From positions 1 through 64,000 of the forward strand of contig CAIJXV010000116.1 in NCBI GenBank assembly GCA_903824675.1: a stretch of 64,000 bases of DNA. The letters are read 5' to 3'. A program made the position numbers and the translations under genes. Positions 1 through 64,000 of this stretch are shown here, piece after piece (position 1 is the stretch's first letter; every line of letters begins with the position of its first letter). The notes under the pieces are model-generated. The model was given only the letters and a program-made list of their open reading frames with translations. It did no database searches and was not told where the DNA came from. The stretch comes from an uncultured bacterium (GTDB taxonomy: Bacteria; Verrucomicrobiota; Kiritimatiellia; CAIKKV01; CAIJXV01).

Positions 1-278
1 AACGATGAAGCCCGGCTCTTTAACCCGGCGTTACTGTTGGTATTTAAGGCCTGGGCGATCCGGATCTAAAACACGCATGGGACGCAAGCAGGCGGATAAA
101 TGGGTGATGATATGGTAACGTTTTATTATGGCGCAACGCGTCAACGAGCGCTTCGTCGTGGCGGATCCCCCCAGCCCGTGACGCGACCTCCCTTTCATTC
201 CTGCAAGTCCATCGGCAGACCTGTCTAGCGGTCGTCGCCCCGGCGATGCGACGAATTCAAAAAAACTCGAATTCAGCG

Positions 279-307
279 TTGACACCCCTTCCGAACTCGC
301 GTATATT
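279..307 (+). promoter_or_regulatory. Sigma-70-type promoter of rplM-rpsI
   Basis: A TTGACA -35 box at 279-284 and a TATATT -10 box at 302-307 are separated by 17 bp, which predicts transcription from about 314 and a leader of roughly 30 bases before rplM. Two CGAATTC copies lie just upstream at 252-258 and 268-274, 16 bp apart. Nothing else was recognised in bases 1-278. Confidence 0.75.
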
Positions 308-342
308 TCGCCGTTCTTTGAAGGAAGGGAAAGCTGAATCGT

Positions 343-771
343 ATGAAAACATTTGTTCCGGAGCCCAAAGACATACAGCGGAATTGGTACTTGGTCGACG
401 CCAACGGTAAGACGTTGGGCCGCTTGGCCGTCAAAATTGCCAATCTGTTGCGTGGGCGCATTAAACCCATCTATACGCCCAATGTCGACACCGGCGACTT
501 TGTCGTCGTGATCAACGCCGCCCAGGTCAAATTGACCGGTCGCAAAGAAGAACTCAAGCAATACAAAACCTACACCGGTTTCCGTAATGGCTTGTATCAC
601 ACCTCGGCAGCCACTCTCCGGGCGACCAAGCCGGAGCGGATCATCGAACATGCCGTCAAAGGCATGCTCCCGCGCAATCACATTGCCCGCAAGATGTTCA
701 AGCGCCTCAAGGTCTATGGCGGGGACACCCATCCCCATCAGAGCGTCACCTTGAAACCCTTTAATCCCTAA
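343..771 (+). CDS. rplM: 50S ribosomal protein L13
   Basis: This is the large-subunit ribosomal protein L13, which binds 23S rRNA early in 50S assembly. The 142-residue product has the family's usual length. It shows the typical N-terminal run (KTFVPEPKDIQRNWYLVDA), the central VVVINAAQVKLTGRK segment and the C-terminal MLPRN...KRLKVYGG block. The start is an ATG about 10 bases after a purine-rich GGAAGGGAAAG ribosome binding site. The gene is followed 15 bases later by rpsI, the standard bacterial L13-S9 pair, and both are served by the promoter at 279-307. Identification is secure. Confidence 0.98.
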   Translation: MKTFVPEPKDIQRNWYLVDANGKTLGRLAVKIANLLRGRIKPIYTPNVDTGDFVVVINAAQVKLTGRKEELKQYKTYTGFRNGLYHTSAATLRATKPERIIEHAVKGMLPRNHIARKMFKRLKVYGGDTHPHQSVTLKPFNP

Positions 772-786
772 GCGAGAGGCCCCATC

Positions 787-1188
<402 letters not shown>

Positions 1189-1218
1189 TTTCCCCATGAA
1201 GCCGTTTCCATCGAAGAC

Positions 1219-1246
1219 CCGGGCCCTTCGGCCCGGTTCTTTTTTG
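1219..1246 (+). terminator. Rho-independent terminator after rpsI
   Basis: A 7-bp GC stem pairs 1219-1225 with 1230-1236 around a CTTC tetraloop and is followed by TTCTTTTTT. It lies 34 bases after the rpsI stop and 30 bases before argJ, so it separates the ribosomal operon from the arginine operon. Confidence 0.85.
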
Positions 1247-1275
1247 GACCGCTTCCAAAGGAGAAAGGTTCTCGT

Positions 1276-2511
1276 ATGACTTCCCTGCCCGATTCCGTGC
1301 AATTCCCCATCGGCCCCGGCGGAGTCACCTCTGCCCCTGGTTTTCGTGCCGCCACACTCCTTGCCGGCATCAAACCCTCCCGCAAACGCGATGACCTGAC
1401 CTTGATCGTTTCCGATAGTCCGGCCACGGCCGCCGGAATCTTCACCTCCAACCGGGTCGTCGCCGCTCCTGTCCGACTCTGTCGGAGACATCTGGTCGGC
1501 AATCTCGCCCAGGCCATTCTCATCAATGCCGGAAACGCCAATGCCTGTACCGGTGCTCAAGGCATGGCGGATGCCGAAAATTCAGCGCTCTGGGTCGGCC
1601 AAAAGTTGGGACTCGATCCCACCCGCGTCCTGATCTGTTCCACCGGCACCATCGGTATTCCCATGCCCATGGAGAAAATCGAAGCCCACCTCCCCCGTCT
1701 GGTCGCCGGACTTACCTCCCCTGCCGATGAAGCCGCCGCCCAGGCCATCATGACCACCGATACGGTCCCCAAGCATGGCCACGTCCGGTTCACCATCGAC
1801 GGAAAAACCGTCACGATCGGCGGCATGGCCAAAGGCGCGGGCATGATCGAACCCCACATGGCCACCCTGCTCTGCTTTATCACCAGCGACGCCCAGATCG
1901 AGCCCGAGGCTCTCCAACTCGCCTTGAAAGCAGCCGCAGACCTGACCTTTAATCGGATCACCATCGATGGCGACCAAAGCACCAATGACACGGTCCTCAT
2001 TCTCGCCAACGGTCACGCCAAAAACAACCCGCTCAATCCCCGGCATCCCGAGTGGTCCATTTTCTGCAACGCCCTGACCGCCTTGATGAAGGATCTGGCC
2101 TTGCGCATTGTCCGCGATGGCGAAGGCGCCACCCGCTTCGTAACCGTCACCGTACAGGGCGCGCCCACCCCCGCCGACGCCGACAAGGCGGCCCGGGCGG
2201 TTTGTCGTTCGCTGCTTGTCAAAACATCCTGGTTTGGCGGCGACCCCAACTGGGGCCGCATCATGGACGCCATCGGCTACTCCGGCGCCGAGCTCGATGA
2301 ACATGCCGTCGAAATCTGTTTTGATAATCTCGTCGCCGTCCGGAACGGTCGTTTCGCCGAAGGCGCCTCGCTCGAGGAACTCGCCAAGGTCTACGCCCAG
2401 CCCGCCTTCTCGGTGACCATCGACCTGCACCGCGGTCCCGCGACCACCACCCTCTATACCTGCGATTGCAGTGAAGCCTATGTCCGTATCAACGCCGAAT
2501 ACATGACCTGA
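1276..2511 (+). CDS. argJ: Glutamate N-acetyltransferase / amino-acid acetyltransferase ArgJ
   Basis: ArgJ transfers the acetyl group from N-acetylornithine to glutamate, so acetyl is recycled in arginine synthesis; bifunctional forms also use acetyl-CoA. The 411-residue product has the family's usual length. It carries the autocleavage region KGAGMIEPHMATLL, where the Thr of the MAT-L motif becomes the nucleophile of the beta chain. The segment DGDQSTNDT and the C-terminal GGDPNWGRIM are also characteristic. The ATG follows an AAGGAGAAAGG site. argB starts one base after the stop, giving a tight argJ-argB-argD operon. Whether it is mono- or bifunctional cannot be read from the sequence, and no argA is visible here. 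Confidence 0.95.
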   Translation: MTSLPDSVQFPIGPGGVTSAPGFRAATLLAGIKPSRKRDDLTLIVSDSPATAAGIFTSNRVVAAPVRLCRRHLVGNLAQAILINAGNANACTGAQGMADAENSALWVGQKLGLDPTRVLICSTGTIGIPMPMEKIEAHLPRLVAGLTSPADEAAAQAIMTTDTVPKHGHVRFTIDGKTVTIGGMAKGAGMIEPHMATLLCFITSDAQIEPEALQLALKAAADLTFNRITIDGDQSTNDTVLILANGHAKNNPLNPRHPEWSIFCNALTALMKDLALRIVRDGEGATRFVTVTVQGAPTPADADKAARAVCRSLLVKTSWFGGDPNWGRIMDAIGYSGAELDEHAVEICFDNLVAVRNGRFAEGASLEELAKVYAQPAFSVTIDLHRGPATTTLYTCDCSEAYVRINAEYMT

Positions 2512-2512
2512 C

Positions 2513-3385
2513 ATGAATACGCTCATCGCCAAAGCCGGAGTCTTGATCGAGGCCCTGCCTTATATCCAGCGCTTCCGCGATGCGATCATCGTCGTCAAGT
2601 TCGGCGGCAGTACGATGGATCAACGATCCCAGTTCGAAGGCATCCTGACCGATGTCACCTTCATGGAATGCATCGGCATGAAACCCGTCATCGTCCATGG
2701 CGGGGGCAAGGCCATCTCCCGCGCCATGGAAGCCGCCGGATTAAAAGCTCATTTTGTCAGGGGTTTGCGAGTGACTGACGCCGCCGCCATCGGGGTCGTC
2801 AAGGAGGTCATCCGCCACCAGATCAACCGCGATATCGTCACCACGCTCCGCTCCCAGGGCGCGGCCGCCCGCACCATCGACGGCACGGATGTCTTCCTCG
2901 TCGAAAAACGGATCGGCCGGGATGAAACCACCGGCGCGACCCTCGATTGGGGTTTTGTCGGGGATATCGTCGAAGTCGACCCGGAACCGCTTGAGGTGTA
3001 TCTCAAGGCCAATGTCATTCCCGTCGTCACTCCATTGGGACGCGGCCGCGATGGCCAGACCTATAACCTCAACGCCGATGATGCCGCGGCGGCCGTCGCC
3101 AAAGCCCTCAAAGCCCGTAAACTGGCCTTCCTCTCCGACATCCCCGGCCTGCTTCGGGATCGGAACGACGAATCCACCCTCTTATCCACCCTGCACATCC
3201 GCGAAGTCGCCCAGATGATCGAACAGAAAATCATCGATGGCGGCATGTTGCCCAAAATCCGCAGCTGCATGGAAGCACTCTCGGCCGGCGTCAAGAAAAT
3301 CCATATCATTGACGGCCGGTTACCCCACTCTCTACTGTTGGAAATATTCACCGACAAAGGCGTCGGAACGGAGATTATCGAATGA
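2513..3385 (+). CDS. argB: Acetylglutamate kinase
   Basis: ArgB phosphorylates N-acetylglutamate, the second committed step of the cyclic arginine pathway. The 290-residue amino acid kinase fold shows the N-terminal phosphate loop VVKFGGSTMD, the VHGGGKAI motif, and near the C-terminus DIPGLLRD and the GGMLPKI substrate motif. The ATG is one base after the argJ stop, so translation is probably coupled. Its own stop overlaps the argD start in ATGA. Arginine feedback inhibition is common in this family, but the deciding residues were not assessed. Confidence 0.96.
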   Translation: MNTLIAKAGVLIEALPYIQRFRDAIIVVKFGGSTMDQRSQFEGILTDVTFMECIGMKPVIVHGGGKAISRAMEAAGLKAHFVRGLRVTDAAAIGVVKEVIRHQINRDIVTTLRSQGAAARTIDGTDVFLVEKRIGRDETTGATLDWGFVGDIVEVDPEPLEVYLKANVIPVVTPLGRGRDGQTYNLNADDAAAAVAKALKARKLAFLSDIPGLLRDRNDESTLLSTLHIREVAQMIEQKIIDGGMLPKIRSCMEALSAGVKKIHIIDGRLPHSLLLEIFTDKGVGTEIIE

Positions 3386-4596
3386 CCGCACGTGACACCC
3401 TCAGCGCCCAGTACAAAAAGTTTGTAATTCCCACCTACGCGCCCACCCTCGCCCTGGTCAAGGGGCGTGGCGCCCGCGTCTGGGATGCCGACGGCAAGGC
3501 CTACCTCGATTTCGCCGCCGGAATCGCCGTCCAGAATGTCGGCCATTGCCACCCCAAGGTCGTCGCCGCAATCCAGGAACAGGCTGCGCGTCTGGTCCAT
3601 GTCTCCAACCTTTATTACAATGAAAAGCAATCTGTCCTGGCGGCCAAACTCAGCGCCCTCGCCGGCGGGGGAAAATGTTTCTTCTGCAATTCCGGCGCTG
3701 AAGCCAACGAGGCCCTGATCAAGCTCGCCCGTCTCTGGGGCAATCCCCAGGGCAAATCGGGGATCGTGACCATGGTCAACTCCTTCCATGGCCGGACGCT
3801 GGCTTCCCTCGCCGCCACGGGGCAAACCAAGTATCAGCAAGGCTTTGAACCCCTCCCCGAGGGCTTCTCCTACGCCGAATACAACAATCTCGACTCCGTG
3901 CGCGCGGCCATTAACGACAAAACCGCCGCCATCCTCGTCGAAGCGGTCCAGGGTGAAGGCGGCGTGGTTCCCGCCACCGACGAATTCCTCAAAGGATTGC
4001 GCGCCCTCTGCACCGAGAAGAATATTCTCCTGCTCTTCGATGAAGTCCAATGCGGCATGGGACGCACCGGCACCTGGTTCGGCTTCCAAAATGCCGGTGT
4101 CACGCCCGATGCGTTCTCCCTCGCCAAGGCCCTCGGCAGCGGCATCCCCATCGGCGCGATTGTCGCATCCCCCCTGCTGGCGGATGTCTTCCAACCCGGC
4201 AAACACGCCAGCACGTTCGGCGGTCAACCTCTCGCCTGCGCAGCCGCTCTCGCAACCATCGCGGTGATCGAAGAGGAAAAATTGACCGAGCGCGCCGCCC
4301 AAAGCGGTGCCCGCCTGATGGATGGACTCCGCGCGATGGCGCCCCGGTATTCCCATATCACCGAAGTCCGTGGCCGCGGCCTGATGATCGGCGTCCTGTT
4401 GGATGTCCCGGTTAAACCGCTGATTCAAAGTCTCGCCGAAAAAGGGATGATCGTTCTGCCCGCCGGCGAGACTGTCCTGCGTCTGGTCCCGCCGCTCAAT
4501 ATCAAGCCCGCCGAAATCGACGAGGCTCTCGATATGATCAATGAGGCCCTCGCCGAATTGCACGGCATCGAGCTGCCCGACGATGCCGACGCCTGA
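3382..4596 (+). CDS. argD: Acetylornithine aminotransferase
   Basis: This is a PLP-dependent class III aminotransferase that makes N-acetylornithine from N-acetylglutamate semialdehyde; many family members also act on succinyldiaminopimelate. The 404-residue product shows GIAVQNVGHCHPKVVAAI, the phosphate-binding NSGAEANEALIKLAR, the FDEVQCGMGRTG block and the PLP lysine in SLAKALGSG. The start ATG overlaps the argB stop by four bases. The operon supplies three of the acetylated steps, and argG lies 13 kb downstream. argC, argF and argH are not in the window. Confidence 0.95.
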   Translation: MTARDTLSAQYKKFVIPTYAPTLALVKGRGARVWDADGKAYLDFAAGIAVQNVGHCHPKVVAAIQEQAARLVHVSNLYYNEKQSVLAAKLSALAGGGKCFFCNSGAEANEALIKLARLWGNPQGKSGIVTMVNSFHGRTLASLAATGQTKYQQGFEPLPEGFSYAEYNNLDSVRAAINDKTAAILVEAVQGEGGVVPATDEFLKGLRALCTEKNILLLFDEVQCGMGRTGTWFGFQNAGVTPDAFSLAKALGSGIPIGAIVASPLLADVFQPGKHASTFGGQPLACAAALATIAVIEEEKLTERAAQSGARLMDGLRAMAPRYSHITEVRGRGLMIGVLLDVPVKPLIQSLAEKGMIVLPAGETVLRLVPPLNIKPAEIDEALDMINEALAELHGIELPDDADA

Positions 4597-4621
4597 TCCA
4601 TCGGCCGTAACGAACATTTGA

Positions 4622-5299
4622 ATGGACATCCTGACTCAGATCCCTTTTTCCCTGGACCGGGACGCGTTGCTGAAACAGGCGCATCTGGAATTGGAATCGG
4701 ACGAAGCCGAAGAATTCCGGGTCTTGATGGATCTATCACTGAAAGTCGGCAAACCCAAGGCCGCTTATACCGTGTCGTTCATTGAGCGCAAAGACCGCGA
4801 CACGATTCAAGTGGGAAGCGTTTCCTTTACCAGTCGAACCTTAAGCCGGAATCTGGCCTCGGCTGAACGGATATTTCCCCTAATTTCGACCTGTGGGCAT
4901 GAAATGGACGCAGCGTCGCCGACCGATGGAGATGCGCTGAAAGAATTCTGGTGGGACTTAATCAAAACACAAATGCTGTTCGCCGCCAATCAACACCTTA
5001 CAGACCATCTTCATCAGCGGTTCCGTCTGGGCAAAACGGCCACCATGCACCCCGGTTCAGGGGATGCCTCGGTGTGGCCCATTGAACAACAACGGCCACT
5101 GTTCGCCCTTCTCGGGGATGTGCAGAAATCAATTGGGGTCACGCTAACCGATTCCTTTTTGATGACCCCCAACAAGACGATTTCGGGAATCCTGTTCCCG
5201 ACGGAAAAAGATTTCCGGAGTTGCGAGGTGTGCCACCGGGACAATTGCATATCCCGTCAGGCCCCATTCAACAAGCACCTGTGGGAAGAAATCAAATAG
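4622..5299 (+). CDS. Stand-alone protein resembling the MetH reactivation domain
   Basis: The 225-residue product resembles the S-adenosylmethionine-binding reactivation domain of B12-dependent methionine synthase, as found in separate 'activation' proteins. Visible marks are the HPGSGD-x-x-W-P segment around residues 140-150 (MetH has a Pro-Gly-Tyr-Gly version), the LMTPNKTISGI stretch and a C-terminal CEVCHRDNCISR cluster. By family analogy it would help reduce and remethylate an oxidised corrinoid cofactor. It lies 25 bases after argD, so it may share the transcript, although its role is not obviously related to arginine. No methyltransferase partner is in the window, so the partner is unknown. 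Confidence 0.6.
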   Translation: MDILTQIPFSLDRDALLKQAHLELESDEAEEFRVLMDLSLKVGKPKAAYTVSFIERKDRDTIQVGSVSFTSRTLSRNLASAERIFPLISTCGHEMDAASPTDGDALKEFWWDLIKTQMLFAANQHLTDHLHQRFRLGKTATMHPGSGDASVWPIEQQRPLFALLGDVQKSIGVTLTDSFLMTPNKTISGILFPTEKDFRSCEVCHRDNCISRQAPFNKHLWEEIK

Positions 5300-5343
5300 A
5301 GCGGCACGCGGCTCCGCCCGTCAGGATCCTGACATCGAAGGCC

Positions 5344-6372
5344 TCACGACGGCAACGTCACCCCGGTCAACCCTTTGTCCGCCGCCTCTTGGATCATGAG
5401 TGAATGGCGCGCCACGCTCAGGACATTCGCCGTGGTCAGGCCATTCGGATCCACCTGTTCCCCACGGATCTCACGCAAAAAATCTTCCAGATAGCCACCG
5501 GGTCTGGCCGGCGGAAGCGGGATCGTCTCCGGCGCGGCAAAACCCTTGGCATACCGGACAATCGACGGACTCGCCAGGTCGGCCTCCAGAACCCCTGCCG
5601 TTCCCCAAATCGTCATCCGCCAATAGGTCGGCAGGGGACAACTCATCTGGTCGGGTGCAAAATAGGAGACATCGCCCAACACTCCGGCCCCATTGCGCAG
5701 ACTCAACATCATCTGGGCCCCGTTATGAAAATGGGGGAATTGCGGCAATCCGGCATTCCAAGTCCGTGCCGCCTCGATCCTCGCCAGGGGTTCACCCGTG
5801 ATCCAGGGAATCGCATCCACGGCATGAACCGCGATGTCGTTCAAGGTCCCCCCCTGTTTTCCCTCCTCGAAATACCACGCCGGCCGCGTCCCCAAGGCCA
5901 ACGGATGCTGGCCGGTAAACCCCACCGCCGTCACCTCCCCAATCCGCCCGGCCCGAACCGCTTGCCGAAGTCCGATATAAACCGGCGAATCCCGCAGATC
6001 CAACATGCATCCGACCGACCGCTTACCGGCCTGGGCCAAGCGCGCTATTTCATCCAATTCACCCCGGGTCACACAAATCGGCTTGTCCCCGATCACATGC
6101 TTACCGTGACGCAAAGCTTCCGCTAAAATGGTTCCCCGCCGGGAATAATAATCACCTACCGCCACGATATCGCAATCGGTTTCTTCCAATAATTGAACCG
6201 CGGAAGTGTGGGTGATCGTCACCTTCCCCTCCTGGGATAGCCGCGCCCGGGTCTCGGCGTCCTCTTCGCAAGTCGCGGTCAATGTCAGATCAGGATGGGA
6301 TTGAGCCCGCCGCAAAATGTCAAAAATATGTCCATGCCGAAAGCCAATAATAGCGAGCTTAAAAGCGGCCAT
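5344..6372 (-). CDS. Gfo/Idh/MocA family oxidoreductase
   Basis: This is a 342-residue NAD(P)-dependent sugar or polyol oxidoreductase of the Gfo/Idh/MocA type. The N-terminus FKLAIIGFRHGHIFDILRRA is a divergent Rossmann strand-loop in which GFRHGH replaces the usual GxGxxG. The family's DKPICVTRGELDEI segment (the EKP-like motif) and a C-terminal GGTLNDIAVHAVDAIPWI block with the conserved His/Asp are clear. The start overlaps the end of the upstream AsmA-like gene by 14 bases. The convergent gap to the previous gene holds a 14-bp perfect palindrome at 5320-5333. The substrate is unknown; such enzymes are abundant in PVC glycan degraders. Confidence 0.85.
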   Translation of the reverse strand: MAAFKLAIIGFRHGHIFDILRRAQSHPDLTLTATCEEDAETRARLSQEGKVTITHTSAVQLLEETDCDIVAVGDYYSRRGTILAEALRHGKHVIGDKPICVTRGELDEIARLAQAGKRSVGCMLDLRDSPVYIGLRQAVRAGRIGEVTAVGFTGQHPLALGTRPAWYFEEGKQGGTLNDIAVHAVDAIPWITGEPLARIEAARTWNAGLPQFPHFHNGAQMMLSLRNGAGVLGDVSYFAPDQMSCPLPTYWRMTIWGTAGVLEADLASPSIVRYAKGFAAPETIPLPPARPGGYLEDFLREIRGEQVDPNGLTTANVLSVARHSLMIQEAADKGLTGVTLPS

Positions 6373-7126
6373 AGTTCCCTCTTTTCTTCTCTTTCCGGCT
6401 TCCGTCCGCTCCGCTCCCAGCGCCCGAGGCGCCTTCCGCCGGTGGGTCTAGAATTTGTTGCAAACTCGGCCCCGCCTTCAGGGAAATCTCCAATCCCAAC
6501 CCCGCCAGCACCATCGGCAAATTGGGAACCGGCTGATACGTCTTGTCCACCTGAAGATCCGTCGTAATGACTTTCGGTGGCGTTCCCGCCGCTACCCGGT
6601 AATCCCGGTATTCGACCAATCCCAGCTTGATCTTTAACCGATCCAGCTTAACCCCATAAAAGGCAGAGGACTTCATTCGCGATCCGGATTTGGCAACCGG
6701 CGGAGCGGAGGGTCGCTCGCCGGGGAGAGCTTGATGCGGCCTCTCGCCGGGGGTCTTGGGAGGTTGAAGCCGGGCCCAATTCAATTCCCCGGATTCCGCG
6801 CGAACAATCACCAACTCTGGAATTTCCAGAACCACCTCATGGACGCGATGCCCCTGTCCCAGGAGAGTTTTATACGGCACCTCCAGCTTGAGCCGCGACA
6901 CCCGGACACCTCGCAAATCAGGAAAATCCTTCGGATTGGTTACAACGAGGTCCTCGATATCAACCCGGGGCGGCCAGAAACCGATATGAACCTGCTCCGC
7001 CGTACAACCGTACCCCAGGCGCATCAAATACCCCTTGATCAACCAAAATCCCCAGAAATCGCTCGTCAAAATGACGATGGCAACCAAGGCCGCCAGAAAC
7101 AGCACTAATTTCAGCAACCAACGCAT
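6359..7126 (-). CDS. AsmA-like membrane-anchored protein
   Basis: The product of about 255 residues begins with one membrane segment (MRWLLKLVLFLAALVAIVIL), followed by a periplasm-facing domain. That domain contains QVHIGFWPPRVDIEDLVVTNP and the strand-rich LVIVRAESGELNWARLQ pattern seen in AsmA/DUF748-type proteins, which are bridge-like envelope proteins. The start at 7126 was chosen because it puts the membrane segment at the N-terminus; an in-frame ATG further upstream (to 7174) would add 16 residues. It is much shorter than classical AsmA, so it probably represents one domain. It overlaps the downstream oxidoreductase. A role in outer-membrane lipid homeostasis is only a family-level inference. 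Confidence 0.6.
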   Translation of the reverse strand: MRWLLKLVLFLAALVAIVILTSDFWGFWLIKGYLMRLGYGCTAEQVHIGFWPPRVDIEDLVVTNPKDFPDLRGVRVSRLKLEVPYKTLLGQGHRVHEVVLEIPELVIVRAESGELNWARLQPPKTPGERPHQALPGERPSAPPVAKSGSRMKSSAFYGVKLDRLKIKLGLVEYRDYRVAAGTPPKVITTDLQVDKTYQPVPNLPMVLAGLGLEISLKAGPSLQQILDPPAEGASGAGSGADGSRKEKKRGNYGRF

Positions 7127-7287
7127 GGCTTGTCTTTCGGTTACGAAGATGAGCATGAATCCATAATACGACAATCACCCGACTCAATCTCAAAACTTGG
7201 TCCAGACTACCTCAATGGGCTCTGAAAACAAGTTTTTTGCGCGGTGGGTTCGGCCCCTGACACACTAAATCCGGGACGTGAATATGA

Positions 7288-7316
7288 TTGGCTTTTCTCA
7301 TGCGATGAGCTATAAA
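7288..7316 (+). promoter_or_regulatory. Promoter of the pilMN-pilO-secretin cluster
   Basis: TTGGCT at 7288-7293 and TATAAA at 7311-7316 are 17 bp apart, placing the transcription start near 7323, about 38 bases before the first gene. It lies in the divergent gap between the AsmA-like gene and the secretion cluster. Confidence 0.6.
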
Positions 7317-7360
7317 TTCACAGCTTACGCATCGTAAACAATGGAACGTCAGGATTTTGC

Positions 7361-8752
7361 ATGGGTGCCCGAATCGTCAATGCTATCGCATTGCAAAATA
7401 CCGGTCTGGAATGGACTCTTCTGCGCACCGGCGCAGAAAAGACCGGTATTTCAACACCCCCCAAGCTTTTTGCCCTTAGCCCGGGGACTCAGCCAACCCT
7501 GAGAGAGGCCCTGGCCGCCGATCTTCCCCGCCTCGCCACCGACCTCCGTCAGGCGCTCAAAGGCATTTCCGGTCCCATCACCTTGGGGATTCCCGGGTCA
7601 TGGGCCTTCATGAAAATCGTTTCCCTGCCCTCCCCTTCCCCCGACGAAATCGCCGGAATGGTGGAATTACAGGTCGACAAATTCGCCCCCTTCCCCCTCG
7701 ATGCCCTGACCTTCTCCTGGGAAGTCCTGCATGAAGCGGACGGCGTGTCCCGCATTCTGATCGCCGCAATGAAGTTGGATCTGGCTGAATCGCTCGGGCA
7801 GTGCTTTAAATCCGCCGGCCTGCTCCTGGATCGGATTGATCTGAATCTCATCGCCTCTCTTCGTCTCATCCAGGCGGTCCCGGGCCAGATTCATTCCGTC
7901 GGCCGTCAATTATTGATCTTCCGCGAAGCCGGCCAATGTGACCTGGTGCTCCTGCATGATGGAATCCCGGCTATCCTGCGAACCCTGGCAGGCTTCGACG
8001 GGATGACCGACGAGGACATCAACGACGAAATCGCCCATGAAGCGATGAATACCCTGGCCTCCCTCGAAGCCGAGCAAGGTGGACAACTCGCTCCGGTCTC
8101 CCTTTATTTTCGCGGCGTTGAACCCGTCGAGTTGGCCGGAATGCTGCACCAACGGATGGGAATGGAGGTCATCACGGCCTCGTTCGATAATTTTCCGCCG
8201 GTCAGCCGCGGCCTCGGGCAGCGAGTCTTGTCCGGGGGACCTTTTAATCTCGCCCCGCTATCCTGGGAATCGATCCGGAACCGAAAGACGGCTCTACGCC
8301 GTCTGATTTATGCCGCAATCGCCGCTATCGCCCTCTGGCTGTGCGCCGTGCTGACGCTCGCGGGCCTGCTGATGGCCCAACGCCGAAACCAAACCCGGGC
8401 ACAGGCCCGTCTGGTTTCCCTGGCCGCCCCCGCCCAAGTTGTCCGCGACCTCCAGTCGCGGGTCATGGGCCTCGATCAATATCATGATCGCACCCATTCC
8501 GCCCTCGAAGCCCTCCGGGAAATCACCGAAGCGCTCCCCAACGGCATCGAGCTGAAGTCCTTTACCTATCGCAAAGGAAAATCGGTCGAAATCTCCGGCC
8601 ACGCGGCCTCCGTCACCCTCGTCTATGATTTCAAGAAATCGCTCGACGACTCCCTCCTCTTCGCCGGCATCGAACTCGGACGCACCGCTCCCGACAATAC
8701 CGGGCGAGAATCCTTTAAAATGACGGCCAAACTCCCGGGGGCCAGCGAATGA
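7361..8752 (+). CDS. PilM/PilN-like fusion (GspL-type assembly protein)
   Basis: This is an inner-membrane assembly component of a type IV pilus or type II secretion machine. Residues 1 to about 300 form a PilM-like actin fold (ITLGIPGSWAFMKIVSLP, then EIAGMVELQVDKFAPFPLD). A transmembrane helix follows at roughly 314-336 (RRLIYAAIAAIALWLCAVLT). The C-terminal part of about 125 residues resembles PilN (LREITEALPNGIELKSFTYRKGKSVEISGHA). PilM and PilN are usually separate proteins, and the fusion resembles GspL in layout. The stop overlaps the pilO-like start by four bases, and a secretin follows. No ATPase, platform protein or pilin gene is present nearby, so these must be elsewhere if the machine is functional. 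Confidence 0.75.
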   Translation: MGARIVNAIALQNTGLEWTLLRTGAEKTGISTPPKLFALSPGTQPTLREALAADLPRLATDLRQALKGISGPITLGIPGSWAFMKIVSLPSPSPDEIAGMVELQVDKFAPFPLDALTFSWEVLHEADGVSRILIAAMKLDLAESLGQCFKSAGLLLDRIDLNLIASLRLIQAVPGQIHSVGRQLLIFREAGQCDLVLLHDGIPAILRTLAGFDGMTDEDINDEIAHEAMNTLASLEAEQGGQLAPVSLYFRGVEPVELAGMLHQRMGMEVITASFDNFPPVSRGLGQRVLSGGPFNLAPLSWESIRNRKTALRRLIYAAIAAIALWLCAVLTLAGLLMAQRRNQTRAQARLVSLAAPAQVVRDLQSRVMGLDQYHDRTHSALEALREITEALPNGIELKSFTYRKGKSVEISGHAASVTLVYDFKKSLDDSLLFAGIELGRTAPDNTGRESFKMTAKLPGASE

Positions 8753-9339
8753 AATTGCCCCTTCGCGATCTCATCATGCTGGGCGTCACCGGAGTCATCC
8801 TCTTGTTCGGCATCACCTATATGGTCTCCGTCCCCAAAATCAAGACGCTGCAATCCCTGCGGCAGGACCAAATAGCCCTCGATCAACGCGTGGCCATGAC
8901 CGAGCGGCTGGTCGCCCAAACCGGCCAATGGGAATCACGCCTCCGCGATCAGCGCAAATCCCTCCCCTCCTATCCGGCCACCAAGGATGTCACCGCCGAC
9001 ATGCTGATTGAAATCGAGAATATGGCCCGCCAAAACGGCGTCACCCTCCTCAGCCGGGATGTTGAAAAAGAAGTCCAGCACGGCACCCTTTTTGAACTCT
9101 CCGTGAACTGCAAGTGGGAGGGCAGCCTAAAGGCCATTGTCGCTTTTCTTTTTGAAATCCAACAAAAAGGTGCTATGCTCGACGTGAGTCAATTGACGGT
9201 GGCGCCGAACGAAAAGCGGGTGTTGCGCGGAACTTTTACGATCAACAGTTCCTATACCCGTGAACCCTCCGGAACGGCTGGCGGCGATGCTCGCGGCGTT
9301 TCACCGCCCCCGGGCTCTGTGGATTCCAAGGTCAAATAG
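8749..9339 (+). CDS. PilO-like inner-membrane protein
   Basis: The 196-residue protein has one N-terminal membrane helix (LIMLGVTGVILLFGITYMVS), a coiled-coil stretch (residues about 30-65) and a ferredoxin-like periplasmic domain. Features of the latter include ADMLIEIENMARQNGVTLL and IVAFLFEIQQKGAMLDVSQL. This is the layout of PilO and GspM. With the preceding PilMN fusion it would form the ring linking the cytoplasmic motor to the secretin. The ATGA overlap with the upstream gene suggests translational coupling. The last 25 residues are Gly/Pro-rich and probably disordered. Confidence 0.75.
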   Translation: MKLPLRDLIMLGVTGVILLFGITYMVSVPKIKTLQSLRQDQIALDQRVAMTERLVAQTGQWESRLRDQRKSLPSYPATKDVTADMLIEIENMARQNGVTLLSRDVEKEVQHGTLFELSVNCKWEGSLKAIVAFLFEIQQKGAMLDVSQLTVAPNEKRVLRGTFTINSSYTREPSGTAGGDARGVSPPPGSVDSKVK

Positions 9340-9340
9340 A

Positions 9341-9368
9341 CGTCCGTTGCGGACGAACGTTTCGTCCG
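9341..9368 (+). promoter_or_regulatory. Two mutually exclusive hairpins between pilO-like gene and secretin
   Basis: Three consecutive complementary blocks allow either of two hairpins. The first pairs 9341-9346 with 9350-9355 around TTG. The second pairs 9350-9357 with 9361-9368 around CGT, an 8-bp stem. The two share the middle block and cannot form together. They occupy nearly all of the space between the pilO stop and the secretin ribosome binding site (AGGGGAG before 9384). A role in setting secretin output, or in mRNA processing, is inference. Confidence 0.4.
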
Positions 9369-9383
9369 CCGGGCAGGGGAGTA

Positions 9384-11993
9384 ATGATGAAGATGGGGAA
9401 TTTTTTACGTGGGTTCGCCAGTTTGCTGATGATCTTGATCCTGGTCGCCGCCCGCGACCAGGCATGGGCGCAGGAGGACGCAACCCAGGGAGCCGGGGAT
9501 TCTTCCGTCGCCGCACCGAATAGCCCGGCGCCCACCGACACCCCACCACCACCGGAAGCCCCCACCCCCTCAACAGAATTGGCCCCGACACCCGAAGCCA
9601 CATCCTCTGACAGTCTTCCCGCAGTCAACGAGCCCACACCCCACCCGGTCACTCCGGTTCCGCCCCGCCCCAGCGAAAAACTCTATGAATTAAAATTCAG
9701 CGCGGCCCCGCTCGATCAGGTTCTGCGGTTCTACAGCGACCTTACGGAAAGAACTTTGCTCGAAGCCCCTGCCAACGCCAAAGTCACCATCACGCTACGG
9801 AGTCAATCCAAGCTCAATCGCGAAGAAACCCTCATGGCTCTCAAGTCGATCCTCGCCATGAACGGCATCGGCGTGGTCAATCTGGGCGAAAAATTTGTCA
9901 AGGTCGTCCCCGTCACCTCCCTGCAACAGGAAGGGCTCCAAATCCGACAGGACAGCTCCTCGACCAACCGCAGCGAAGTCGATGATGTGGTCTCGGAAGT
10001 CATCAACCTCAAATATATTGAAACTGCCGACGCCCAGAAAGCGATCATCGGCCTGCTCCACTCGTACGGAAAAATTGTGGCGCTCGAGCGCATCAATGCC
10101 CTCCTCGTCGCCGATTCGGTCGTGAATATCGTTCGAATGCGGGAAATCCTCGATCAGGTCGATCAACCCCTCGAACTCAAAGAGGAATTGCACATCGTCA
10201 CCATCAGCCATGCCAAGGCGTCCGACATCAAAACCAAATTGACCGAGATCATCCAGGAGGCCAAGGGGCAGCAAAAAGCGGCCACACCCACGGTGGCCCG
10301 TCCCGCCATGTCCGGACCGCCCGGGGTCATCCGCGCCCCCCGCCAACCCACGGCGGCCACGGTCACCACCACCACGACCACCACCCCTGAAACCGGCGAC
10401 ACCGCCGGCGCTAATGTTATCCGGGGAGAAGTCCGCATGGTGGCAGATGACCGTACGGGCATCCTGATCTTGATCACGCGCCCTGAAAATATGAAATTTT
10501 TCAATGGCATCATCAAAGCCCTGGACGTCGCCACCGAACCGGACTTCTCCGTCAAAGTGGTTCGCCTGGAATATGCCGATGCCGAAAGCGTGTCGACCAT
10601 GCTGAACAACCTGATCGGCGCCGCACAACCCAAGGATGCCCCCAAATCCAGCGCCGCCAAAAGCGGAGAAGCCGGCGACACCGCCAAGGAAGGACGGAGT
10701 ACCGCCCTTCAGGACTACCTCCAACAACGGGATGCCGCAGCTCAATCCGCAGCCCAATCGGTCCAGGCCGGCGCACTGGTCGGTAAGTCCAAAATCGGGG
10801 AACTCTCCTCTGACAACATCAAGATTATGTCCGATAAGCGGATTAATGGCGTGGTGATCATGGCCAGCAAACGCGATATGGAGACGGTTCTCGAGATCCT
10901 GAAGGGGATGGACATCATGCTCTCCCAGGTTCTGATCGAAGCGGTCATCGTCCAATTGTCGCTCACCAAGGATTCCGCACGCGGGGTGGACTGGCTCCAA
11001 CGGTCGATGATCGCCTATAATAAGTCCCCCGAAGGCAAAAGCCGTCCGATCATGGCTTATACCGGAGGAGGAGGCGGGGCAAAAGCCACGCCTATTGATG
11101 CCACCCGGGCCATCGATGCGACCTCTACCGGCGGCGGCCTGACCTATTTCATGACGTATTTCGACCTAAACCTCGATATCGTGGTCAAATTGACCGCTTC
11201 GGATTCGGATGCCAAAGTCCTTTCCAGCCCCATTATCCTGGCCCAGGATAACAAGGAAGCCAAAATTGAAGTGTCCACCGAAAAGTATTTCTACAAGGGT
11301 GTCCGCGCGATCGGCAATACCACCACCGGCGGCCAACAGTTCGCCCCCGATGTGGAGTCGCGTAAAGTCGGCTTAAGCCTTATCGTCACTCCGCGCATCA
11401 ATGAAAAAGGCTTCGTGGTCATGGACATCAAGCAAACGATTGAAAATTTAGGGGATGACCAGGAAATCGAAGGTCAATTATGGCCGACGGTCCTCTCGCG
11501 CGATCTGTCCGCATCGGTTGCCGTACAAAATCGGGAAACCATCGTGATGGGCGGGTTAATGGAAAATTCAGGGAAGGATAGCGCCACCAAGATCCCCTTC
11601 TTCGGCGACATCCCTCTCCTCGGCAACCTTTTCCGCAGCAATACCCGGAATAAGGAACGGAAAGAGATCTTGGTCTTTATCACCCCCTACGTTTTGAACT
11701 CCCCGGCTGAAATCCAAGCCGAAGCCATTCGGCGTAAAGCCGCCATGGGTGAAAACGGCGCATGGACCCGTGGGTGGTCCGACAGTCAACTGGGCGATGA
11801 CACCAAGGAAACCCTGGCGGCCAAGAAGAAAGCCGAAAAGGACGCCAAGAAAAAAGCATTGGATGCGGAAAAAGCGGCCAAGAAAAATCCTAAGAAGGAT
11901 ACCGTCGCCCCCAGCAAAGAGACCGAAACCAATCTCATCACCTCCGCCCAAACGCTGACCACGGACACCAACGCCGTCAATTCCGTTCATTAA
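9384..11993 (+). CDS. Secretin (GspD/PilQ family outer-membrane channel)
   Basis: The 869-residue product is the outer-membrane channel of a type II secretion or type IV pilus system. A signal peptide ends near AWAQ (residues about 1-30). A Pro/Thr-rich linker follows to about residue 90, then an N0 domain (YELKFSAAPLDQVLRFYSDL) and several N-domains (VVSEVINLKYIETADAQ, VVRLEYADAESVSTMLNNL). The C-terminal secretin domain contains VEAVIVQLSLTKDSARGVDW, SSPIILAQDNKEAKIEV and IPFFGDIPLLGNLFR. After it comes a Lys/Ala-rich tail of about 60 residues that is not typical of the family. It stands last in the pilMN-pilO-secretin set. Confidence 0.9.
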   Translation: MMKMGNFLRGFASLLMILILVAARDQAWAQEDATQGAGDSSVAAPNSPAPTDTPPPPEAPTPSTELAPTPEATSSDSLPAVNEPTPHPVTPVPPRPSEKLYELKFSAAPLDQVLRFYSDLTERTLLEAPANAKVTITLRSQSKLNREETLMALKSILAMNGIGVVNLGEKFVKVVPVTSLQQEGLQIRQDSSSTNRSEVDDVVSEVINLKYIETADAQKAIIGLLHSYGKIVALERINALLVADSVVNIVRMREILDQVDQPLELKEELHIVTISHAKASDIKTKLTEIIQEAKGQQKAATPTVARPAMSGPPGVIRAPRQPTAATVTTTTTTTPETGDTAGANVIRGEVRMVADDRTGILILITRPENMKFFNGIIKALDVATEPDFSVKVVRLEYADAESVSTMLNNLIGAAQPKDAPKSSAAKSGEAGDTAKEGRSTALQDYLQQRDAAAQSAAQSVQAGALVGKSKIGELSSDNIKIMSDKRINGVVIMASKRDMETVLEILKGMDIMLSQVLIEAVIVQLSLTKDSARGVDWLQRSMIAYNKSPEGKSRPIMAYTGGGGGAKATPIDATRAIDATSTGGGLTYFMTYFDLNLDIVVKLTASDSDAKVLSSPIILAQDNKEAKIEVSTEKYFYKGVRAIGNTTTGGQQFAPDVESRKVGLSLIVTPRINEKGFVVMDIKQTIENLGDDQEIEGQLWPTVLSRDLSASVAVQNRETIVMGGLMENSGKDSATKIPFFGDIPLLGNLFRSNTRNKERKEILVFITPYVLNSPAEIQAEAIRRKAAMGENGAWTRGWSDSQLGDDTKETLAAKKKAEKDAKKKALDAEKAAKKNPKKDTVAPSKETETNLITSAQTLTTDTNAVNSVH

Positions 11994-12013
11994 GGCCCGC
12001 ATCGCTTATTCCC

Positions 12014-12469
12014 ATGGATACCCCTCTTAAACAACCCCTGACTATCGGCGCTGCCGGGGTCGATGTCGAATCGATCGTCCAATCCATCCGGGATACCGTC
12101 GCTCGCAAAATGAGCGAAGGGGCCTATTCCGATGGGCGGATCGCCCGCGCCGAAAAAAATAATCTGATTCATCTGACCGATGACGCCGATTTTTTTCAAT
12201 TCTATGTGGACTGCCTCCGAGACATCTCGCACGTGGATATCAACGATTACGTCATCCGGGAACGCCGACAGGGACCGATCGGCTGGTGCCTGATCGCCCT
12301 CAAAAAAGTCATCTGGAAACTCCTCAAGTTCTATACCTACCGCCTCTGGTCCCAGCAAAACCAGATCAACGGGCTGTTGCTCTCCGCCATCGAGGAAATC
12401 GACCGGAAATATCGGGATCGAATCCAGAAACTTGAAGATCGCCTCAAAGCCCTCGCCCCCCGGCCCTGA
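12014..12469 (+). CDS. Small protein resembling N-termini of polysaccharide glycosyltransferases
   Basis: The 151-residue product has no catalytic domain. Its pattern (VESIVQSIRDTVARKMSEGAY, a charged middle, then a basic amphipathic block IALKKVIWKLLKFYTYRLWS and QQNQINGLLLSAIEEI) resembles the N-terminal extension seen before glycosyltransferase or methyltransferase domains of polysaccharide clusters. It may therefore be a stand-alone membrane-associating or partner module. It lies 20 bases after the secretin gene, so it may be co-transcribed. No convincing ribosome binding site precedes the ATG. A hairpin without a U-tract follows (12479-12484 with 12490-12495). Function unknown. Confidence 0.6.
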   Translation: MDTPLKQPLTIGAAGVDVESIVQSIRDTVARKMSEGAYSDGRIARAEKNNLIHLTDDADFFQFYVDCLRDISHVDINDYVIRERRQGPIGWCLIALKKVIWKLLKFYTYRLWSQQNQINGLLLSAIEEIDRKYRDRIQKLEDRLKALAPRP

Positions 12470-12631
12470 CGCAACAGGGCACCGTTTCGCGGTGCACGAG
12501 CGAGCCCCGGCAGTCCTCTCCACCTGGCGGAATCGATTATTAAACTTATGGGGCCCTCCGTGTTTTAAACTTTTCTTTTTGGGAGCTTTAATTATTATAT
12601 CGCGGTCATAACGCGTCAGGAAAATTGGAGC

Positions 12632-13210
12632 ATGGAATACATTCTTCTCATCGTCGGAGCGGTTCTGGTCAACAACTTCGTTTTGACCCGATTTCTTGGA
12701 ATTTGCCCTTTTCTAGGCGTTTCCAAGGATCTGCCGACGGCCGCCGGAATGGGAGGCGCGGTCATTTTCGTGATCACCTGCGCCTCAGCCGTCACCTGGA
12801 TTTTCCAATACGGGGTCCTGGTCCCGCTTCATGCCGGTTACCTGCAGACCATTGCATTCATCCTCGTCATCGCCACTTTCGTCCAATTCGTCGAACTGGT
12901 CCTGAAGAAAACCAGCCCCGGCCTGCATCGTTCCCTCGGAATCTATCTGCCGTTGATCACCACCAATTGCGCCGTATTGGGCGTGGCGGTATTGAATATC
13001 AACAAAGAACTCTCGTTCTTAAAAAGTTGCGCCTTCGGATTTGGCGCAGCCGTCGGGTTCGCATTGGCCTTGATCATTTTCACCGGAATGCGCGAAAAGA
13101 TTTCGCGGGCCAATCCCCCGGTTGCCTTCCAAGGAACCGCCCTCGCCCTGGTCACCGCCGGACTGCTCAGCCTCGCCTTCATGGGGTTTTCCGGTCTGGT
13201 TAAATTCTAA
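12632..13210 (+). CDS. rnfA: Rnf complex membrane subunit RnfA
   Basis: RnfA is an integral membrane subunit of the ferredoxin:NAD+ oxidoreductase that couples electron flow to Na+ or H+ transport. The 192 residues form six predicted membrane helices. The hallmarks are [18 protein letters not shown] at the N-terminus and [20 protein letters not shown] in the middle. The Cys in each helix corresponds to the intramembrane iron-sulfur site described for the NqrD/E-RnfA/E family. It is the first gene of rnfABCDGE, behind an AT-rich stretch (12560-12605) that probably holds the promoter. A GGAG site precedes the ATG. Confidence 0.96.
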
Positions 13211-13227
13211 GGAAATTGCCCAATCGT

Positions 13228-14043
13228 ATGGATGCTGTTCTGATTCAAACCATCATTATTGGCCTGACGGGCCTTTTGTGCGGCGCCATCCTGGCCATTG
13301 CCGCCCATTTTCTCTCCGTCTATGAAGACCCCCGGATCGAAAAGGTGACCGCCCTCCTGCCCGGCATCAATTGTGGCGGGTGCGGCTACACCGGCTGTTC
13401 CGATTATGCCAAGGCGATCGTTACACAGTCCGTGCCGATCAACTCGTGTAAACCCGGGGGAGCCGAGACCGTTCTCTCGCTCGCAACCGCTCTCAGCGTT
13501 CAAGCCGTCGCCACCGAACGGCAGGTCGCCTTGGTCCTCTGTAACGGCGATGACACCTATGCCGTCCGAACCGCCACCTATAACGGCATCGCGGACTGCC
13601 TTGCCGCCGAATTCGTCAGCGGAAGCGGCAAAGGCTGCCGCTATGGATGCATGGGACTCGGTTCCTGCTCCCGGGTCTGTCCGGTCCAGGCCATCCGGAT
13701 CGAACAAGGACTGGCCATCGTCGATCCGGCCCTGTGCATCGCCTGCGGAAAATGCGTCACCGCCTGCCCACGGACGCTCATCAAGCTGATTCCCGAATCC
13801 CGCTCCATCCACGTCCTCTGCCGGTCGCAGGACCGCGGTCCGGATGTCAAAAAAGTCTGCTCCGTCGGGTGTATCGCCTGTACGATCTGTGTCAAAACCT
13901 GCAATGGGCAGGGAATCACCATGGAAGGCCAACTGGCCGTGGTCGATTATTCGGTTCCCCTCGACGTCGACGCGGTTGTCGAAAAATGTCCGGCCCATAC
14001 GATTCACAAAAGATCCGGCCTCAAACCGGGGAATCCGGCATGA
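13228..14043 (+). CDS. rnfB: Rnf complex iron-sulfur subunit RnfB
   Basis: RnfB is the membrane-anchored polyferredoxin thought to receive electrons from soluble ferredoxin. The product of about 271 residues has one N-terminal helix and an NCGGCGYTGCSDYAKAIV motif for the 4Fe-4S cluster near residue 50. Further cluster motifs are CMGLGSCSRVCP, CIACGKCVTACP and CSVGCIACTICVKTC. The ATG at 13228 was preferred over an in-frame TTG at 13216, which sits only two bases after the AAGGA site. The stop overlaps the rnfC start (ATGA). Confidence 0.96.
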   Translation: MDAVLIQTIIIGLTGLLCGAILAIAAHFLSVYEDPRIEKVTALLPGINCGGCGYTGCSDYAKAIVTQSVPINSCKPGGAETVLSLATALSVQAVATERQVALVLCNGDDTYAVRTATYNGIADCLAAEFVSGSGKGCRYGCMGLGSCSRVCPVQAIRIEQGLAIVDPALCIACGKCVTACPRTLIKLIPESRSIHVLCRSQDRGPDVKKVCSVGCIACTICVKTCNGQGITMEGQLAVVDYSVPLDVDAVVEKCPAHTIHKRSGLKPGNPA

Positions 14044-15404
14044 ACATCATCTCCGCCCTCTTTTCAAATTCCGGCGGTATTCACCCGGATGATGCTAAAA
14101 AAACGACAGCCGCCCTGCCGTCGGTTGTTGCCCCCATCCCCCCCCTATTGGCTGTTTCACTCGCTCAACACCTGGGTGCCCCCTCAAAAACCCTGGTAAA
14201 AAAAGGCGATACGGTTCTCCGGGGACAACCCATTGCCGATTCAGCCGGCTTTGTGTCCGCCCGGGTCCATGCCCCCACTTCGGGTAAGATCGTTTCCGTC
14301 GGCTTGCGAATGACGGCCTCCGGAAGAACCGCACCGGTCATCGAAATTGAATCCGATGGACAGGATCAGCCCTTTACCACCGAACCGCCCGCCGGCGACT
14401 GGACCACCCTCCCCCCTCGCGAATTGATCGAACGCATCCATCAAGCCGGCATTATCGGCATGGGGGGTGCCGGGTTCCCAACCCAGGTCAAATTGAGCCC
14501 CCCGCCGGGAAAAACCATCCAGACGTTGATCCTGAACGGCGCCGAATGTGAACCGTTCCTGACCGCCGACCATCGCCTGATGGTTGAGCAGGCGGAGGCC
14601 ATCATCGCGGGCATCCGGGTGCTCCAGCATATTTTCAAAGACGCCCGGGTCCGAATCGCGGTTGAAGATAACAAGCCGGATGCCCTGGCCGCTCTGGCCC
14701 AGGCGGCCGACATCCTGACCGGCGATGTCCAAATGGTTCGCCTTCGCACCGCCTATCCGCAAGGGGCCGAAAAACAGCTCATTTACTCGATCACCGGGCG
14801 CGAAGTGCCGTCCGGCGGACTCCCCATGGATGTCCAGACCCTGGTCGAAAATGTCGCCACCGTCCAGGCCATCGGTGATGCTGTCATCCGTGGATTCCCG
14901 CTGATCGAACGGGTGTTAACCGTTACCGGTCCGGCCATTACCCAGCCCCGGAATATCCGTGCCCGCATCGGCACCCCTTTCAGCGATCTGATCGCCTTTT
15001 GCGGTGGACCCCGGGGACCGATCGGCCGCCTCATCTGCGGCGGCCCCCTGATGGGCATCGCCCAATCCGGACTGGCTGGAGCCGTCACTAAAACCACCTC
15101 CGGCCTGCTGGTCCTTCCCCCGGAACGGGAAGCGCCATTCTCCTCCATGCCCTGTATCTCATGCGGCCGGTGTGTCGACGCCTGCCCCATTCGGCTGCTG
15201 CCCTGCACCCTGAGCGAAACTTCGGAAGCCGAACAGGACACGGCCGCTGAGGACCTCAAGGTCATGGATTGCATCGAATGCGGTTGTTGTGCCTATGTCT
15301 GTCCGGCTCGCCGCCCGCTCGTCCAACACATGCGACGCGCCAAGGCCCGGGTCCAGATCCTGCGTAAACAACGCGAAGCCCAGAAAAAGAAACAACCGGT
15401 ATGA
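14040..15404 (+). CDS. rnfC: Rnf complex NADH-binding subunit RnfC
   Basis: RnfC carries the FMN/NAD(H) site of the complex. The 454-residue protein has an N-terminal biotinyl-lipoyl-like domain (TVLRGQPIADSAGFVSARVH) and the NADH-binding GMGGAGFPTQVKL motif around residue 140. NGAECEPFLTADHRLM follows, and two 4Fe-4S motifs lie near residues 375 and 410 (CISCGRCVDACP, CIECGCCAYVCP). The open frame extends upstream of 14040, but the ATG there overlaps the rnfB stop and gives the family's N-terminus. The short form matches clostridial-type RnfC rather than the long enterobacterial protein. Confidence 0.96.
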   Translation: MNIISALFSNSGGIHPDDAKKTTAALPSVVAPIPPLLAVSLAQHLGAPSKTLVKKGDTVLRGQPIADSAGFVSARVHAPTSGKIVSVGLRMTASGRTAPVIEIESDGQDQPFTTEPPAGDWTTLPPRELIERIHQAGIIGMGGAGFPTQVKLSPPPGKTIQTLILNGAECEPFLTADHRLMVEQAEAIIAGIRVLQHIFKDARVRIAVEDNKPDALAALAQAADILTGDVQMVRLRTAYPQGAEKQLIYSITGREVPSGGLPMDVQTLVENVATVQAIGDAVIRGFPLIERVLTVTGPAITQPRNIRARIGTPFSDLIAFCGGPRGPIGRLICGGPLMGIAQSGLAGAVTKTTSGLLVLPPEREAPFSSMPCISCGRCVDACPIRLLPCTLSETSEAEQDTAAEDLKVMDCIECGCCAYVCPARRPLVQHMRRAKARVQILRKQREAQKKKQPV

Positions 15405-16411
15405 ATATGCCCCCCGCTTCCGAATGGTTGATCAACTCCTCACCGCATGTCCGGGCGAATGATTCTGTCTCCCGAATCATGGGGAGGGTCCTCATTGCGC
15501 TCATCCCCGCCCTCGGCGCTGCCGTCTGGTTTTTTGGCTGGAATGCCCTGCGCCTGACCCTCGCCTGCACCGTCACCTGTGTCCTGGCCGAGTGGGCCAG
15601 CCGGACCCTGATGAAACGCGATCGCGGCATCAATGACCTGAGCGCCGCCGTCACCGGTGTCCTGCTGGCATTGAATCTCCCCCCCCAACTCCCGACATGG
15701 ATGGCGGTTCTCGGCTCGCTCGTCGCCATCGTCATCGCCAAACAACTCTATGGCGGGATCGGCTACAATCTCTTCAATCCGGCCCTCATCGGCCGCACTT
15801 TCCTGCTGGTCTCCTTCCCGGTCGCCATGACGACCTGGATGGCCCCTTCCGTCTTTCCCTGGGCCGACGCCATCACCACCGCCACTCCCCTGGGCATCTG
15901 GAAAACTGCCCTCAATGCCACCCAGCACGCCCCGCCTGATTTCTTTCAACAGTTCTCGGTCAGTGATCTCCTTACGGGAAACCGCCCGGGATGCCTCGGT
16001 GAGACCTGTTCTCTGGGGCTGCTGCTCGGAGCCGCCTATCTTCTCATCACCCGCTGTATCACCTGGCATATCCCCTTCAGCATGCTGTTCACCATCGCCC
16101 TCGGTGCCACGATCCTTTACAAAATGGATCCCACCCAAAATCTCCCCCCCCACTATCAGCTCCTGACCGGCGGAGTCCTCCTCGGCGCCTTTTTCATGGC
16201 CACCGATATGGTCACCACCCCCGTCACCCGGCCCGGGATGATCCTGTTTGGTATCGGCTGTGGCCTCATCACCCTCGTCATCCGCAAGTGGGGCGGCTAT
16301 CCCGAAGGGGTCAGTTTCTCCATTCTCATCATGAATTCTCTCACCCCTTTGATCAACCGGCTGGCCCGTTCCCGGGTCTTCGGCCATGCCCCGCAATCCA
16401 AACCCGCTTAA
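15401..16411 (+). CDS. rnfD: Rnf complex membrane flavoprotein subunit RnfD
   Basis: RnfD is a multi-helix subunit with covalently bound FMN, homologous to NqrB. The 336 residues include the TTATPLGIW segment, where the flavinylated Thr is expected, and ATDMVTTPVTRPG near the C-terminus, a conserved loop. LYGGIGYNLFNPALIGR is also diagnostic. The start codon overlaps the rnfC stop. The covalent FMN would be attached by ApbE, which is not encoded here. Confidence 0.95.
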   Translation: MNMPPASEWLINSSPHVRANDSVSRIMGRVLIALIPALGAAVWFFGWNALRLTLACTVTCVLAEWASRTLMKRDRGINDLSAAVTGVLLALNLPPQLPTWMAVLGSLVAIVIAKQLYGGIGYNLFNPALIGRTFLLVSFPVAMTTWMAPSVFPWADAITTATPLGIWKTALNATQHAPPDFFQQFSVSDLLTGNRPGCLGETCSLGLLLGAAYLLITRCITWHIPFSMLFTIALGATILYKMDPTQNLPPHYQLLTGGVLLGAFFMATDMVTTPVTRPGMILFGIGCGLITLVIRKWGGYPEGVSFSILIMNSLTPLINRLARSRVFGHAPQSKPA

Positions 16412-16437
16412 GGATCCCCCACCCCGGAGTTTAACCC

Positions 16438-17028
16438 ATGAAAGAAATCGTCAAATTAATCGTCGTGCTGACCCTCATCAGTGCCGTGGCGGGCCTCCTC
16501 CTCGCCTTCACCAATAATCGCACCGCCGGCCCCATCGCCCAAGCCCGCAAAGCCGAGGTCCTCCGCGCCCTGACGGACGTCCTTCCTCCGTTCGATAATC
16601 AACCCAACGAAACCGTCTTTTCGGTCGATGAAAACGGACAGCACTGGACCTTTTTTATCGCCCGCCAGAACGGATCCTTCGCCGGAGCCGCCGTCGAATC
16701 CGTCAGTATGAAAGGCTATGGGGGACTCATCAAAATCATGATAGGCATCAATCCCGATAATTCCCTGCGCCGATTCAAAGTCCTCGAGCAACAGGAAACC
16801 CCGGGACTCGGCTCTAAAATCACCGAAGCCGTCTTTCGCTCCCAATTCGAAAACCGATCCTTTATTCCCGATACCTGGCGACTGAAAAAGGACGGCGGCG
16901 AAATCGAAGCCATCACGGGAGCCACCATTTCTTCCCGCGCCGTCACCGAAGCCATCCGTACCGCGGCCGATGTCTATGCCCGACATGCCGACGAAATTCG
17001 CCGAACCGGATTACCCGCAACCCCCTGA
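16438..17028 (+). CDS. rnfG: Rnf complex flavoprotein subunit RnfG
   Basis: RnfG is the periplasmic or extracellular flavoprotein subunit with a covalently bound FMN. The 196-residue protein has one N-terminal membrane anchor (IVKLIVVLTLISAVAGLLLA). It also has GYGGLIKIMIGINPD, the QQETPGLGSKI motif and the flavinylation site AITGATISS near residue 160, where the Thr of TGAT carries the flavin. The order B-C-D-G-E matches the proteobacterial rsx/rnf layout. A GGAG site lies 8 bases before the ATG. Confidence 0.95.
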   Translation: MKEIVKLIVVLTLISAVAGLLLAFTNNRTAGPIAQARKAEVLRALTDVLPPFDNQPNETVFSVDENGQHWTFFIARQNGSFAGAAVESVSMKGYGGLIKIMIGINPDNSLRRFKVLEQQETPGLGSKITEAVFRSQFENRSFIPDTWRLKKDGGEIEAITGATISSRAVTEAIRTAADVYARHADEIRRTGLPATP

Positions 17029-17040
17029 CAGGAGCCGATC

Positions 17041-17745
17041 ATGGGTTTTTGGAAAGAAATGAAAAAGGGACTTTGGGATGAAATCCCGGTCTTCCGGGTG
17101 GTCCTCGGCATGTGTCCCACGCTCGCCATCACGACGTCGGTCGAAAACGGCATCGGCATGGGCCTCGCCGCTACGTTTGTCCTCCTCTGTTCCAATGCCA
17201 CCGTTTCCCTCCTCCGCCATTTCATTCCCGACAAGGTGCGCATCCCGTGTTTCATCGTCATCGCCGCCACCTTCACCACGATTATCGATCTGACGATGAA
17301 TGCCTATGCCCATGAAGTCCACCGCAATCTCGGCATTTTCATCCCCCTGATCGTGGTCAATTGCATCATCCTCGGCCGGGCCGAAGCGTTCGCCTCCCGG
17401 CATCCCGTCCGTCTCTCGATCGCGGATGCCATCGGCATGGGCCTCGGCTTCACCTTTGCCATCTGCATCGTCGGCCTGATTCGCGAACTCGCCGGCAATG
17501 GATCGGTGACTCTCTGGAGCGCCACCGGCTGGCAATGGCGGGTCCCCGCCGCTTATCAGCCGACGCTGATCATGGTTCTCGCCCCCGGAGGATTTATCAC
17601 CCTCGGCTGTCTGCTCGCCCTCATGAACCGAATTGAGTGGCACCGGGCGCAACGGACGCCCGGATACGCCTACCAGCCCCGGGAATTGGACTGCCGTCAC
17701 TGTGTGATCTGTAAACCCAAAACTCACGTCTCAACCCTTTCCTAA
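17041..17745 (+). CDS. rnfE: Rnf complex membrane subunit RnfE with Cys-rich tail
   Basis: RnfE pairs with RnfA in the membrane core. The 234-residue product contains PVFRVVLGMCPTLAITTSVENG and LGIFIPLIVVNCIILGRAEA, each with the Cys expected for the shared iron-sulfur site. After the last helix a short C-terminal tail carries DCRHCVIC, a CxxCxxC arrangement that I do not associate with the family. It could bind a metal or be incidental. The ATG follows CAGGAG. This is the last rnf gene; argG starts 26 bases later on the same strand. Confidence 0.95.
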   Translation: MGFWKEMKKGLWDEIPVFRVVLGMCPTLAITTSVENGIGMGLAATFVLLCSNATVSLLRHFIPDKVRIPCFIVIAATFTTIIDLTMNAYAHEVHRNLGIFIPLIVVNCIILGRAEAFASRHPVRLSIADAIGMGLGFTFAICIVGLIRELAGNGSVTLWSATGWQWRVPAAYQPTLIMVLAPGGFITLGCLLALMNRIEWHRAQRTPGYAYQPRELDCRHCVICKPKTHVSTLS

Positions 17746-17771
17746 AACTCAACCCAAAAACGGAAATATCC

Positions 17772-19016
17772 ATGCATATCGATGAATTAAAGAATGAAAA
17801 AGTCGGTATCTGTGTCTCGGGTGGACTCGACAGCAAAACCATCACCCGTAAAATGGTCGACCTGAAAATCCGGGTCGCCTGTTTCTCCGCTGACCTCGGT
17901 CAACCGGATGAAACGGACATCAATAACATCAAAATCAAAATGGCCCCTTGTGGCGCACCCACCGTCATCATCGACCTCAAGAAGGAGATGGCCGAGGCCT
18001 GTTACGATGTTCTGCGCGCCCAGGCCATGTACGATGGCGGGTACTGGAACTCCACGGGTATTGCCCGCGCCGTCACCGTTCGCGGGCTCATCCCCGCCAT
18101 GAAAAAACGCGGCTGTACCGTCCTCGCCCACGGCGCCACCGGACGCGGTAATGATCAGATGCGATTCGAACGCTACACCAATGTCCTCGCGCCGGATATG
18201 AAGATCTATGCCCCCTGGCGCGATCCCGCCCTGTTGACCGAATTCCCCGGACGGACCCAGATGGCCGACTTTCTGAATAAGCGCGGGATCCCCGCGGTTA
18301 TCGGCAGCAAGAAGAAATATTCGACCGATGCCAATCTGGCCGGACTCTCCCATGAGGCCGAGGATCTGGAAAGCCTCGAAACCCCCTGCACCATCGTCGT
18401 CCCCACCATGGGCGTCTGGCCCCATCAAGCCCCCAATAAGACCGAAGTTTTTTCGGCCTGTATCAAACGGGGACGCGTCACGGCTATTAATGGCCGAGCC
18501 GTCACGCCTCTCGCCGCGATGCGCCTGTCCAATTCCATCGCCGGACGCAACGGCATCGGCATGAAAAACGCCCTCGAAAATCGAATCGTCGGCACCAAGA
18601 GTCGCGGCGTTTACGAGGCCCCCGGCATGGAATTACTCGGTTTCTGTATTCGCCAGGTCTACCAGTCGGTCATGGACCGCCGCGCCACGCTCCTCTTCCA
18701 GCATCTCTCCAAACTGGTCGCAGACCAGATTTATGACGGGCGGTTCTTCGACCCTGTCACGACGGCCGCCTATGCCGCCATCGACACCCTGGCCGAGTCC
18801 GCCTCCGCCGATGTCCGGGTCGGCCTGTACAAAGGAAATATCCATTTCATGAGCCTCACCAACTGCCCGGCCTCGCTCTACAACGAGGCCGATTCCTCAA
18901 TGGAGGCCAGCGCCGGTCTCAATCCGGTCAGTTCCCAGGGCTTTGCCGAAATCCAAAGCGTCGAGGCTCTGGCCCTCGCCCGCGCCGGTCAAATCCGGAA
19001 CCGTCTCCCGTCATGA
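17772..19016 (+). CDS. argG: Argininosuccinate synthase
   Basis: ArgG joins citrulline and aspartate using ATP in the penultimate arginine step. The 414-residue product starts with the PP-loop KVGICVSGGLDSKT near residue 10. It continues with the citrulline/aspartate-binding stretch LAHGATGRGNDQMRFE and later GRNGIGMKNALENRIVGTKSRG and YEAPGMELL. It is placed directly behind rnfE and overlaps thiD (ATGA), so it may be read from the rnf transcript. The argJBD genes are 13 kb away. Confidence 0.92.
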   Translation: MHIDELKNEKVGICVSGGLDSKTITRKMVDLKIRVACFSADLGQPDETDINNIKIKMAPCGAPTVIIDLKKEMAEACYDVLRAQAMYDGGYWNSTGIARAVTVRGLIPAMKKRGCTVLAHGATGRGNDQMRFERYTNVLAPDMKIYAPWRDPALLTEFPGRTQMADFLNKRGIPAVIGSKKKYSTDANLAGLSHEAEDLESLETPCTIVVPTMGVWPHQAPNKTEVFSACIKRGRVTAINGRAVTPLAAMRLSNSIAGRNGIGMKNALENRIVGTKSRGVYEAPGMELLGFCIRQVYQSVMDRRATLLFQHLSKLVADQIYDGRFFDPVTTAAYAAIDTLAESASADVRVGLYKGNIHFMSLTNCPASLYNEADSSMEASAGLNPVSSQGFAEIQSVEALALARAGQIRNRLPS

Positions 19017-19810
19017 AACCCCAAGGCCAAATACCGGTCGTCCTGTCCATCGCCGGCTCCGATAGCGGCGGGGGTGCCGGAATTCAAGCCGACCTGAAAA
19101 CCTGGGCCGGCTTGGGCGTCTTCGGCACCACGGCGTTGACCTGTGTCACCGCCCAGAATCCGGATGAGGTGTCCGCCATCCATCCGGTTCCCCCGCGCAT
19201 AGTCCTCGCTCAAATCGAGGCGGTTCGCCGGGGATTCCCCATTGCGGCCGTAAAAACCGGCATGCTTTTTTCAGCTCCCATCATTCAAACCGTGGCGCTC
19301 TTTTTCAAAAGATCCCGAATTCCTCACCGGGTCGTCGACCCGGTCATGATCGCCACTTCGGGCGCTTGCCTTCTTAAACCGTCTGCCGTCCGGGCCCTTT
19401 GCGACCAGCTTCTGCCCCGCGCCACGGTGGTCACGCCCAACGTGCCCGAAGCCGAAATTTTAACCGGATGCGCCCTGCACTCCGAAGCCGATTTGCATAA
19501 GGCCGCCTGCATCATCCAATCTCGCTGGGGGTGTGCGGCGGTGGTCAAAGGGGGACACATCGAGGGGGACCGCGTCATGGATATCATCGGAATCGGAGGG
19601 GAAACCCACACACTCGTGTCACGGCGGGTAGCCGTGGCTGAAACACATGGAACCGGCTGCACCTTTTCGGCGGCTTTAACGGCCTTCCTGGCTCTGGGCC
19701 TGCCCTTGCTTGAGGCAGCCCGGGAGGCCAAGCGGTTCGTGCATGCCGCCCTGGCCCAGTCCCGTCCCGCGGGATCTCACCATCCCCTCAATTTCGCCGC
19801 CCGCCGTTGA
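19013..19810 (+). CDS. thiD: Hydroxymethylpyrimidine/phosphomethylpyrimidine kinase
   Basis: ThiD phosphorylates HMP and then HMP-phosphate in thiamine synthesis. The 265-residue ribokinase-like fold shows the N-terminal LSIAGSDSGGGAGIQADLKT motif, VVDPVMIATSGACLL, TPNVPEAEILTG and the C-terminal catalytic ETHGTGCTFSAALTAFLALG with the anion hole and base. The start overlaps the argG stop by four bases, and the stop overlaps the TTG start of the ComEC-like gene. No TPP riboswitch was recognised upstream, and no other thiamine gene is nearby. Confidence 0.95.
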   Translation: MKPQGQIPVVLSIAGSDSGGGAGIQADLKTWAGLGVFGTTALTCVTAQNPDEVSAIHPVPPRIVLAQIEAVRRGFPIAAVKTGMLFSAPIIQTVALFFKRSRIPHRVVDPVMIATSGACLLKPSAVRALCDQLLPRATVVTPNVPEAEILTGCALHSEADLHKAACIIQSRWGCAAVVKGGHIEGDRVMDIIGIGGETHTLVSRRVAVAETHGTGCTFSAALTAFLALGLPLLEAAREAKRFVHAALAQSRPAGSHHPLNFAARR

Positions 19811-21423
19811 GTCCCCAGCCTCTCCGCCGCCGGCCTCTGGTCGGGATCGGCGTAATCATCTGCCTGGGCACCTATGCCGGACTGTTGGGGCAACCCCACC
19901 TTACCCGTAGCGTGCTGGTCGCCGCAGGCCTCCTTTGGCTGGCCAGTGCCGGTCTCGGTCTTTTACGGCCCATCTGGCGCCCCCTGATGATCTGGAGCGG
20001 TCTACTGCTGTGGGCCGGGCTCTACGCCGCGCTCTTCGCACCGCCCATCCACCCCCCCCTCCTGGTCTTGGATTCAGCCACGAGTCAACCCGTGACCCTT
20101 CAAGGGGTCATTAGCTCCGATCCCCTCCTCATCGCCCGATCTCGCAACCAGCCCCCGATCTGTTGGTTTGATCTGCAAGTGGAACGGTTCGGAACGGACC
20201 TTGCATCCGACCCCCTATTGCCCCCCGTCCCCATCACCGTCTTCCTGTCCATGCCTGACCGACCCACCACCGCCTCAGCCTACCCCAACTATGGCGACCA
20301 AATCCGGATCACCGGCACCTTGAAACAGAAACCGGCCCCCACCGGTCATCTCCGCCTGGAACTCCGCGCTGACGATTCAGCCGCAACCCGGACTCTCATT
20401 CAAGCGGGAACCGGAAACCCCATCGCCGCCTTCTGTTATGATCAACGCCGCCGCGCCGCCCGGCAGCTCGCCCGGGGAATTGAGAAGGATCGGCAGGCCC
20501 TCAGCGTCATCCGCTCACTGGTCCTCGGGTATCGGCGACAGATCAATACCGGTCTCTATCGCGTATTCGCCTCCACCGGGACCCTCCATATTTTTGCGGT
20601 CTCCGGATCACATATCGCCATTCTTTCCCTCTTCGCCACGGCGCTGGCCCGCTCCCTTCGTCTCCCACGACCGCGATGGATATTTGTGTGGGCGCCCCTG
20701 CTGCTCTTTTATACGGTTGCCACGGGCATGGATCCCAGTGCGGTGCGCGCCTGCCTGATGGCTCTGACCCTGGCCGGCGCCTGGTGGATCAACCGGTCTG
20801 GCGACGTTTTCTCGCTCACCGCGCTCGCCGCCATCCTCCTTATTCTGGCCGATCCGGCTCATCTCACGGACCCGGGGTTCATCCTCTCTTTCGTCTTGGT
20901 ATTGGGCCTGATCCTGGTCATTCCACCGGTCTGGGAGACGCTCTTGGCGCGGTGGCGACATAACAGCGAACTCGAGACTGATCCTCCGTTATTCCGTCGG
21001 TTCGGGCGATGGCTACGTAAAGCGATTGCGGGCATCCTGGTCACCGCAGGAGCGGCCTGGATCGTCTCCTTGCCGCTCAACCTCTATTACTTCAAAATCT
21101 TTTCTTGGGTCAGCCTGCCGGGAAATCTCATCACCCTGCCGATCGCTTTTCTCCTGATGCTCTCCGGCGGTCTGGCCTTGTTGCTGGGCGCGATTTGGCC
21201 GGCGCTGGGCGTGCTTTTTAATTACGCCAACTGGCTGTTGGCCAGGATTCTGATCGCCTCGCTGGAAAAGCTCAACGCCCTGCCCTACGGTCATTTCAAA
21301 ATCGAAGGCTTCCCCATTTGGGCCGTCTGGCTCTATTACACTCTGGGGGCCGGTTTGCTGTGCTGGATTTATCACAGACGGGGGGAGCGGGCGGAGGAGT
21401 TGGAGACGGGGCCTAGACTGTAG
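19807..21423 (+). CDS. ComEC/Rec2-family competence protein without metallo-beta-lactamase domain
   Basis: ComEC forms the inner-membrane channel for transforming DNA. The 538-residue product has N-terminal helices, an OB-like DUF4131 region (residues about 85-195) and the Competence domain. The latter includes STGTLHIFAVSGSHIAILSL, the TGMDPSAVRACLMAL motif and SLPLNLYYFKIFSWVSLPGN. It ends soon after the last helix pair, so the C-terminal metallo-beta-lactamase-like domain of full ComEC (about 750 residues) is missing. Such two-domain forms occur in PVC bacteria. The start is a TTG overlapping the thiD stop (TTGA), supporting coupled translation. A role in DNA uptake is a family inference. 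Confidence 0.85.
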   Translation: MSPQPLRRRPLVGIGVIICLGTYAGLLGQPHLTRSVLVAAGLLWLASAGLGLLRPIWRPLMIWSGLLLWAGLYAALFAPPIHPPLLVLDSATSQPVTLQGVISSDPLLIARSRNQPPICWFDLQVERFGTDLASDPLLPPVPITVFLSMPDRPTTASAYPNYGDQIRITGTLKQKPAPTGHLRLELRADDSAATRTLIQAGTGNPIAAFCYDQRRRAARQLARGIEKDRQALSVIRSLVLGYRRQINTGLYRVFASTGTLHIFAVSGSHIAILSLFATALARSLRLPRPRWIFVWAPLLLFYTVATGMDPSAVRACLMALTLAGAWWINRSGDVFSLTALAAILLILADPAHLTDPGFILSFVLVLGLILVIPPVWETLLARWRHNSELETDPPLFRRFGRWLRKAIAGILVTAGAAWIVSLPLNLYYFKIFSWVSLPGNLITLPIAFLLMLSGGLALLLGAIWPALGVLFNYANWLLARILIASLEKLNALPYGHFKIEGFPIWAVWLYYTLGAGLLCWIYHRRGERAEELETGPRL

Positions 21424-22176
21424 GGGTTTAGACGGTAGGTTGGAGGCCCGCCCTCGGCGGCGGGTATTGGCGGAGAAAGAAACGCCGGGGACTGAGCTCC
21501 GGCCGACAATCCTTTATCCTACCGTTCAATCGAACGGCTCCGACGCCGTCTGGCACCCATCATCCCACGTTCCTACCGCCTCCCTGAAGACGGCGGTCCA
21601 CCGCCGTTTCGCCCCGCCACCCGGCATGTCGCGGGCCGTGCTAGTACACCAAAAACAGATCGGCTTTTCGGGCTTCACATGGCTACCCGGCCATGTTTCG
21701 TGGACGCTCATCGCGGGACTCTCTCCCTTGGCGAACTCCGCAGCTTTGCGTGAGAAATCTCCGCCTTGTTGCCAACATGCCAACTCAACGGTGAGAAGTC
21801 CATGCGAGGGACCGCCCAGCCCACCCCGGGAATCGCGATCACCTTTCGGCGGCTGACTTTTCAACTGCATGGCAGATGGCTTTGATCTTCATAACCCATG
21901 GACATTGAGGATGTTGGTCGTAGGGTTGCATGCCGTTTCATCATCGCCACTGACTCGTTCCGGCTAAGAGCGCATCGCGTGACTGCTCTCCCGCAAGCCA
22001 GCCCATAGGTCTGGCTTTACTGCCAGATGACAGTATCGCCAGAGTCTCGCCCTCCAGGAATGTAATGGCACTTAATCATTTTTTCTAAATCACCAATAAG
22101 AAATATCACGCTTGATTTTAAGGGAAGATTTAGCCATCGTTTGGGCTGCGAAATATTCAGCAAAAAGGATCTCATC
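21424..22176. other. Hairpin-rich 750-bp stretch without a convincing gene
   Basis: No open frame here has recognisable protein features, and the longest ones lie antisense to each other (21440-21856 plus, 21526-21870 minus). Instead there are perfect stems: 21590-21597 with 21600-21607; 21677-21683 with 21690-21696; 21995-22001 with 22011-22017; and 22011-22015 with 22022-22026. The last two share a strand and exclude each other. This fits either a structured RNA or the remains of a mobile element; neither can be decided here. The final 60 bases carry the AT-rich leader and AAAAAGGA ribosome binding site of the next gene. Confidence 0.35.
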
Positions 22177-24213
22177 ATGCAAACTTCCGCCAGCCGTTCC
22201 ATCTCCTATTCCCTCCCTTGGGATGATGCTCCCATCGATCTCTCTTTCGTTTTTGCCGATGAAAAACCCGCGGGACGACATGGCTTTCTTCAGGTTCGCA
22301 ATGGCAAGTTCGTCTTTGAAGACGGTACACCGGGCCGCTTCTGGGGAACCAACTTTAATAGCGCAGCTAATTTCCCTCCCCATTCCCACAGCGAAAAAGT
22401 CGCCCGCCGGTTGGCTAAATTTGGCATTAATATCGTCCGGTTCCATCAAATGGACGGGGAATGGTCCACGCCCAATATTTTCCAATTCACCAAGGGGCCC
22501 CGCCTCGAAACGACCCGCAAACTTGACCCCCTCAGCCTCGATCGCCTCGATTACCTCGTCTTTTGTCTGAAGCAAGAAGGCATTTATGTCTATATGGATC
22601 TGCTGACGTATCGCAAATTCCGCAGTGGTGACGGCGTCCCCGCCGCCGATCAACTCCCTCCATCCGCCCGCCCCTACACCAATTTCGATCCGCACCTGAT
22701 TGAACTCCAGAAAGAGTTCAACGCCCAGCTCTGGACCCATGTGAATCCCTATACCGGCCTGGCCTACAAGGATGACCCGGCGGTGGCCTTGAGCGAAATC
22801 GCCAACGAGAATGAACTCTTCGCCCAGGGTTTCATGCACAACATGGTCGAACCGTATCGGACCCAATTGGAGGCCCGTTATGTCGCCTGGGCCCAAAACA
22901 AAGGTCTCCCGCCGGTCAAAACGCCGGTTGATTTATCCAGTGGTGAACCGACGCTTCTGTCCTTCCTGGCTGAAATCCAGAAAGCCTATTACGCAGAAAT
23001 GACCGCCCACATGCGCACCCTCGGAGTGCGGATACCCATCACCGGCACCAATTGGGTCGCGGGGGGGGCCCCGTCCCTGGAAACGCATCGGGATACCGAT
23101 TTCACGGACAGCCATACCTACTGGTACGATTGGACCTGGCGCGTGACTGAAAAGAAATTGAATAATCGAAGCATGCTCGGGGAACGCGATGCCTGGCTTA
23201 CGAACCTGACCTTTTTCCGCCTTCTGGACAAACCGTTCTTCGTCTCGGAATGGGACGATCCGTGGCCCAACGAATGGCGCGCTGAAAGTTCGCTCTACCT
23301 CGCCGCCGTAGCGGGATTGCAAGGCTGGGCGGGTGCCACCATTCATACCTACCGCTACGATTGCCGGGAAAATGTGGATATGATCGCCGCCCCCATCACC
23401 TCCGATGCCCTTTCCGGCGTCCCCTACCGCAGCGGGGTCTTCGACACGTTTAATGACCCGGCCAAGTTCGGCCTCTTCTATCACGCAGCGTTGATGATCC
23501 GGCGCGGTGACGTGCGGGAATCTTCGTCGGCAACAGAAGTGGTTCTCCCCGCCCTCCACCATCCCGTTGATCCGGCACATCCGGACCGGACCCTTATCCA
23601 TGCCAAGGATGTTGAAGCCCTCCAAGGCGCGGCTGAAATCGGCAAAGTCGCCATGCGGCTCCCCGATTCAAAGCCCGGCACCCATCGCCAGGTCCCCATG
23701 AATTCGGCCATTGTCCCAGTGGAATGCCGCGAACTCCGTTCGGATACCGGTGAGTTGTATCGCAACCTGAATAAACGCTATGGCACCATCGACACGCCCC
23801 GAACCAAGGTCGCTTATGGTTTCCTGGGCGCCGCCGGCGAAATCATCCTCAAAGGCGTAAAAATCAAGGCGCTTACGGATTTCGGTGTCATTGCTCTGAG
23901 TTCCCTCAATCTTGAGGATATCGGTTCCTCGGATAACCTGCTCCTGACTGCGGTGGGTCGCGCGGATAATACCGGGGCTGAATATAATGCCGATCACACA
24001 TTACAACTCAAGCTGGGACACGGTCCGGTTCAGGCCGAAGTCATCGAAGCCGAGATCGAGATTCAAACCAACGTCACCGGTTTCAAAATCTGGGCCGTCA
24101 ATCCCGCAGGATCGCTGATCGGCCAGGTTCAGGAATTTCTGAAGGATGGAGTTTTGCGCTTCACCTTGGGCGGCCCATTCCCCTCAATCTATTACCTCAT
24201 TCAGAAGCAATAA
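22177..24213 (+). CDS. Putative glycoside hydrolase, clan GH-A-like
   Basis: The 678-residue product looks like a (beta/alpha)8 retaining glycosidase. Early on, FLQVRNGKFVFEDGTPGRFWG and the NIVRFHQMDGEW strand are typical of cellulase-like GH-A enzymes. The acid/base candidate is E211 in NENELF, and the nucleophile candidate is E358 in VSEWDDPW. The part after about residue 450 is strand-rich and may form accessory beta domains. No signal peptide is visible, so it may act in the cytoplasm on imported oligosaccharides. The start at 22177 follows AAAAAGGA by 7 bases; an in-frame TTG at 22141 is less likely. The substrate is unknown. Confidence 0.75.
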   Translation: MQTSASRSISYSLPWDDAPIDLSFVFADEKPAGRHGFLQVRNGKFVFEDGTPGRFWGTNFNSAANFPPHSHSEKVARRLAKFGINIVRFHQMDGEWSTPNIFQFTKGPRLETTRKLDPLSLDRLDYLVFCLKQEGIYVYMDLLTYRKFRSGDGVPAADQLPPSARPYTNFDPHLIELQKEFNAQLWTHVNPYTGLAYKDDPAVALSEIANENELFAQGFMHNMVEPYRTQLEARYVAWAQNKGLPPVKTPVDLSSGEPTLLSFLAEIQKAYYAEMTAHMRTLGVRIPITGTNWVAGGAPSLETHRDTDFTDSHTYWYDWTWRVTEKKLNNRSMLGERDAWLTNLTFFRLLDKPFFVSEWDDPWPNEWRAESSLYLAAVAGLQGWAGATIHTYRYDCRENVDMIAAPITSDALSGVPYRSGVFDTFNDPAKFGLFYHAALMIRRGDVRESSSATEVVLPALHHPVDPAHPDRTLIHAKDVEALQGAAEIGKVAMRLPDSKPGTHRQVPMNSAIVPVECRELRSDTGELYRNLNKRYGTIDTPRTKVAYGFLGAAGEIILKGVKIKALTDFGVIALSSLNLEDIGSSDNLLLTAVGRADNTGAEYNADHTLQLKLGHGPVQAEVIEAEIEIQTNVTGFKIWAVNPAGSLIGQVQEFLKDGVLRFTLGGPFPSIYYLIQKQ

Positions 24214-24216
24214 TTT

Positions 24217-25830
24217 TCAACTGAGCGAGGATAATAAGCGACGGCGGGTCGCACGGAACGCGGGCAGATCACGGGTATAGCTCTTGAAATCCCGGAAAAC
24301 CGACCGGATCAATTTTTCCGCCTGGCGGGGAGACCGGGCCTTGAGTTGCCGCAATAGTTCGGCATCCTCGAACCCCTCGCGATGCGCTTCGAAACGCAGG
24401 CTGGACCAGGGTCCTTTGGGCCCCGGATAAATGATGTGCGTATCCCCCGCAGGGAACGACAGATTGCCTTCCTTGATGACGCTCTGATGGAAAGGCAGTC
24501 CGGCATGGCGTTCGTGATACACATTCAGGCCCCAGTGAAGGAATCCCTGGAGGTTAAAGCGCACCAGCCCCCACCCCATCAAGACGGGCCGAAGCAGTTC
24601 CTGGTCGAGAAGCCGGTTGAGCCAGGGTCCACCGGGCACACAACAGGTGTAGACCCATAAAAGGTCACCGGCTTTGCGTTGGCGTTCCAATACTCGACGG
24701 TTGGTCTGGTAGGTTTTGATGGTCGGACACCAGATATCCACGGCGCCGGCGAAGCTTGCATCCATGAGAGCGTCGCCGATCTTGATACCCGGCATGAGCT
24801 TGCGCACCCAGCCGGCCAGTAGACGATAATCCGTCGCCAACAGGGCATTGGGTTCATCTGAAAGATGCTGGATCCAACGATCTTGAAGGCCGAAACGCTG
24901 TATGACTTCATACACCGGCCGACAAACATCCAAAAGGAACTGATACCCTTCCGGACTGGTGGCGTATGTTTTACGCTCCATGCCCAGGGATAGCCGTTCG
25001 GCTTTCCATTGGGGAACCGCGGGATCCGCCAGGGCTAAATGACCGCCTTCGATATATTGAATTCCCTCCTCCTGAAAGAGGCGGATCAACCGCTCCATCC
25101 GTTCGCGTTGGAAAACAGGAGGGCGCCCTTTGCGTTGTTCAAAAATATCAGACATGGGGATCCAGGCTGTGTTCTGACGGCCGTGAACCATTAATCGGAT
25201 ATACTTTCTCAACATCGCCCAGAATTCGGGGCTCCATTGGCGCAGACCCTGCCGTTTGGCGATCAGGTCATAGAGGAACCAGTTCGTATACGCCAGGCTA
25301 TCGGCACGGACGGGAGGAATCACCACATTGAAAACATGGATCTCCCAGCGGCATTCCACTTTTTCTGTGCCCATCTGGAGGGTGATTCGAAAGGCATAGG
25401 TTCCCGCCCTCGCATGGGGGGAGATGGGTAGATGCAGGCGAAAAGCCAGGGTATCGGCCATGGCCCGGATCCGGGAGGAAATGGGCTTCATGGCATCGTA
25501 GGTTCGGAAGGGCGCCTTCCGAATGACATAGGGATTGGCACCCGCTTTCGAACCGTCCTCCCAACAGGTGCTTTCGGTAAAACCCGACATCCCCGTGTTT
25601 TCCTCCACCGGCACATCGATGAGCTGAAACCATTGCGCCGGCCCCAGGGACGCACCATCGGCCAGGAGCCCAAGACGGACGGATGCGCCCGGGATCAAGT
25701 CGGTCACCAATACATGGACCGCGGCAAGACCGCCGCGCCCCACGTCCACCCGCCATGAATGAACGGGCCGGCGCCCGGGTTTTGAATCCGTGAATAGGTT
25801 TTCCAGACTATCACGCAATTCAACCCTCAT
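24217..25830 (-). CDS. GH123/DUF4091-like glycosidase
   Basis: The product of about 537 residues resembles family GH123 (beta-N-acetylgalactosaminidases) and the related DUF4091. A beta-sandwich N-terminal domain (residues 1 to about 160) is followed by a barrel with the Asp-Glu pair D325-E326 in HLSDEPNAL. That pair is the catalytic signature of substrate-assisted hydrolysis on N-acetyl sugars. Further marks are WGLVRFNLQGFLHWGLN and GDTHIIYPGPKGPWSSLRFE near the end. The ATG at 25830 has a better spaced purine-rich site than the one at 25839. No signal peptide is seen. It converges with the previous glycosidase gene, leaving three bases between the stops. Confidence 0.75.
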   Translation of the reverse strand: MRVELRDSLENLFTDSKPGRRPVHSWRVDVGRGGLAAVHVLVTDLIPGASVRLGLLADGASLGPAQWFQLIDVPVEENTGMSGFTESTCWEDGSKAGANPYVIRKAPFRTYDAMKPISSRIRAMADTLAFRLHLPISPHARAGTYAFRITLQMGTEKVECRWEIHVFNVVIPPVRADSLAYTNWFLYDLIAKRQGLRQWSPEFWAMLRKYIRLMVHGRQNTAWIPMSDIFEQRKGRPPVFQRERMERLIRLFQEEGIQYIEGGHLALADPAVPQWKAERLSLGMERKTYATSPEGYQFLLDVCRPVYEVIQRFGLQDRWIQHLSDEPNALLATDYRLLAGWVRKLMPGIKIGDALMDASFAGAVDIWCPTIKTYQTNRRVLERQRKAGDLLWVYTCCVPGGPWLNRLLDQELLRPVLMGWGLVRFNLQGFLHWGLNVYHERHAGLPFHQSVIKEGNLSFPAGDTHIIYPGPKGPWSSLRFEAHREGFEDAELLRQLKARSPRQAEKLIRSVFRDFKSYTRDLPAFRATRRRLLSSLS

Positions 25831-25901
25831 CGTGACCATCCTTTACCAGCTCATTCGCTGTTTCGTTGAGATCCATACATTTTGCAAGAGGGTCTAAAGC
25901 C

Positions 25902-28900
25902 TCATTGGAGACGAATCATATCCGTTGAATTCAACGGGATACGAAAAGTCAAAACATCCCCCTCAATGCTCAGATCCTTGAGCACGCCTTGCTCCAGGCT
26001 CTCGCCCCCCGTCGCCGTGATCCCGCGTACGGTCACCGTCACGGCCGACAGCGATGCGGCCCCGGTCAGATTAACCAAGACCACGACGTGTCCGGTGGGA
26101 CCAGACAGCAGACGGGCGGATACGAGCGGGTTATCCGTGGCACATTCGGGCGCGCCTGCGGCGGCCAGCCAGCCCGCCACACACGTCCGGACCGCTTCAT
26201 TCATATCCAGAAACAGGTTGTCTTCGAATCGAACATTATCTTGATACGTGTGACCGGGCAAAAATGCAAAAAAGACCAGTTTCCCTTGACCGTAGGTCCT
26301 GGTCAGAATCGCCGGTGTCCCATCGTCAAAGGCAAGCGAGGTCTCGGCGCCATCCACTTTGACAGTCGACACCAAGCCGCGGGTGGTGATATGGGCGGCC
26401 GCAATGGTTTTAGGCAGGGGTTGGGGAGCCCGGCGGTCAACCGTGAAAGGGGCATCCACCGAAGCGAGCCCAAACGCCTTGAGCATCCTTGACGAAGGAC
26501 GGGCCAGGCCATCCAATTGGCCACAGGAGCCCAAGGCCAGCAACGTGCCTCCGCGCTTAACCCAGGCCAGAAGGGCATTGGCTGAGGAATCGGGAATGCA
26601 GCGTTGGGCCATGACAATCACCTTCACCCGATCGAGATCCGCCGCGGACGGGAGATACTGATCGTTGAGAAAGTCGGCCCGTTGATGAAGCCCGCGCAGA
26701 AGATGGTAAAAGCTGCGGCGTTCGGCGCTGAAAACCGCTCCCGCGTCAAGCAAGTCCCAGAGATCGCCATTCCGCGCATACAAGATGGCGATCGGCGCCG
26801 GCCGGGGCTTGGCGGTCAACAGCAGGTCCTCGGCCCATCCGATGGCATGGCAGATCTCACCCATCGCCCGCAATTTCTCGCGATCGGTATCATACCAGTT
26901 TTCCGTGGCGGCATAGCGGGGCCCGTACTCATAGAATGACAGCGAGCCGGCACCGGCGCCGATCGCACAAAAGGCCCTTTGTTTCAAGCTACGCGGTGGC
27001 CGGGCCATGTAGCTGGCCTGAGCCGCCAGATAAGCGTCCACGGGGCCGTTACGCCCCATGAGGGAGGAGCGCATCAGATCGATCATGAATTCCTCGGCCT
27101 GGGGATGGGTCGCGTAATAGTCACAGGCCTGGGGCACATCCAATGCCGGTTGAATCGAATAATTCTGCCAGGGCTCGATGTCGGTCAAGGTGCCTCGCTG
27201 AAAATGGGCGTCATGAACATTCGCCGTCACCAGCACCTTGGGACCAAAGGCTTGATGGATTGCGTCCCGCAGATTACCGAAACGGGTCGGGTAGGATGCC
27301 GCCCAAAGCAACAGGGTATTAAGCAGTCCCTGAGGGTCTTTTTTGCGGTCGAGCACGGTGCGCATCCGGACATGTTTCCAGAAGTTGGAGTCGGAAGAGG
27401 ACAGGCCGGAGGGCGGCGGATTGGTCGGATCGATAAAATCTTCGGGCTTGAGCCCGGCATTGTGCATCATCTGTCCCCAGGCATCGGGATCGCCTTGCAT
27501 CTGGTAGATTTGTTTGATCGCCGCATTACTGCTCACCGATGACGCGATATCATGCCCGGGTTCATCAAAGACGGAAATACGATAGATTTTATCGAGCAGG
27601 CCCGTATCCGTCCAGTGTTCAGCCAGCAAGCGCATTTCGTTGGTGTTGATCGATTGACGGTAACCCACGCCCTTCCCGATCGCGGTCAGCAGATGAGTAT
27701 AGGTCACGATATATTTATAGCCGAGTTTATCGAAAATATCAGGATTGACCGTATTCGGCGTCAGAAGGGCCATATTGAAACCCAATACCCGACAGGCTTC
27801 GTAATCGAAATAATGCCCGCCCGGATAACCGATAGGGAACCGTTCGGGTACGCGCCCTTTAAATGACATTGCCGTAACCGCCCGGAGGGTTTCCCCGGAC
27901 ACCTCGGACAGCGTGGGGACATGACCGGCATTGGAAAACTCCAGAGTCCGTGACTCAAACCCTTCGGTCCGTTGGGCCGCAGGAACCGTCACCTTCCGGA
28001 ATATGGCGCCGGGATCCATATCAGTAGCCAGTTCGATTCGAATCGGCGCATTGGGAGCGGAGGCATTGATTGAAAACGGCACAGACCGGACCCAGGCGGG
28101 CAACCACATCCACCGGGACGCTTCGCCCGATGACAGGGTCATGGCATAGCGCTTGGTCCAGGGGGCGCGGTGAAAAGATAGGCTGAATAAACAGTTGGCG
28201 CGATTGGTCCCCTCATTCACGATTCGCGCAAAACCCCCGCTAGCCCGCCCATCAGGCGTCACCCACCAGCGTCGATCGTCGATAACCGGTGTTTCAAACG
28301 CGTCGGTAAAGAGCTCATGTCCATCGGGCGCAGTCACGTGCACATCGTCGAAATCGGCCGACCCGCCATAGGTGGCGAGCACCAGCGAACCGGTGTTGGC
28401 CACCGTGGGCGGCAGGCTGAGGGTTTTGGCGGTTTGTCCATTAATGATCAGTTCTACGGTATCGCCATGCAAAACCGCCTTGAGCGTATTCCACTGATCC
28501 TTGAGCAACATCGGCCCGGGGCGGGAATCGGTCAGGGCACCCCAAACCTGGCAATACCCTTCTTCATTCGTCTTGGAACTGGATTGAATCAGCCAATAAA
28601 TGCTGTTGAGATCAGGGCTGTCGCGATCGGCGCCGCGCACCATAAATCCGGCATACTGGGCGGTCAACGGCTTCACCCGCAGACTGACCGTTCCCTCCCT
28701 GAATTGCGGGGTGGTGGCGAGATAGACATTGGCGCCGGACGAGGTCTGTCGCACCGCTCCATCGACGATCCTCCAATTCGGGTGGCGGAAAATCCGGCCC
28801 GGCACGCCGGTCACCACCGGCACATCAGCGGCGAAACCAGCAGGATGGGCATCGCCCGGCAGCGCAGGAACAACCGATTTCAGGGAATGAAAAGTAACCC

Positions 28901-29246
28901 CGGGGGCCAGATCCGCGTTACGCCAACCGAGGTAGACGACAGGATCCGGCGTTCCGCAAAACCACAGGTCCACCTCATCCTTATTCCTCGTCACCAATAC
29001 ATGCCGCACCAGCTTCCCGTCCGCAGTAAAAACCCCTTTCAGTCCCGATACGGGAATGACCAAACCGTAGGCGTCCAATCCGGACACCCGAACCAGAAAA
29101 TTGGTTGAATGGTCGGCAGGTTGTTCCCATGTAATGCCCATGGCGCAATCGACGCCCTCCGGGAACTCGATTGCGCCGGCAAGCGAAACCCACCCGGTGA
29201 TAATTCCAAACCCAACCGTCAGGCGCGCCAGAATATTTCGTTTCAC
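25902..29246 (-). CDS. Large secreted multidomain glycosidase-like protein
   Basis: The product of about 1114 residues starts with a signal peptide (KRNILARLTVGFGIITGWVS, cleavage near AGA) when the GTG at 29246 is used. That GTG follows AAAGAGGT by 4-5 bases. Residues about 150-330 look like a concanavalin/DUF1080-type lectin-like sandwich (FREGTVSLRVKPLTAQYAGF, TLKAVLHGDTVELIINGQTA). The middle, from about 470 to 830, resembles a glycosidase barrel (KIYRISVFDEPGHD, MARPPRSLKQRAFCAIGAGA). A GATase-like fold (VKVIVMAQRCIPDSSANALL) and a C-terminal sandwich follow, as in some beta-galactosidase-type enzymes. Export is supported; the substrate is unknown. It forms a carbohydrate-active cluster with its two neighbours. 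Confidence 0.6.
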   Translation of the reverse strand: MKRNILARLTVGFGIITGWVSLAGAIEFPEGVDCAMGITWEQPADHSTNFLVRVSGLDAYGLVIPVSGLKGVFTADGKLVRHVLVTRNKDEVDLWFCGTPDPVVYLGWRNADLAPGVTFHSLKSVVPALPGDAHPAGFAADVPVVTGVPGRIFRHPNWRIVDGAVRQTSSGANVYLATTPQFREGTVSLRVKPLTAQYAGFMVRGADRDSPDLNSIYWLIQSSSKTNEEGYCQVWGALTDSRPGPMLLKDQWNTLKAVLHGDTVELIINGQTAKTLSLPPTVANTGSLVLATYGGSADFDDVHVTAPDGHELFTDAFETPVIDDRRWWVTPDGRASGGFARIVNEGTNRANCLFSLSFHRAPWTKRYAMTLSSGEASRWMWLPAWVRSVPFSINASAPNAPIRIELATDMDPGAIFRKVTVPAAQRTEGFESRTLEFSNAGHVPTLSEVSGETLRAVTAMSFKGRVPERFPIGYPGGHYFDYEACRVLGFNMALLTPNTVNPDIFDKLGYKYIVTYTHLLTAIGKGVGYRQSINTNEMRLLAEHWTDTGLLDKIYRISVFDEPGHDIASSVSSNAAIKQIYQMQGDPDAWGQMMHNAGLKPEDFIDPTNPPPSGLSSSDSNFWKHVRMRTVLDRKKDPQGLLNTLLLWAASYPTRFGNLRDAIHQAFGPKVLVTANVHDAHFQRGTLTDIEPWQNYSIQPALDVPQACDYYATHPQAEEFMIDLMRSSLMGRNGPVDAYLAAQASYMARPPRSLKQRAFCAIGAGAGSLSFYEYGPRYAATENWYDTDREKLRAMGEICHAIGWAEDLLLTAKPRPAPIAILYARNGDLWDLLDAGAVFSAERRSFYHLLRGLHQRADFLNDQYLPSAADLDRVKVIVMAQRCIPDSSANALLAWVKRGGTLLALGSCGQLDGLARPSSRMLKAFGLASVDAPFTVDRRAPQPLPKTIAAAHITTRGLVSTVKVDGAETSLAFDDGTPAILTRTYGQGKLVFFAFLPGHTYQDNVRFEDNLFLDMNEAVRTCVAGWLAAAGAPECATDNPLVSARLLSGPTGHVVVLVNLTGAASLSAVTVTVRGITATGGESLEQGVLKDLSIEGDVLTFRIPLNSTDMIRLQ

Positions 29247-29349
29247 AATAACCTCTTTGATGTGGGAACCGAACAGGAGCAGAACCTTCCTTGAAATTTC
29301 GTGCGAGTCGATATGACGCACACAACCACCCCGGTGTGGTCAACGCCCG

Positions 29350-30324
29350 TCACTCGGGAATGGCCCATAAAAAGTGGTGTTCAGCCAAAAACTGGCTCAC
29401 CTGTTGAATACTCTGCTCTGCCTTGCGATCGACCGATTCGAGAGTATTGAAAGCGTTGTGAGGCGTCAGAATGACGTTCGGCAAATCGCGCAAGGCCAGG
29501 ATGGCCGACACGCTGGGATGATCGCACGGCTGGCCGCTCCGTAAAGCCACCGCCAACCGGCTCTCCTCATCGTAAACATCCAACCCCACCCCACCCAGCC
29601 GACCGTCCCGTAACAAACGCACTAAATCCGCCGGCGGGGACAGTTCACCCCGGGCAATATTCACAAATAAGAGCCCCGGACGGGCTTCCGCAAAACGTGC
29701 ATAATTGAAATAATGGCGATTGTCGGGAGTCAGATTCATGGCACAAACCACAATGTCCGCGCCGCGAATGCCGGTTTCAAAATCGACGTACTCGGCAAAT
29801 GCATGTTTGCGAACAGGGTCCACCGCCCAGACCCGCATGTCCAATCCCTGCCCGATCCGGATAATCTCGCCACCGATGTGACCCGCCCCCACCACCAGCA
29901 GGGATTTACCCCGCAATTCGCTGCCCGTCAGATGGTCCCGGTGAAACGATTGAAATTGACGGAGTTGTGCCGGTAAGCGTCGCGCCAGTCCGGTCCACAG
30001 TAACATGGCCTGTTCGGCCACCGCCCGGTTGCAATACAGCGGCAAATAGCCCAGTAGCAGATCGCGATTGCCCGTCGCCGCACGATAGGCGGTCAAATGA
30101 TCATACCCGGTGCTTCGGGAGAGGATCGCCCTGATTTTGGGAGACCATTCGGGCGGAAGCACCGATTGCGTCCGAATGCTGATCAGGGGTGATTCTGGCT
30201 CCGACTGACCATGCTCCTGAATCGTCTTGGCGGTAAATCCCGCCCGAACTCCTGGCGGTACGAATCGACGCAGAGCCTCGGCTTCTTCGGCAAACGCCTC
30301 ATAAAAGAAAACATCCCAATTCAT
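29350..30324 (-). CDS. D-2-hydroxyacid dehydrogenase, NAD-dependent
   Basis: This 324-residue enzyme of the D-isomer-specific 2-hydroxyacid dehydrogenase family would interconvert a 2-ketoacid and a D-hydroxyacid. It shows the NAD-binding LLVVGAGHIGGEIIRIG, NIARGE with the substrate Arg, GLDVYDEES with the catalytic Glu region, and ILTPHNAFNT with the catalytic His. The substrate is not predictable; D-lactate-type and phosphoglycerate-type enzymes share these motifs. The start overlaps the stop of the Memo/AMMECR1 gene in ATGA, so the two are probably translated together. Confidence 0.88.
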   Translation of the reverse strand: MNWDVFFYEAFAEEAEALRRFVPPGVRAGFTAKTIQEHGQSEPESPLISIRTQSVLPPEWSPKIRAILSRSTGYDHLTAYRAATGNRDLLLGYLPLYCNRAVAEQAMLLWTGLARRLPAQLRQFQSFHRDHLTGSELRGKSLLVVGAGHIGGEIIRIGQGLDMRVWAVDPVRKHAFAEYVDFETGIRGADIVVCAMNLTPDNRHYFNYARFAEARPGLLFVNIARGELSPPADLVRLLRDGRLGGVGLDVYDEESRLAVALRSGQPCDHPSVSAILALRDLPNVILTPHNAFNTLESVDRKAEQSIQQVSQFLAEHHFLWAIPE

Positions 30325-31913
30325 TTCGCTGGCTCCTCAAATGCAAAAACCGTAAAGGTATAAAGCTCGGTTGCCGGATCCTGCCAGGCCCGGGCCTCCA
30401 AGTGCGCCTTCTGCCGGCAGAGTTCGTCCATGAAATCTTCCTTGCGGTCAAAATGTTCCCACACCTGGGGCAGGAACAACCCCTGATGTCGACCCCGGCG
30501 GACCAGCACCCCATGCACCTGCGGTTGGATCGAATCGGCGTTCGGCACCCGTTCCATTGGAGACAGGACGGATATCTCGATTCGCAAGCCGGGCAATTCC
30601 CTGGCCGTCACCGGTTGAAACCGGCTGTCCTCAACCGCCGCCGCCACGGCAAAATCGGCCACCGTCTCCAGTAAGGACGCCCGGGCTTCGAGAATGCCGA
30701 TGCAACCCCGTAATTCACCTCGTTGGGTCAACGTCACGAAAACGGCGGCCGGCGTCAATAGTTCCGGATCTTGGGTTGCAAAGGTTTTTTTCTGCCCCTT
30801 GTCCAAATAATAGGCGATGGACTCGCGCGCCACGTTCAATAAAAAAACCTGATGGGACGGGCTGACCGCAAAAGGTTTGGAGGAGGAATTCACCACATTC
30901 GTCGGGCTCTCCTTTTTCTTCGAATCCGTCGATTTCTTTCCAACTTTAAGGAACACGGCCGATCCATAGCCGACGACCCGATCCCGCTCGCTGGTAACAT
31001 CGCCTGAATTCGCGTAGTGCAGGATTTTCACGGCATCAGCGCCCAAGGTGCGGGCCGCGGCCATGGTGGTCAATACGGATTCCTCCCCGCAAAAAACGCA
31101 ATGCAGATTGGGAATCCCGGCACTCATGAATTTTTCGATATCCGCCGCCAGAACCCCCTCATCAAAGGATTCCAACGCCTGAAGCGCTTCCCGGTCAACC
31201 CGGTTGGCATTGTCCCCGGTTGGATAATGCGACATGTCCGACGAACTAATGATCAGCGTGGTACCCGCCCGGCCGGTTTTCTGGATGGCCCGACCGATGC
31301 CTTCGCCGATCGACCGACACTGCCGGGCCGGGAAACTCCCCAACAGGATGGGGACGATCTGGACCTCGGGAAACAATTCCTGCAAAAAAGGCAGTTGAAC
31401 TTCCAGCGAATGTTCGGGCCCATGGGGCGCATCATTGGTTTCGAGCAGGGATGATTCCTGGAGAATTGCGTCGGCCAGACCGGCATTCACCGGCACCCGC
31501 CCCAGCGGGGTGACAAAGGTACCCCGGGCATAAACCGCCCCTTTGCGCAGGGGAAAATGATGGCTGTTCCCGATCAACACCACATCGGTGATCCGACGTC
31601 CGGCCACCGCGCGATACCCGTAGGCCGCCACCCCGGCTGAATACACATAACCCGCATGCGGCGCGAGCAGGGCCACCGGTTGTCCGACCGGCACCTCCCC
31701 CTCGACCTGGCGGAGGGCATCCTTAACGGCCCGCCGCAAAGCCGCGGACTGCCCGGGATAAAACTGGCCCGCAACGGCGGGGGGACGTACCGGTTCGGCG
31801 GACGAGGCAGCATCGGACGAGGCGGTCGCTTCCAGGGATCCCCGATGACAGCCGACCATGCACAAGGTCATGCCCATCCAACCGGCCCGGATTTTCTTGA
31901 ACTGCTCGATCAT
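30321..31913 (-). CDS. Memo-AMMECR1 fusion lipoprotein (AmmeMemoRadiSam B+A)
   Basis: This 530-residue protein joins two domains usually seen as parts of the AmmeMemoRadiSam system. Residues about 40-300 are Memo-like (VALLAPHAGYVYSAGVAAYG, VVLIGNSHHF, LEVQLPFLQELFPEVQIVPI, SSDMSHYPTGDNA). Residues about 355-525 are AMMECR1-like (ESIAYYLDKG, LTQRGELRGCIGILEA, FQPVTARELPGLRIEISVLS). The N-terminus resembles a lipoprotein signal with MVGC and C22 as the lipid-modified residue, so the protein is probably periplasmic and membrane-anchored. The function of the system is unsettled. The radical SAM partner is not in this window. Both ends overlap neighbouring genes by four bases. Confidence 0.85.
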   Translation of the reverse strand: MIEQFKKIRAGWMGMTLCMVGCHRGSLEATASSDAASSAEPVRPPAVAGQFYPGQSAALRRAVKDALRQVEGEVPVGQPVALLAPHAGYVYSAGVAAYGYRAVAGRRITDVVLIGNSHHFPLRKGAVYARGTFVTPLGRVPVNAGLADAILQESSLLETNDAPHGPEHSLEVQLPFLQELFPEVQIVPILLGSFPARQCRSIGEGIGRAIQKTGRAGTTLIISSSDMSHYPTGDNANRVDREALQALESFDEGVLAADIEKFMSAGIPNLHCVFCGEESVLTTMAAARTLGADAVKILHYANSGDVTSERDRVVGYGSAVFLKVGKKSTDSKKKESPTNVVNSSSKPFAVSPSHQVFLLNVARESIAYYLDKGQKKTFATQDPELLTPAAVFVTLTQRGELRGCIGILEARASLLETVADFAVAAAVEDSRFQPVTARELPGLRIEISVLSPMERVPNADSIQPQVHGVLVRRGRHQGLFLPQVWEHFDRKEDFMDELCRQKAHLEARAWQDPATELYTFTVFAFEEPAK

Positions 31914-32515
31914 CGCGCACCTCCGGTTTCGTTGATCAGCGATTCCGTCACCATTTTCTTACGGATGGGGCGGGCGCGCTCCTTGGCGAGTTCCTCCAGC
32001 ATGAGCGATGCCTTGGTGAAACAGGTTCCCTGCTTTTCAAACTTCTCCACATCGCCATACTGTTCGGCCGCGGCCTCAAAATAATCCGCGGCCTGACCGG
32101 CGCAGCGAAACGCTTCCAGCCGACTTTCATCGGTCTTGGTCACAGCCCGGGCCACCTTCAAATCGGCATCTTCCCAAAGCCGGTAATCCCGCTCGGCGTT
32201 CCCCCAATTGGTCATGGCCATCTGGTATTGGCGGCGCGACATCAACATCAGATCGCCCGCCTTCTCGTATTTCACCCCGGCAGAATCGACATAGTAGGAG
32301 CGTTGTTCGACATTGGTGGCACTGGGCGCCATGCTGTTGACCAGGTAGTCTGAATCCTTGGCCATTTTCTCCGCTTCCAGCCGATAGGATTCAGCGGCGG
32401 ATTCCCGGTTCATCGCAGCTCGTTCGAAACGGCTGATCTGTTCGTTTTCGTCAGCAGCCCCGAATCCCAGCCGGGCAAAAGTAAAAATAAGTATAAGTAT
32501 CCATGCTTTGCGCAT
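31910..32515 (-). CDS. Secreted alpha-helical hypothetical protein
   Basis: The 201-residue product starts with a signal peptide (MRKAWILILIFTFARLGFGA) when the ATG at 32515 is used, and a GGAGGG site lies upstream. The mature part is helix-rich with Ala, Glu and Lys, and has repeated short patterns such as AAESYRLEAEKMAKDSDYL and AADYFEAAAEQYGDVEKFEK. These look like TPR-type helical hairpins. It overlaps the Memo/AMMECR1 gene by ATGA, so it may be a periplasmic partner of that lipoprotein. Function unknown. Confidence 0.7.
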   Translation of the reverse strand: MRKAWILILIFTFARLGFGAADENEQISRFERAAMNRESAAESYRLEAEKMAKDSDYLVNSMAPSATNVEQRSYYVDSAGVKYEKAGDLMLMSRRQYQMAMTNWGNAERDYRLWEDADLKVARAVTKTDESRLEAFRCAGQAADYFEAAAEQYGDVEKFEKQGTCFTKASLMLEELAKERARPIRKKMVTESLINETGGAR

Positions 32516-32585
32516 TCCAAGGCCCTCCACTGGCCGAAGAATAGCGCAACCGATTGCGAGGCGCAATCGTTTTGACCCTGCGGAT

Positions 32586-33287
32586 TTATTCCGTATAGAG
32601 CATTTTGCCGCAATAGTCGCAAACCACCACATCCGAGGGTTTACGCGCGGCGTGAATGGTATAGGGCGGCAACTTCATGTGACAGCCACCGCAAATCCCG
32701 TTTGCCACGGGAAAGAGAACCAAGTCCAACTTGTTCTTGAAAATCCGGTCATAGGGGCGGAGCCACTGGGGATCCACCTCGGAGGCCAGCGCGTTGCGCT
32801 GGGTCCGGAGCCGGGCAATCTCGCCCTCCACTTCAGCCACCCGCTGGATCAGAAGATTCAGATCCGACTGGAGCGCATTCTCTTCCTTCTTCAGCGCGTC
32901 CTCGGCGAACCGGATCTCCTGCTGGGCGGCTTCCACCGATTCCATCAGGACCAGAATTTTCTCTTCAACCCCGCTAATCCGATCCTGGACCACCTCGATT
33001 TCGAGGTCCATGGCCTTGAATTCCTTGTTGCTTTTCAACTGCATCTGCTGCTCGCGCAGTTTGCGGATCTGGGATTTGTGGGTTTCGATCTCGCCTTCAA
33101 GTCCCCGCATATCGGTCTGGCGAGTTTTCAGAACTTCACGGGCAGTGGCAACAGCGGCGTGGTGGCCTTCCAACCGGGCCAGGATGTCTTTCTTTCGGGC
33201 GGGAATATCGGTTAATTCCCGGCTCATCCGCACGATCCGGACATCGACATCTTGGACGATCAGCAGTTTTTCGATAATGGGTGTCAC
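32586..33287 (-). CDS. Coiled-coil zinc-ribbon protein (C4-type, zf-RING_7 family)
   Basis: The product of about 233 residues consists of a long coiled coil (residues about 20-170) followed by a C-terminal four-Cys zinc ribbon (CGGCHMKLPP ... VCDYCGKMLY). This layout matches a widespread bacterial family related to CT398 of Chlamydia. Family members have been linked to flagellar or secretion factors and sigma-54 in chlamydiae, but the role here is unknown. The GTG at 33287 follows an AAGGGG site; an alternative start upstream at 33329 would add 14 residues that do not look like the family. Confidence 0.8.
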   Translation of the reverse strand: MTPIIEKLLIVQDVDVRIVRMSRELTDIPARKKDILARLEGHHAAVATAREVLKTRQTDMRGLEGEIETHKSQIRKLREQQMQLKSNKEFKAMDLEIEVVQDRISGVEEKILVLMESVEAAQQEIRFAEDALKKEENALQSDLNLLIQRVAEVEGEIARLRTQRNALASEVDPQWLRPYDRIFKNKLDLVLFPVANGICGGCHMKLPPYTIHAARKPSDVVVCDYCGKMLYTE

Positions 33288-33532
33288 AGAAGCCCCTTTT
33301 CGTAGATTTGAAAGCGTTAAATGTAACACCCCATCTCCCGGTCGTCAACAAAAGGTTCCCCCGTGAGGAATATTTTAGGGGTGAGACCCATTTCGGAAAA
33401 ATACGGTTTGGCCGGATATAGCGCCAGGCCGATAAAGGGTGAATAATCCACGGACGGCACGGGGGGCGTCGCTCCCTGGACGAAAACCGGTCGATTTATC
33501 GGTTTCGTGCAGGATCGAACTCCGCTCCGGAT

Positions 33533-34150
33533 TCAAGGTTGCGGAACCCGCGTCTTTCGGCGGGCCTTGATCGCCGGGAACAACTCCATCTGGTTGTCCC
33601 GGATCAACCCGGAGCTCTTCAGAATGCGCAACATCTGCAGGACATCGGATTTATCGTAATTATGGTTTAGTTGGAGGTCCCCCAACAATTCCACCAGCAT
33701 CTGTCGGAACGACAAAATGCCGTCCACTCCCCGGCTTTTTAAAAATTCCAGCGTCTTGGCTTTTAAATCGCCCGAGGCGGGAAGTTGGGTCAGACATAAA
33801 ATTTTGGCGACCTCGGTCGTGCCCAGTTTAACCGCCGCCTTTTTGACCACATCCGCATCGGCAAATCGGAGCAATTCCGGCATATTGGCAAACGTGGCCA
33901 TTGAAAACCGCTCGCTATGCCAACCCCGAACCGCCACCACCGCGCCCTGCACACCCTTTAAATCATCGCCCGTCCAGATCATTTGCCCGGAAATGGCGGG
34001 AACCCGGTTATGCGGATTAAAGACCACCAGGTCGATTTCTTCCTCCAGGTGCTTGGCGCGCCCCTGGCTGGAGTATTTGCAGGGCTGACTGACCAAAAAA
34101 CCCTGCGCCTCAAAATATTCGCGAACGATCAGATCATTGACAGCAGACAT
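33533..34150 (-). CDS. Conserved hypothetical protein, possibly nuclease-like
   Basis: The 205-residue product has no recognised domain. The N-terminal half shows NDLIVREYFEAQGFLVSQP, then EEEIDLVVFNP, a helix-strand pattern that recalls PD-(D/E)XK-type folds with a conserved Asp followed by hydrophobic residues. The expected catalytic Lys is not obvious. The C-terminal half is helical. The ATG at 34150 has a GGAGG site and overlaps the end of aroB by 17 bases, placing it last in the fum-fmt-aroB operon. A hairpin at 33484-33505 downstream could be a weak terminator. Confidence 0.6.
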   Translation of the reverse strand: MSAVNDLIVREYFEAQGFLVSQPCKYSSQGRAKHLEEEIDLVVFNPHNRVPAISGQMIWTGDDLKGVQGAVVAVRGWHSERFSMATFANMPELLRFADADVVKKAAVKLGTTEVAKILCLTQLPASGDLKAKTLEFLKSRGVDGILSFRQMLVELLGDLQLNHNYDKSDVLQMLRILKSSGLIRDNQMELFPAIKARRKTRVPQP

Positions 34151-35249
34151 TCCAAGCCTCCTCCAAAAGGGATTCATCGACTTCACAGCCGTAGCTGACC
34201 GTTTCCAAACGATCCGCCAAAACCAGCCGCAAGCGCCGATCGCGGTTCTTTTTATCTCCCGCCATCGCCTCCCGTAACCGCCCCCACGCCGCCGGCTCAA
34301 TCGGATCCGCGGGCCGAATCGGCAGGTTGAGGGCTTTCAATAACCGGATCACCCGATCCGCCTCATCTCGCTTTAACCCGCGGGCCCGGACGGACACTTC
34401 CAACGCAAAAACCATTCCGATCGACACCGCTTCTCCATGTAAATAGCGACCATAGCCCCCGACGTTTTCCAGCGCATGCGCCAGGGTGTGGCCAAAATTC
34501 AAAATCGCGCGCGGCCCCGTTTCCCGTTCGTCGGAGCGGACCACCTCGGCCTTGATTTCGCAGGACCGGCGCACCAGGCGGGTGATCTCCGCCGGGTCCC
34601 CAGCCCGAATCGCGGAAAGGGCTCGTTCCATCTGGTCGATCAGCCGGGCATCACTGATCACGCCATATTTGACAATCTCGGCCAATCCGGAAACATATTC
34701 ACGGGGAGGAAGTGTGGCTAAAAAAGCGGGATCGATATGGACAGCCGACGGCTGGTGAAAGATACCGACCAGATTTTTCCCCTCAGGCAAATTGACGGCG
34801 GTTTTGCCGCCGACCGAGCTATCCACCATCGCCAGCAAAGTCGTTGGGATCTGGACCAGGCGGACACCCCGCAGATAGAGAGCGGACACCAATCCGGCCA
34901 AGTCACCCACCATCCCGCCCCCAAGCGCCACCACCACGGCCTGCCGATCCAGTCGCGCCGCCGCGGCCCGGGACAGCAATACTCCGGCCTGGGCCAGATT
35001 TTTGGACGACTCGCCCGCAGGAACCACCCCCTGAATCACCCGGATACCCGCCGATTCCATTGCCCGGACAACGGGCGGCGCATGCAAGGAATCAACCTGT
35101 GAATCGGTCACCAACAAGGCGGACGTGGCGGCCAGAGGCCGCAGGGTATCCGCCAGCGACAGACCGGTGCCCATCCGGATGGGATAGGAACGGTCCCCTA
35201 ATTCAACTTGAACCGTTTGAATGGCTGAATCCAAAGCGGGCTTCTTCAT
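34134..35249 (-). CDS. aroB: 3-dehydroquinate synthase
   Basis: AroB converts DAHP to 3-dehydroquinate, the second shikimate step, using NAD+ and a divalent metal. The 371-residue product has VVALGGGMVGDLAGLVSALYLRG, the PTTLLAMVDSSVGGKTAVNLP motif, and the metal-binding Glu and His residues in LAEIVKYGVI, LNFGHTLAHALE and HGEAVSIGMVFA. The ATG at 35249 overlaps the fmt stop (ATGA). An in-frame extension to 35339 lies inside fmt and is not needed. No other shikimate gene is in the window. Confidence 0.95.
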   Translation of the reverse strand: MKKPALDSAIQTVQVELGDRSYPIRMGTGLSLADTLRPLAATSALLVTDSQVDSLHAPPVVRAMESAGIRVIQGVVPAGESSKNLAQAGVLLSRAAAARLDRQAVVVALGGGMVGDLAGLVSALYLRGVRLVQIPTTLLAMVDSSVGGKTAVNLPEGKNLVGIFHQPSAVHIDPAFLATLPPREYVSGLAEIVKYGVISDARLIDQMERALSAIRAGDPAEITRLVRRSCEIKAEVVRSDERETGPRAILNFGHTLAHALENVGGYGRYLHGEAVSIGMVFALEVSVRARGLKRDEADRVIRLLKALNLPIRPADPIEPAAWGRLREAMAGDKKNRDRRLRLVLADRLETVSYGCEVDESLLEEAWNVCCQ

Positions 35250-36184
35250 CCGGCGCGATCTCCTTCGTTTATCGGGTGGCCGCGCAAAAAGGACGCCCCA
35301 TCCATGGACTTGCCTCCCTGTGGCCGCACCATCCGGCAAAGCACCCCCCCATCACTGGCCCGAATCACCAAACCCGGCCGCCCCGTGCAAATCAGACCCG
35401 GAATCTTTTCTCCGTCCAAATCCACCGGCTCCGCCCGTTCGATTTTCAAGAAAGTTCCACTGCCGGCGGGCCATTCACAATACCCGCCCGGCCAGGGATC
35501 AAAGGCGCGGATCCGGTTGCAAATTTCGCGGGCCGATAAATTCCAATCAATCCGTCCATCGGTCTTGGTCAATTTAGGCGCCCAAGTCACCAGGGACAGG
35601 TCCTGGGGCTTGCGAACCGCGGTCCCCGCGGCAATTGCGGCAACCGTTTTCACCAATAGCCGTCCCCCGATCACCGCTAAACGCGCCTGCAAAAGGCCGG
35701 CCGTATCGCCCGGCTCGATCGCCACCTCTTCTTGATCGATGAGATCGCCGGCATCCATCCGCTCGTTCAAGTACATGGTGGTCACACCGGTCCGGGTCTC
35801 CCCCCGGGCGATGGCCCATGCAATCGGAGCCGCCCCCCGATATCGCGGCAACAACGAGGCATGCACATTCACACATCCGTGAGGCGCCAGAGTCAATAAA
35901 GCCGGACGCAAAATCTGACCATAGGCCACCACCACGATCAGATCCGGATTCAGCCCGCGCAGGATTTCAACACTGTCCGGTGCATTTAATTTCTCGGGCG
36001 TGAACATCGGTATCGACCGGGATCCCGCATAGGCCTTGGTCGGACACTCGGAGAGTTCCAACCGGCGCCCCTTGGGACGGTCCGGCTGCGAGACGACTCC
36101 CACCACGGTATCCTGTCCTGCAGCCAGTAGCGCCTCCAACGCGCCACAGGCAAGCGGGGCGGACCCCATAAAAAGGATTCTCAC
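35246..36184 (-). CDS. fmt: Methionyl-tRNA formyltransferase
   Basis: Fmt formylates the initiator Met-tRNA using 10-formyltetrahydrofolate. The 312-residue product shows the N-terminal ILFMGSAPLACGALEALL, the LIVVVAYGQIL strand, the folate/catalytic VNVHASLLPRYRGAAPI motif with catalytic Asn and His, and TGVTTMYLNERMDAGDLI. The C-terminal tRNA-binding domain is present. It overlaps both neighbours by four bases (fumarase beta upstream, aroB downstream), indicating one polycistronic mRNA. Confidence 0.96.
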   Translation of the reverse strand: MRILFMGSAPLACGALEALLAAGQDTVVGVVSQPDRPKGRRLELSECPTKAYAGSRSIPMFTPEKLNAPDSVEILRGLNPDLIVVVAYGQILRPALLTLAPHGCVNVHASLLPRYRGAAPIAWAIARGETRTGVTTMYLNERMDAGDLIDQEEVAIEPGDTAGLLQARLAVIGGRLLVKTVAAIAAGTAVRKPQDLSLVTWAPKLTKTDGRIDWNLSAREICNRIRAFDPWPGGYCEWPAGSGTFLKIERAEPVDLDGEKIPGLICTGRPGLVIRASDGGVLCRMVRPQGGKSMDGASFLRGHPINEGDRAG

Positions 36185-36798
36185 GCTGACCTCCCCCGGC
36201 CCTGATCGTCGGGCTTCTCCCGCAAAATCCGCAACCGCTCACGGGACGATGCTTCGATCCGGGCATGCAGATTTTCACCGGTGGCATCCAGGGTCACGAC
36301 CGCCGGAAAATTCCGCACTTCAAATTCCCAAACCGCCTCCGCCGCGCCAAATCGTTCCAGGAAATGGACCGAGTACACCGCGACAATCGTTTGGGCCAGC
36401 ACCTGAGCGGCGCCACCCGTCGCCTGCAAATAGACCGCCCCAAAACGAGCGCAAGCCGCCTGGGTCGACGGCCCCATGCCCCCTTTACCAATGATCACCC
36501 GGACTCCGCAGCGTTCGATGACCCGGGCCATGTAGGGTTCCTCGCGAATCGAGGTCGTCGGTCCGGCCGCGCAAACCCGCCAGTCCGGCGCAGTCCCCAC
36601 CACCACCGGGCCGCAATGAAACAACGCCTCGATCTTCAACCCGTCGGGCAACGGTCCGCCATCGGCGACATATTTATGAAATCGGTCCCGCCCCGTATGA
36701 ACCCGGCCGGAAAGCAAAACCGGGGTACCCACTTTTAGCGCCCGTATTGCTTCCGGTGCGACCGGCAACTGGAGCGAATGAGGTTTTAATAAAGCCAT
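36181..36798 (-). CDS. Class I fumarate hydratase, beta (C-terminal) subunit
   Basis: The 205-residue product corresponds to the C-terminal domain of iron-sulfur class I fumarases and related tartrate dehydratases. It carries LKVGTPVLLSGRVHTGRD, the CAAGPTTSIREEPYMARVIE motif, IIGKGGMG and an FGAAEAVWEFEVRNFP tail. It works with the alpha subunit encoded immediately upstream, whose stop it overlaps by 13 bases. Fumarate/malate interconversion is the likely reaction, although L-tartrate dehydratase has the same architecture. The ATG at 36798 gives the usual N-terminus. Confidence 0.88.
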   Translation of the reverse strand: MALLKPHSLQLPVAPEAIRALKVGTPVLLSGRVHTGRDRFHKYVADGGPLPDGLKIEALFHCGPVVVGTAPDWRVCAAGPTTSIREEPYMARVIERCGVRVIIGKGGMGPSTQAACARFGAVYLQATGGAAQVLAQTIVAVYSVHFLERFGAAEAVWEFEVRNFPAVVTLDATGENLHARIEASSRERLRILREKPDDQGRGRSA

Positions 36799-37748
36799 TT
36801 GTGGATCCCCCCTTCCGGCGTCAACACGAGTCCCCGGCGGCGGAAGGCCCAACACATGTAGGCCGTCGTCACAAAAAAAGAAGCGGGCACGCGACTAAGG
36901 GTCCCGATCTTCAATCCCAATAAGGTGGTCTTCCCCCCCAACCCCATCGGCCCAATCCCCAGGGAATTGATTTCCACCAGCCATCGCTTCTCCCATTCAG
37001 CCACAATCGCATCAGGAGAAACGTCGTCCAACTCGCGAAAAAATTGCTCCTTGGCGTACTGATAGCCCCCCGCACGGTCCCCTCCGATGCACACCCCCAG
37101 CACACCGGGTGCGCAACCATTCCCTTGCGCCCGAACCACCGCCTCCAGGACGCAGCGGCGGATTCCCTCCACATCGCGATTGGCGCCGATCGATTCATCC
37201 GGCAGACTGAATTGCGTACTGACATTCTCCGACCCGCCCCCTTTCATGATCAGCCGCACCTCCGGAGTACTCCGGGCCGAGGGGATAAAATGGAATACCG
37301 GGGATCCTTCCGCCAGGTTCTGGGGATGACTTTCGCCGGTCAGCGAATTGACCGTGTTCTGGCGCAACAAGCCACGCCGGGTAGCCTCCGCCACCGCTTG
37401 CCGGGCCGCCGTAACCAGGATTTGCGTCGGGAAATCAGAGGGTAAACGGACCGAGAAATAAAGCGTGCCGGTATCCTGACACAGGGGAGCCACCCCGGTC
37501 CGGGCCAATTGGATATTTTCCAGCAGGGTTTCCAGGGTAGCCCGGGCCTGAGAACCCCGGGCCTCCCGGGTCACGGCCTGGGTGAGCCCCCGCTCAACAT
37601 CCGAGGGCAGGTCGGAGGTGGTCCGTCCGATCAGGGCCAAAAAGCTCTCGGCCAGGGCTGACGGCAGATCCATCCGGCCCCGACGGGAAGCAGGACGGGC
37701 GGACGGCAGGGTGGATGTTTTTTTCTGAGGCATTGATTTCACAGCCAT
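36786..37748 (-). CDS. Class I fumarate hydratase, alpha (N-terminal) subunit
   Basis: The 320-residue product is the 4Fe-4S-carrying catalytic half of a two-subunit, oxygen-sensitive fumarase. The Cys ligands are visible in PLCQDTGTLYF, ARAQGNGCAPGVLGVCIGG and GIGPMGLGGKT. MKGGGSEN is also typical of the family. A Lys/Ser/Pro-rich N-terminal extension of about 25 residues precedes the domain. It opens the minus-strand operon fum alpha-fum beta-fmt-aroB-hypothetical. A two-subunit class I enzyme fits an anaerobic lifestyle. Confidence 0.88.
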   Translation of the reverse strand: MAVKSMPQKKTSTLPSARPASRRGRMDLPSALAESFLALIGRTTSDLPSDVERGLTQAVTREARGSQARATLETLLENIQLARTGVAPLCQDTGTLYFSVRLPSDFPTQILVTAARQAVAEATRRGLLRQNTVNSLTGESHPQNLAEGSPVFHFIPSARSTPEVRLIMKGGGSENVSTQFSLPDESIGANRDVEGIRRCVLEAVVRAQGNGCAPGVLGVCIGGDRAGGYQYAKEQFFRELDDVSPDAIVAEWEKRWLVEINSLGIGPMGLGGKTTLLGLKIGTLSRVPASFFVTTAYMCWAFRRRGLVLTPEGGIHKWLY

Positions 37749-37793
37749 TTCATTGCAATTAGAGTTAAGTTATACGCAGAATCCGGGTCCGAA

Positions 37794-37810
37794 TCAATCC
37801 ATGAATTCAA
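37794..37810 (+). repeat. 17-bp direct repeat, copy 1 (matches hemW 3' end)
   Basis: TCAATCCATGAATTCAA occurs here and identically at 40425-40441, in the same orientation, with loosely similar sequence continuing for about 14 bases. The two copies bracket a 2.6-kb segment. One 17-base match in 64 kb is borderline by chance, so the significance is uncertain. Confidence 0.45.
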
Positions 37811-38072
37811 AGCCGACGGGCATCCCCGGCTCTGCGATTCTAATTTTGGCGACCAGTCGATCGGGGTCAGAGTCTCTATCGCTATCGGAATCGATGGAAA
37901 CTCTGGGAATTCGAACCCGATCCTGTTCGATCAAGTTCAAGATTAATCCTATGCGCCGAATTCGGCAAATGGAGCCAAATGTTTCACTCCGCTGCACGGG
38001 TTGGTCTGCCGCCGTCGCCTTGCAGTCGTCGGTAGTTAGAAGCGCCGTGTGCGGCGCGTTATTCCGCAGGGC

Positions 38073-38148
38073 TGTCATCCCGAGCGTAGTCGAGGGATCT
38101 AAGTCGTCTCGTGGCCGATGAGATCTCTCGACTGCGCTCGCGCTGACG
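38073..38148. repeat. Long imperfect inverted repeat
   Basis: The left arm at about 38073-38100 (starting TGTCATCCCGAGCG) pairs imperfectly with the right arm at about 38121-38148 (AGATCTCTCGACTGCGCTCG), across a 20-base loop. The pattern resembles dispersed palindromic intergenic repeats of the 'CATCCCGAGCGTAGTCGAGG' kind found in many genomes. Only one copy is in this window. Confidence 0.6.
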
Positions 38149-38182
38149 GAAGGGGAAACGGGACGACAAAATTAGAGACCAA

Positions 38183-38473
38183 TCATTTGTCGAATGAAAC
38201 CTGACACCCTGCCATATCAGAGAGGATTGCCCGGAGTGCATCCGATAGCGGAACCGGGTAGAGAAAGTTCGTGCCGGGGGTCATGGGCAGGCGATATTTT
38301 AGAACAAATACCGTGATCCCCGATTGGGTCAGCCGCTCGGCCATCCCCTTGAATTCCTTCGCAAAATCGCGGAATTTCTGGTGTTGTTCGTCATTGATTT
38401 CGGCCTGTGTGGCCTTTGAATAATCTATTCCACAATGCTGACGCTCATCATACCGCCATGGATTCATCTTCAT
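38183..38473 (-). pseudogene. Chimeric remnant: methyltransferase N-terminus joined to alpha/beta-hydrolase fragment
   Basis: The 96-codon frame joins two unrelated families. Residues 1-44 (WRYDERQHCGIDYSKATQAE, then DEQHQKFRDFAKEFKGM) resemble the N-terminus of a class I SAM-dependent methyltransferase. Residues 45-85 (ERLTQSGITVFVLKYRLPM, then YPVPLSDALRAI) resemble the strand-2/3 region of secreted alpha/beta hydrolases of the xylan-esterase type. Neither part keeps an active site. The junction falls near 38341. A GGGGAGAG site precedes the ATG, so a short product could be made. The likeliest reading is two decayed genes fused by deletion; homology is by eye only. Confidence 0.55.
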
Positions 38474-38654
38474 TCTCTCCCCGCCCTGCTCAATGGAGTC
38501 GAACTTCGAAATTCCAAAGGTCCCAGACAAAACATTGTTTCCGCTGCGTTAGCGTGTTTCGTAGCTAAATAGGTTACTTAAAAGGGATGGATTAATAGTT
38601 TCGCTTTGCATATTCAAGCCGCGGTTCATTGCGGAATGATTCAGAAGTTCTCAA

Positions 38655-39230
38655 TTACAGGCGATTTCTGGCAATTTCCTTATAACGAAAGCACTCCACC
38701 GTGTGGTCATTCACCATGCCCACCGCCTGCATGAAGGCATAGCAGATGGTTGGACCTATGAAATTGAACCCTCGTTTTTTAAGGTCCTTGCTCATCCGGT
38801 TGGATTCCTTCGACTCCGCTGGAATATCCCCCATGCGCTTCCAGGCGTTCTGAACGGGAGTGCCGTCAACATAGCGCCACAGAAACGCGTCTAAAGAACC
38901 GTGTTCTTCGCAAATGGCCAGCACGCCTCGTGCATTCCTGGTGGCGGCCTCTATTTTCAGGCGATTTCGCACAATACCGGGATCCTGGAGCAGTCGGGTA
39001 ATGTCCTGTCGCCCGTATTTGGCGATGCGCTCGACATCGAAGTCGTCAAACGCCTTTCGGTAGTTCTCTCTTTTCTTCAGGATCGTAAGCCAGCTCAAGC
39101 CGGCCTGGGCCCCTTCCAGAATGAGAAATTCAAATAGACGCCGATCATCATGAACCGGCACGCCCCATTCGTCATCGTGGTACGATACGTAGAGCGAATC
39201 ACTGCCGCACCATTCGCATCTCTTTTTCAT
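38655..39230 (-). CDS. tag: DNA-3-methyladenine glycosylase I
   Basis: Tag removes 3-methyladenine from alkylated DNA. The 191-residue product starts with the zinc-binding KKRCEWCGSDSLYVSYHDDE and contains EWGVPVHDD, the QAGLSWLTILKKRENYRKAF motif and a C-terminal NFIGPTICYAFMQAVGMVNDH segment. The Cys and His zinc ligands are spread over both ends as in E. coli Tag. The start at 39230 matches the family; the frame continues upstream to 39293 without a family-like extension. The codon choice seems less GC-biased than in neighbouring operons, which hints at later acquisition. It stands alone, 58 bases from the rsgA end given below. Confidence 0.92.
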   Translation of the reverse strand: MKKRCEWCGSDSLYVSYHDDEWGVPVHDDRRLFEFLILEGAQAGLSWLTILKKRENYRKAFDDFDVERIAKYGRQDITRLLQDPGIVRNRLKIEAATRNARGVLAICEEHGSLDAFLWRYVDGTPVQNAWKRMGDIPAESKESNRMSKDLKKRGFNFIGPTICYAFMQAVGMVNDHTVECFRYKEIARNRL

Positions 39231-39351
39231 TTTCAATCCCGGATTAAGGTCATCGAGGTTGCGGGGGCATATTTCAATTGGGCAGCGCATCACAGACGAG
39301 CGGCTGATTGAGCACTTGAGACAGAAAACACTCCAGCCGGTTGCCCGGTAT

Positions 39352-40417
39352 TCATCGTTTCGGACCCATTTGCTTCGTGACGGACTTCACGTGACGCCCG
39401 AAGGCCTTGTCCTTGTTCCGTTTTTCCACGTAGGACAGGGCATGGTAGTCGGATTCCTTCTTGAGTTTCAGGTAATTGCGATAGCGCTCCTCGCTCAACT
39501 CGCCGTTTTCAACAGCGGCCAGTATCGCACAACCGGGCTCCCGGGCATGGCGGCAGTCGGCATATCGACACTTCGCCGCAAGCCGGAGAATGTCTTCAAA
39601 GCTTTGGTCCACCCCATCGGTGGCGCCGAGCAGACCTATCTCCCGCATTCCCGGTGAATCAATCAACATCGCGCCGTGCTCCAGAATAACGAGTTGCCGG
39701 CGCGACGTCGCATGGGTGCCTTCCCCTGTTTCGCTGACGGTTTTCACGCCCAAGGCATCGCGCCCCATCAGCCGATTGATGAGCGACGTCTTGCCGACAC
39801 CCGAAGACCCGAGCAGACAATAGGTCTGCCCCGGCACCAACACTTGCTGAAAATCGTCAAACCCAGCCCCGGTAAGGTTGCTGAGCGCAAGGACTCTGGA
39901 AGTGATTCCATTTTGCTGAATGGAAGCGATCATCTTTGCCAGTTCATCCGGAGATATCAAATCGGTCTTGGTCAGAAGAAGGATCGGTTCAATATGGCCG
40001 TCATGAACCGACGCCAGGTAACGCTCGAGCCTGCGCAAGTTGAAGTCGAAGTGGCAGGACTGAACGATGACGGCCTTATCGATATTGGCGGCGATCATTT
40101 GAAAATCCACCATTTTGCCTACGCACTTGCGGCGCAAGAACGCCTTTCGCGGAAACACCCCATGAATGATGGCCAGGGTTTCATCGTTATGGTACTGCAC
40201 CGTAACCCAATCTCCGACGCACGGCAGATCCGCTACAGACTGAACCTCGAATCGGAATTTCCCTGCGAGTTCAGCCGGGATTTCATGGTGCTCCGTTCTG
40301 ACGAGATACCCCCCCCCGGTCCACTGTTGTCACTCGAGCCAGAGAGTGCCCCGGCAACGGCATACTCCCAATCTGCGCCTCAAACCACTCGTCAAAACCT
40401 AGCTCTCTTAATTTCAT
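39352..40417 (-). pseudogene. rsgA: Ribosome small-subunit GTPase RsgA, frameshifted at a G9 run
   Basis: RsgA is a circularly permuted GTPase that aids 30S maturation. An ATG at 40417 opens a perfect RsgA start (KLRELGFDEWFEAQIGSMPL, then ARVTTVDRGG). This frame hits a run of nine G at 40317-40309 on the minus strand and shifts into a stop near 40283. With one G fewer it would continue as YLVRTEHHEIPAELAGKF, ADLPCVGDWVTVQ, the G4 motif TKTDL, G1 GSSGVGKTSLI, and the C-terminal zinc-binding Cys/His cluster, giving 354 residues. No ATG, GTG or TTG exists in the second frame until a GTG at 40200, inside the OB domain. So the gene is broken, phase-variable, frameshift-translated, or misread. hemW ends 8 bases upstream. 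Confidence 0.85.
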
Positions 40418-40424
40418 TTTGTCG

Positions 40425-40441
40425 TCAATCCATGAATTCAA
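40425..40441 (+). repeat. 17-bp direct repeat, copy 2 (contains the hemW stop)
   Basis: This identical copy of the motif at 37794-37810 contains the last codons (Leu/Glu-Phe-Met-Asp) and stop of hemW. A duplicated gene 3' end is what integration at a gene terminus would leave, but no integrase is seen between the copies. Confidence 0.45.
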
Positions 40442-41624
40442 GCGCGACGGCATCGGCCACATCCTGTCCCCGCCGGGTCAGCCGCCAGTAGGCGCCGCCC
40501 TGTTCCATCAGGCCCAGTCGCGCCAGGCGTTCACAGGTGCTTCTCCAGACGGTCAGCCGGGCGGAATCAAGTTCATAGCGACGCACCAGACTCCCCAGGC
40601 TGACCCCTCGCCGCATCCGCAAGCCAAAAACCAGGTCATCCTGGGCGGCTTCGGATGGAGTCCGATTCTCTGCTTGTACCGGCGGCTGATGACCGGACCG
40701 CCAGGCGGTACAGTATTGTCCGAGATCGGCGCCGGTCGTCCAGCGATGCAAGCCCATTCGCGAGGAGGCGGCCGGACCCAACCCCAGGTAATCCGCCCCT
40801 TCCCAGCAATCCAGGTTATGCCGGCATGCCCGGCCGGGCCGGGCGTAATTGGAAATCTCATAACGCTCAAACCCCGCCGATTCCAAAAGGCTCCGGGCCC
40901 GATGCAAGTGGCGCAGTTCCATCCGCTCATCCATCGGCGTCTCCCCCGTCTGTTGCCAAATCGCCGGCAGACGGCTCCCCTCCTCAATCGTCAACGCATA
41001 GACCGATAGATGTGCGGGGCGTTCCGCCAAGGCCCGCTGGACCACCCGTTCCCATCGCCCCAGCGAAACACCGGGAGTACAGGCCATTAAATCCAATCCC
41101 CAATTCGTGAAGCCGGCCCGTCGAATTTCAACACAGGCCGACCGCACATCCGCCACGCTGTGCCGCCGACCCAGTCGCGTCAGAATATCATCGTCGAAGG
41201 ACTGGGCGCCCAAGCTGATCCGGTTGACACCGGAATCGCGCAGAAGTCTCAATTTCTCCGAGGTCGCGCCGACGGGATTGACTTCGCAACTCCATTCTTT
41301 CACGGAAGCCGTAAAACCCGTGGCGCGGAGGAACCCGAATAATCGTTCCCATTGGGCGAGCGAAAGAATGGAGGGCGTGCCGCCGCCCAGATAGAGGGTT
41401 TGCGGCCGGAAACCGGGCATGCGTGCCTTCCACCAGGCACATTCGCGCTCCAAGGCGTTCAGATAGGAATCGATCGCCTCCGCTGTCGCGCGAACGGAAT
41501 AAAAGGCGCAATACGGACACTTCCCGTCGCAAAAGGGAATATGGACATATAACCCGGGACCGTGGCGCAGCCTTTTCGGATGCTGTGAAACGTCGCCCAC
41601 TTCCGAGTGGAGGGAGGAACCCAT
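40425..41624 (-). CDS. hemW: HemW-like radical SAM heme chaperone / coproporphyrinogen oxidase family
   Basis: The product of about 399 residues belongs to the HemN/HemW radical SAM family. It shows YVHIPFCDGKCPYCAFYSV with the CxxxCxxC cluster motif and the CAFY form typical of HemW, then TLYLGGGTPSILS and an INRISLGAQSFDD-like segment. A C-terminal HemN domain follows (YEISNYARPG, WEGADYLGLGPAAS). HemW proteins bind heme and are not the true coproporphyrinogen dehydrogenase. The start is uncertain; 41624 was taken because it lies closest to the family's usual length, and it sits next to a short hairpin repeat. It ends the minus-strand operon shared with the PHP protein. Confidence 0.85.
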   Translation of the reverse strand: MGSSLHSEVGDVSQHPKRLRHGPGLYVHIPFCDGKCPYCAFYSVRATAEAIDSYLNALERECAWWKARMPGFRPQTLYLGGGTPSILSLAQWERLFGFLRATGFTASVKEWSCEVNPVGATSEKLRLLRDSGVNRISLGAQSFDDDILTRLGRRHSVADVRSACVEIRRAGFTNWGLDLMACTPGVSLGRWERVVQRALAERPAHLSVYALTIEEGSRLPAIWQQTGETPMDERMELRHLHRARSLLESAGFERYEISNYARPGRACRHNLDCWEGADYLGLGPAASSRMGLHRWTTGADLGQYCTAWRSGHQPPVQAENRTPSEAAQDDLVFGLRMRRGVSLGSLVRRYELDSARLTVWRSTCERLARLGLMEQGGAYWRLTRRGQDVADAVALEFMD

Positions 41625-41633
41625 ATCTGGCAC

Positions 41634-41664
41634 TTCGATGGAGGGACGACCTCTGTGCCGTCCG
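41634..41664. repeat. Small intergenic hairpin repeat
   Basis: TGGAGGGACGACC followed by a short spacer and GCCGTCC forms a stem (41644-41648 with 41659-41663). It resembles short dispersed hairpin repeats of the TGGAGGGACG type between genes in PVC genomes. It sits between the PHP gene and hemW. Confidence 0.4.
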
Positions 41665-41679
41665 CTGGTTGTTTCCCGG

Positions 41680-42525
41680 TTAGCGTTTTTTTCCGGCCCG
41701 CGCATAAAGAGTGTCCAACAGGGCATCCGGAACATCCAGATTACCAAAGCCCCGGCCCAACCGAACTTCCGGATTGGAGGCTCCGTGAAAATCGGAGCCG
41801 CCGGTCAGAATCAAACCCAGTTCCTCGGCCAGCTTGGCAAACGCCTTTTGTTGATCCTGGGTATGTTCGGAATACCAGGCTTCGATTCCGTCCAATCCCT
41901 CGGCGGCCAATTCGGCGACAATCCGGTGTAATTCAACCCGGCTCACTTTCAGGGTTGACGGATGAGCCAGCACGGCGATGCCGCCGGCCCCATGAATCAG
42001 ACGAATACTGTCGGGCACGGTCAACCGGACTCGATCCAAATAGGCGGGCTTACCTTTGGCCAGATAACGGTCAAAGGCATCCTCCTTGGTTTTTACAAAC
42101 CCCTTGGCAATCATCGCCTGCGCGAAATGCGGACGACCGACCACATCCTCCCCGGCAAAGGCGGCGACTTCCTCCCAGGACAAGGCACACCCCAACTCAT
42201 TGAGTTTTTGAAGTATTTTCAGATTGCGGCTTTCCCGTCCGTCCCGCAGATCTTCCAAGGCCGCGGCAAAAGGCGCATTCCCGGCATCAATAAAATACCC
42301 CAGTACATGCAGAGTGCCCGGCTTGAATTCAATACTAATCTCCACGCCTGGAATCCCGATCAATCCCTTGGCCTGGCAAGCGTCCATAAACTGGGGCAGA
42401 CCGCCCAACCCATCGTGATCCGTCAAAGCCATCGCCGTAAGGCCGCTCGAAACCGCCATGTCCACCAATTCGGCGGGGGCGAAACTACCATCCGAAAAGG
42501 TCGAATGGACATGCAAATCAATCAT
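41680..42525 (-). CDS. PHP-domain phosphoesterase (RNase AM / YciV-like)
   Basis: The 281-residue protein begins at once with the PHP metal-binding motif MIDLHVHSTFSDGS and continues with ALTDHDGLGG, GIPGVEIS, VVGRPHFAQAM, AVLAHP and TGGSDFHG. These give the full set of His and Asp ligands for three metals. The family includes 3',5'-nucleotide bisphosphate phosphatases and 5'-to-3' exoribonucleases such as RNase AM (TrpH/YciV), and the length fits. The ATG at 42525 removes an upstream extension that lacks family features. It sits 5 bases behind the heparinase-like gene. Confidence 0.85.
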   Translation of the reverse strand: MIDLHVHSTFSDGSFAPAELVDMAVSSGLTAMALTDHDGLGGLPQFMDACQAKGLIGIPGVEISIEFKPGTLHVLGYFIDAGNAPFAAALEDLRDGRESRNLKILQKLNELGCALSWEEVAAFAGEDVVGRPHFAQAMIAKGFVKTKEDAFDRYLAKGKPAYLDRVRLTVPDSIRLIHGAGGIAVLAHPSTLKVSRVELHRIVAELAAEGLDGIEAWYSEHTQDQQKAFAKLAEELGLILTGGSDFHGASNPEVRLGRGFGNLDVPDALLDTLYARAGKKR

Positions 42526-42530
42526 CTTAT

Positions 42531-44759
42531 TTATCTCTTTTTCTTTTCTGTGAAACCCTGGCGGATGGTCGCACCCGGACAAAACCGTACCGGCCCTGCC
42601 TGGGGTAATTCCCACCGCAAGTGCCGAGCCCCACGACCCGCCGTCACCACCAAATCCCCATCCGCCCGACCCTGAACCCTTTGCAGTGCGATCGGATCCT
42701 GGCCCACGGCCCAGAAACTGGCAAACACCGCAGATTTCGCTCGGACCCGCTGCATCACCGCTGTCCGCGCCGAATCAAATGTCAATTCGCCCAAGCCCTT
42801 GGCCTTCGGCGGTGGAACCGGTTCCTGGGCCAGGATCAGACGGGCTCCGGGAATCGCCGCAAAAACACACCGGCAGGACTCCCCTTCCGACTGCCATTCG
42901 AGCATCGGCGGGGTACCTGACGGCAAAGCCCGGGCAGCGGTCAGATGCTGGTATCCCCGCGCCGTGCCCAACCGGACCGGATGGGCGTGCGCCGGAACCG
43001 GTATCCGGCCCGTGCAATGGAAAACATAATCGAATTGTCGAACCGAATCCGAAACCACCCGGTAGACATCCAAAACACCGGACGCCGATACGGTTACGGT
43101 GCGATCCAGCAGAACCCCTGGATAGACATTCGGGTTGATCGCCCGAACCGCGCTGAAATCCGATTCGACCTGAAACTGGCGAAGTTCGCCATCGGAAATC
43201 GAATCGCGCCAGCGGTCGCATTCCCAGATGGATTCGGTCGGAAAATCATAGGGGAACATGGATTTGCCATCGACCACCACCGTATTGGCCGCCAGCGTGG
43301 TGCGGCCCCAAGTCAGGTACAGGGGATCCTCATAACCGGCCAGGCGGGCGGCGTCGGTCAGCCTGCGTCCGCCGATATGGATGTCCGTATGGAGCGCGGC
43401 CGGATGCTGATGCCCGGCGATATGCGGACCATAATAAAGGTAGGCCGACGGGGCCCGATCTCCCGAATCCGCCCGCAAAACCGCCGCACCAAAAGACGGC
43501 GCCAGGGAACTCGATCCTTGTTGAACTCCGGTCAACCCCACTCGTCCCCGTCCTCCGAATGAAATACGACCCGCCGGATAGCGGTCGTATTTCAACCGGA
43601 CAAAATCCATATCGCCGAAATGGGTATGCAGCGACATCGGGATGCCGGGGCGCTGTCGTTCCGGGTAATCTTTTTCGATTTGATTAAGTAAGCCCGCATA
43701 ATGCGGCTGGCGATAGGCTTCATAGGCCTTGTCATAAATGACACCCCAAATCCACGTGCCGCGCATATTGGCCAGGCCGCTGTCGCTCAGCAGGGACAAA
43801 TCGCCATTGCCAAAAGTGAGCCGGAAGGGGGCGTCATAAGCCGCCTGGAGGGTCTTGGATCCGTTCGGACCATAAGCCCGGTGCGCATCGTGCAAATCGT
43901 CCTGCTTCAAAGTCGGAAAAGCGTAGTGCCAGAGATCTCGTCCTGAATTGGCCAAAAAGTCCATCGCATAGGTCAAGCCCATCATGGAATAAAAATGATA
44001 CCCCATCGTACGCTCCCAATGCATCCCATCCGACAGGATATCATGCCGGAGTTGATGGATCAGACCATATCGCCAACGCGCCCCCCCTGCGCAGCCATAA
44101 AGGGCATCGTGCACCCCCTGCGCATCTTCGAGGGCCAATGAGACACTCAATCGCCCCACCAGACTCCAGGTGTTATGGTTGCCGCAGGAATAGTGGGTGC
44201 AGGCATCGCTCGCCGCCCGGGTTGCTTTCAAGAACGATCTGAACAACCGATCATCCCGATCGGATAACCCCAGGGCCGCCAGCAAATCGTAAGTAATGCC
44301 GACTTTTTTCAGCGCATGGCTTTCGTTCAAACTGCCATTCGCCACCAAAGCCCCATGGGCCGACACCGGCGTCCGCACCCCATATTCCGCCAGACGGCGA
44401 AAAGCTTTCAGCGCGGTATTCCAGCACTCCGGCGTCCGGCGCAGATGACAGGCCAAAGCATTGCGCATCGCGAGACTGAGCACCTCCAACTTGACCGAGG
44501 TATCGGCGTTAGACGGCAGCGGTAAGGTCAAAACCCCCTTCCGATCCACGCAATTTTCCAACAGCCAGTCCTGACACAATCGAGACCAGCCGCCTCGCCG
44601 GATCCGGGCACGAACCTGCTTAAGTTGGTCGTCCGTTACCCAAACATGCGGACGACGGGGATATTTGGCGATCATGAATCCAAAGGGGTCATGATCAATG
44701 CTCCCCAAAAGCTCGGGATCGCACCGGGGAGAAATCGGACCGGGATAGGGAACAGTCAT
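42531..44759 (-). CDS. Heparinase II/III-like polysaccharide lyase
   Basis: The 742-residue product has the two-part layout of heparinase II/III and alginate-lyase-like enzymes. An alpha/alpha toroid spans about residues 60-350 (SCGNHNTWSLVGRLSVSLAL, DGMHWERTMGYHFYSMMG). A beta-sandwich follows (YGPHIAGHQHPAALHTDIHI, then LTWGRTTLAANTVVVDG). Catalytic Asn, His and Tyr candidates lie in GNHNTW and MGYHFYS. No signal peptide is visible, unusual for an outer lyase, so it may process uronic-acid oligosaccharides in the cell. It starts two bases after the DegT aminotransferase stop. Confidence 0.75.
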   Translation of the reverse strand: MTVPYPGPISPRCDPELLGSIDHDPFGFMIAKYPRRPHVWVTDDQLKQVRARIRRGGWSRLCQDWLLENCVDRKGVLTLPLPSNADTSVKLEVLSLAMRNALACHLRRTPECWNTALKAFRRLAEYGVRTPVSAHGALVANGSLNESHALKKVGITYDLLAALGLSDRDDRLFRSFLKATRAASDACTHYSCGNHNTWSLVGRLSVSLALEDAQGVHDALYGCAGGARWRYGLIHQLRHDILSDGMHWERTMGYHFYSMMGLTYAMDFLANSGRDLWHYAFPTLKQDDLHDAHRAYGPNGSKTLQAAYDAPFRLTFGNGDLSLLSDSGLANMRGTWIWGVIYDKAYEAYRQPHYAGLLNQIEKDYPERQRPGIPMSLHTHFGDMDFVRLKYDRYPAGRISFGGRGRVGLTGVQQGSSSLAPSFGAAVLRADSGDRAPSAYLYYGPHIAGHQHPAALHTDIHIGGRRLTDAARLAGYEDPLYLTWGRTTLAANTVVVDGKSMFPYDFPTESIWECDRWRDSISDGELRQFQVESDFSAVRAINPNVYPGVLLDRTVTVSASGVLDVYRVVSDSVRQFDYVFHCTGRIPVPAHAHPVRLGTARGYQHLTAARALPSGTPPMLEWQSEGESCRCVFAAIPGARLILAQEPVPPPKAKGLGELTFDSARTAVMQRVRAKSAVFASFWAVGQDPIALQRVQGRADGDLVVTAGRGARHLRWELPQAGPVRFCPGATIRQGFTEKKKR

Positions 44760-44761
44760 GG

Positions 44762-46012
44762 TTAACTCCGATAAAAAGCGTTGAAGACTTTGTGGATTCC
44801 CGCCGCGGTTTCATTGACATCCTGATCGGTGTACCCGACCCCCAGACTAATCGTGATCGCCGTCTCGATCAACCGCTTGTGGTTGGGGGTCTGCGTGTAA
44901 TCGTAAGTGTATTTGCGCCCATCCGGCTGAACAAACGGATAGCGGTTCCGGGGCTCTTCCAACCAGGGACGCACAATCCGATCCCGAAACAGAGCGCGCT
45001 GTATCAAATCATACCCGCCATAGGAGGACAGATTGATCCCTTCCGCCTGCAGGGCCTTGACCAGTTCATCCCGCGTCCCGTCCAAGTGCGCGGGGTCGGT
45101 CAGCAAAGCGCTCCACCAATAACTCGAATAGGAGCCGGGAAGGCCGGAAATCATCCGTGCACCGCGCAACCCTTTGAGCTTTTCCTCCAGTTGTAAACCG
45201 ATGGCATGATGACGGCTGGTGATGGCATCCACTTTATCGAGTTGGGCCAGGGCCACCGCCCCCTGGAGCTCGCTCATCCGGTAATTCATTCCGTGATGGG
45301 CCTGGCGTTGCTCGCCAGTAAACAAGCGATCGTAATGTTTGTCGGAATAATTGGATACGCGCCGGTAGAGGGTCTCATCGGCCAACGCGACAAAGCCCCC
45401 ATCGCCAGTGGAAATATGCTTGAAATCATTGGTCGAATAGGCTCCGGCTGTACCCCATGTTCCCACCAGGCGTCCATTCAATCGCGTGCCCCACGACTGG
45501 GCACAATCTTCGACCACCCCGATTCCCCGCGCGCGGCAGAGGGCATCTATTTCGTCCATTGGCGCCGGATACCCGGCCAGATGAACCACGACTACGGCGC
45601 GGGTGTGGGACGTGATCCGGGCCGCCACGCTCGCGGCGGTCGGTTGCAGATTCTCGGCGCAATCGCAAAACACCGGAACCGCGCCTTCTTCGATGATGCC
45701 GATCACACTGCCGGAATCGGTATTGGGCGTGACAATCACCTCATCGCCCGGTCCAATACCGCAGGCGATCAATCCCAAATGAACGGCCGCCGAACCACTG
45801 CTACAGGGCACGACATACGGCTGCCCGGTATAGGCCTTCATCTTTTCACAAGCCTGCTTCACCTGGGTGCCCATACCGTAAAACAGCGTGTTCTGCTCCA
45901 GTGCTTCCCGCAACTGTTGAAGTTCACTCTCACCGAATCGCTTGGCGACGCCATACGGCGTGGTCTTGGTTTTAGGTCCGCCATTGATCGCTAAATTTGA
46001 ATCGTTACGCAT
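44762..46012 (-). CDS. DegT/DnrJ/EryC1/StrS-family aminotransferase
   Basis: The 416-residue PLP enzyme contains the family's N-terminal AINGGPKTKTTPYG, VPCSSGSAAVHLGLIACGIG, VVHLAGYPAPMDEIDALC, GVVEDCAQSWGT and the PLP lysine in STNDFKHISTGDGG. Such enzymes make amino sugars or, when paired with catabolic enzymes, act on keto-sugars. Here it precedes a heparinase-like gene by two bases, so a role with uronic or amino sugars is plausible but unproven. An AAGGAG site precedes the ATG. Identification of the family is secure, the substrate is not. Confidence 0.88.
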   Translation of the reverse strand: MRNDSNLAINGGPKTKTTPYGVAKRFGESELQQLREALEQNTLFYGMGTQVKQACEKMKAYTGQPYVVPCSSGSAAVHLGLIACGIGPGDEVIVTPNTDSGSVIGIIEEGAVPVFCDCAENLQPTAASVAARITSHTRAVVVVHLAGYPAPMDEIDALCRARGIGVVEDCAQSWGTRLNGRLVGTWGTAGAYSTNDFKHISTGDGGFVALADETLYRRVSNYSDKHYDRLFTGEQRQAHHGMNYRMSELQGAVALAQLDKVDAITSRHHAIGLQLEEKLKGLRGARMISGLPGSYSSYWWSALLTDPAHLDGTRDELVKALQAEGINLSSYGGYDLIQRALFRDRIVRPWLEEPRNRYPFVQPDGRKYTYDYTQTPNHKRLIETAITISLGVGYTDQDVNETAAGIHKVFNAFYRS

Positions 46013-46052
46013 ACCTGCTCCTTAACAATAAAAAGTTTACCCGCCATTCCCT

Positions 46053-46319
46053 TTAAGCGGCATGTGCCGACGGACCGTCTTCCCGCCGCATGCGTTCATT
46101 ACAGCAACGGGGGGTAAAATTGACATTCCCGGCAATCCAAACCGCCACCTCGGAACCACAAATGGGGCACCGGTAAAACGGCACACGGCGCTCCTGCGCG
46201 ACCATAACCGTGTTACAACACACCGGCTCGAAAGCGCCATGCCGTCGGGCCAAAACCACAATTTCCGCCTGACAGATAGGACACCGGTAAACCAGACCTC
46301 GGGGCGATAGTAGACTCAT
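46053..46319 (-). CDS. Protein with two desulforedoxin-like Cys4 modules
   Basis: The 88-residue product has two repeats of a CPIC-x(n)-CCN pattern (YRCPICQAEIVVLARRH ... VCCNTVM and YRCPICGSEVAVWIAGN ... RCCNERM). This matches the desulforedoxin fold that binds Fe or Zn through CxxC plus adjacent CC, as in the N-terminus of desulfoferrodoxin. The catalytic superoxide-reductase domain is missing. It begins one base after the stop of a sister gene with a single copy. A redox or metal-binding role against oxygen stress is likely from the family. Starts upstream of 46319 are possible in frame. Confidence 0.65.
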   Translation of the reverse strand: MSLLSPRGLVYRCPICQAEIVVLARRHGAFEPVCCNTVMVAQERRVPFYRCPICGSEVAVWIAGNVNFTPRCCNERMRREDGPSAHAA

Positions 46320-46320
46320 C

Positions 46321-46530
46321 TTAAGCGCCCCGCTTCGCTTCCGGTTCGTGAATCGGTTCCATGGATTGGCCACAGCAATTTAAATCCAGCACCCCTGTGC
46401 CCCCCCGGGTCACCATGACCAGGTTGCCACATACCCGGCAGGCATAAGCCGTTCCCACATGAATCGTCAGGGCCTCTTCCCAATCCCCGAGACTCCAATC
46501 GGTTGCCCGCGGTTCCTTGCTATTTGCCAT
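46321..46530 (-). CDS. Small single desulforedoxin-like protein
   Basis: The 69-residue product has one ACRVCGNLVMVTRGGTG ... NCCGQSMEPI module, i.e. CxxC plus CC as in desulforedoxin. The first 28 residues are an extra, charged N-terminus. A GGAGGAGA site precedes the ATG. It is co-oriented with, and one base from, the two-module gene, giving three such centres in about 480 bases. A rubredoxin-like electron carrier role or a role as a metal sensor cannot be told apart. Confidence 0.7.
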   Translation of the reverse strand: MANSKEPRATDWSLGDWEEALTIHVGTAYACRVCGNLVMVTRGGTGVLDLNCCGQSMEPIHEPEAKRGA

Positions 46531-46556
46531 GATGATCTCCTCCGGATTGACGGCTT

Positions 46557-46585
46557 AAAATGCCATGCCCCGCCCCCCCTGTCAA
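46557..46585 (-). promoter_or_regulatory. Weak promoter candidate for desulforedoxin-like genes
   Basis: A perfect TTGACA -35 lies on the minus strand at 46585-46580. The best -10 is poor (CATTTT at 46562-46557, spacer 17, or TTTTAA with 19). It is about 27 bases from the gene start. The spacer is very G-rich. Confidence 0.3.
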
Positions 46586-46748
46586 TCGCGTAAAACCGCC
46601 GGGGTGACTGCACCGACATATGACCCCATGGGGGGAAAGTCGCAAGAATCCGTAAGCCGACTTATGATTTGAAGGAAGGCAAACTGATGCCCCACCCGGG
46701 TGCCCTCTCATAGCGCAACGAAACCTAAAGACGCACAGTCCTTCGACA

Positions 46749-46778
46749 TTGGACAAATACCGTATAACCCGATATAGT
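46749..46778 (+). promoter_or_regulatory. Promoter of pyrC, predicts a leaderless mRNA
   Basis: TTGGAC (46749-46754) and TATAGT (46773-46778) have an 18-bp spacer. Transcription would start 7 bases after the -10 box, at or next to the ATG at 46785. No Shine-Dalgarno sequence precedes that ATG, so leaderless initiation is likely. Confidence 0.55.
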
Positions 46779-46784
46779 AGCCAC

Positions 46785-48068
46785 ATGCTGATCTGGACCC
46801 ATATTCATAACGCCCGGCTCATTGATCCGGCCACGAAGATCGATCGATCTGGCGATCTCTGGATCTACCAGGGACGCATCGCAGCGCCCCCTTCCCCTCT
46901 GCCGCATCGAGGCGAAATAACGGAGATCGACGCCCAGGGACTGGTCGTCACCCCGGCCTTCATCGATCTCCATGTCCATCTTCGTGAGCCCGGCAACGAG
47001 GCCGCCGAAACCGTGTATTCCGGTGCACGCGCCGCCGCGCGAGGTGGTTTTTCCACCCTGGTCGCCATGCCCAACACCCAACCACCGCTCGATCGCCCCG
47101 AGCGGATCCAACAACAACTCGCGCTGGCGGCCCAACAACCCTTTGCCTCCATCCTGCCCTCGGCCTGTCTCACCCGCGATCGCGCGGGACGTGAACCGGC
47201 CGATCTCGCGGCTCTCGCCCAGGCCGGCGCCATCGCCTTTACGGATGACGGATCAACCGTCCCCGATGAAACCCTCCTTGAACGCCTCGCCCGGGAAGCC
47301 CATCGCCTCCAGCGCCCGATCCTCGACCATGCCCTCGACCACCACCTCGCCGCCAACGGTGTGATGCATGCCGGCGACCGCGCCCAAAGTCTGGGGATGC
47401 CCGGTATTTCATCCGAGGCTGAATCCCTCATCGTTGCCCGCGATATCCGGTTGGCGGAACGGACGGGCTGCAGGTTCCATATCCAGCACCTCTCAGCCCG
47501 GGAGTCGGTTGATCTCATTCGCTCAGCCCAACAGCGGGGCCTGCCAGTTTCGGCCGAAGCCACGCCCCATCATCTGGACCTGACCGACGCCGATGTCCAA
47601 CCCGATTCAGCCGATGCCAAGATGGCGCCGCCCCTCCGCTCCGCGGAAGATCGGGATGCCTTGCTCCAAGCCGTGGTCGATGGCGTGATTTCCTGCCTCG
47701 CCACCGATCACGCCCCTCATACCGTCGAAGCCAAGGCCCGCGGACTCAAACTCGGTCCTTTTGGCATCGTCGGACTTGAAACCGCCATCGGCATCACCTA
47801 TCCCCGGCTCGTCCGTTCCGGGCGGATGACCCTCGTCGAATGGATTCGTCGATGGACCACCGGCCCGGCACAAATCCTGAACCTTCCCCCCCCTTCCCTG
47901 GCTCTCGGTTCCCCTGCCAACCTGGTGTTTCTCGATTTGGAAAAAGAATGGACCGTCTGTCCAGCGGAATTCGCCAGTCGCTCCCACAATACTCCCTGGA
48001 ATGGACGCCGTTGCGTCGGCCGGGCCGTGGGCACCCTCCGCAACGGAAACTGGACCTGGCGTGAATAA
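46785..48068 (+). CDS. pyrC: Dihydroorotase, type I
   Basis: PyrC cyclises carbamoyl-aspartate to dihydroorotate in pyrimidine synthesis. The product of about 427 residues shows the metal-binding FIDLHVHLREPGNE, MPNTQPPLD, FTDDGSTV, FHIQHLSARESV and CLATDHAPHT motifs of type I (multidomain-like) dihydroorotases. An in-frame TTG at 46749 lies inside the -35 box, so the ATG at 46785 was chosen. It has no visible ribosome binding site. Downstream, GGAAC-CGTA-GTTCC at 48074-48087 may be a weak hairpin terminator. The gene is alone, with no other pyr gene nearby. Confidence 0.93.
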   Translation: MLIWTHIHNARLIDPATKIDRSGDLWIYQGRIAAPPSPLPHRGEITEIDAQGLVVTPAFIDLHVHLREPGNEAAETVYSGARAAARGGFSTLVAMPNTQPPLDRPERIQQQLALAAQQPFASILPSACLTRDRAGREPADLAALAQAGAIAFTDDGSTVPDETLLERLAREAHRLQRPILDHALDHHLAANGVMHAGDRAQSLGMPGISSEAESLIVARDIRLAERTGCRFHIQHLSARESVDLIRSAQQRGLPVSAEATPHHLDLTDADVQPDSADAKMAPPLRSAEDRDALLQAVVDGVISCLATDHAPHTVEAKARGLKLGPFGIVGLETAIGITYPRLVRSGRMTLVEWIRRWTTGPAQILNLPPPSLALGSPANLVFLDLEKEWTVCPAEFASRSHNTPWNGRRCVGRAVGTLRNGNWTWRE

Positions 48069-48252
48069 AAAAAGGAACCGTAGTTCCCAAGCGTCGGCGG
48101 ATATTGGCAGATCAGTTCGCCTTTTGATGTAGATAAAAACGTGCAACTTTTCCCTAAATAGGGTAAATCAACCTCAAAACGATAATGTTCCTCAAATCAA
48201 TTTCTGATGTTGAATCCCGTCTGCGCAAACAATCCATAAGAGAAAACGATCC

Positions 48253-49332
48253 ATGAGCAAACTTCATGCAGGCAAAGTCATCACGGTCTGCGGCCCAATG
48301 GATCCCGCCCGTCTCGGACGGGTGCTGATGCATGAGCACCTGCACAGTGATATGTGCGAAGAAGACCCGGCCAATTTCGGACTCCCGTCGGCACCCCGGC
48401 CGACTCCGGAAAATCCGTACCCCCTCCCCTTCCGAACCGAGGAAAAGCCGATGAGCCCCAAGCGGCTTCAATATCTGCTCGATGATGCCGTTCCGCTCCT
48501 CCAGCAGGCCAAGACCGAACACGGCATGAATGCTTATTGCGATGTGACCATGCCCCCCTGGCGAGCCTGGCCGGATGTATATGCCAAGATCTCCCGGGCC
48601 TCCGGCGTCCAGATCATTCTGGCCACCGGCTTTTATCGGGAAATCGAATTGGGTAAATATTGGGCTAAAACCCCCGACTTGCAAATCTGGCCCTTTGTCC
48701 GTAAGGCCTCCGTCGAGGAACTCGCCGACTTCTGTATTCGCGAAATTCTCGAGGGAATTCACGGTACCGAAGTTCATGCCGGATGTCTTAAACTCGGAAC
48801 CAGTCTGCCGTCGATGACCGAACTGGAGAAAAAAACCTTCCGTGCCGCCGCCCGGGCGTGGAAACAAACCGGCGTCCATATCACGACCCATTGCACCTGG
48901 TTGGGATCTGAAACCAGCCAATTGACCATCCTGGACAATGAAGGGGTGGATTTGCGGCGCGTGGTCATCGGACATGTCGCCGGGCACCTGATGAATCCGG
49001 GCTATCGGAATACCATTTTGTCATGGATGGGTCGGGGTGCGAATTTCATGCCGACGAATCTCAACGTAACCCGCCCGGAGCATTGGCGCCCGTTGATCGA
49101 GGCCATCCATCAAGTTTTCGAGGCAGGGCATGGCGACAAACTGCTCTTTGGAATGGATCACGGTTATTGTACCGAAACCGGCGTGTTTGAGCGGGTCCAG
49201 TTCATGCCCCAACCCCCCTGGATGTATATGTTTCAAAACGTTCTGCCGGCTTTCCGTGCGCTGGGATTGACGGCTGTCGAAGAACAGACCATCCTGTGCG
49301 ACAATCCCCGCCGGATCCTCCCGGTCCAATAA
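48253..49332 (+). CDS. Phosphotriesterase-family amidohydrolase
   Basis: The 359-residue product belongs to the phosphotriesterase (PTE) branch of amidohydrolases. The metal ligands are visible: LMHEHLH with H27 and H29, the carbamylated Lys candidate in HAGCLKLGTS, TTHC, VIGHVAGH and the Asp of GMDHGYC. Members are lactonases, sugar lactonases or phosphodiesterases, and the substrate here is unknown. The start context has no strong Shine-Dalgarno sequence. A 12-base palindrome (CCCTAAATAGGG, 48152-48163) sits in the 184-base leader and may be an operator. Confidence 0.85.
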   Translation: MSKLHAGKVITVCGPMDPARLGRVLMHEHLHSDMCEEDPANFGLPSAPRPTPENPYPLPFRTEEKPMSPKRLQYLLDDAVPLLQQAKTEHGMNAYCDVTMPPWRAWPDVYAKISRASGVQIILATGFYREIELGKYWAKTPDLQIWPFVRKASVEELADFCIREILEGIHGTEVHAGCLKLGTSLPSMTELEKKTFRAAARAWKQTGVHITTHCTWLGSETSQLTILDNEGVDLRRVVIGHVAGHLMNPGYRNTILSWMGRGANFMPTNLNVTRPEHWRPLIEAIHQVFEAGHGDKLLFGMDHGYCTETGVFERVQFMPQPPWMYMFQNVLPAFRALGLTAVEEQTILCDNPRRILPVQ

Positions 49333-49447
49333 AAATCGATCCACTAAAATCCACTTGCAAATCGGCATTTTGGGGTTAAAGTTGCGAATGGAAAGAGCAT
49401 AGCAAAGTCCGGAGGGTTGGTTGAAATCAAGCGGAAGGTCGTCCGCG

Positions 49448-51160
49448 ATGAAAACTGCGCCATCCCATTTTTTTCAGTCGCTGAAGTGGAGCCTGCTGGC
49501 TGGCATGGTGCTCCTGCCCATTGTGATCCTGGGGATCGTAGCGATTTATTTTGCCTCCCAGTCGGTGCGCTCATCTGTGGCAGATGGGAATGCAACGGCG
49601 GCCTATATCAGCGCCGAACTGGTCGGCCGGGAAATTGAGTCGAGTATCAGTCTCGGCAAGGCCGTTGCAGGTCTTCCGAATATGATCGAGGCGGTAATCA
49701 ACCACGACGAAGAAGCGGTCCGGGCGCGACTCCAACCCGTGATCCGGGCTTATCCGCGGGTCGACCGGATCTTCATCACGGATCTTTCCGGCACGCTTTG
49801 GTGTGATTACCCACCCGCACCGGAGTCCTTCGGCCGGAACTTCAGCGATCGGGATTGGTACCGGGGGGTGACCAACGGGTGGTTGCCGTATGTTTCGGAG
49901 GTGTATCAACGGAATGCCGAACCCAAACCGCTGGTCGTGGCCATTGCCCTGCCCCTGCGGGATCGCGAGGGAACTTTGCTTGGAATTCTGGTCTTGCAAC
50001 ACCGACTGGACAGCTTGACTGAGTGGTTCAAACGAATTCAATTCGGCGCCCAAGGCAATATCTTTCTGATCGATCATACCGGCACCATCGCGGCCCATCC
50101 GCGAATCGACATCAAGTCCTCATTACGCGAAGAGTACCTTACGGTCCCCTTGATCCGGGCCGGGCTTCAGGGGATAACCCACTCCGGGACCTACCGCGAT
50201 CCGCTAACCGGGATCACGATGGTCGCCGCCGTCGTGCCGGTCGTTTTGACACAACATTCATGGGTGGCCGTAGCCTGCCAGCCGGAGTCATTGGCCTACG
50301 AACCGGCACGGCTCTTGCGCATGCGGATTGGAGGCGCAGCGAGCCTCCTGGCCTTGGTCGCCGTGGCGGTCGTTCTGATTCTCGGCTGGATCAGCCAAAA
50401 GAATCTGCGCCTGACGCGACAGATCTCGATGCAGAATGAGGAATTAAAGCGAATCAATGCCGACCAGGAACGCCAGGCGGCACAATTGGAAGTCGCGAAT
50501 CGCGACCTCGAATCGTTCAGTTATTCCGTGTCTCATGATTTACGGGCGCCGCTCCGCAGTATGGACGGGTTCAGCCAGGCGCTCATGGAAGATTATGCGG
50601 GGCAACTCGACGATCAGGGAAAAGATTATCTCACCCGCATCCGGCTGGCCTGCCAACGCATGTCGAGGTTGATAGACGATCTCCTGAACTTATCCCACGT
50701 TTCACGAGCCACCATGCAACGGGATTCAGTGGACTTGAGCGCCCTGATCCAGACCCTGGCCGACCAACTTCGACTCGAACAGCCCGAGCGGACCGTGGAA
50801 TTCATCATCGCGCCCAGCATCCGGGTGATGGGGGACTCACGACTGTTGGCCATCGCGATGGAGAATCTCCTGCGAAACGCCTGGAAGTTCACGGGGCGGA
50901 CACCGCACCCCGTGATTGAATTCGGCGTCAACCAGCACGAGGGACAGTCCCAGTATTTCATCCGCGACAACGGCGCTGGTTTCGACATGATGTACGCCAA
51001 TAAGTTGTTCACGCCGTTCCAGCGCCTGCACTCCACGGAGGCATTCCCCGGAACCGGCATCGGATTGGCAATCGTGCAGCGCATTATCCGGCGCCATGGG
51101 GGAACGGTCGGCGCCGAAGGGCAACCCGAAAAAGGGGCTACCTTCTTTTTCACCTTATGA
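49448..51160 (+). CDS. Membrane sensor histidine kinase with Cache domain
   Basis: The product of about 570 residues has a first membrane helix at residues 14-35, a periplasmic dCache sensor domain (FITDLSGTLWCDYPPAPESF, DRDWYRGV, GNIFLIDHTGTIAAHP) and a second helix near residue 300. A HisKA domain follows with the phospho-acceptor H363 in YSVSHDLRAPLRSMDGF, then an HATPase domain (NLLRNAWKF, DNGAGFDM, GTGIGLAIVQRIIRRHGG). The SHDLRAPLR form is typical of phytochrome-like kinases. The ATG at 49448 follows GGAAGG by 11 bases; a TTG at 49421 is an alternative. Two response regulators follow on the same strand. Confidence 0.92.
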   Translation: MKTAPSHFFQSLKWSLLAGMVLLPIVILGIVAIYFASQSVRSSVADGNATAAYISAELVGREIESSISLGKAVAGLPNMIEAVINHDEEAVRARLQPVIRAYPRVDRIFITDLSGTLWCDYPPAPESFGRNFSDRDWYRGVTNGWLPYVSEVYQRNAEPKPLVVAIALPLRDREGTLLGILVLQHRLDSLTEWFKRIQFGAQGNIFLIDHTGTIAAHPRIDIKSSLREEYLTVPLIRAGLQGITHSGTYRDPLTGITMVAAVVPVVLTQHSWVAVACQPESLAYEPARLLRMRIGGAASLLALVAVAVVLILGWISQKNLRLTRQISMQNEELKRINADQERQAAQLEVANRDLESFSYSVSHDLRAPLRSMDGFSQALMEDYAGQLDDQGKDYLTRIRLACQRMSRLIDDLLNLSHVSRATMQRDSVDLSALIQTLADQLRLEQPERTVEFIIAPSIRVMGDSRLLAIAMENLLRNAWKFTGRTPHPVIEFGVNQHEGQSQYFIRDNGAGFDMMYANKLFTPFQRLHSTEAFPGTGIGLAIVQRIIRRHGGTVGAEGQPEKGATFFFTL

Positions 51161-51206
51161 GGAAGCGTTCGGCAAGACGTCCGAACAGCAAAGAATGGAG
51201 GCGGAT

Positions 51207-51647
51207 ATGCGAAGTAAACGGATTCTGTTGGTGGAAGATAACCCGGACGATGTCGCCCTGGCAATCCGGGCTTTCAAAAAAAATAACATTGCGAACGAAA
51301 TAAAAGTCATCGGAGATGGCGAAGAGGCACTCGACTTCCTGTTCGCCCGTGGAATTTATACCGGTGAGGCGTCCCAGCCGCTGCCGGAGGTCATGTTGCT
51401 GGATCTTAAACTCCCCAAAGTGGAGGGACTCGAAGTGCTGCGGCAGATCCGGGCATATCCCCGCACCCACCTGCTCCCGGTAGTGATTTTAACCTCCTCC
51501 CACGAGGACCGCGACTTAGTGGCAGGGTACAGCCTGGGAGCTAATAGTTACATCCAGAAACCGGTCGACTTCAACCAGTTTACCGAGGCGATTCGGCAGT
51601 TGGGCATGTATTGGCTCGTTTTAAACGAATCCCCGCCCATCCTCTGA
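51207..51647 (+). CDS. Single-domain response regulator (Rcp1-like)
   Basis: The 146-residue receiver domain keeps the acidic pocket E10-D11, the phospho-acceptor D66 in VMLLDLKLPK, the Thr/Ser switch (VVILTSSHE) and K118 in YIQKPVD. There is no output domain. It closely resembles Rcp1-type regulators that pair with phytochrome-like kinases, matching the kinase just upstream. The ATG at 51207 follows GGAGG by 5 bases; a start at 51195 is possible but lacks such a site. It would pass phosphate on or act as a sink. Confidence 0.92.
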   Translation: MRSKRILLVEDNPDDVALAIRAFKKNNIANEIKVIGDGEEALDFLFARGIYTGEASQPLPEVMLLDLKLPKVEGLEVLRQIRAYPRTHLLPVVILTSSHEDRDLVAGYSLGANSYIQKPVDFNQFTEAIRQLGMYWLVLNESPPIL

Positions 51648-51666
51648 GCCCGAAAGGACGCTCGAT

Positions 51667-52812
51667 ATGAGCGAGTTATTGCGGGTGCTGATTGTCGAAG
51701 ATTCCGAAGACGACACGCTCCTCCTGGTTCGCGTGTTGCGGACGGCTGGCTACGATACGGTTTTTCGCCGGGTCCAAAGCGAGCCGGAAATGGTCGCGGC
51801 ACTGGATGCCCAAAGCTGGGACATCGTCCTCTCGGATCACAGTATGCCCGGCTTCAGTTCGGGACAAGCCCTCAAGTTGGTGCGGGACCGGGGATTGGAC
51901 ACTCCTTTTATCATCGTTTCGGGTATGATTGGCGAGGCCGCCGCCGTGGAAGCGATGAGAGCCGGCGCTCAAGATTATATCATGAAAGGACAATTCGCGC
52001 GGCTGGCCCCAGCGATCGGACGGGAGTTACGCGACGCGCAAGCCCGACGCGAACAGGTGTTGGCCGAAAAGGCTTTGTTGGCCCAGTCCGAAGAAATGCG
52101 GATTGCACGGGATATCCAGGAAGGACTTTTCCCTGCGGAAATGCCCCGGATCGACGGCTATGACATCGCAGGACTGTCGCGACCCGCCGAAGCCACAGGC
52201 GGGGATTATTTCGACTTCTTCCCCTTGCGGGACGGGAATCTGGGCCTCGTGGTGGGGGATGTGACCGGCCACGGCATCGGTCCCGCGCTCCTCATGAGCG
52301 ACGTTCGCGCCTGCCTTCGCGCCCTGGCACAGACCTGCAACGGCATTGGGGAAATCTTAACCCATGCCAACCGATTGCTGGAAGTGGACCTCGGCGAGGA
52401 TCGCTTTATCACGCTGATCGTCGCCAGCCTGAATGCCGGGAAACGCCGGCTGGAATATATGAATGCCGGCCACCCAACCGCCCGCGTACTGGGGAGGGAT
52501 GGCACCGTGAAGGCCCAGATGACAGCCACCGCGCCCGCATTGGGACTGAATCGCGACGGCCTTTTCCCGGCGGTCGAAGTCGTTCAGTTGGAGCCGGGAG
52601 ATTTGGTGCTGTTTCTCACGGACGGGGTACTGGAATCGGCATCGGCGACCGGAGAGGAATTCGGCGCCGAACGCGTCTTGCAAGTGGTGCGCGAAAACTC
52701 CGGGGCGACCGCCCTCCAAATAGTGAACGCGGTGGCGGATGCCGTCCACCGATTTACCGAACCGGCGGCTCAGCAGGACGACATCACGATCGTGGTGTTG
52801 AAGGTGGGCTGA
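51667..52812 (+). CDS. Response regulator with PP2C-type phosphatase output (RsbU-like)
   Basis: The 381-residue protein has a receiver domain (D11-D12 region, phospho-acceptor D57 in VLSDHSMPG, K107 in YIMKGQF), a short coiled-coil linker at about 120-150 and a PP2C/SpoIIE-type phosphatase domain. In the latter, D180 and D183 (GGDYFDFF) and D198 (VGDVTGHG) bind metals, with QQDDITIVVLK at the end. Such proteins dephosphorylate anti-anti-sigma factors, but no anti-sigma partner is in the window. It is last of the kinase-regulator set, so one stimulus likely drives both regulators. Confidence 0.92.
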   Translation: MSELLRVLIVEDSEDDTLLLVRVLRTAGYDTVFRRVQSEPEMVAALDAQSWDIVLSDHSMPGFSSGQALKLVRDRGLDTPFIIVSGMIGEAAAVEAMRAGAQDYIMKGQFARLAPAIGRELRDAQARREQVLAEKALLAQSEEMRIARDIQEGLFPAEMPRIDGYDIAGLSRPAEATGGDYFDFFPLRDGNLGLVVGDVTGHGIGPALLMSDVRACLRALAQTCNGIGEILTHANRLLEVDLGEDRFITLIVASLNAGKRRLEYMNAGHPTARVLGRDGTVKAQMTATAPALGLNRDGLFPAVEVVQLEPGDLVLFLTDGVLESASATGEEFGAERVLQVVRENSGATALQIVNAVADAVHRFTEPAAQQDDITIVVLKVG

Positions 52813-52814
52813 AC

Positions 52815-53141
52815 CTAGAAGGTGTCCATCAACTGGTAATATTCTTTAAGGGAAGCCAGCGATTTAACGGTCGCGTCGAATAGAAACCAACTGAGGACCA
52901 GAATGACAACGGTCAGCCCGATTTTCCAGGGCCATTGGGTTTGCGGCCGCCACCAAATCAAGGGCAAGGCCAGGGGCCCGACACACCCGACGGCTAACAC
53001 GATGAAGGAGGTGCTGAAATACCATTGCCGTTTTTTCCCCGACGCGGAGGTTCGGGCATCCTGATTCAGGAACTCGCCGCAGTGCTTGCATTTTATCGCG
53101 GCATCCTGAATGTCTTCCGCACAGAACGGGCATTTTTTCAT
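52815..53141 (-). CDS. Zinc-ribbon membrane protein
   Basis: The 108-residue product starts with a four-Cys zinc ribbon (KKCPFCAEDIQDAAIKCKHC) of the DUF-type 'zinc ribbon plus helices' group. Two predicted membrane helices follow (residues about 43-63 and 73-93). The ribbon would face the cytoplasm. Its stop is two bases from the convergent PP2C gene. Homologues are widespread and of unknown function; the present one has no clear partner. Confidence 0.75.
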   Translation of the reverse strand: MKKCPFCAEDIQDAAIKCKHCGEFLNQDARTSASGKKRQWYFSTSFIVLAVGCVGPLALPLIWWRPQTQWPWKIGLTVVILVLSWFLFDATVKSLASLKEYYQLMDTF

Positions 53142-53190
53142 GTGGGGCCAGTATACAAAATGGATTCGCCAGGCGCCATCCTATTGTACC

Positions 53191-53427
53191 GTTACTAAGG
53201 GGCGCATCTGCGATTCGGTGCAACCCAATTCCCCGTTGTTCTCGGCCGGGCCTCCGCGCCCGGCGTCTGGTGTGGGCCGGGCCTCTGCGCCCGGCGTCCG
53301 CGGATCCAACCCGCTCCCTCTCCAGACGCCCACCACAGAGGCGGGCCGACATCGATTGAAAACTCGGGGTGTAAACGACCTTTAGGCGGTTTCTGTGCAC
53401 CGAATCGCAGATGCGCCCGTTGTTAAG
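53191..53427. mobile_element. MITE-like element with perfect 23-bp terminal inverted repeats
   Basis: Bases 53200-53222 and 53396-53418 are perfect reverse complements (23 bp, beginning GGGCGCATCTGCGATTCGG). Immediately outside lie GTTACTAAG (53191-53199) and GTTGTTAAG (53419-53427), which match at 7 of 9 positions and look like a worn 9-bp target duplication. The inside is 173 bp with no transposase and two copies of a GC-rich palindromic unit. This is the form of a non-autonomous transposon. No second copy exists in the window, and no parent element is known to me. It sits just upstream of the promoter at 53446. Confidence 0.6.
53244..53298 (+). repeat. Tandem palindromic 24-bp units inside the MITE-like element
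   Basis: Two 24-bp units at 53244-53267 and 53275-53298 differ at one base (C to T) and are 31 bases apart. Each holds CCGGGC and GCCCGG arms that form a hairpin. Confidence 0.7.
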
Positions 53428-53445
53428 CCTTGCCAAAATGAGATT

Positions 53446-53474
53446 TTGACATCGTTCCTATCCCCCTTTATGAT
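53446..53474 (+). promoter_or_regulatory. Strong promoter upstream of NYN-like gene
   Basis: A consensus TTGACA at 53446-53451 and TATGAT at 53469-53474, 17 bp apart, give a start near 53481. It begins 19 bases after the MITE-like element. Confidence 0.75.
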
Positions 53475-53485
53475 ACTTTTGTCTT

Positions 53486-54097
53486 ATGAAAGGAGTTCCG
53501 TTTCCCGCTATGCGTATTCTGGACCAGTTGACCCGTCATTGGAAAAACGTCTCACAACCTCGCACACCCGGGGTGTGGATCGATCTTTTCGGCAAGCAGG
53601 CTTGTGCCCCCAACGATCTACCCTCCACCCTCCGCCGGATCGACGCCTTTGCGGAACAAGAACATTGCCCCATCACCCTCGTCCTCGTTCGCAACACCTC
53701 CGATCGAAATGATCCTCGCTTCCATCCCCGGCATGTCACCCTCCTGTCCGTTGACTCTCCCGAACAACGCAGTGAAGTTTTCCTCCAAAATTCCCGCAAA
53801 ATCGCCCGCGCCGGAGGGGTTATTATCACCGGGGATGCCGATCTCGAAAAACAACTGGGCCCGACCGGCGTCCCGTTAATGCGATATTCGACGTTTGAAA
53901 AAGCACTCGCCCTAATTCCCCATCACCATTCATCGCCTTCCGCCTCCGTTCCAGTTGAACGGCGTCCACCGGACGCCCGCGCCCCCCGCACTCCGCACCC
54001 TCAACGTTCGGCCCGAACCAGCCCCCCACCCCTAGCCCCCAAAAACAATACCCAAAATCGGCAACATGCCATTCTGGATTTAATCGACCCCCTTTAA
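53486..54097 (+). CDS. Hypothetical protein with NYN/PIN-like features
   Basis: The 203-residue product is not recognised with confidence. Its first 130 residues have a strand with an Asp (GVWIDLFG), then ITLVLVR, and GGVIITGDADLEKQLG followed by VPLMRYSTFEKAL. This resembles the order and acidic residues of NYN/YacP-type PIN-like RNases. The last 65 residues are Pro/Arg/His-rich and likely disordered. Two starts are possible: 53486, about 5 bases after the predicted transcription start, and 53510, which has AAAGGAG 14 bases before it. If nuclease-like it would act on RNA; that is inference. Confidence 0.5.
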   Translation: MKGVPFPAMRILDQLTRHWKNVSQPRTPGVWIDLFGKQACAPNDLPSTLRRIDAFAEQEHCPITLVLVRNTSDRNDPRFHPRHVTLLSVDSPEQRSEVFLQNSRKIARAGGVIITGDADLEKQLGPTGVPLMRYSTFEKALALIPHHHSSPSASVPVERRPPDARAPRTPHPQRSARTSPPPLAPKNNTQNRQHAILDLIDPL

Positions 54098-54119
54098 ACC
54101 ACACCTCCGGAGATTACTC

Positions 54120-54533
54120 ATGAAAAACAAAATGCCCGTTTTGATCGCCGTCGCCGGAATCGCGCTCGCCAGTATCGTTTGCTTTCTCACGGGTTGCGAA
54201 TCGGAATCGGCCGACACCCAAGTCACTGTCACCCCCGGCGGCGCCACGATTGCCGGGGGCCAGTCGATCGAGTTCACCGCTTCCGGCGGATACGATTATA
54301 CCTGGTCGCTCAGCGACCCCTCGCTGGGCACCCTGAATACCCGAACAGGCCCCACCGTTGTCTATACCGCATCCTCCTCCTCCAGCAGCAGCGGCACGGT
54401 CCAAACCCTCACGGTTATTTCCAGCATCGCCGGCGCGTCAACGGTCGCCGATACGTCAACCAACACCACTACCGGTGCGGGCTATAACGGCTCTGCTACT
54501 GCGACCACTTACGTGCAAATCTCTCAATATTGA
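54120..54533 (+). CDS. Small lipoprotein with Ig-like strand region
   Basis: The 137-residue product has a lipoprotein signal with C26 as the lipidation site (FLTGC). After it come VTVTPGGATIAGGQSIEFTA and YDYTWSLSDPSLGTL, which resemble one bacterial Ig-like or PKD domain. A Ser/Thr-rich C-terminus follows. It is probably an outer-membrane or periplasmic surface lipoprotein. It follows the NYN-like gene by 22 bases with a purine-rich CCGGAG site. Function unknown. Confidence 0.75.
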   Translation: MKNKMPVLIAVAGIALASIVCFLTGCESESADTQVTVTPGGATIAGGQSIEFTASGGYDYTWSLSDPSLGTLNTRTGPTVVYTASSSSSSSGTVQTLTVISSIAGASTVADTSTNTTTGAGYNGSATATTYVQISQY

Positions 54534-54573
54534 GAGACCTCGAACCCCCTACCCATTGCGCCTCTCATTGCGC

Positions 54574-54602
54574 TTGACCCCGCAGCTAGTGGGGTTTATG
54601 AT
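54574..54602 (+). promoter_or_regulatory. Promoter of nrdR with palindromic spacer
   Basis: TTGACC (54574-54579) and TATGAT (54597-54602) are 17 bp apart; GGAGG (54615-54619) precedes the nrdR ATG. The spacer contains CCCC and GGGG arms (CCCCGCAGCTAGTGGGG), which could be an operator or a weak terminator of the upstream gene. Confidence 0.6.
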
Positions 54603-54623
54603 GCCACCGTTTTTGGAGGTATC

Positions 54624-55079
54624 ATGCGCTGTTCCCGTTGCGGTCACATGGAGGATAAAGTCATCGACAGTCGGGCCACCCGAAATGGGGAGGTCATCCG
54701 GCGTCGTCGGCTCTGTGTGCAATGCGGCCATCGCTATACTACCCGTGAAGAAATCGTGCGGGCTGAATTGCGGATTATCAAGCGCGATGGCCGGCATGAA
54801 GATTTCGACCGCAATAAGCTCTTTAGCGGCATCCAACGCGCCTGCGAAAAACGCCCGATCAGTGTCGAACAAATCGATAATCTCGTTGATTCCATCGTTT
54901 CCGAACTCGAAAGCGAATTCGAACGCGAAGTGCCCAGCGAAATGATCGGCGAAAAAGTCATGGCCAAGTTGGAAGCATTGGACAATGTCGCCTATGTCCG
55001 GTTTGCCTCGGTCTACCGTCGCTTCAAGGACGTCAACCAGTTTCTCAATGCCATCGAAGGGCTGGTGGGCAAATCATGA
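54624..55079 (+). CDS. nrdR: Transcriptional repressor NrdR
   Basis: NrdR represses ribonucleotide reductase genes in response to dATP/ATP. The 151-residue product has the zinc ribbon C3-C6 and C31-C34 (RCSRCGH ... RRLCVQCGHRYTTRE) and an ATP-cone domain (RIIKRDGRHEDFDRNKLFSG, through VAYVRFASVYRRFKDVNQF). No ribonucleotide reductase gene is in the window. Its stop overlaps the next gene (ATGA). The usual NrdR-box palindrome was not seen in its own promoter. Confidence 0.97.
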   Translation: MRCSRCGHMEDKVIDSRATRNGEVIRRRRLCVQCGHRYTTREEIVRAELRIIKRDGRHEDFDRNKLFSGIQRACEKRPISVEQIDNLVDSIVSELESEFEREVPSEMIGEKVMAKLEALDNVAYVRFASVYRRFKDVNQFLNAIEGLVGKS

Positions 55080-55717
55080 TCCTCACCCCCCTCGCTTCCC
55101 CTCAGTTCACCCGGGATCAATGGGCCGCCCGACTGGTCCGCGAAATCAATACCGCGGCGTCCGGACTCAACCCGTTACCCCCCGAATCCATTCTGGAAGT
55201 GGCGCGCGGTGTGGCCGCCTTTGTCGACGAACGGCTCCCGGCCGGGGTGCCGCTTGAATCCGAACGGCTCCTCGCCATGACCTCCCAAGCCCTTTCCGCA
55301 CTCGGCGAAAAAACACTTGCCCGTCGCCTTTTGATTTTCGGCTGCGGTCTCGTGCATCCGGCCGAATGGACGGTCGGCGGCGAGCGCACCATGTTGATTT
55401 TGGATTTAAAACGCCTCACCGTCCGCCGCGAGGATTGCCTTGAAATCGTTCTCTTTCGAACCCTGGGCGTCTGTCTCAATTCCATTGCCGATACCTGGGA
55501 TGCCGCCCGGGGCGATGGCACATTGGGTCTGCGAAATCTCGGTCCCACCGCGCGAGCCTTCGTTCCTCCCCGTCGCCGGGCCGGACGCCATATCGCCGCC
55601 TTTGCCGATGAAGTGATTGCCGCCTGCCGGGCGCACTTTGAAACCCTTCGCCAACAGCGCGAGTGGGATACCGTTCCCCATGTCATTCTTCTGGATCGCC
55701 TGCCAACTTCCCCCTAA
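55076..55717 (+). CDS. Conserved hypothetical protein coupled to nrdR
   Basis: The 213-residue product is not recognised. It begins with PLASPQFTRDQWAARLVREI and contains LPPESILEVARGVAAFVDER, then LLIFGCGLVHPAEWTVGGER with conserved Cys and His, and a mainly helical C-terminus. There is no signal peptide or membrane helix. It overlaps nrdR by four bases and precedes purC by 19 bases, so it is probably made together with NrdR. A role in nucleotide metabolism or in regulating NrdR is only suggested by position. Confidence 0.6.
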   Translation: MILTPLASPQFTRDQWAARLVREINTAASGLNPLPPESILEVARGVAAFVDERLPAGVPLESERLLAMTSQALSALGEKTLARRLLIFGCGLVHPAEWTVGGERTMLILDLKRLTVRREDCLEIVLFRTLGVCLNSIADTWDAARGDGTLGLRNLGPTARAFVPPRRRAGRHIAAFADEVIAACRAHFETLRQQREWDTVPHVILLDRLPTSP

Positions 55718-55736
55718 CTGAGGAGGATCTGTTCAC

Positions 55737-56702
55737 ATGATCAACGACACCACCCTGCAAGCTGGACTTAACAACCTGTTGAGCGAAACCCATTTTGACG
55801 AACTGGGCCCGCGCGAGAGCGGTAAAGTCCGCGACAGTTACCGGCAGGGCGATCGCCGGTTGCTGGTCACCACCGATCGCATTTCCGCCTTCGATTGCAT
55901 CCTGGGGACCATTCCCTTCAAGGGGCAGGTTCTCAACCAACTCGCCGCCTTCTGGTTTGAAAACACCCGGGATATCGCCCCCAATCACGTCCTCGCCCTG
56001 CCCGACCCCAATGTCATGGTCGTCCAGGAATGTGAACAACTCCCGCTTGAATTCATCGTCCGCGGATACATCACGGGAGTGACCCCAACGTCGGCCTGGT
56101 TCAACTATGAACGGGGCGTCCGCCATTTCTGCGGCAACCTCCTCCCCGAAGGGTTGAAAAAGGATCAGAAACTGGAACGTCCCATCCTGACGCCCACCAC
56201 CAAACACGAAAAACATGACCGCCCTATCTCTCGCGATGAGGCCATCCGCGAAGGTCTGATTGATGGGGCAACCTTCGATGCCGCGGCCGCCATTTGTTTC
56301 AAACTCTACGACCGCGCCGTCCAACATGCTGCCCGGCAGGGATTGATCTTCGTCGACACCAAGTATGAGATCGGCCGCCGGGAGGGTCGGCTGGTGGTCT
56401 CGGACGAAATTCACACACCCGATTCGTCGCGCTATTGGTTCGCCGACACCTATGCCGAACGATTTGCCGCCGGACAGGAACAGCGGAAGATTGATAAGGA
56501 ATATGTCCGAGAATGGCTGGCGGCCCAAGGCTTCCGCGGCGAGGGTCGCCCTCCGGTTCTCCCCGATGAAATCCGGCTCGAAGCCGCCCGCCGCTATATC
56601 CAGGCCTATGAGCAGGTCACCGGAAAAAACTTCATCCCCGCCACCGAAACCATCGAACCCCGTATCCGTCGGAATCTCAAGGCGGCAGGGTATCTGAAAT
56701 AA
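55737..56702 (+). CDS. purC: Phosphoribosylaminoimidazole-succinocarboxamide synthase (SAICAR synthase)
   Basis: PurC joins CAIR and aspartate with ATP in purine synthesis. The 321-residue product shows the GKVRDSYRQGDRRLLVTTDR strand-loop, SAFDCILGTIPFKGQVLNQL, LPLEFIVRGYITG, the VDTKYEIGRREG motif and a C-terminal SDEIHTPDSSRYW signature. The length matches the yeast-like, longer class of PurC. A GAGGAGG site precedes the ATG. It converges with lpxC with three bases between stops. Confidence 0.96.
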   Translation: MINDTTLQAGLNNLLSETHFDELGPRESGKVRDSYRQGDRRLLVTTDRISAFDCILGTIPFKGQVLNQLAAFWFENTRDIAPNHVLALPDPNVMVVQECEQLPLEFIVRGYITGVTPTSAWFNYERGVRHFCGNLLPEGLKKDQKLERPILTPTTKHEKHDRPISRDEAIREGLIDGATFDAAAAICFKLYDRAVQHAARQGLIFVDTKYEIGRREGRLVVSDEIHTPDSSRYWFADTYAERFAAGQEQRKIDKEYVREWLAAQGFRGEGRPPVLPDEIRLEAARRYIQAYEQVTGKNFIPATETIEPRIRRNLKAAGYLK

Positions 56703-56705
56703 TCG

Positions 56706-57725
56706 TCAGTCCAATTCCACCAACAACTTCTTCTGATACAGCAGGCGGATCATCTGCACATCCAGCGCATGGCCAGCCTTGTAAGACGTCACCCGTCCGA
56801 CAAAACGTCCCACATCGATCAGCGCGATCGCCGCCAGCAGGTCCATCATGGTCCGATGCCACACCGCTTCCAAGGCCTTGCCCTGATGTTCGATCCGAGG
56901 CGGGTTGAAATATTTCCAGCGCCCGGCGATCAGGATGTTCCGGGTGGTATAACCCAAATTACGCCAGTCGGCAAATAATTGTCCGATCGTCTTACAGAAC
57001 AACATCGAGAGAAAGGGAGCGTTCGTCCGGGCCTGCGCCCCATGGCGAAAGGTTTCCGGCGTCACTCGAACCCGCAACCGTTGACGACCGATGGCCGATT
57101 TGAAATTCACCCCGCAATCGATGTCCAGGATTCGCCGCTGTGCATCCGCCGGGGGATGGAAGGTTAATATCCCCCCCGAAGGCGAGGACACGGTCACCGG
57201 CTCTCGGACCGTCACCCATTTGACCGGCTGATCAACCGTTTGTCGACCGGCGCGGTCCAGTGCCTCCACCAGGTCCGCACTCCCCCGGTCAAACAAGGGC
57301 GGATCCCCGGAATCCATCCGGATCATCAAATTGTCGATTTCCAGTCCATTCCGCAAAGCGATGATATGTTCCACCATGCGCATATAATTATGGGGGGAAC
57401 CGCTGCATAACACGATGTTGCGCTGGGTCGTCCAGACCGTATTCACGCTCACCCGGATCGGCAAAGCGTCGGGCAGATCCGTCCGGGCGAACCACCAGCC
57501 CTCCTGGGTGGTGGGTTCAAAATTCAGGGTTCGACTGGCTTTGCCAAAAAAAGTCCCGGGACCCGTCACGCTCACCGGCGACCCGATGGTCACCTGTCGC
57601 GTCGCCGGCGGCGGCGGCTCGGGAGTCCAGTCCTGATCGACCGGTATCCCGGCCAATTCGGCATACGATCGCTCCACCGACAACCGGTTCCCCTGTAAAA
57701 TCTGTCCACACATCGCTTCAGCCAT
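56706..57725 (-). CDS. lpxC: Divergent UDP-3-O-acyl-N-acetylglucosamine deacetylase (LpxC family)
   Basis: LpxC removes the acetyl group in the committed step of lipid A synthesis, using zinc. The 339-residue product keeps the first half (RTLNFEPTTQEGWWFARTDL) and the zinc/base motif MVEHIIALRNGLEIDN with E119 and H120. The second zinc motif is altered. WHRTMMD gives H290-x4-D295, whereas the usual spacing is H-x3-D (RHKMLD-type). The general acid H in YKAGHALD is kept. An N-terminal extension of about 40 residues precedes the domain. It supports an outer membrane with lipid A, but activity with this spacing should be tested. AAAGGA precedes the ATG. Confidence 0.8.
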   Translation of the reverse strand: MAEAMCGQILQGNRLSVERSYAELAGIPVDQDWTPEPPPPATRQVTIGSPVSVTGPGTFFGKASRTLNFEPTTQEGWWFARTDLPDALPIRVSVNTVWTTQRNIVLCSGSPHNYMRMVEHIIALRNGLEIDNLMIRMDSGDPPLFDRGSADLVEALDRAGRQTVDQPVKWVTVREPVTVSSPSGGILTFHPPADAQRRILDIDCGVNFKSAIGRQRLRVRVTPETFRHGAQARTNAPFLSMLFCKTIGQLFADWRNLGYTTRNILIAGRWKYFNPPRIEHQGKALEAVWHRTMMDLLAAIALIDVGRFVGRVTSYKAGHALDVQMIRLLYQKKLLVELD

Positions 57726-57886
57726 GAGTCGATCCTTTCGGAAAATCCCCGGCAGTCTAAATCATCCCGGCCGACAAAACAACTTCGATTGGCTATTTTT
57801 TTAGACCGGATCAATTCCAGCCGTTTGCATTTCTTATCCCGTTGCGCTGGACAAACCTTGGAGATGAGGATGCGACTCGGTAAAAC

Positions 57887-59671
57887 TCATCCGCACGGGA
57901 AAACACATTCGATCGGCCATCGGCTTCGAACTGAATTAATCAATTCCAGCCGTTGAATCGAGGGCCATTCATCCAAGGTCAATACCCTCTCTTCAATCGT
58001 TCCTGCCCGCAACAAAGCCGCGCGCCAAACTCCGGGTAATAATCCGCATTTTACCGGCGGCGTATACCAACGGCCCTCCCACTCATAGATCAGGTTGGCA
58101 ATGCAGGATTCGGTTATCTCCCGCATTTCATTCCACAACAAGACATCGTTAAAACCAGGACGACTCCGCAGGGCCTGCTCATAAACCGCGCGCCGGGTCG
58201 TCTTGTGGTACAAATAACGGTCGTCCGTGTGGATCGGGTTCAGCGCCAGTGTCACCCGATAGGGCGTGGGCAAAGGCGTCAGGGGTTGGATCTCCACCGA
58301 TGGCTGCCCCTCCGAATCCACCCGCAAACGAAGCCGCAAAGATGTATCGAAGGGTCGGGCTCGGTCCCGACCATCGTCATTCGATTCATTCACACCTGCA
58401 GACACCGCTTCCTGGATCCGCGCCCGGATTCCTGCCCGGTCCGCAGGGCGATCGAAATACCGCGCTGAATGGATCAGCCGGTCGAGATGCTCCTCCAACA
58501 GGACGAAGCCCCCCTCCGGTGTCCAAGACAAGGTTTCCAGCAGGTCGAAGTGCTCCGGAATTTCAGTTAAAACCCGGGCCTTGACCCGGCCTTCCTCCCA
58601 CTCGCCTGCGGCTGTTGAATCCCAGACGATCCCCCCGCCCAACCCATATTCCGCCCGCTTCCGCCGCCGGTCGATCAATACCGTCCGGATGGCCACGTTG
58701 AATTGTGCCCGTCCGCCCGGTGCGATAAAACCCACCGCCCCGGTATAAATCGAACGCGGTCCGCTTTCCAGTTCCGTGATGATTTCCATCGTCCGCCGTT
58801 TCGGCGCACCGGTAATGGATGCAGGGGGGAAGAGGGCCTGAAAAATCTCCGGCACCCCACCCCGGATGCGACCTTCCACCGTGCTCGTCATTTGCCAGAC
58901 GGTCGGGTATTGCTCAATGTCATAGAGACGGGTGGCCTGGACGCTACCCGGCTCGCAAACCCTCCCGAGATCGTTGCGGACCATATCCACAATCATCACG
59001 TTTTCGGCCCGGTTTTTTTCGGATTTCTCCAACGCCCTGCGCAGTTCCAGATCCTCTAACGCCGTCAGACCGCGGGGACTGGTGCCTTTCATCGGCCGAC
59101 TGATCAGGCGATCTCCTTCCAACCTGAAAAACAACTCTGGCGAGGCCGAACACAAGCACCAGTCTCCCGTGTCGAGGAAGGCACCCAATCGTGTTTTCTG
59201 GGCAGTGATCAAACGGGTAAAGAGGGCCCACGGGTCTCCTTCGAAAGGGGCGTTCAAACGTCGGGTATAATTGACTTGATAGGTGTCACCGGCATGAATG
59301 TAGTGCCGAATCCGTTCAATGGCCTCGCGGTGATCAGCCGCACTCACGGTCGTCTGCCAGTCCATCGGCACCCCCGCCACCGGGAGTAAAACCGACGGGG
59401 CCAGGGTCCGCGGGGCGCGAAACAGGCCAAACCAGACCAGTGGAAAATCCGATGCCGGGCCAACGGTTAAGGCGGAATCAAAAGCCGGAGCCGCCTCGTA
59501 ACTGACCCACCCGACGGCCCACAATCCTTCGGTCGCCACCCGTTCGGATGCCGATTCCAGCACCGGCCCCACCTGCCCCAACGTCCGCGCCTCAACGGTT
59601 GCAACCGGATCATCAAATCCCATCCAAAGGCCGGTCCGCTCATCTTGAATAACCCAGGATGCCGGCTTCAT
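57887..59671 (-). CDS. Aminodeoxychorismate synthase PabB fused to aminodeoxychorismate lyase PabC
   Basis: This fused enzyme would convert chorismate and ammonia or glutamine to p-aminobenzoate for folate. Residues 1 to about 345 are PabB (AGDTYQVNYTRRLNAPF, the Lys in SRPMKGTSPRG, RAENVMIVDMVRNDLGRVCE, FPPASITGAPKRRTMEII). The last 240 are PabC, a PLP enzyme of the class IV aminotransferase fold (ETLSWTPEGGFVLLEEHLDR, VLLWNEMREITESCIANLIY). No amidotransferase PabA is next to it. The ATG at 59671 overlaps the stop of an upstream sulfatase remnant (ATGA); the frame continues to 59719 without a family-like start. Confidence 0.9.
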   Translation of the reverse strand: MKPASWVIQDERTGLWMGFDDPVATVEARTLGQVGPVLESASERVATEGLWAVGWVSYEAAPAFDSALTVGPASDFPLVWFGLFRAPRTLAPSVLLPVAGVPMDWQTTVSAADHREAIERIRHYIHAGDTYQVNYTRRLNAPFEGDPWALFTRLITAQKTRLGAFLDTGDWCLCSASPELFFRLEGDRLISRPMKGTSPRGLTALEDLELRRALEKSEKNRAENVMIVDMVRNDLGRVCEPGSVQATRLYDIEQYPTVWQMTSTVEGRIRGGVPEIFQALFPPASITGAPKRRTMEIITELESGPRSIYTGAVGFIAPGGRAQFNVAIRTVLIDRRRKRAEYGLGGGIVWDSTAAGEWEEGRVKARVLTEIPEHFDLLETLSWTPEGGFVLLEEHLDRLIHSARYFDRPADRAGIRARIQEAVSAGVNESNDDGRDRARPFDTSLRLRLRVDSEGQPSVEIQPLTPLPTPYRVTLALNPIHTDDRYLYHKTTRRAVYEQALRSRPGFNDVLLWNEMREITESCIANLIYEWEGRWYTPPVKCGLLPGVWRAALLRAGTIEERVLTLDEWPSIQRLELINSVRSRWPIECVFPCG

Positions 59672-59778
59672 TTCCACACACTTACCCGGGGGGGTGGGCA
59701 GAAGTCGCTCCCCGCGCATCCGATATCGCGCCAGCCCAAGTCATCGATCAGAATGAACAAAATGTTGGTTTTTTTCAT
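59668..59778 (-). pseudogene. 5' remnant of a sulfatase gene
   Basis: A 36-codon frame starts at 59778 and reads KKTNILFILIDDLGWRDIGC followed by AGSDF, which is the classical N-terminus of type I sulfatases, including the first metal-binding Asp pair. It then departs into CPPPR and stops. The catalytic Cys motif (CxPxR) and all later parts are absent, so this is a truncated remnant. The stop TGA overlaps the ATG of the pabB-pabC gene, so the old sulfatase start may now supply translation into it. Confidence 0.75.
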
Positions 59779-59910
59779 AATCCACGGCTCTCAGCGGGAC
59801 CGGCCGACTCAAGGGGCTGGCTGACGAGCTCAAATTGCCACATCCTGACTACCCCCGCAAGCGCATTCCATTCCGGTCGGGTGGAGTCCACATAAATAAA
59901 ACGATTCTCC

Positions 59911-59940
59911 TTGAAATCAGTCTCCGAAAACGCTTATATC
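59911..59940 (+). promoter_or_regulatory. Promoter of the PFOR gene
   Basis: TTGAAA (59911-59916) and TATATC (59935-59940) with an 18-bp spacer predict a start near 59947 and a 78-base leader. The rest of 59779-59910 holds nothing recognisable. Confidence 0.5.
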
Positions 59941-60024
59941 TAACCAGCTTTTGTTTTGCGCTGGAAAGCCTGTCAAACGACCTGTTTTCCACGCTTTTTG
60001 AACCGTACAAATAGGAGAACCGCT

Positions 60025-63000
60025 ATGGCTAAAAAATTGGAAATGATCGACGGGAACACCGCGGCCGGCACCATTGCCCACGCGCTCAGCGAAGTCATCG
60101 CCATCTATCCCATCACCCCGTCCTCCCCTATGGGCGAAACCGCCGATGAACTGTCCGCCGCCGGTGTCAAAAACCTCTGGGGCACCTTACCGAGCGTCGT
60201 CGAACTCCAGTCTGAAGGCGGTGCCAGCGGGGCCGTCCATGGAGCCCTTACCTCCGGCGCCCTGACCACCACCTTCACCGCGTCCCAGGGGCTCCTCCTG
60301 ATGATCCCCAACATGTTCAAAATCGCCGGGGAACTCACGCCGACCGTCTTCCATGTCACCGCCCGTTCTCTCGCCTGCCAGGGGCTCTCGATTTTCGGCG
60401 ACCATTCCGATGTCATGAGCGTCCGATCGACCGGTTGGGCCATGCTCGCCAGCAACAGCGTCCAGGAAGTTGCCGACTTTGCCCTGATCGCCCATGCCGC
60501 CACGCTCGAAGCCCGCATCCCCTTCGTCCATTTCTTCGATGGCTTCCGGACCTCCCATGAAGTCCAGAATATCGAAATGATCGATCGCGACCTGATGCGC
60601 GCCATGATCAGCGACGAGCTCGTGCTCGCCCAACGCGCCCGCGCCCTCACCCCCGACCGGCCCGCCATCCGCGGAACCGCCCAGAACCCCGATGTCTATT
60701 TCCAGGGCCGCGAAACCGTCAACAAGTACTACCTCGCCGCCGCCCAGATCGTCCAAAACCAGATGGACAAATTCGCCAAACTGACCGGCCGCCAGTACAA
60801 GCTTTTTGACTATGTCGGCGCCCCGGATGCCGAAAAAGTCCTGATCATCATGGGATCCGGTGCCGAGACCGCCCATGAAACCGTTGAGCAATTGACCCGT
60901 AAAGGCGAAAAGGTCGGCGTCCTCAAGGTCCGCCTCTTCCGCCCCTTCGATATCGGCGCCTTCGTCGCCGCTCTGCCCGCTTCGGTCAAGAAAATCGCCG
61001 TCCTCGACCGCACCAAGGAACCCGGTGCTATCGGCGAGCCCCTCTATACCGATATTCGCACCGCCATCGGCGAAGCCCAGGGCGCCAAGCTCATGCAGAC
61101 CGCCTTTTACCCGGGCATCGTCGGGGGACGCTACGGACTCGGATCCAAGGAATTCACACCGGCCATGGTTAAGTCGGTCTTCGACAACCTGTCGGCCCCC
61201 ACCCCGAAGAACCACTTCACGGTTGGGATCGAAGATGACATCACTCACACCAGCCTGACGGTCGATGTCGGTTACCATATTGATCATGCCGACCGCTTTG
61301 AAGCCATGTTCTTCGGCCTCGGATCCGATGGTACCGTCGGTGCAAACAAGAACTCCATCAAGATCATCGGAACCGATACCGGCAAATACGCCCAGGGTTA
61401 CTTCGTCTATGACTCGAAGAAGGCCGGGTCGATCACCGTGTCGCATCTCCGCTTCGGCTCCGGTATCATCCGCAGTCCCTACCTCTGTACCAAGGCCGAT
61501 TTTGTCGCCTGTCATAACTTCTCGTTCCTCGAGAAATACGACATGCTGGTGAATGCCAAGGTCGGCGCCACGTTCCTGTTGGCCAGCCCCTATAGCGCCG
61601 ACCAGGTCTGGAACGAAATCCCCGATGAAGTGGCCCGCCAGATCATCGCCAAGAAGATCAAGTTTTATGTCATCGATGCCATGAAGCTCGCGGAAAGCCT
61701 CGGGCTGGGAGCGCGCATCAATACCATCATGCAGACCTGCTTCTTCGCCATCTCCGGGGTTCTGCCCAAGGAACAGGCGATCGATCACCTCAAGCAGGCC
61801 ATCAAGAAAACTTACGGACGCAAGGGCGATGATGTCGTCCAGATGAACTTCAAGGCCGTGGAAGCCGCTGTCGCCTCGACGCACGAAGTCAAGGTTCCGG
61901 CCCAAATCTCGGGCAAAAAGAAAATGCCCCCCGTCGTCCCCGTCGACGCGACCGAATTCGTCAAAAATGTCACCTCCAAGATCATGTGCATGCAGGGGGA
62001 TTCCCTCCCGGTCAGCGCCATGCCTGAGGATGGGACCTGGCCGACCGCCACCACCCAATACGAAAAGCGCAATATTGCCACGGAAATCCCCCAATGGGAT
62101 CCCGCCCTCTGCATCCAGTGCGCCCAGTGTTCGCTGGTCTGCCCGCATGCCGCCATCCGCGTCAAGGTCTATGACCCGAAACTCCTCGCCGGGGCCACGC
62201 CCGGGTTCAAATCCGCCGATGCCAAGGGCAAGGAGTTCGCCGGGATGAAGTTTACGGTCCAGGTCGCGCCCGAGGATTGCACCGGGTGCGGTGCCTGCGT
62301 CTATAACTGCCCGGCACGCGAAAAGAACAAGGAAACGAAACAGGAAACCGGACACCGCGCCATCGATATGGTTCCGCAAATCCCCCTGCGTCAGCAGGAA
62401 GCCGCCAACTTCAAATTTTTCCTCGGTTTGCCCGAGGCCGACCTGAAATTGGTCAACCGCGGGACCATCAAGGGCAGTCAGCTCAGCCGGGCCCTGTTCG
62501 AATTCTCCGGCGCCTGCGCCGGGTGCGGTGAAACGCCCTACATCAAGCTATTGACCCAGCTCGTCGGAGATCACCTCATGATCGCCAACGCCACCGGGTG
62601 CTCCTCGATCTATGGCGGCAACCTGCCCACCACTCCCTATTGCCAGGACATCTCCGGTCGCGGTCCGGCCTGGGCTAACTCCCTCTTTGAGGATAACGCC
62701 GAATTTGGCCTGGGCATGCGGCTGGCTGTCGAAAAATTCGGCACCTACGCCCTGGAATTAGCCGACCGTATCGTCGCCGGCGCCTGTGATCGCGGACCCG
62801 CCCTCAAAGAGCTGGTCGCCGCCATTCACTCGGCCGACCAAGCGACGCCCATGGGCATCGAGGAACAGCGCGCCCGGGTCAGTCAGCTCAAGGAAAAACT
62901 GGCCGGATGTGACAATGAAGCTTGCAAACAGCTTCTCTCGGTCGCCGATTATCTCGTCCGGAAATCGGTTTGGATTGTCGGCGGCGATGGCTGGGCCTAT

Positions 63001-63642
63001 GACATCGGCTACGGTGGGCTGGATCATGTTCTGGCCTCCGGCCGCAACATCAAGGTCCTCGTGGTCGATACCGAAGTCTATTCGAATACCGGCGGGCAGG
63101 CCTCCAAGTCCACCCCTATGGGTGCCGTCGCCAAGTTTGCCGCCGGCGGCAAACCGTCGATGAAGAAGGATCTGGGCATGATCGCGATGACCTACGGCAA
63201 CATCTATGTCGCCACGATCGCCTTGGGCGCCAATCCCGCCCAAACCGTCCGGGCGCTCAGCGAAGCGGAAGCCTATGACGGCCCCGCGCTGGTCATCGCC
63301 TACTCGCATTGCATCGCCCACGGCATCGATATGACCACCGGCATGGGACAGCAAAAGGAAGCCGTCGCCTCCGGACACTTCCCGCTCTACCGCTTCAATC
63401 CGGACCTGACGAAACAGGGCAAAAACGCCCTGCAGCTCGACAGCAAACCGCCGACCATGAAGTTCAGCGAGCATGCGATCAAGGAAAACCGGTTCCGGAC
63501 CCTGTCCAAGTCGAATCCCGAACAGTTCAAACTCCTGATGGCCGAAGCCGACAAGCTGGTGGCGGCCAAGTATGACCTGTTGACGAAATTGGCCGGACTG
63601 GCCCCCTGCGACGGATCTGCCCCGGCGGCTGCCGCCCAGTAA
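60025..63642 (+). CDS. nifJ: Pyruvate:ferredoxin (flavodoxin) oxidoreductase
   Basis: This homodimeric PFOR oxidises pyruvate to acetyl-CoA and CO2 and reduces ferredoxin. The 1205-residue product carries domain I (AAGTIAHALSEVIAIYPITPSSPMGE, with the pyruvate-binding Thr region) and domain III. The ferredoxin domain has CIQCAQCSLVCP near residue 695 and CTGCGACVYNCP near 752. The C-terminal thiamine-binding domain has CAGCGETPY near 831, GGDGWAYDIGYGG near 986 and NTGGQASKSTP. The ATG at 60025 follows AGGAGAA; an in-frame extension upstream is not needed. Reduced ferredoxin would feed the Rnf complex. Confidence 0.97.
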   Translation: MAKKLEMIDGNTAAGTIAHALSEVIAIYPITPSSPMGETADELSAAGVKNLWGTLPSVVELQSEGGASGAVHGALTSGALTTTFTASQGLLLMIPNMFKIAGELTPTVFHVTARSLACQGLSIFGDHSDVMSVRSTGWAMLASNSVQEVADFALIAHAATLEARIPFVHFFDGFRTSHEVQNIEMIDRDLMRAMISDELVLAQRARALTPDRPAIRGTAQNPDVYFQGRETVNKYYLAAAQIVQNQMDKFAKLTGRQYKLFDYVGAPDAEKVLIIMGSGAETAHETVEQLTRKGEKVGVLKVRLFRPFDIGAFVAALPASVKKIAVLDRTKEPGAIGEPLYTDIRTAIGEAQGAKLMQTAFYPGIVGGRYGLGSKEFTPAMVKSVFDNLSAPTPKNHFTVGIEDDITHTSLTVDVGYHIDHADRFEAMFFGLGSDGTVGANKNSIKIIGTDTGKYAQGYFVYDSKKAGSITVSHLRFGSGIIRSPYLCTKADFVACHNFSFLEKYDMLVNAKVGATFLLASPYSADQVWNEIPDEVARQIIAKKIKFYVIDAMKLAESLGLGARINTIMQTCFFAISGVLPKEQAIDHLKQAIKKTYGRKGDDVVQMNFKAVEAAVASTHEVKVPAQISGKKKMPPVVPVDATEFVKNVTSKIMCMQGDSLPVSAMPEDGTWPTATTQYEKRNIATEIPQWDPALCIQCAQCSLVCPHAAIRVKVYDPKLLAGATPGFKSADAKGKEFAGMKFTVQVAPEDCTGCGACVYNCPAREKNKETKQETGHRAIDMVPQIPLRQQEAANFKFFLGLPEADLKLVNRGTIKGSQLSRALFEFSGACAGCGETPYIKLLTQLVGDHLMIANATGCSSIYGGNLPTTPYCQDISGRGPAWANSLFEDNAEFGLGMRLAVEKFGTYALELADRIVAGACDRGPALKELVAAIHSADQATPMGIEEQRARVSQLKEKLAGCDNEACKQLLSVADYLVRKSVWIVGGDGWAYDIGYGGLDHVLASGRNIKVLVVDTEVYSNTGGQASKSTPMGAVAKFAAGGKPSMKKDLGMIAMTYGNIYVATIALGANPAQTVRALSEAEAYDGPALVIAYSHCIAHGIDMTTGMGQQKEAVASGHFPLYRFNPDLTKQGKNALQLDSKPPTMKFSEHAIKENRFRTLSKSNPEQFKLLMAEADKLVAAKYDLLTKLAGLAPCDGSAPAAAAQ

Positions 63643-63662
63643 TTGTTAACGGACCGAACCCA

Positions 63663-63695
63663 AGCCGCCGGAGCCCCCGCTCCGGCGGCTTTTTT
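63663..63695 (+). terminator. Rho-independent terminator after PFOR
   Basis: A perfect 12-bp stem (63663-63674 with 63679-63690) has a CCCC loop and leads into TTTTTTA. It starts 21 bases after the stop. Confidence 0.95.
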
Positions 63696-63763
63696 ATTGG
63701 GGAATATCCGGCGTAACCGGACACTTAGCGTCCCATTCAGTATACGGATTCATGTTTGTAGTA

Positions 63764-63779
63764 GCGCCGCAAGAGGCGC
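63764..63779. repeat. Small GC hairpin in intergenic space
   Basis: GCGCC (63764-63768) pairs with GGCGC (63775-63779) around GCAAGA, next to TGTAGTAGC. Nothing else between 63696 and 63895 is recognised apart from a second short stem, TCCGG...CCGGA, near 63707-63721. Confidence 0.35.
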
Positions 63780-63895
63780 GTGGTGTCCCCATAATCTGTC
63801 CCTCATTTTCCTAGCCTTCCTCCCGCCGGTTGGGTACCCTTCCAGCATTGGCTACGAGTGATAGTTATTAAAAATTCCATGAACAGATTGAGCAG

Positions 63896-64000
63896 ATGAA
63901 CATGCCGAATCAGTCGAGATACAGGGTGCCCATCCCCCCCCATCTGCCCAAGAAGCTGAGTATTGACTGCTGGATCTGGAACTGGATCGTGGCGGCAACA
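63896..64000 (+). CDS. Partial gene, start of a putative glycosidase-like protein
   Basis: The last 105 bases encode 35 residues, ending LPKKLSIDCWIWNWIVAAT, with the frame open at the window edge. The Trp-rich strand after KLSI resembles the first barrel strand of PVC glycosidase-like proteins related to cellulase-like enzymes. There is no signal peptide. The ATG at 63896 or 63902 may be the start; neither has a strong ribosome binding site. The assignment is weak. Confidence 0.4.
   Translation, partial: MNMPNQSRYRVPIPPHLPKKLSIDCWIWNWIVAAT

Follow-up and report, generated by a model that had tools for sequence, protein, structure and literature searches.

Does the single extra base that divides an rsgA gene in this bacterial genome exist in the cells themselves and, if it does, has it any function there? 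The gene lies within the window, which is the whole 64,000-nucleotide stretch of DNA analyzed here, and its two parts are in different reading frames that part company at a run of nine Gs. The first-pass annotation of the sequence had proposed four possible causes for the split (sequencing error, recent decay, phase variation and programmed slippage) and had raised the idea of a tunable ribosome-assembly GTPase.

The Gene and Its Break

The layout that had been described from the letters alone was confirmed in full on the minus strand: a recognizable RsgA N-terminus begins at 40417, loses its frame at the G9 run and soon meets a stop (table 1). The claims that the rest of the protein is intact in the next frame and that this frame has no usable start before a GTG were also correct.

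Table 1. Features of the split rsgA gene, in window coordinates
Feature	Position	Strand	Basis or remark
N-terminal piece of accessory rsgA	40286..40417	-	44 codons from ATG 40417 up to the stop; RsgA-like over the first 36
TGA that ends the first rsgA frame	40283..40285	-	Read from the sequence
G9 run; frame lost at the Asp-Arg-Gly-Gly codons	40309..40317	-	Read from the sequence; comparison with relatives
Remainder of RsgA, next frame (318 codons plus stop)	39352..40308	-	Pfam, solved-chain matches, invariant columns
GTG, earliest usable start in the second frame	40198..40200	-	282-residue product, about 72 N-terminal residues missing

The N-terminal piece reads MKLRELGFDEWFEA...VDRGG, and both its motif and its start agree with those of the relatives, although on its own it has no Pfam match. 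Its ATG adjoins the stop (40425) of an upstream open reading frame that, by motif, is presumably HemW-like. The second frame stays open between 40329 and 39352, with no stop in the 318 codons that follow the run, and the GTG at 40200 is the first ATG, GTG or TTG within it. This post-run part, which covers the remainder of the OB region, the permuted GTPase and the zinc region, matches Pfam RsgA_GTPase (PF03193; 6.8e-43, 146.9 bits against a cut-off of 30), TIGR00157 (162.1 bits against a cut-off of 100) and solved RsgA chains, the best being 2ykr (3.2e-36). It carries the motifs TKTD, GSSGVGKT, DSPG and CxxxxCxHxxxxxC, and alignment to 2ykr places them in the permuted order TKTD, GxxGxGKT, DSPG and zinc knuckle; we take the first three to be G4, G1 and G3. 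The permuted GTPase with its zinc motif is thus common to the split copy and the RsgA family (YjeQ/YloQ/EngC; TIGR00157/PF03193), but in the split copy, as assembled, the N-terminal 36 residues are in another frame and the OB region is not complete in a single chain. It would be complete if the run length were a consensus error.

Could the gene function in its divided state? A restart at GTG 40200 would yield a 282-residue RsgA that lacks most of the OB domain, and this GTG does have a GGAG (40215-40212) 11 bases upstream. However, residues 1-20 of RsgA are described, in a passage of a review, as essential for tight binding to the 30S subunit (PMC9032327), and the relatives maintain a single open frame (61 of 65 loci, see below). 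Moreover, the ATGA at 40286-40283, where the stop of the first frame overlaps an ATG, opens a third frame that ends after 17 codons; as this is not the frame of RsgA, translational coupling at the overlap was rejected. We regard the use of the split gene as the least credible of all the explanations considered here.

The G9 run itself is unsurprising. About 3.5 runs of at least nine G/C would be expected per 64 kb, as judged by 20 runs of an order-1 Markov simulation of the window, and one is seen. What cannot be put down to chance is that it falls inside, and breaks, a conserved gene.

Constraint Downstream of the Run

Over the post-run part, the branch of the window copy is 0.152, against 0.188 for the sister. 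With the majority state of five outgroups deciding the branch to which a change belongs, the window-only changes at codon positions 1/2/3 numbered 12/15/47 and those of the sister 34/13/36, with 45 unresolved. Of 95 columns that are invariant in 18 other sequences, the window copy keeps 93; in the other two a T is replaced by S and a T by A, the latter at the residue directly after the His of a Gly-x-His-Thr-Thr motif whose next Thr is retained. Nothing in this pattern of substitution suggests an old pseudogene. Since the invariant columns are kept, the branch is of normal length and the changes are mostly at third positions, the break must be either very recent or not real.

The G Run in Relatives

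The corresponding site was sought in the loci of 65 relatives (L004-L069 except L033, which duplicates the contig of L004). In 61 of them a single frame stays open through the site of the run. The remaining four comprise two partial alignments (L029, L069), one short upstream frame (L060) and one frame break elsewhere in the gene (L066). The short upstream frame is from Desulfobulbus sp. Tol-SR and the in-gene break is from a record whose name gives a coverage of 1.6; neither has a long run at the site. The site itself could be placed in 62 loci (the 61 and L060), by ungapped extension where the alignment starts a few residues in, and none of these 62 has G9 there. The longest runs among them are a G7 (L013), which is in frame, and then a G6 (L008).

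The nearest relative (75% identity) has GGGGCGGG at the site, and the wider reading GACCGGGGCGGGTAT consists of eight positions with one C. Its Gly codon is GGC, whereas the window genome has GGG. At this site, then, G-rich Arg-Gly-Gly codons come close to a run by chance, and a single silent change would be enough to make one. In the lineage of the window, the codons for Asp-Arg-Gly-Gly probably became an uninterrupted G run by such a change in a Gly codon.

The privacy of the run bears heavily on the two explanations that give it a function. In the first, rsgA is a contingency gene: the run would gain or lose single bases often enough to be useful, and each change would turn this accessory RsgA on or off. 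Such switches classically have a mononucleotide run near the start of the gene, and early frame breaks in homopolymeric tracts do switch genes, as reported for A/T tracts in the part of the literature we draw on (PMC2831843). In the phase-variable inlA and swrA genes discussed there, the protein is cut short when an early run changes by one base, just as in rsgA; but the run of rsgA is private, is made of G instead of A, shows no on/off pair and lies in a gene for ribosome assembly (PMC2831843, as excerpted). Further arguments against a switch are that the target is neither a surface nor a restriction gene and that the other apparent breaks in this genome fall in unrelated genes (see below). 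A literature search for RsgA and phase variation together returned, in the extracts it gave, nothing on topic. In the second explanation, slippage of RNA polymerase or of the ribosome at the G run is frequent enough for the G9 gene to yield full-length RsgA. The constraint on the downstream frame would be in keeping with this, and transcriptional slippage on such runs has been reported in bacteria, at least in the portions of the two papers cited (PMC1088944, PMC4256274). A programmed site should, however, be conserved, and the G9 site is not; furthermore, the other apparent breaks of the genome require shifts in both directions, so one recoding rule would not serve them all. A tRNA scan of the 64-kb window found none. 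Both explanations predict a conserved tract, which was looked for and not found, and for this reason we consider phase variation improbable and recoding more improbable still.

Other Long Runs in the Same Assembly

If the break in rsgA were an accident of run length, other long runs in the assembly might be expected to break genes, and increasingly so with length. The window is part of a draft of 124 contigs, in which nine consecutive Cs are matched 153 times (both strands, overlapping matches). Sixty stretches were taken, nearly all around the runs that came first among the matches listed; a seven-state coding HMM was trained, and the frame was read on both sides of every run of at least seven in these stretches and in the window. 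The HMM placed the 70 G/C runs of at least nine as follows: 43 in frame, 9 with a frame change, 11 noncoding (including that of rsgA) and 7 at gene borders. The bare HMM count is thus 9 frame changes in 52 coding runs; for G/C runs that are seven or eight long it is 0 of 43, not counting one run of eight that lies at a strand change. The single frame change among 39 A/T runs of seven or eight is a gene junction.

These calls were then read individually, partly by eye, and the resulting count is a judgement. The frame changes at L077, L087 and L073 were dropped as ordinary gene junctions, and L098 was dropped as ambiguous, with an ATG just past the run that may mark a junction. L102 was kept, and could itself be a junction (there is a GTG in the second frame 17 bases after the start of the run). 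Two breaks were added by hand: L090, which the HMM called in frame because it placed the shift about 50 bases away, and rsgA, whose short first piece had caused both sides to be called noncoding. On this reading, 8 of 53 coding G/C runs of at least nine in the sampled stretches show an apparent gene break, and none of the 43 runs of seven or eight does (Fisher p = 0.008). Split by length, 3 of the 34 runs of nine and 5 of the 19 longer ones seem broken, a difference that is not significant (p = 0.12). Five have one extra base (rsgA, L071, L091, L123, L090) and three lack one (L102, L104, L110).

The seven apparent breaks other than rsgA sit at G/C runs of 9-11. In the S41 peptidase (L104), both halves match Peptidase_S41 in register (profile positions 2-48, then 41-165), which supports continuity. 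The Pfam matches also fit continuity in the polysaccharide export gene (L091), with an SLBB domain on either side of the run, and in the UvrD/nuclease gene (L090), where a UvrD C-terminal domain is followed by a PDDEXK nuclease. In the signal peptidase I gene (L071), Peptidase_S26 is above the cut-off on the downstream half only. The O-antigen ligase-like gene (L123) has a sub-threshold Wzy_C match on its downstream half and none on its upstream half, L102 has only sub-threshold matches (carboxypeptidase-regulatory and AhpC-like), and in the laminin-G/TSP3 surface protein (L110) weak TSP3 repeats flank the run on either side, with Laminin_G_3 upstream.

Two arguments that these breaks might have supplied were given up. 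A broken signal peptidase might have pointed to an artefact in an essential gene, but an open second copy was found, and the break at L071 is no proof of one. Missing mismatch repair was rejected as a cause of unstable runs when MutS and MutL were both found with open frames, a result that concerns gene presence only. The mutL gene carries a G9 of its own, in frame, between its two domains (L089 1560-1568; G000:C16:26659-26667), and a slip there could give a mutator. Another gene, which by eye resembles a response regulator (L087, near 1486-1495), starts MKSPPPTILIAEDD and has an in-frame C10 run close after its ATG, in the place where a phase-variable tract would sit.

Nine consecutive Cs were also scanned for in eight genomes, of which one, from the same order (G004), was followed in 40 stretches from among the matches listed. 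Five frame-change calls were made in its 34 coding runs of at least nine: two are junctions (L174, L189), one at a G11 looks like a true break (L172) and two could be either (L166, L187). The difference from 8 of 53 is not significant whether one true break is counted (p = 0.08) or three (p = 0.52), and breakage at long runs is accordingly not shown to be peculiar to the window genome.

A Second RsgA and a Possible Recent Mutation

The same contig carries a second RsgA at 148156-148896 (G000:C116; L129 1416-2333), which is open (308 codons, 305 residues from its ATG) and scores 190.7 bits with TIGR00157. Because of this copy the split gene is an accessory RsgA, and its loss would still leave the cell with an RsgA. 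The two are about 30% identical and, in a midpoint-rooted tree, fall into different clades (support 100/100, branch 2.57), so that the split copy belongs to an accessory subfamily far from the other RsgA of its own genome. Its clade has 35 rows from the Kiritimatiellota, Lentisphaerota, Nitrospirota, Thermodesulfobacteriota, Myxococcota and Chlorobiota, with single rows of other phyla, and its sister is the copy of G009 (support 100/99). Members of the subfamily (L004-L015, L034-L068) share roughly 57-75% identity with the window copy and come from many phyla, which suggests transfer between phyla; errors in metagenome binning could add to the pattern. Among the 97 genomes searched, in which the window genome is the sole member of its family, both RsgA types occur in four (the window genome, G004, G014 and G016). 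RsgA is above the TIGR00157 cut-off in 34 of the 97, the window genome included; most are drafts and some absences may be gaps, but by this count RsgA looks dispensable in the class. RsgA knock-outs are viable but slow-growing, according to the part of a review that treats them (PMC9032327).

These observations give substance to the possibility that the break is a real and very recent slipped-strand mutation: the cells would carry G9, the accessory rsgA would be off and at the start of its decay, and the loss would be tolerated thanks to the other RsgA. The apparent dispensability of RsgA in the class is in its favor; the breaks that rise with run length would fit slippage during replication equally well; and there is no sign of general assembly errors at the shorter runs. 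Against it, the 318 downstream codons contain no stop and show no relaxed constraint, so such a mutation must be very young, and with MutS and MutL both open there is no obvious hypermutator to promote it. We consider a recent mutation a serious possibility, held with less than even confidence.

The Length of the Run

The run is private, the frame beyond it is intact and constrained, and apparent breaks that depend on length occur in both directions at other long runs in unrelated genes; this combination is why we attribute the split to an accidental loss of count. Most likely, it is the product of unprogrammed slippage in run length, either as an error in the consensus or as a recent slip mutation. 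Runs of at least nine G/C are the places where both copying and read assembly lose count, and the discrepancy of one base could stem from errors in the reads, from their assembly or from a mixed metagenomic population in which the consensus took up a minority allele. We infer both the silent codon change that completed the run and the location of the error in the consensus instead of the cell. With moderate confidence, then, we favor the reading in which the consensus is one base off at the G run and most cells have an intact rsgA. We prefer it to a true recent mutation since the gene shows no other decay. The mutation follows close behind because there are no breaks at runs of seven or eight, a result that also counts against a consensus error in that the assembly is not generally error-rich. 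A good short-read consensus is usually right at G9, which is a further argument against it.

The split rsgA resembles cases that have been catalogued before. In a 2013 survey of complete genomes, frame transitions that were validated by BLASTp and unclustered were expected to be sequencing errors and not genuine indels. In its scheme, so far as the sections we rely on set it out, a homology-confirmed shift in a single genome is an error or a recent indel, whereas phase variation is recognized from homologues that cluster and have repeats close to the shift (PMC3711429). Like those singletons, rsgA has its shift in one genome, with homology on both sides and no conserved shift site, and the tests run here found no difference between it and them, as the excerpted scheme describes them (PMC3711429). 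Of the four causes proposed by the first-pass annotation, sequencing error and recent decay agree with the evidence. Phase variation and programmed slippage do not agree with it, in view of the private run, the two-way breaks in unrelated genes and a constraint that was normal until very recently. The notion of a tunable ribosome-assembly GTPase found no support, with a second open RsgA on the contig and a run that is private to the genome.

Were the G9 a real and reversible switch, which we think very improbable, a step in ribosome assembly would be tunable: subpopulations would assemble their small subunits with one or with two types of RsgA. Its fellow contingency genes in this uncultured lineage of the PVC group would be those of the S41 peptidase, the polysaccharide export protein, the O-antigen ligase-like protein and the TSP3 surface protein. 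We know of no case of a switchable step in ribosome assembly. As things stand, the split rsgA serves as a caution: of the coding G/C runs of at least nine in the stretches sampled from this draft, about one in seven appears to cut a gene, and single split genes at such runs should therefore not be taken for biology without recourse to the reads.
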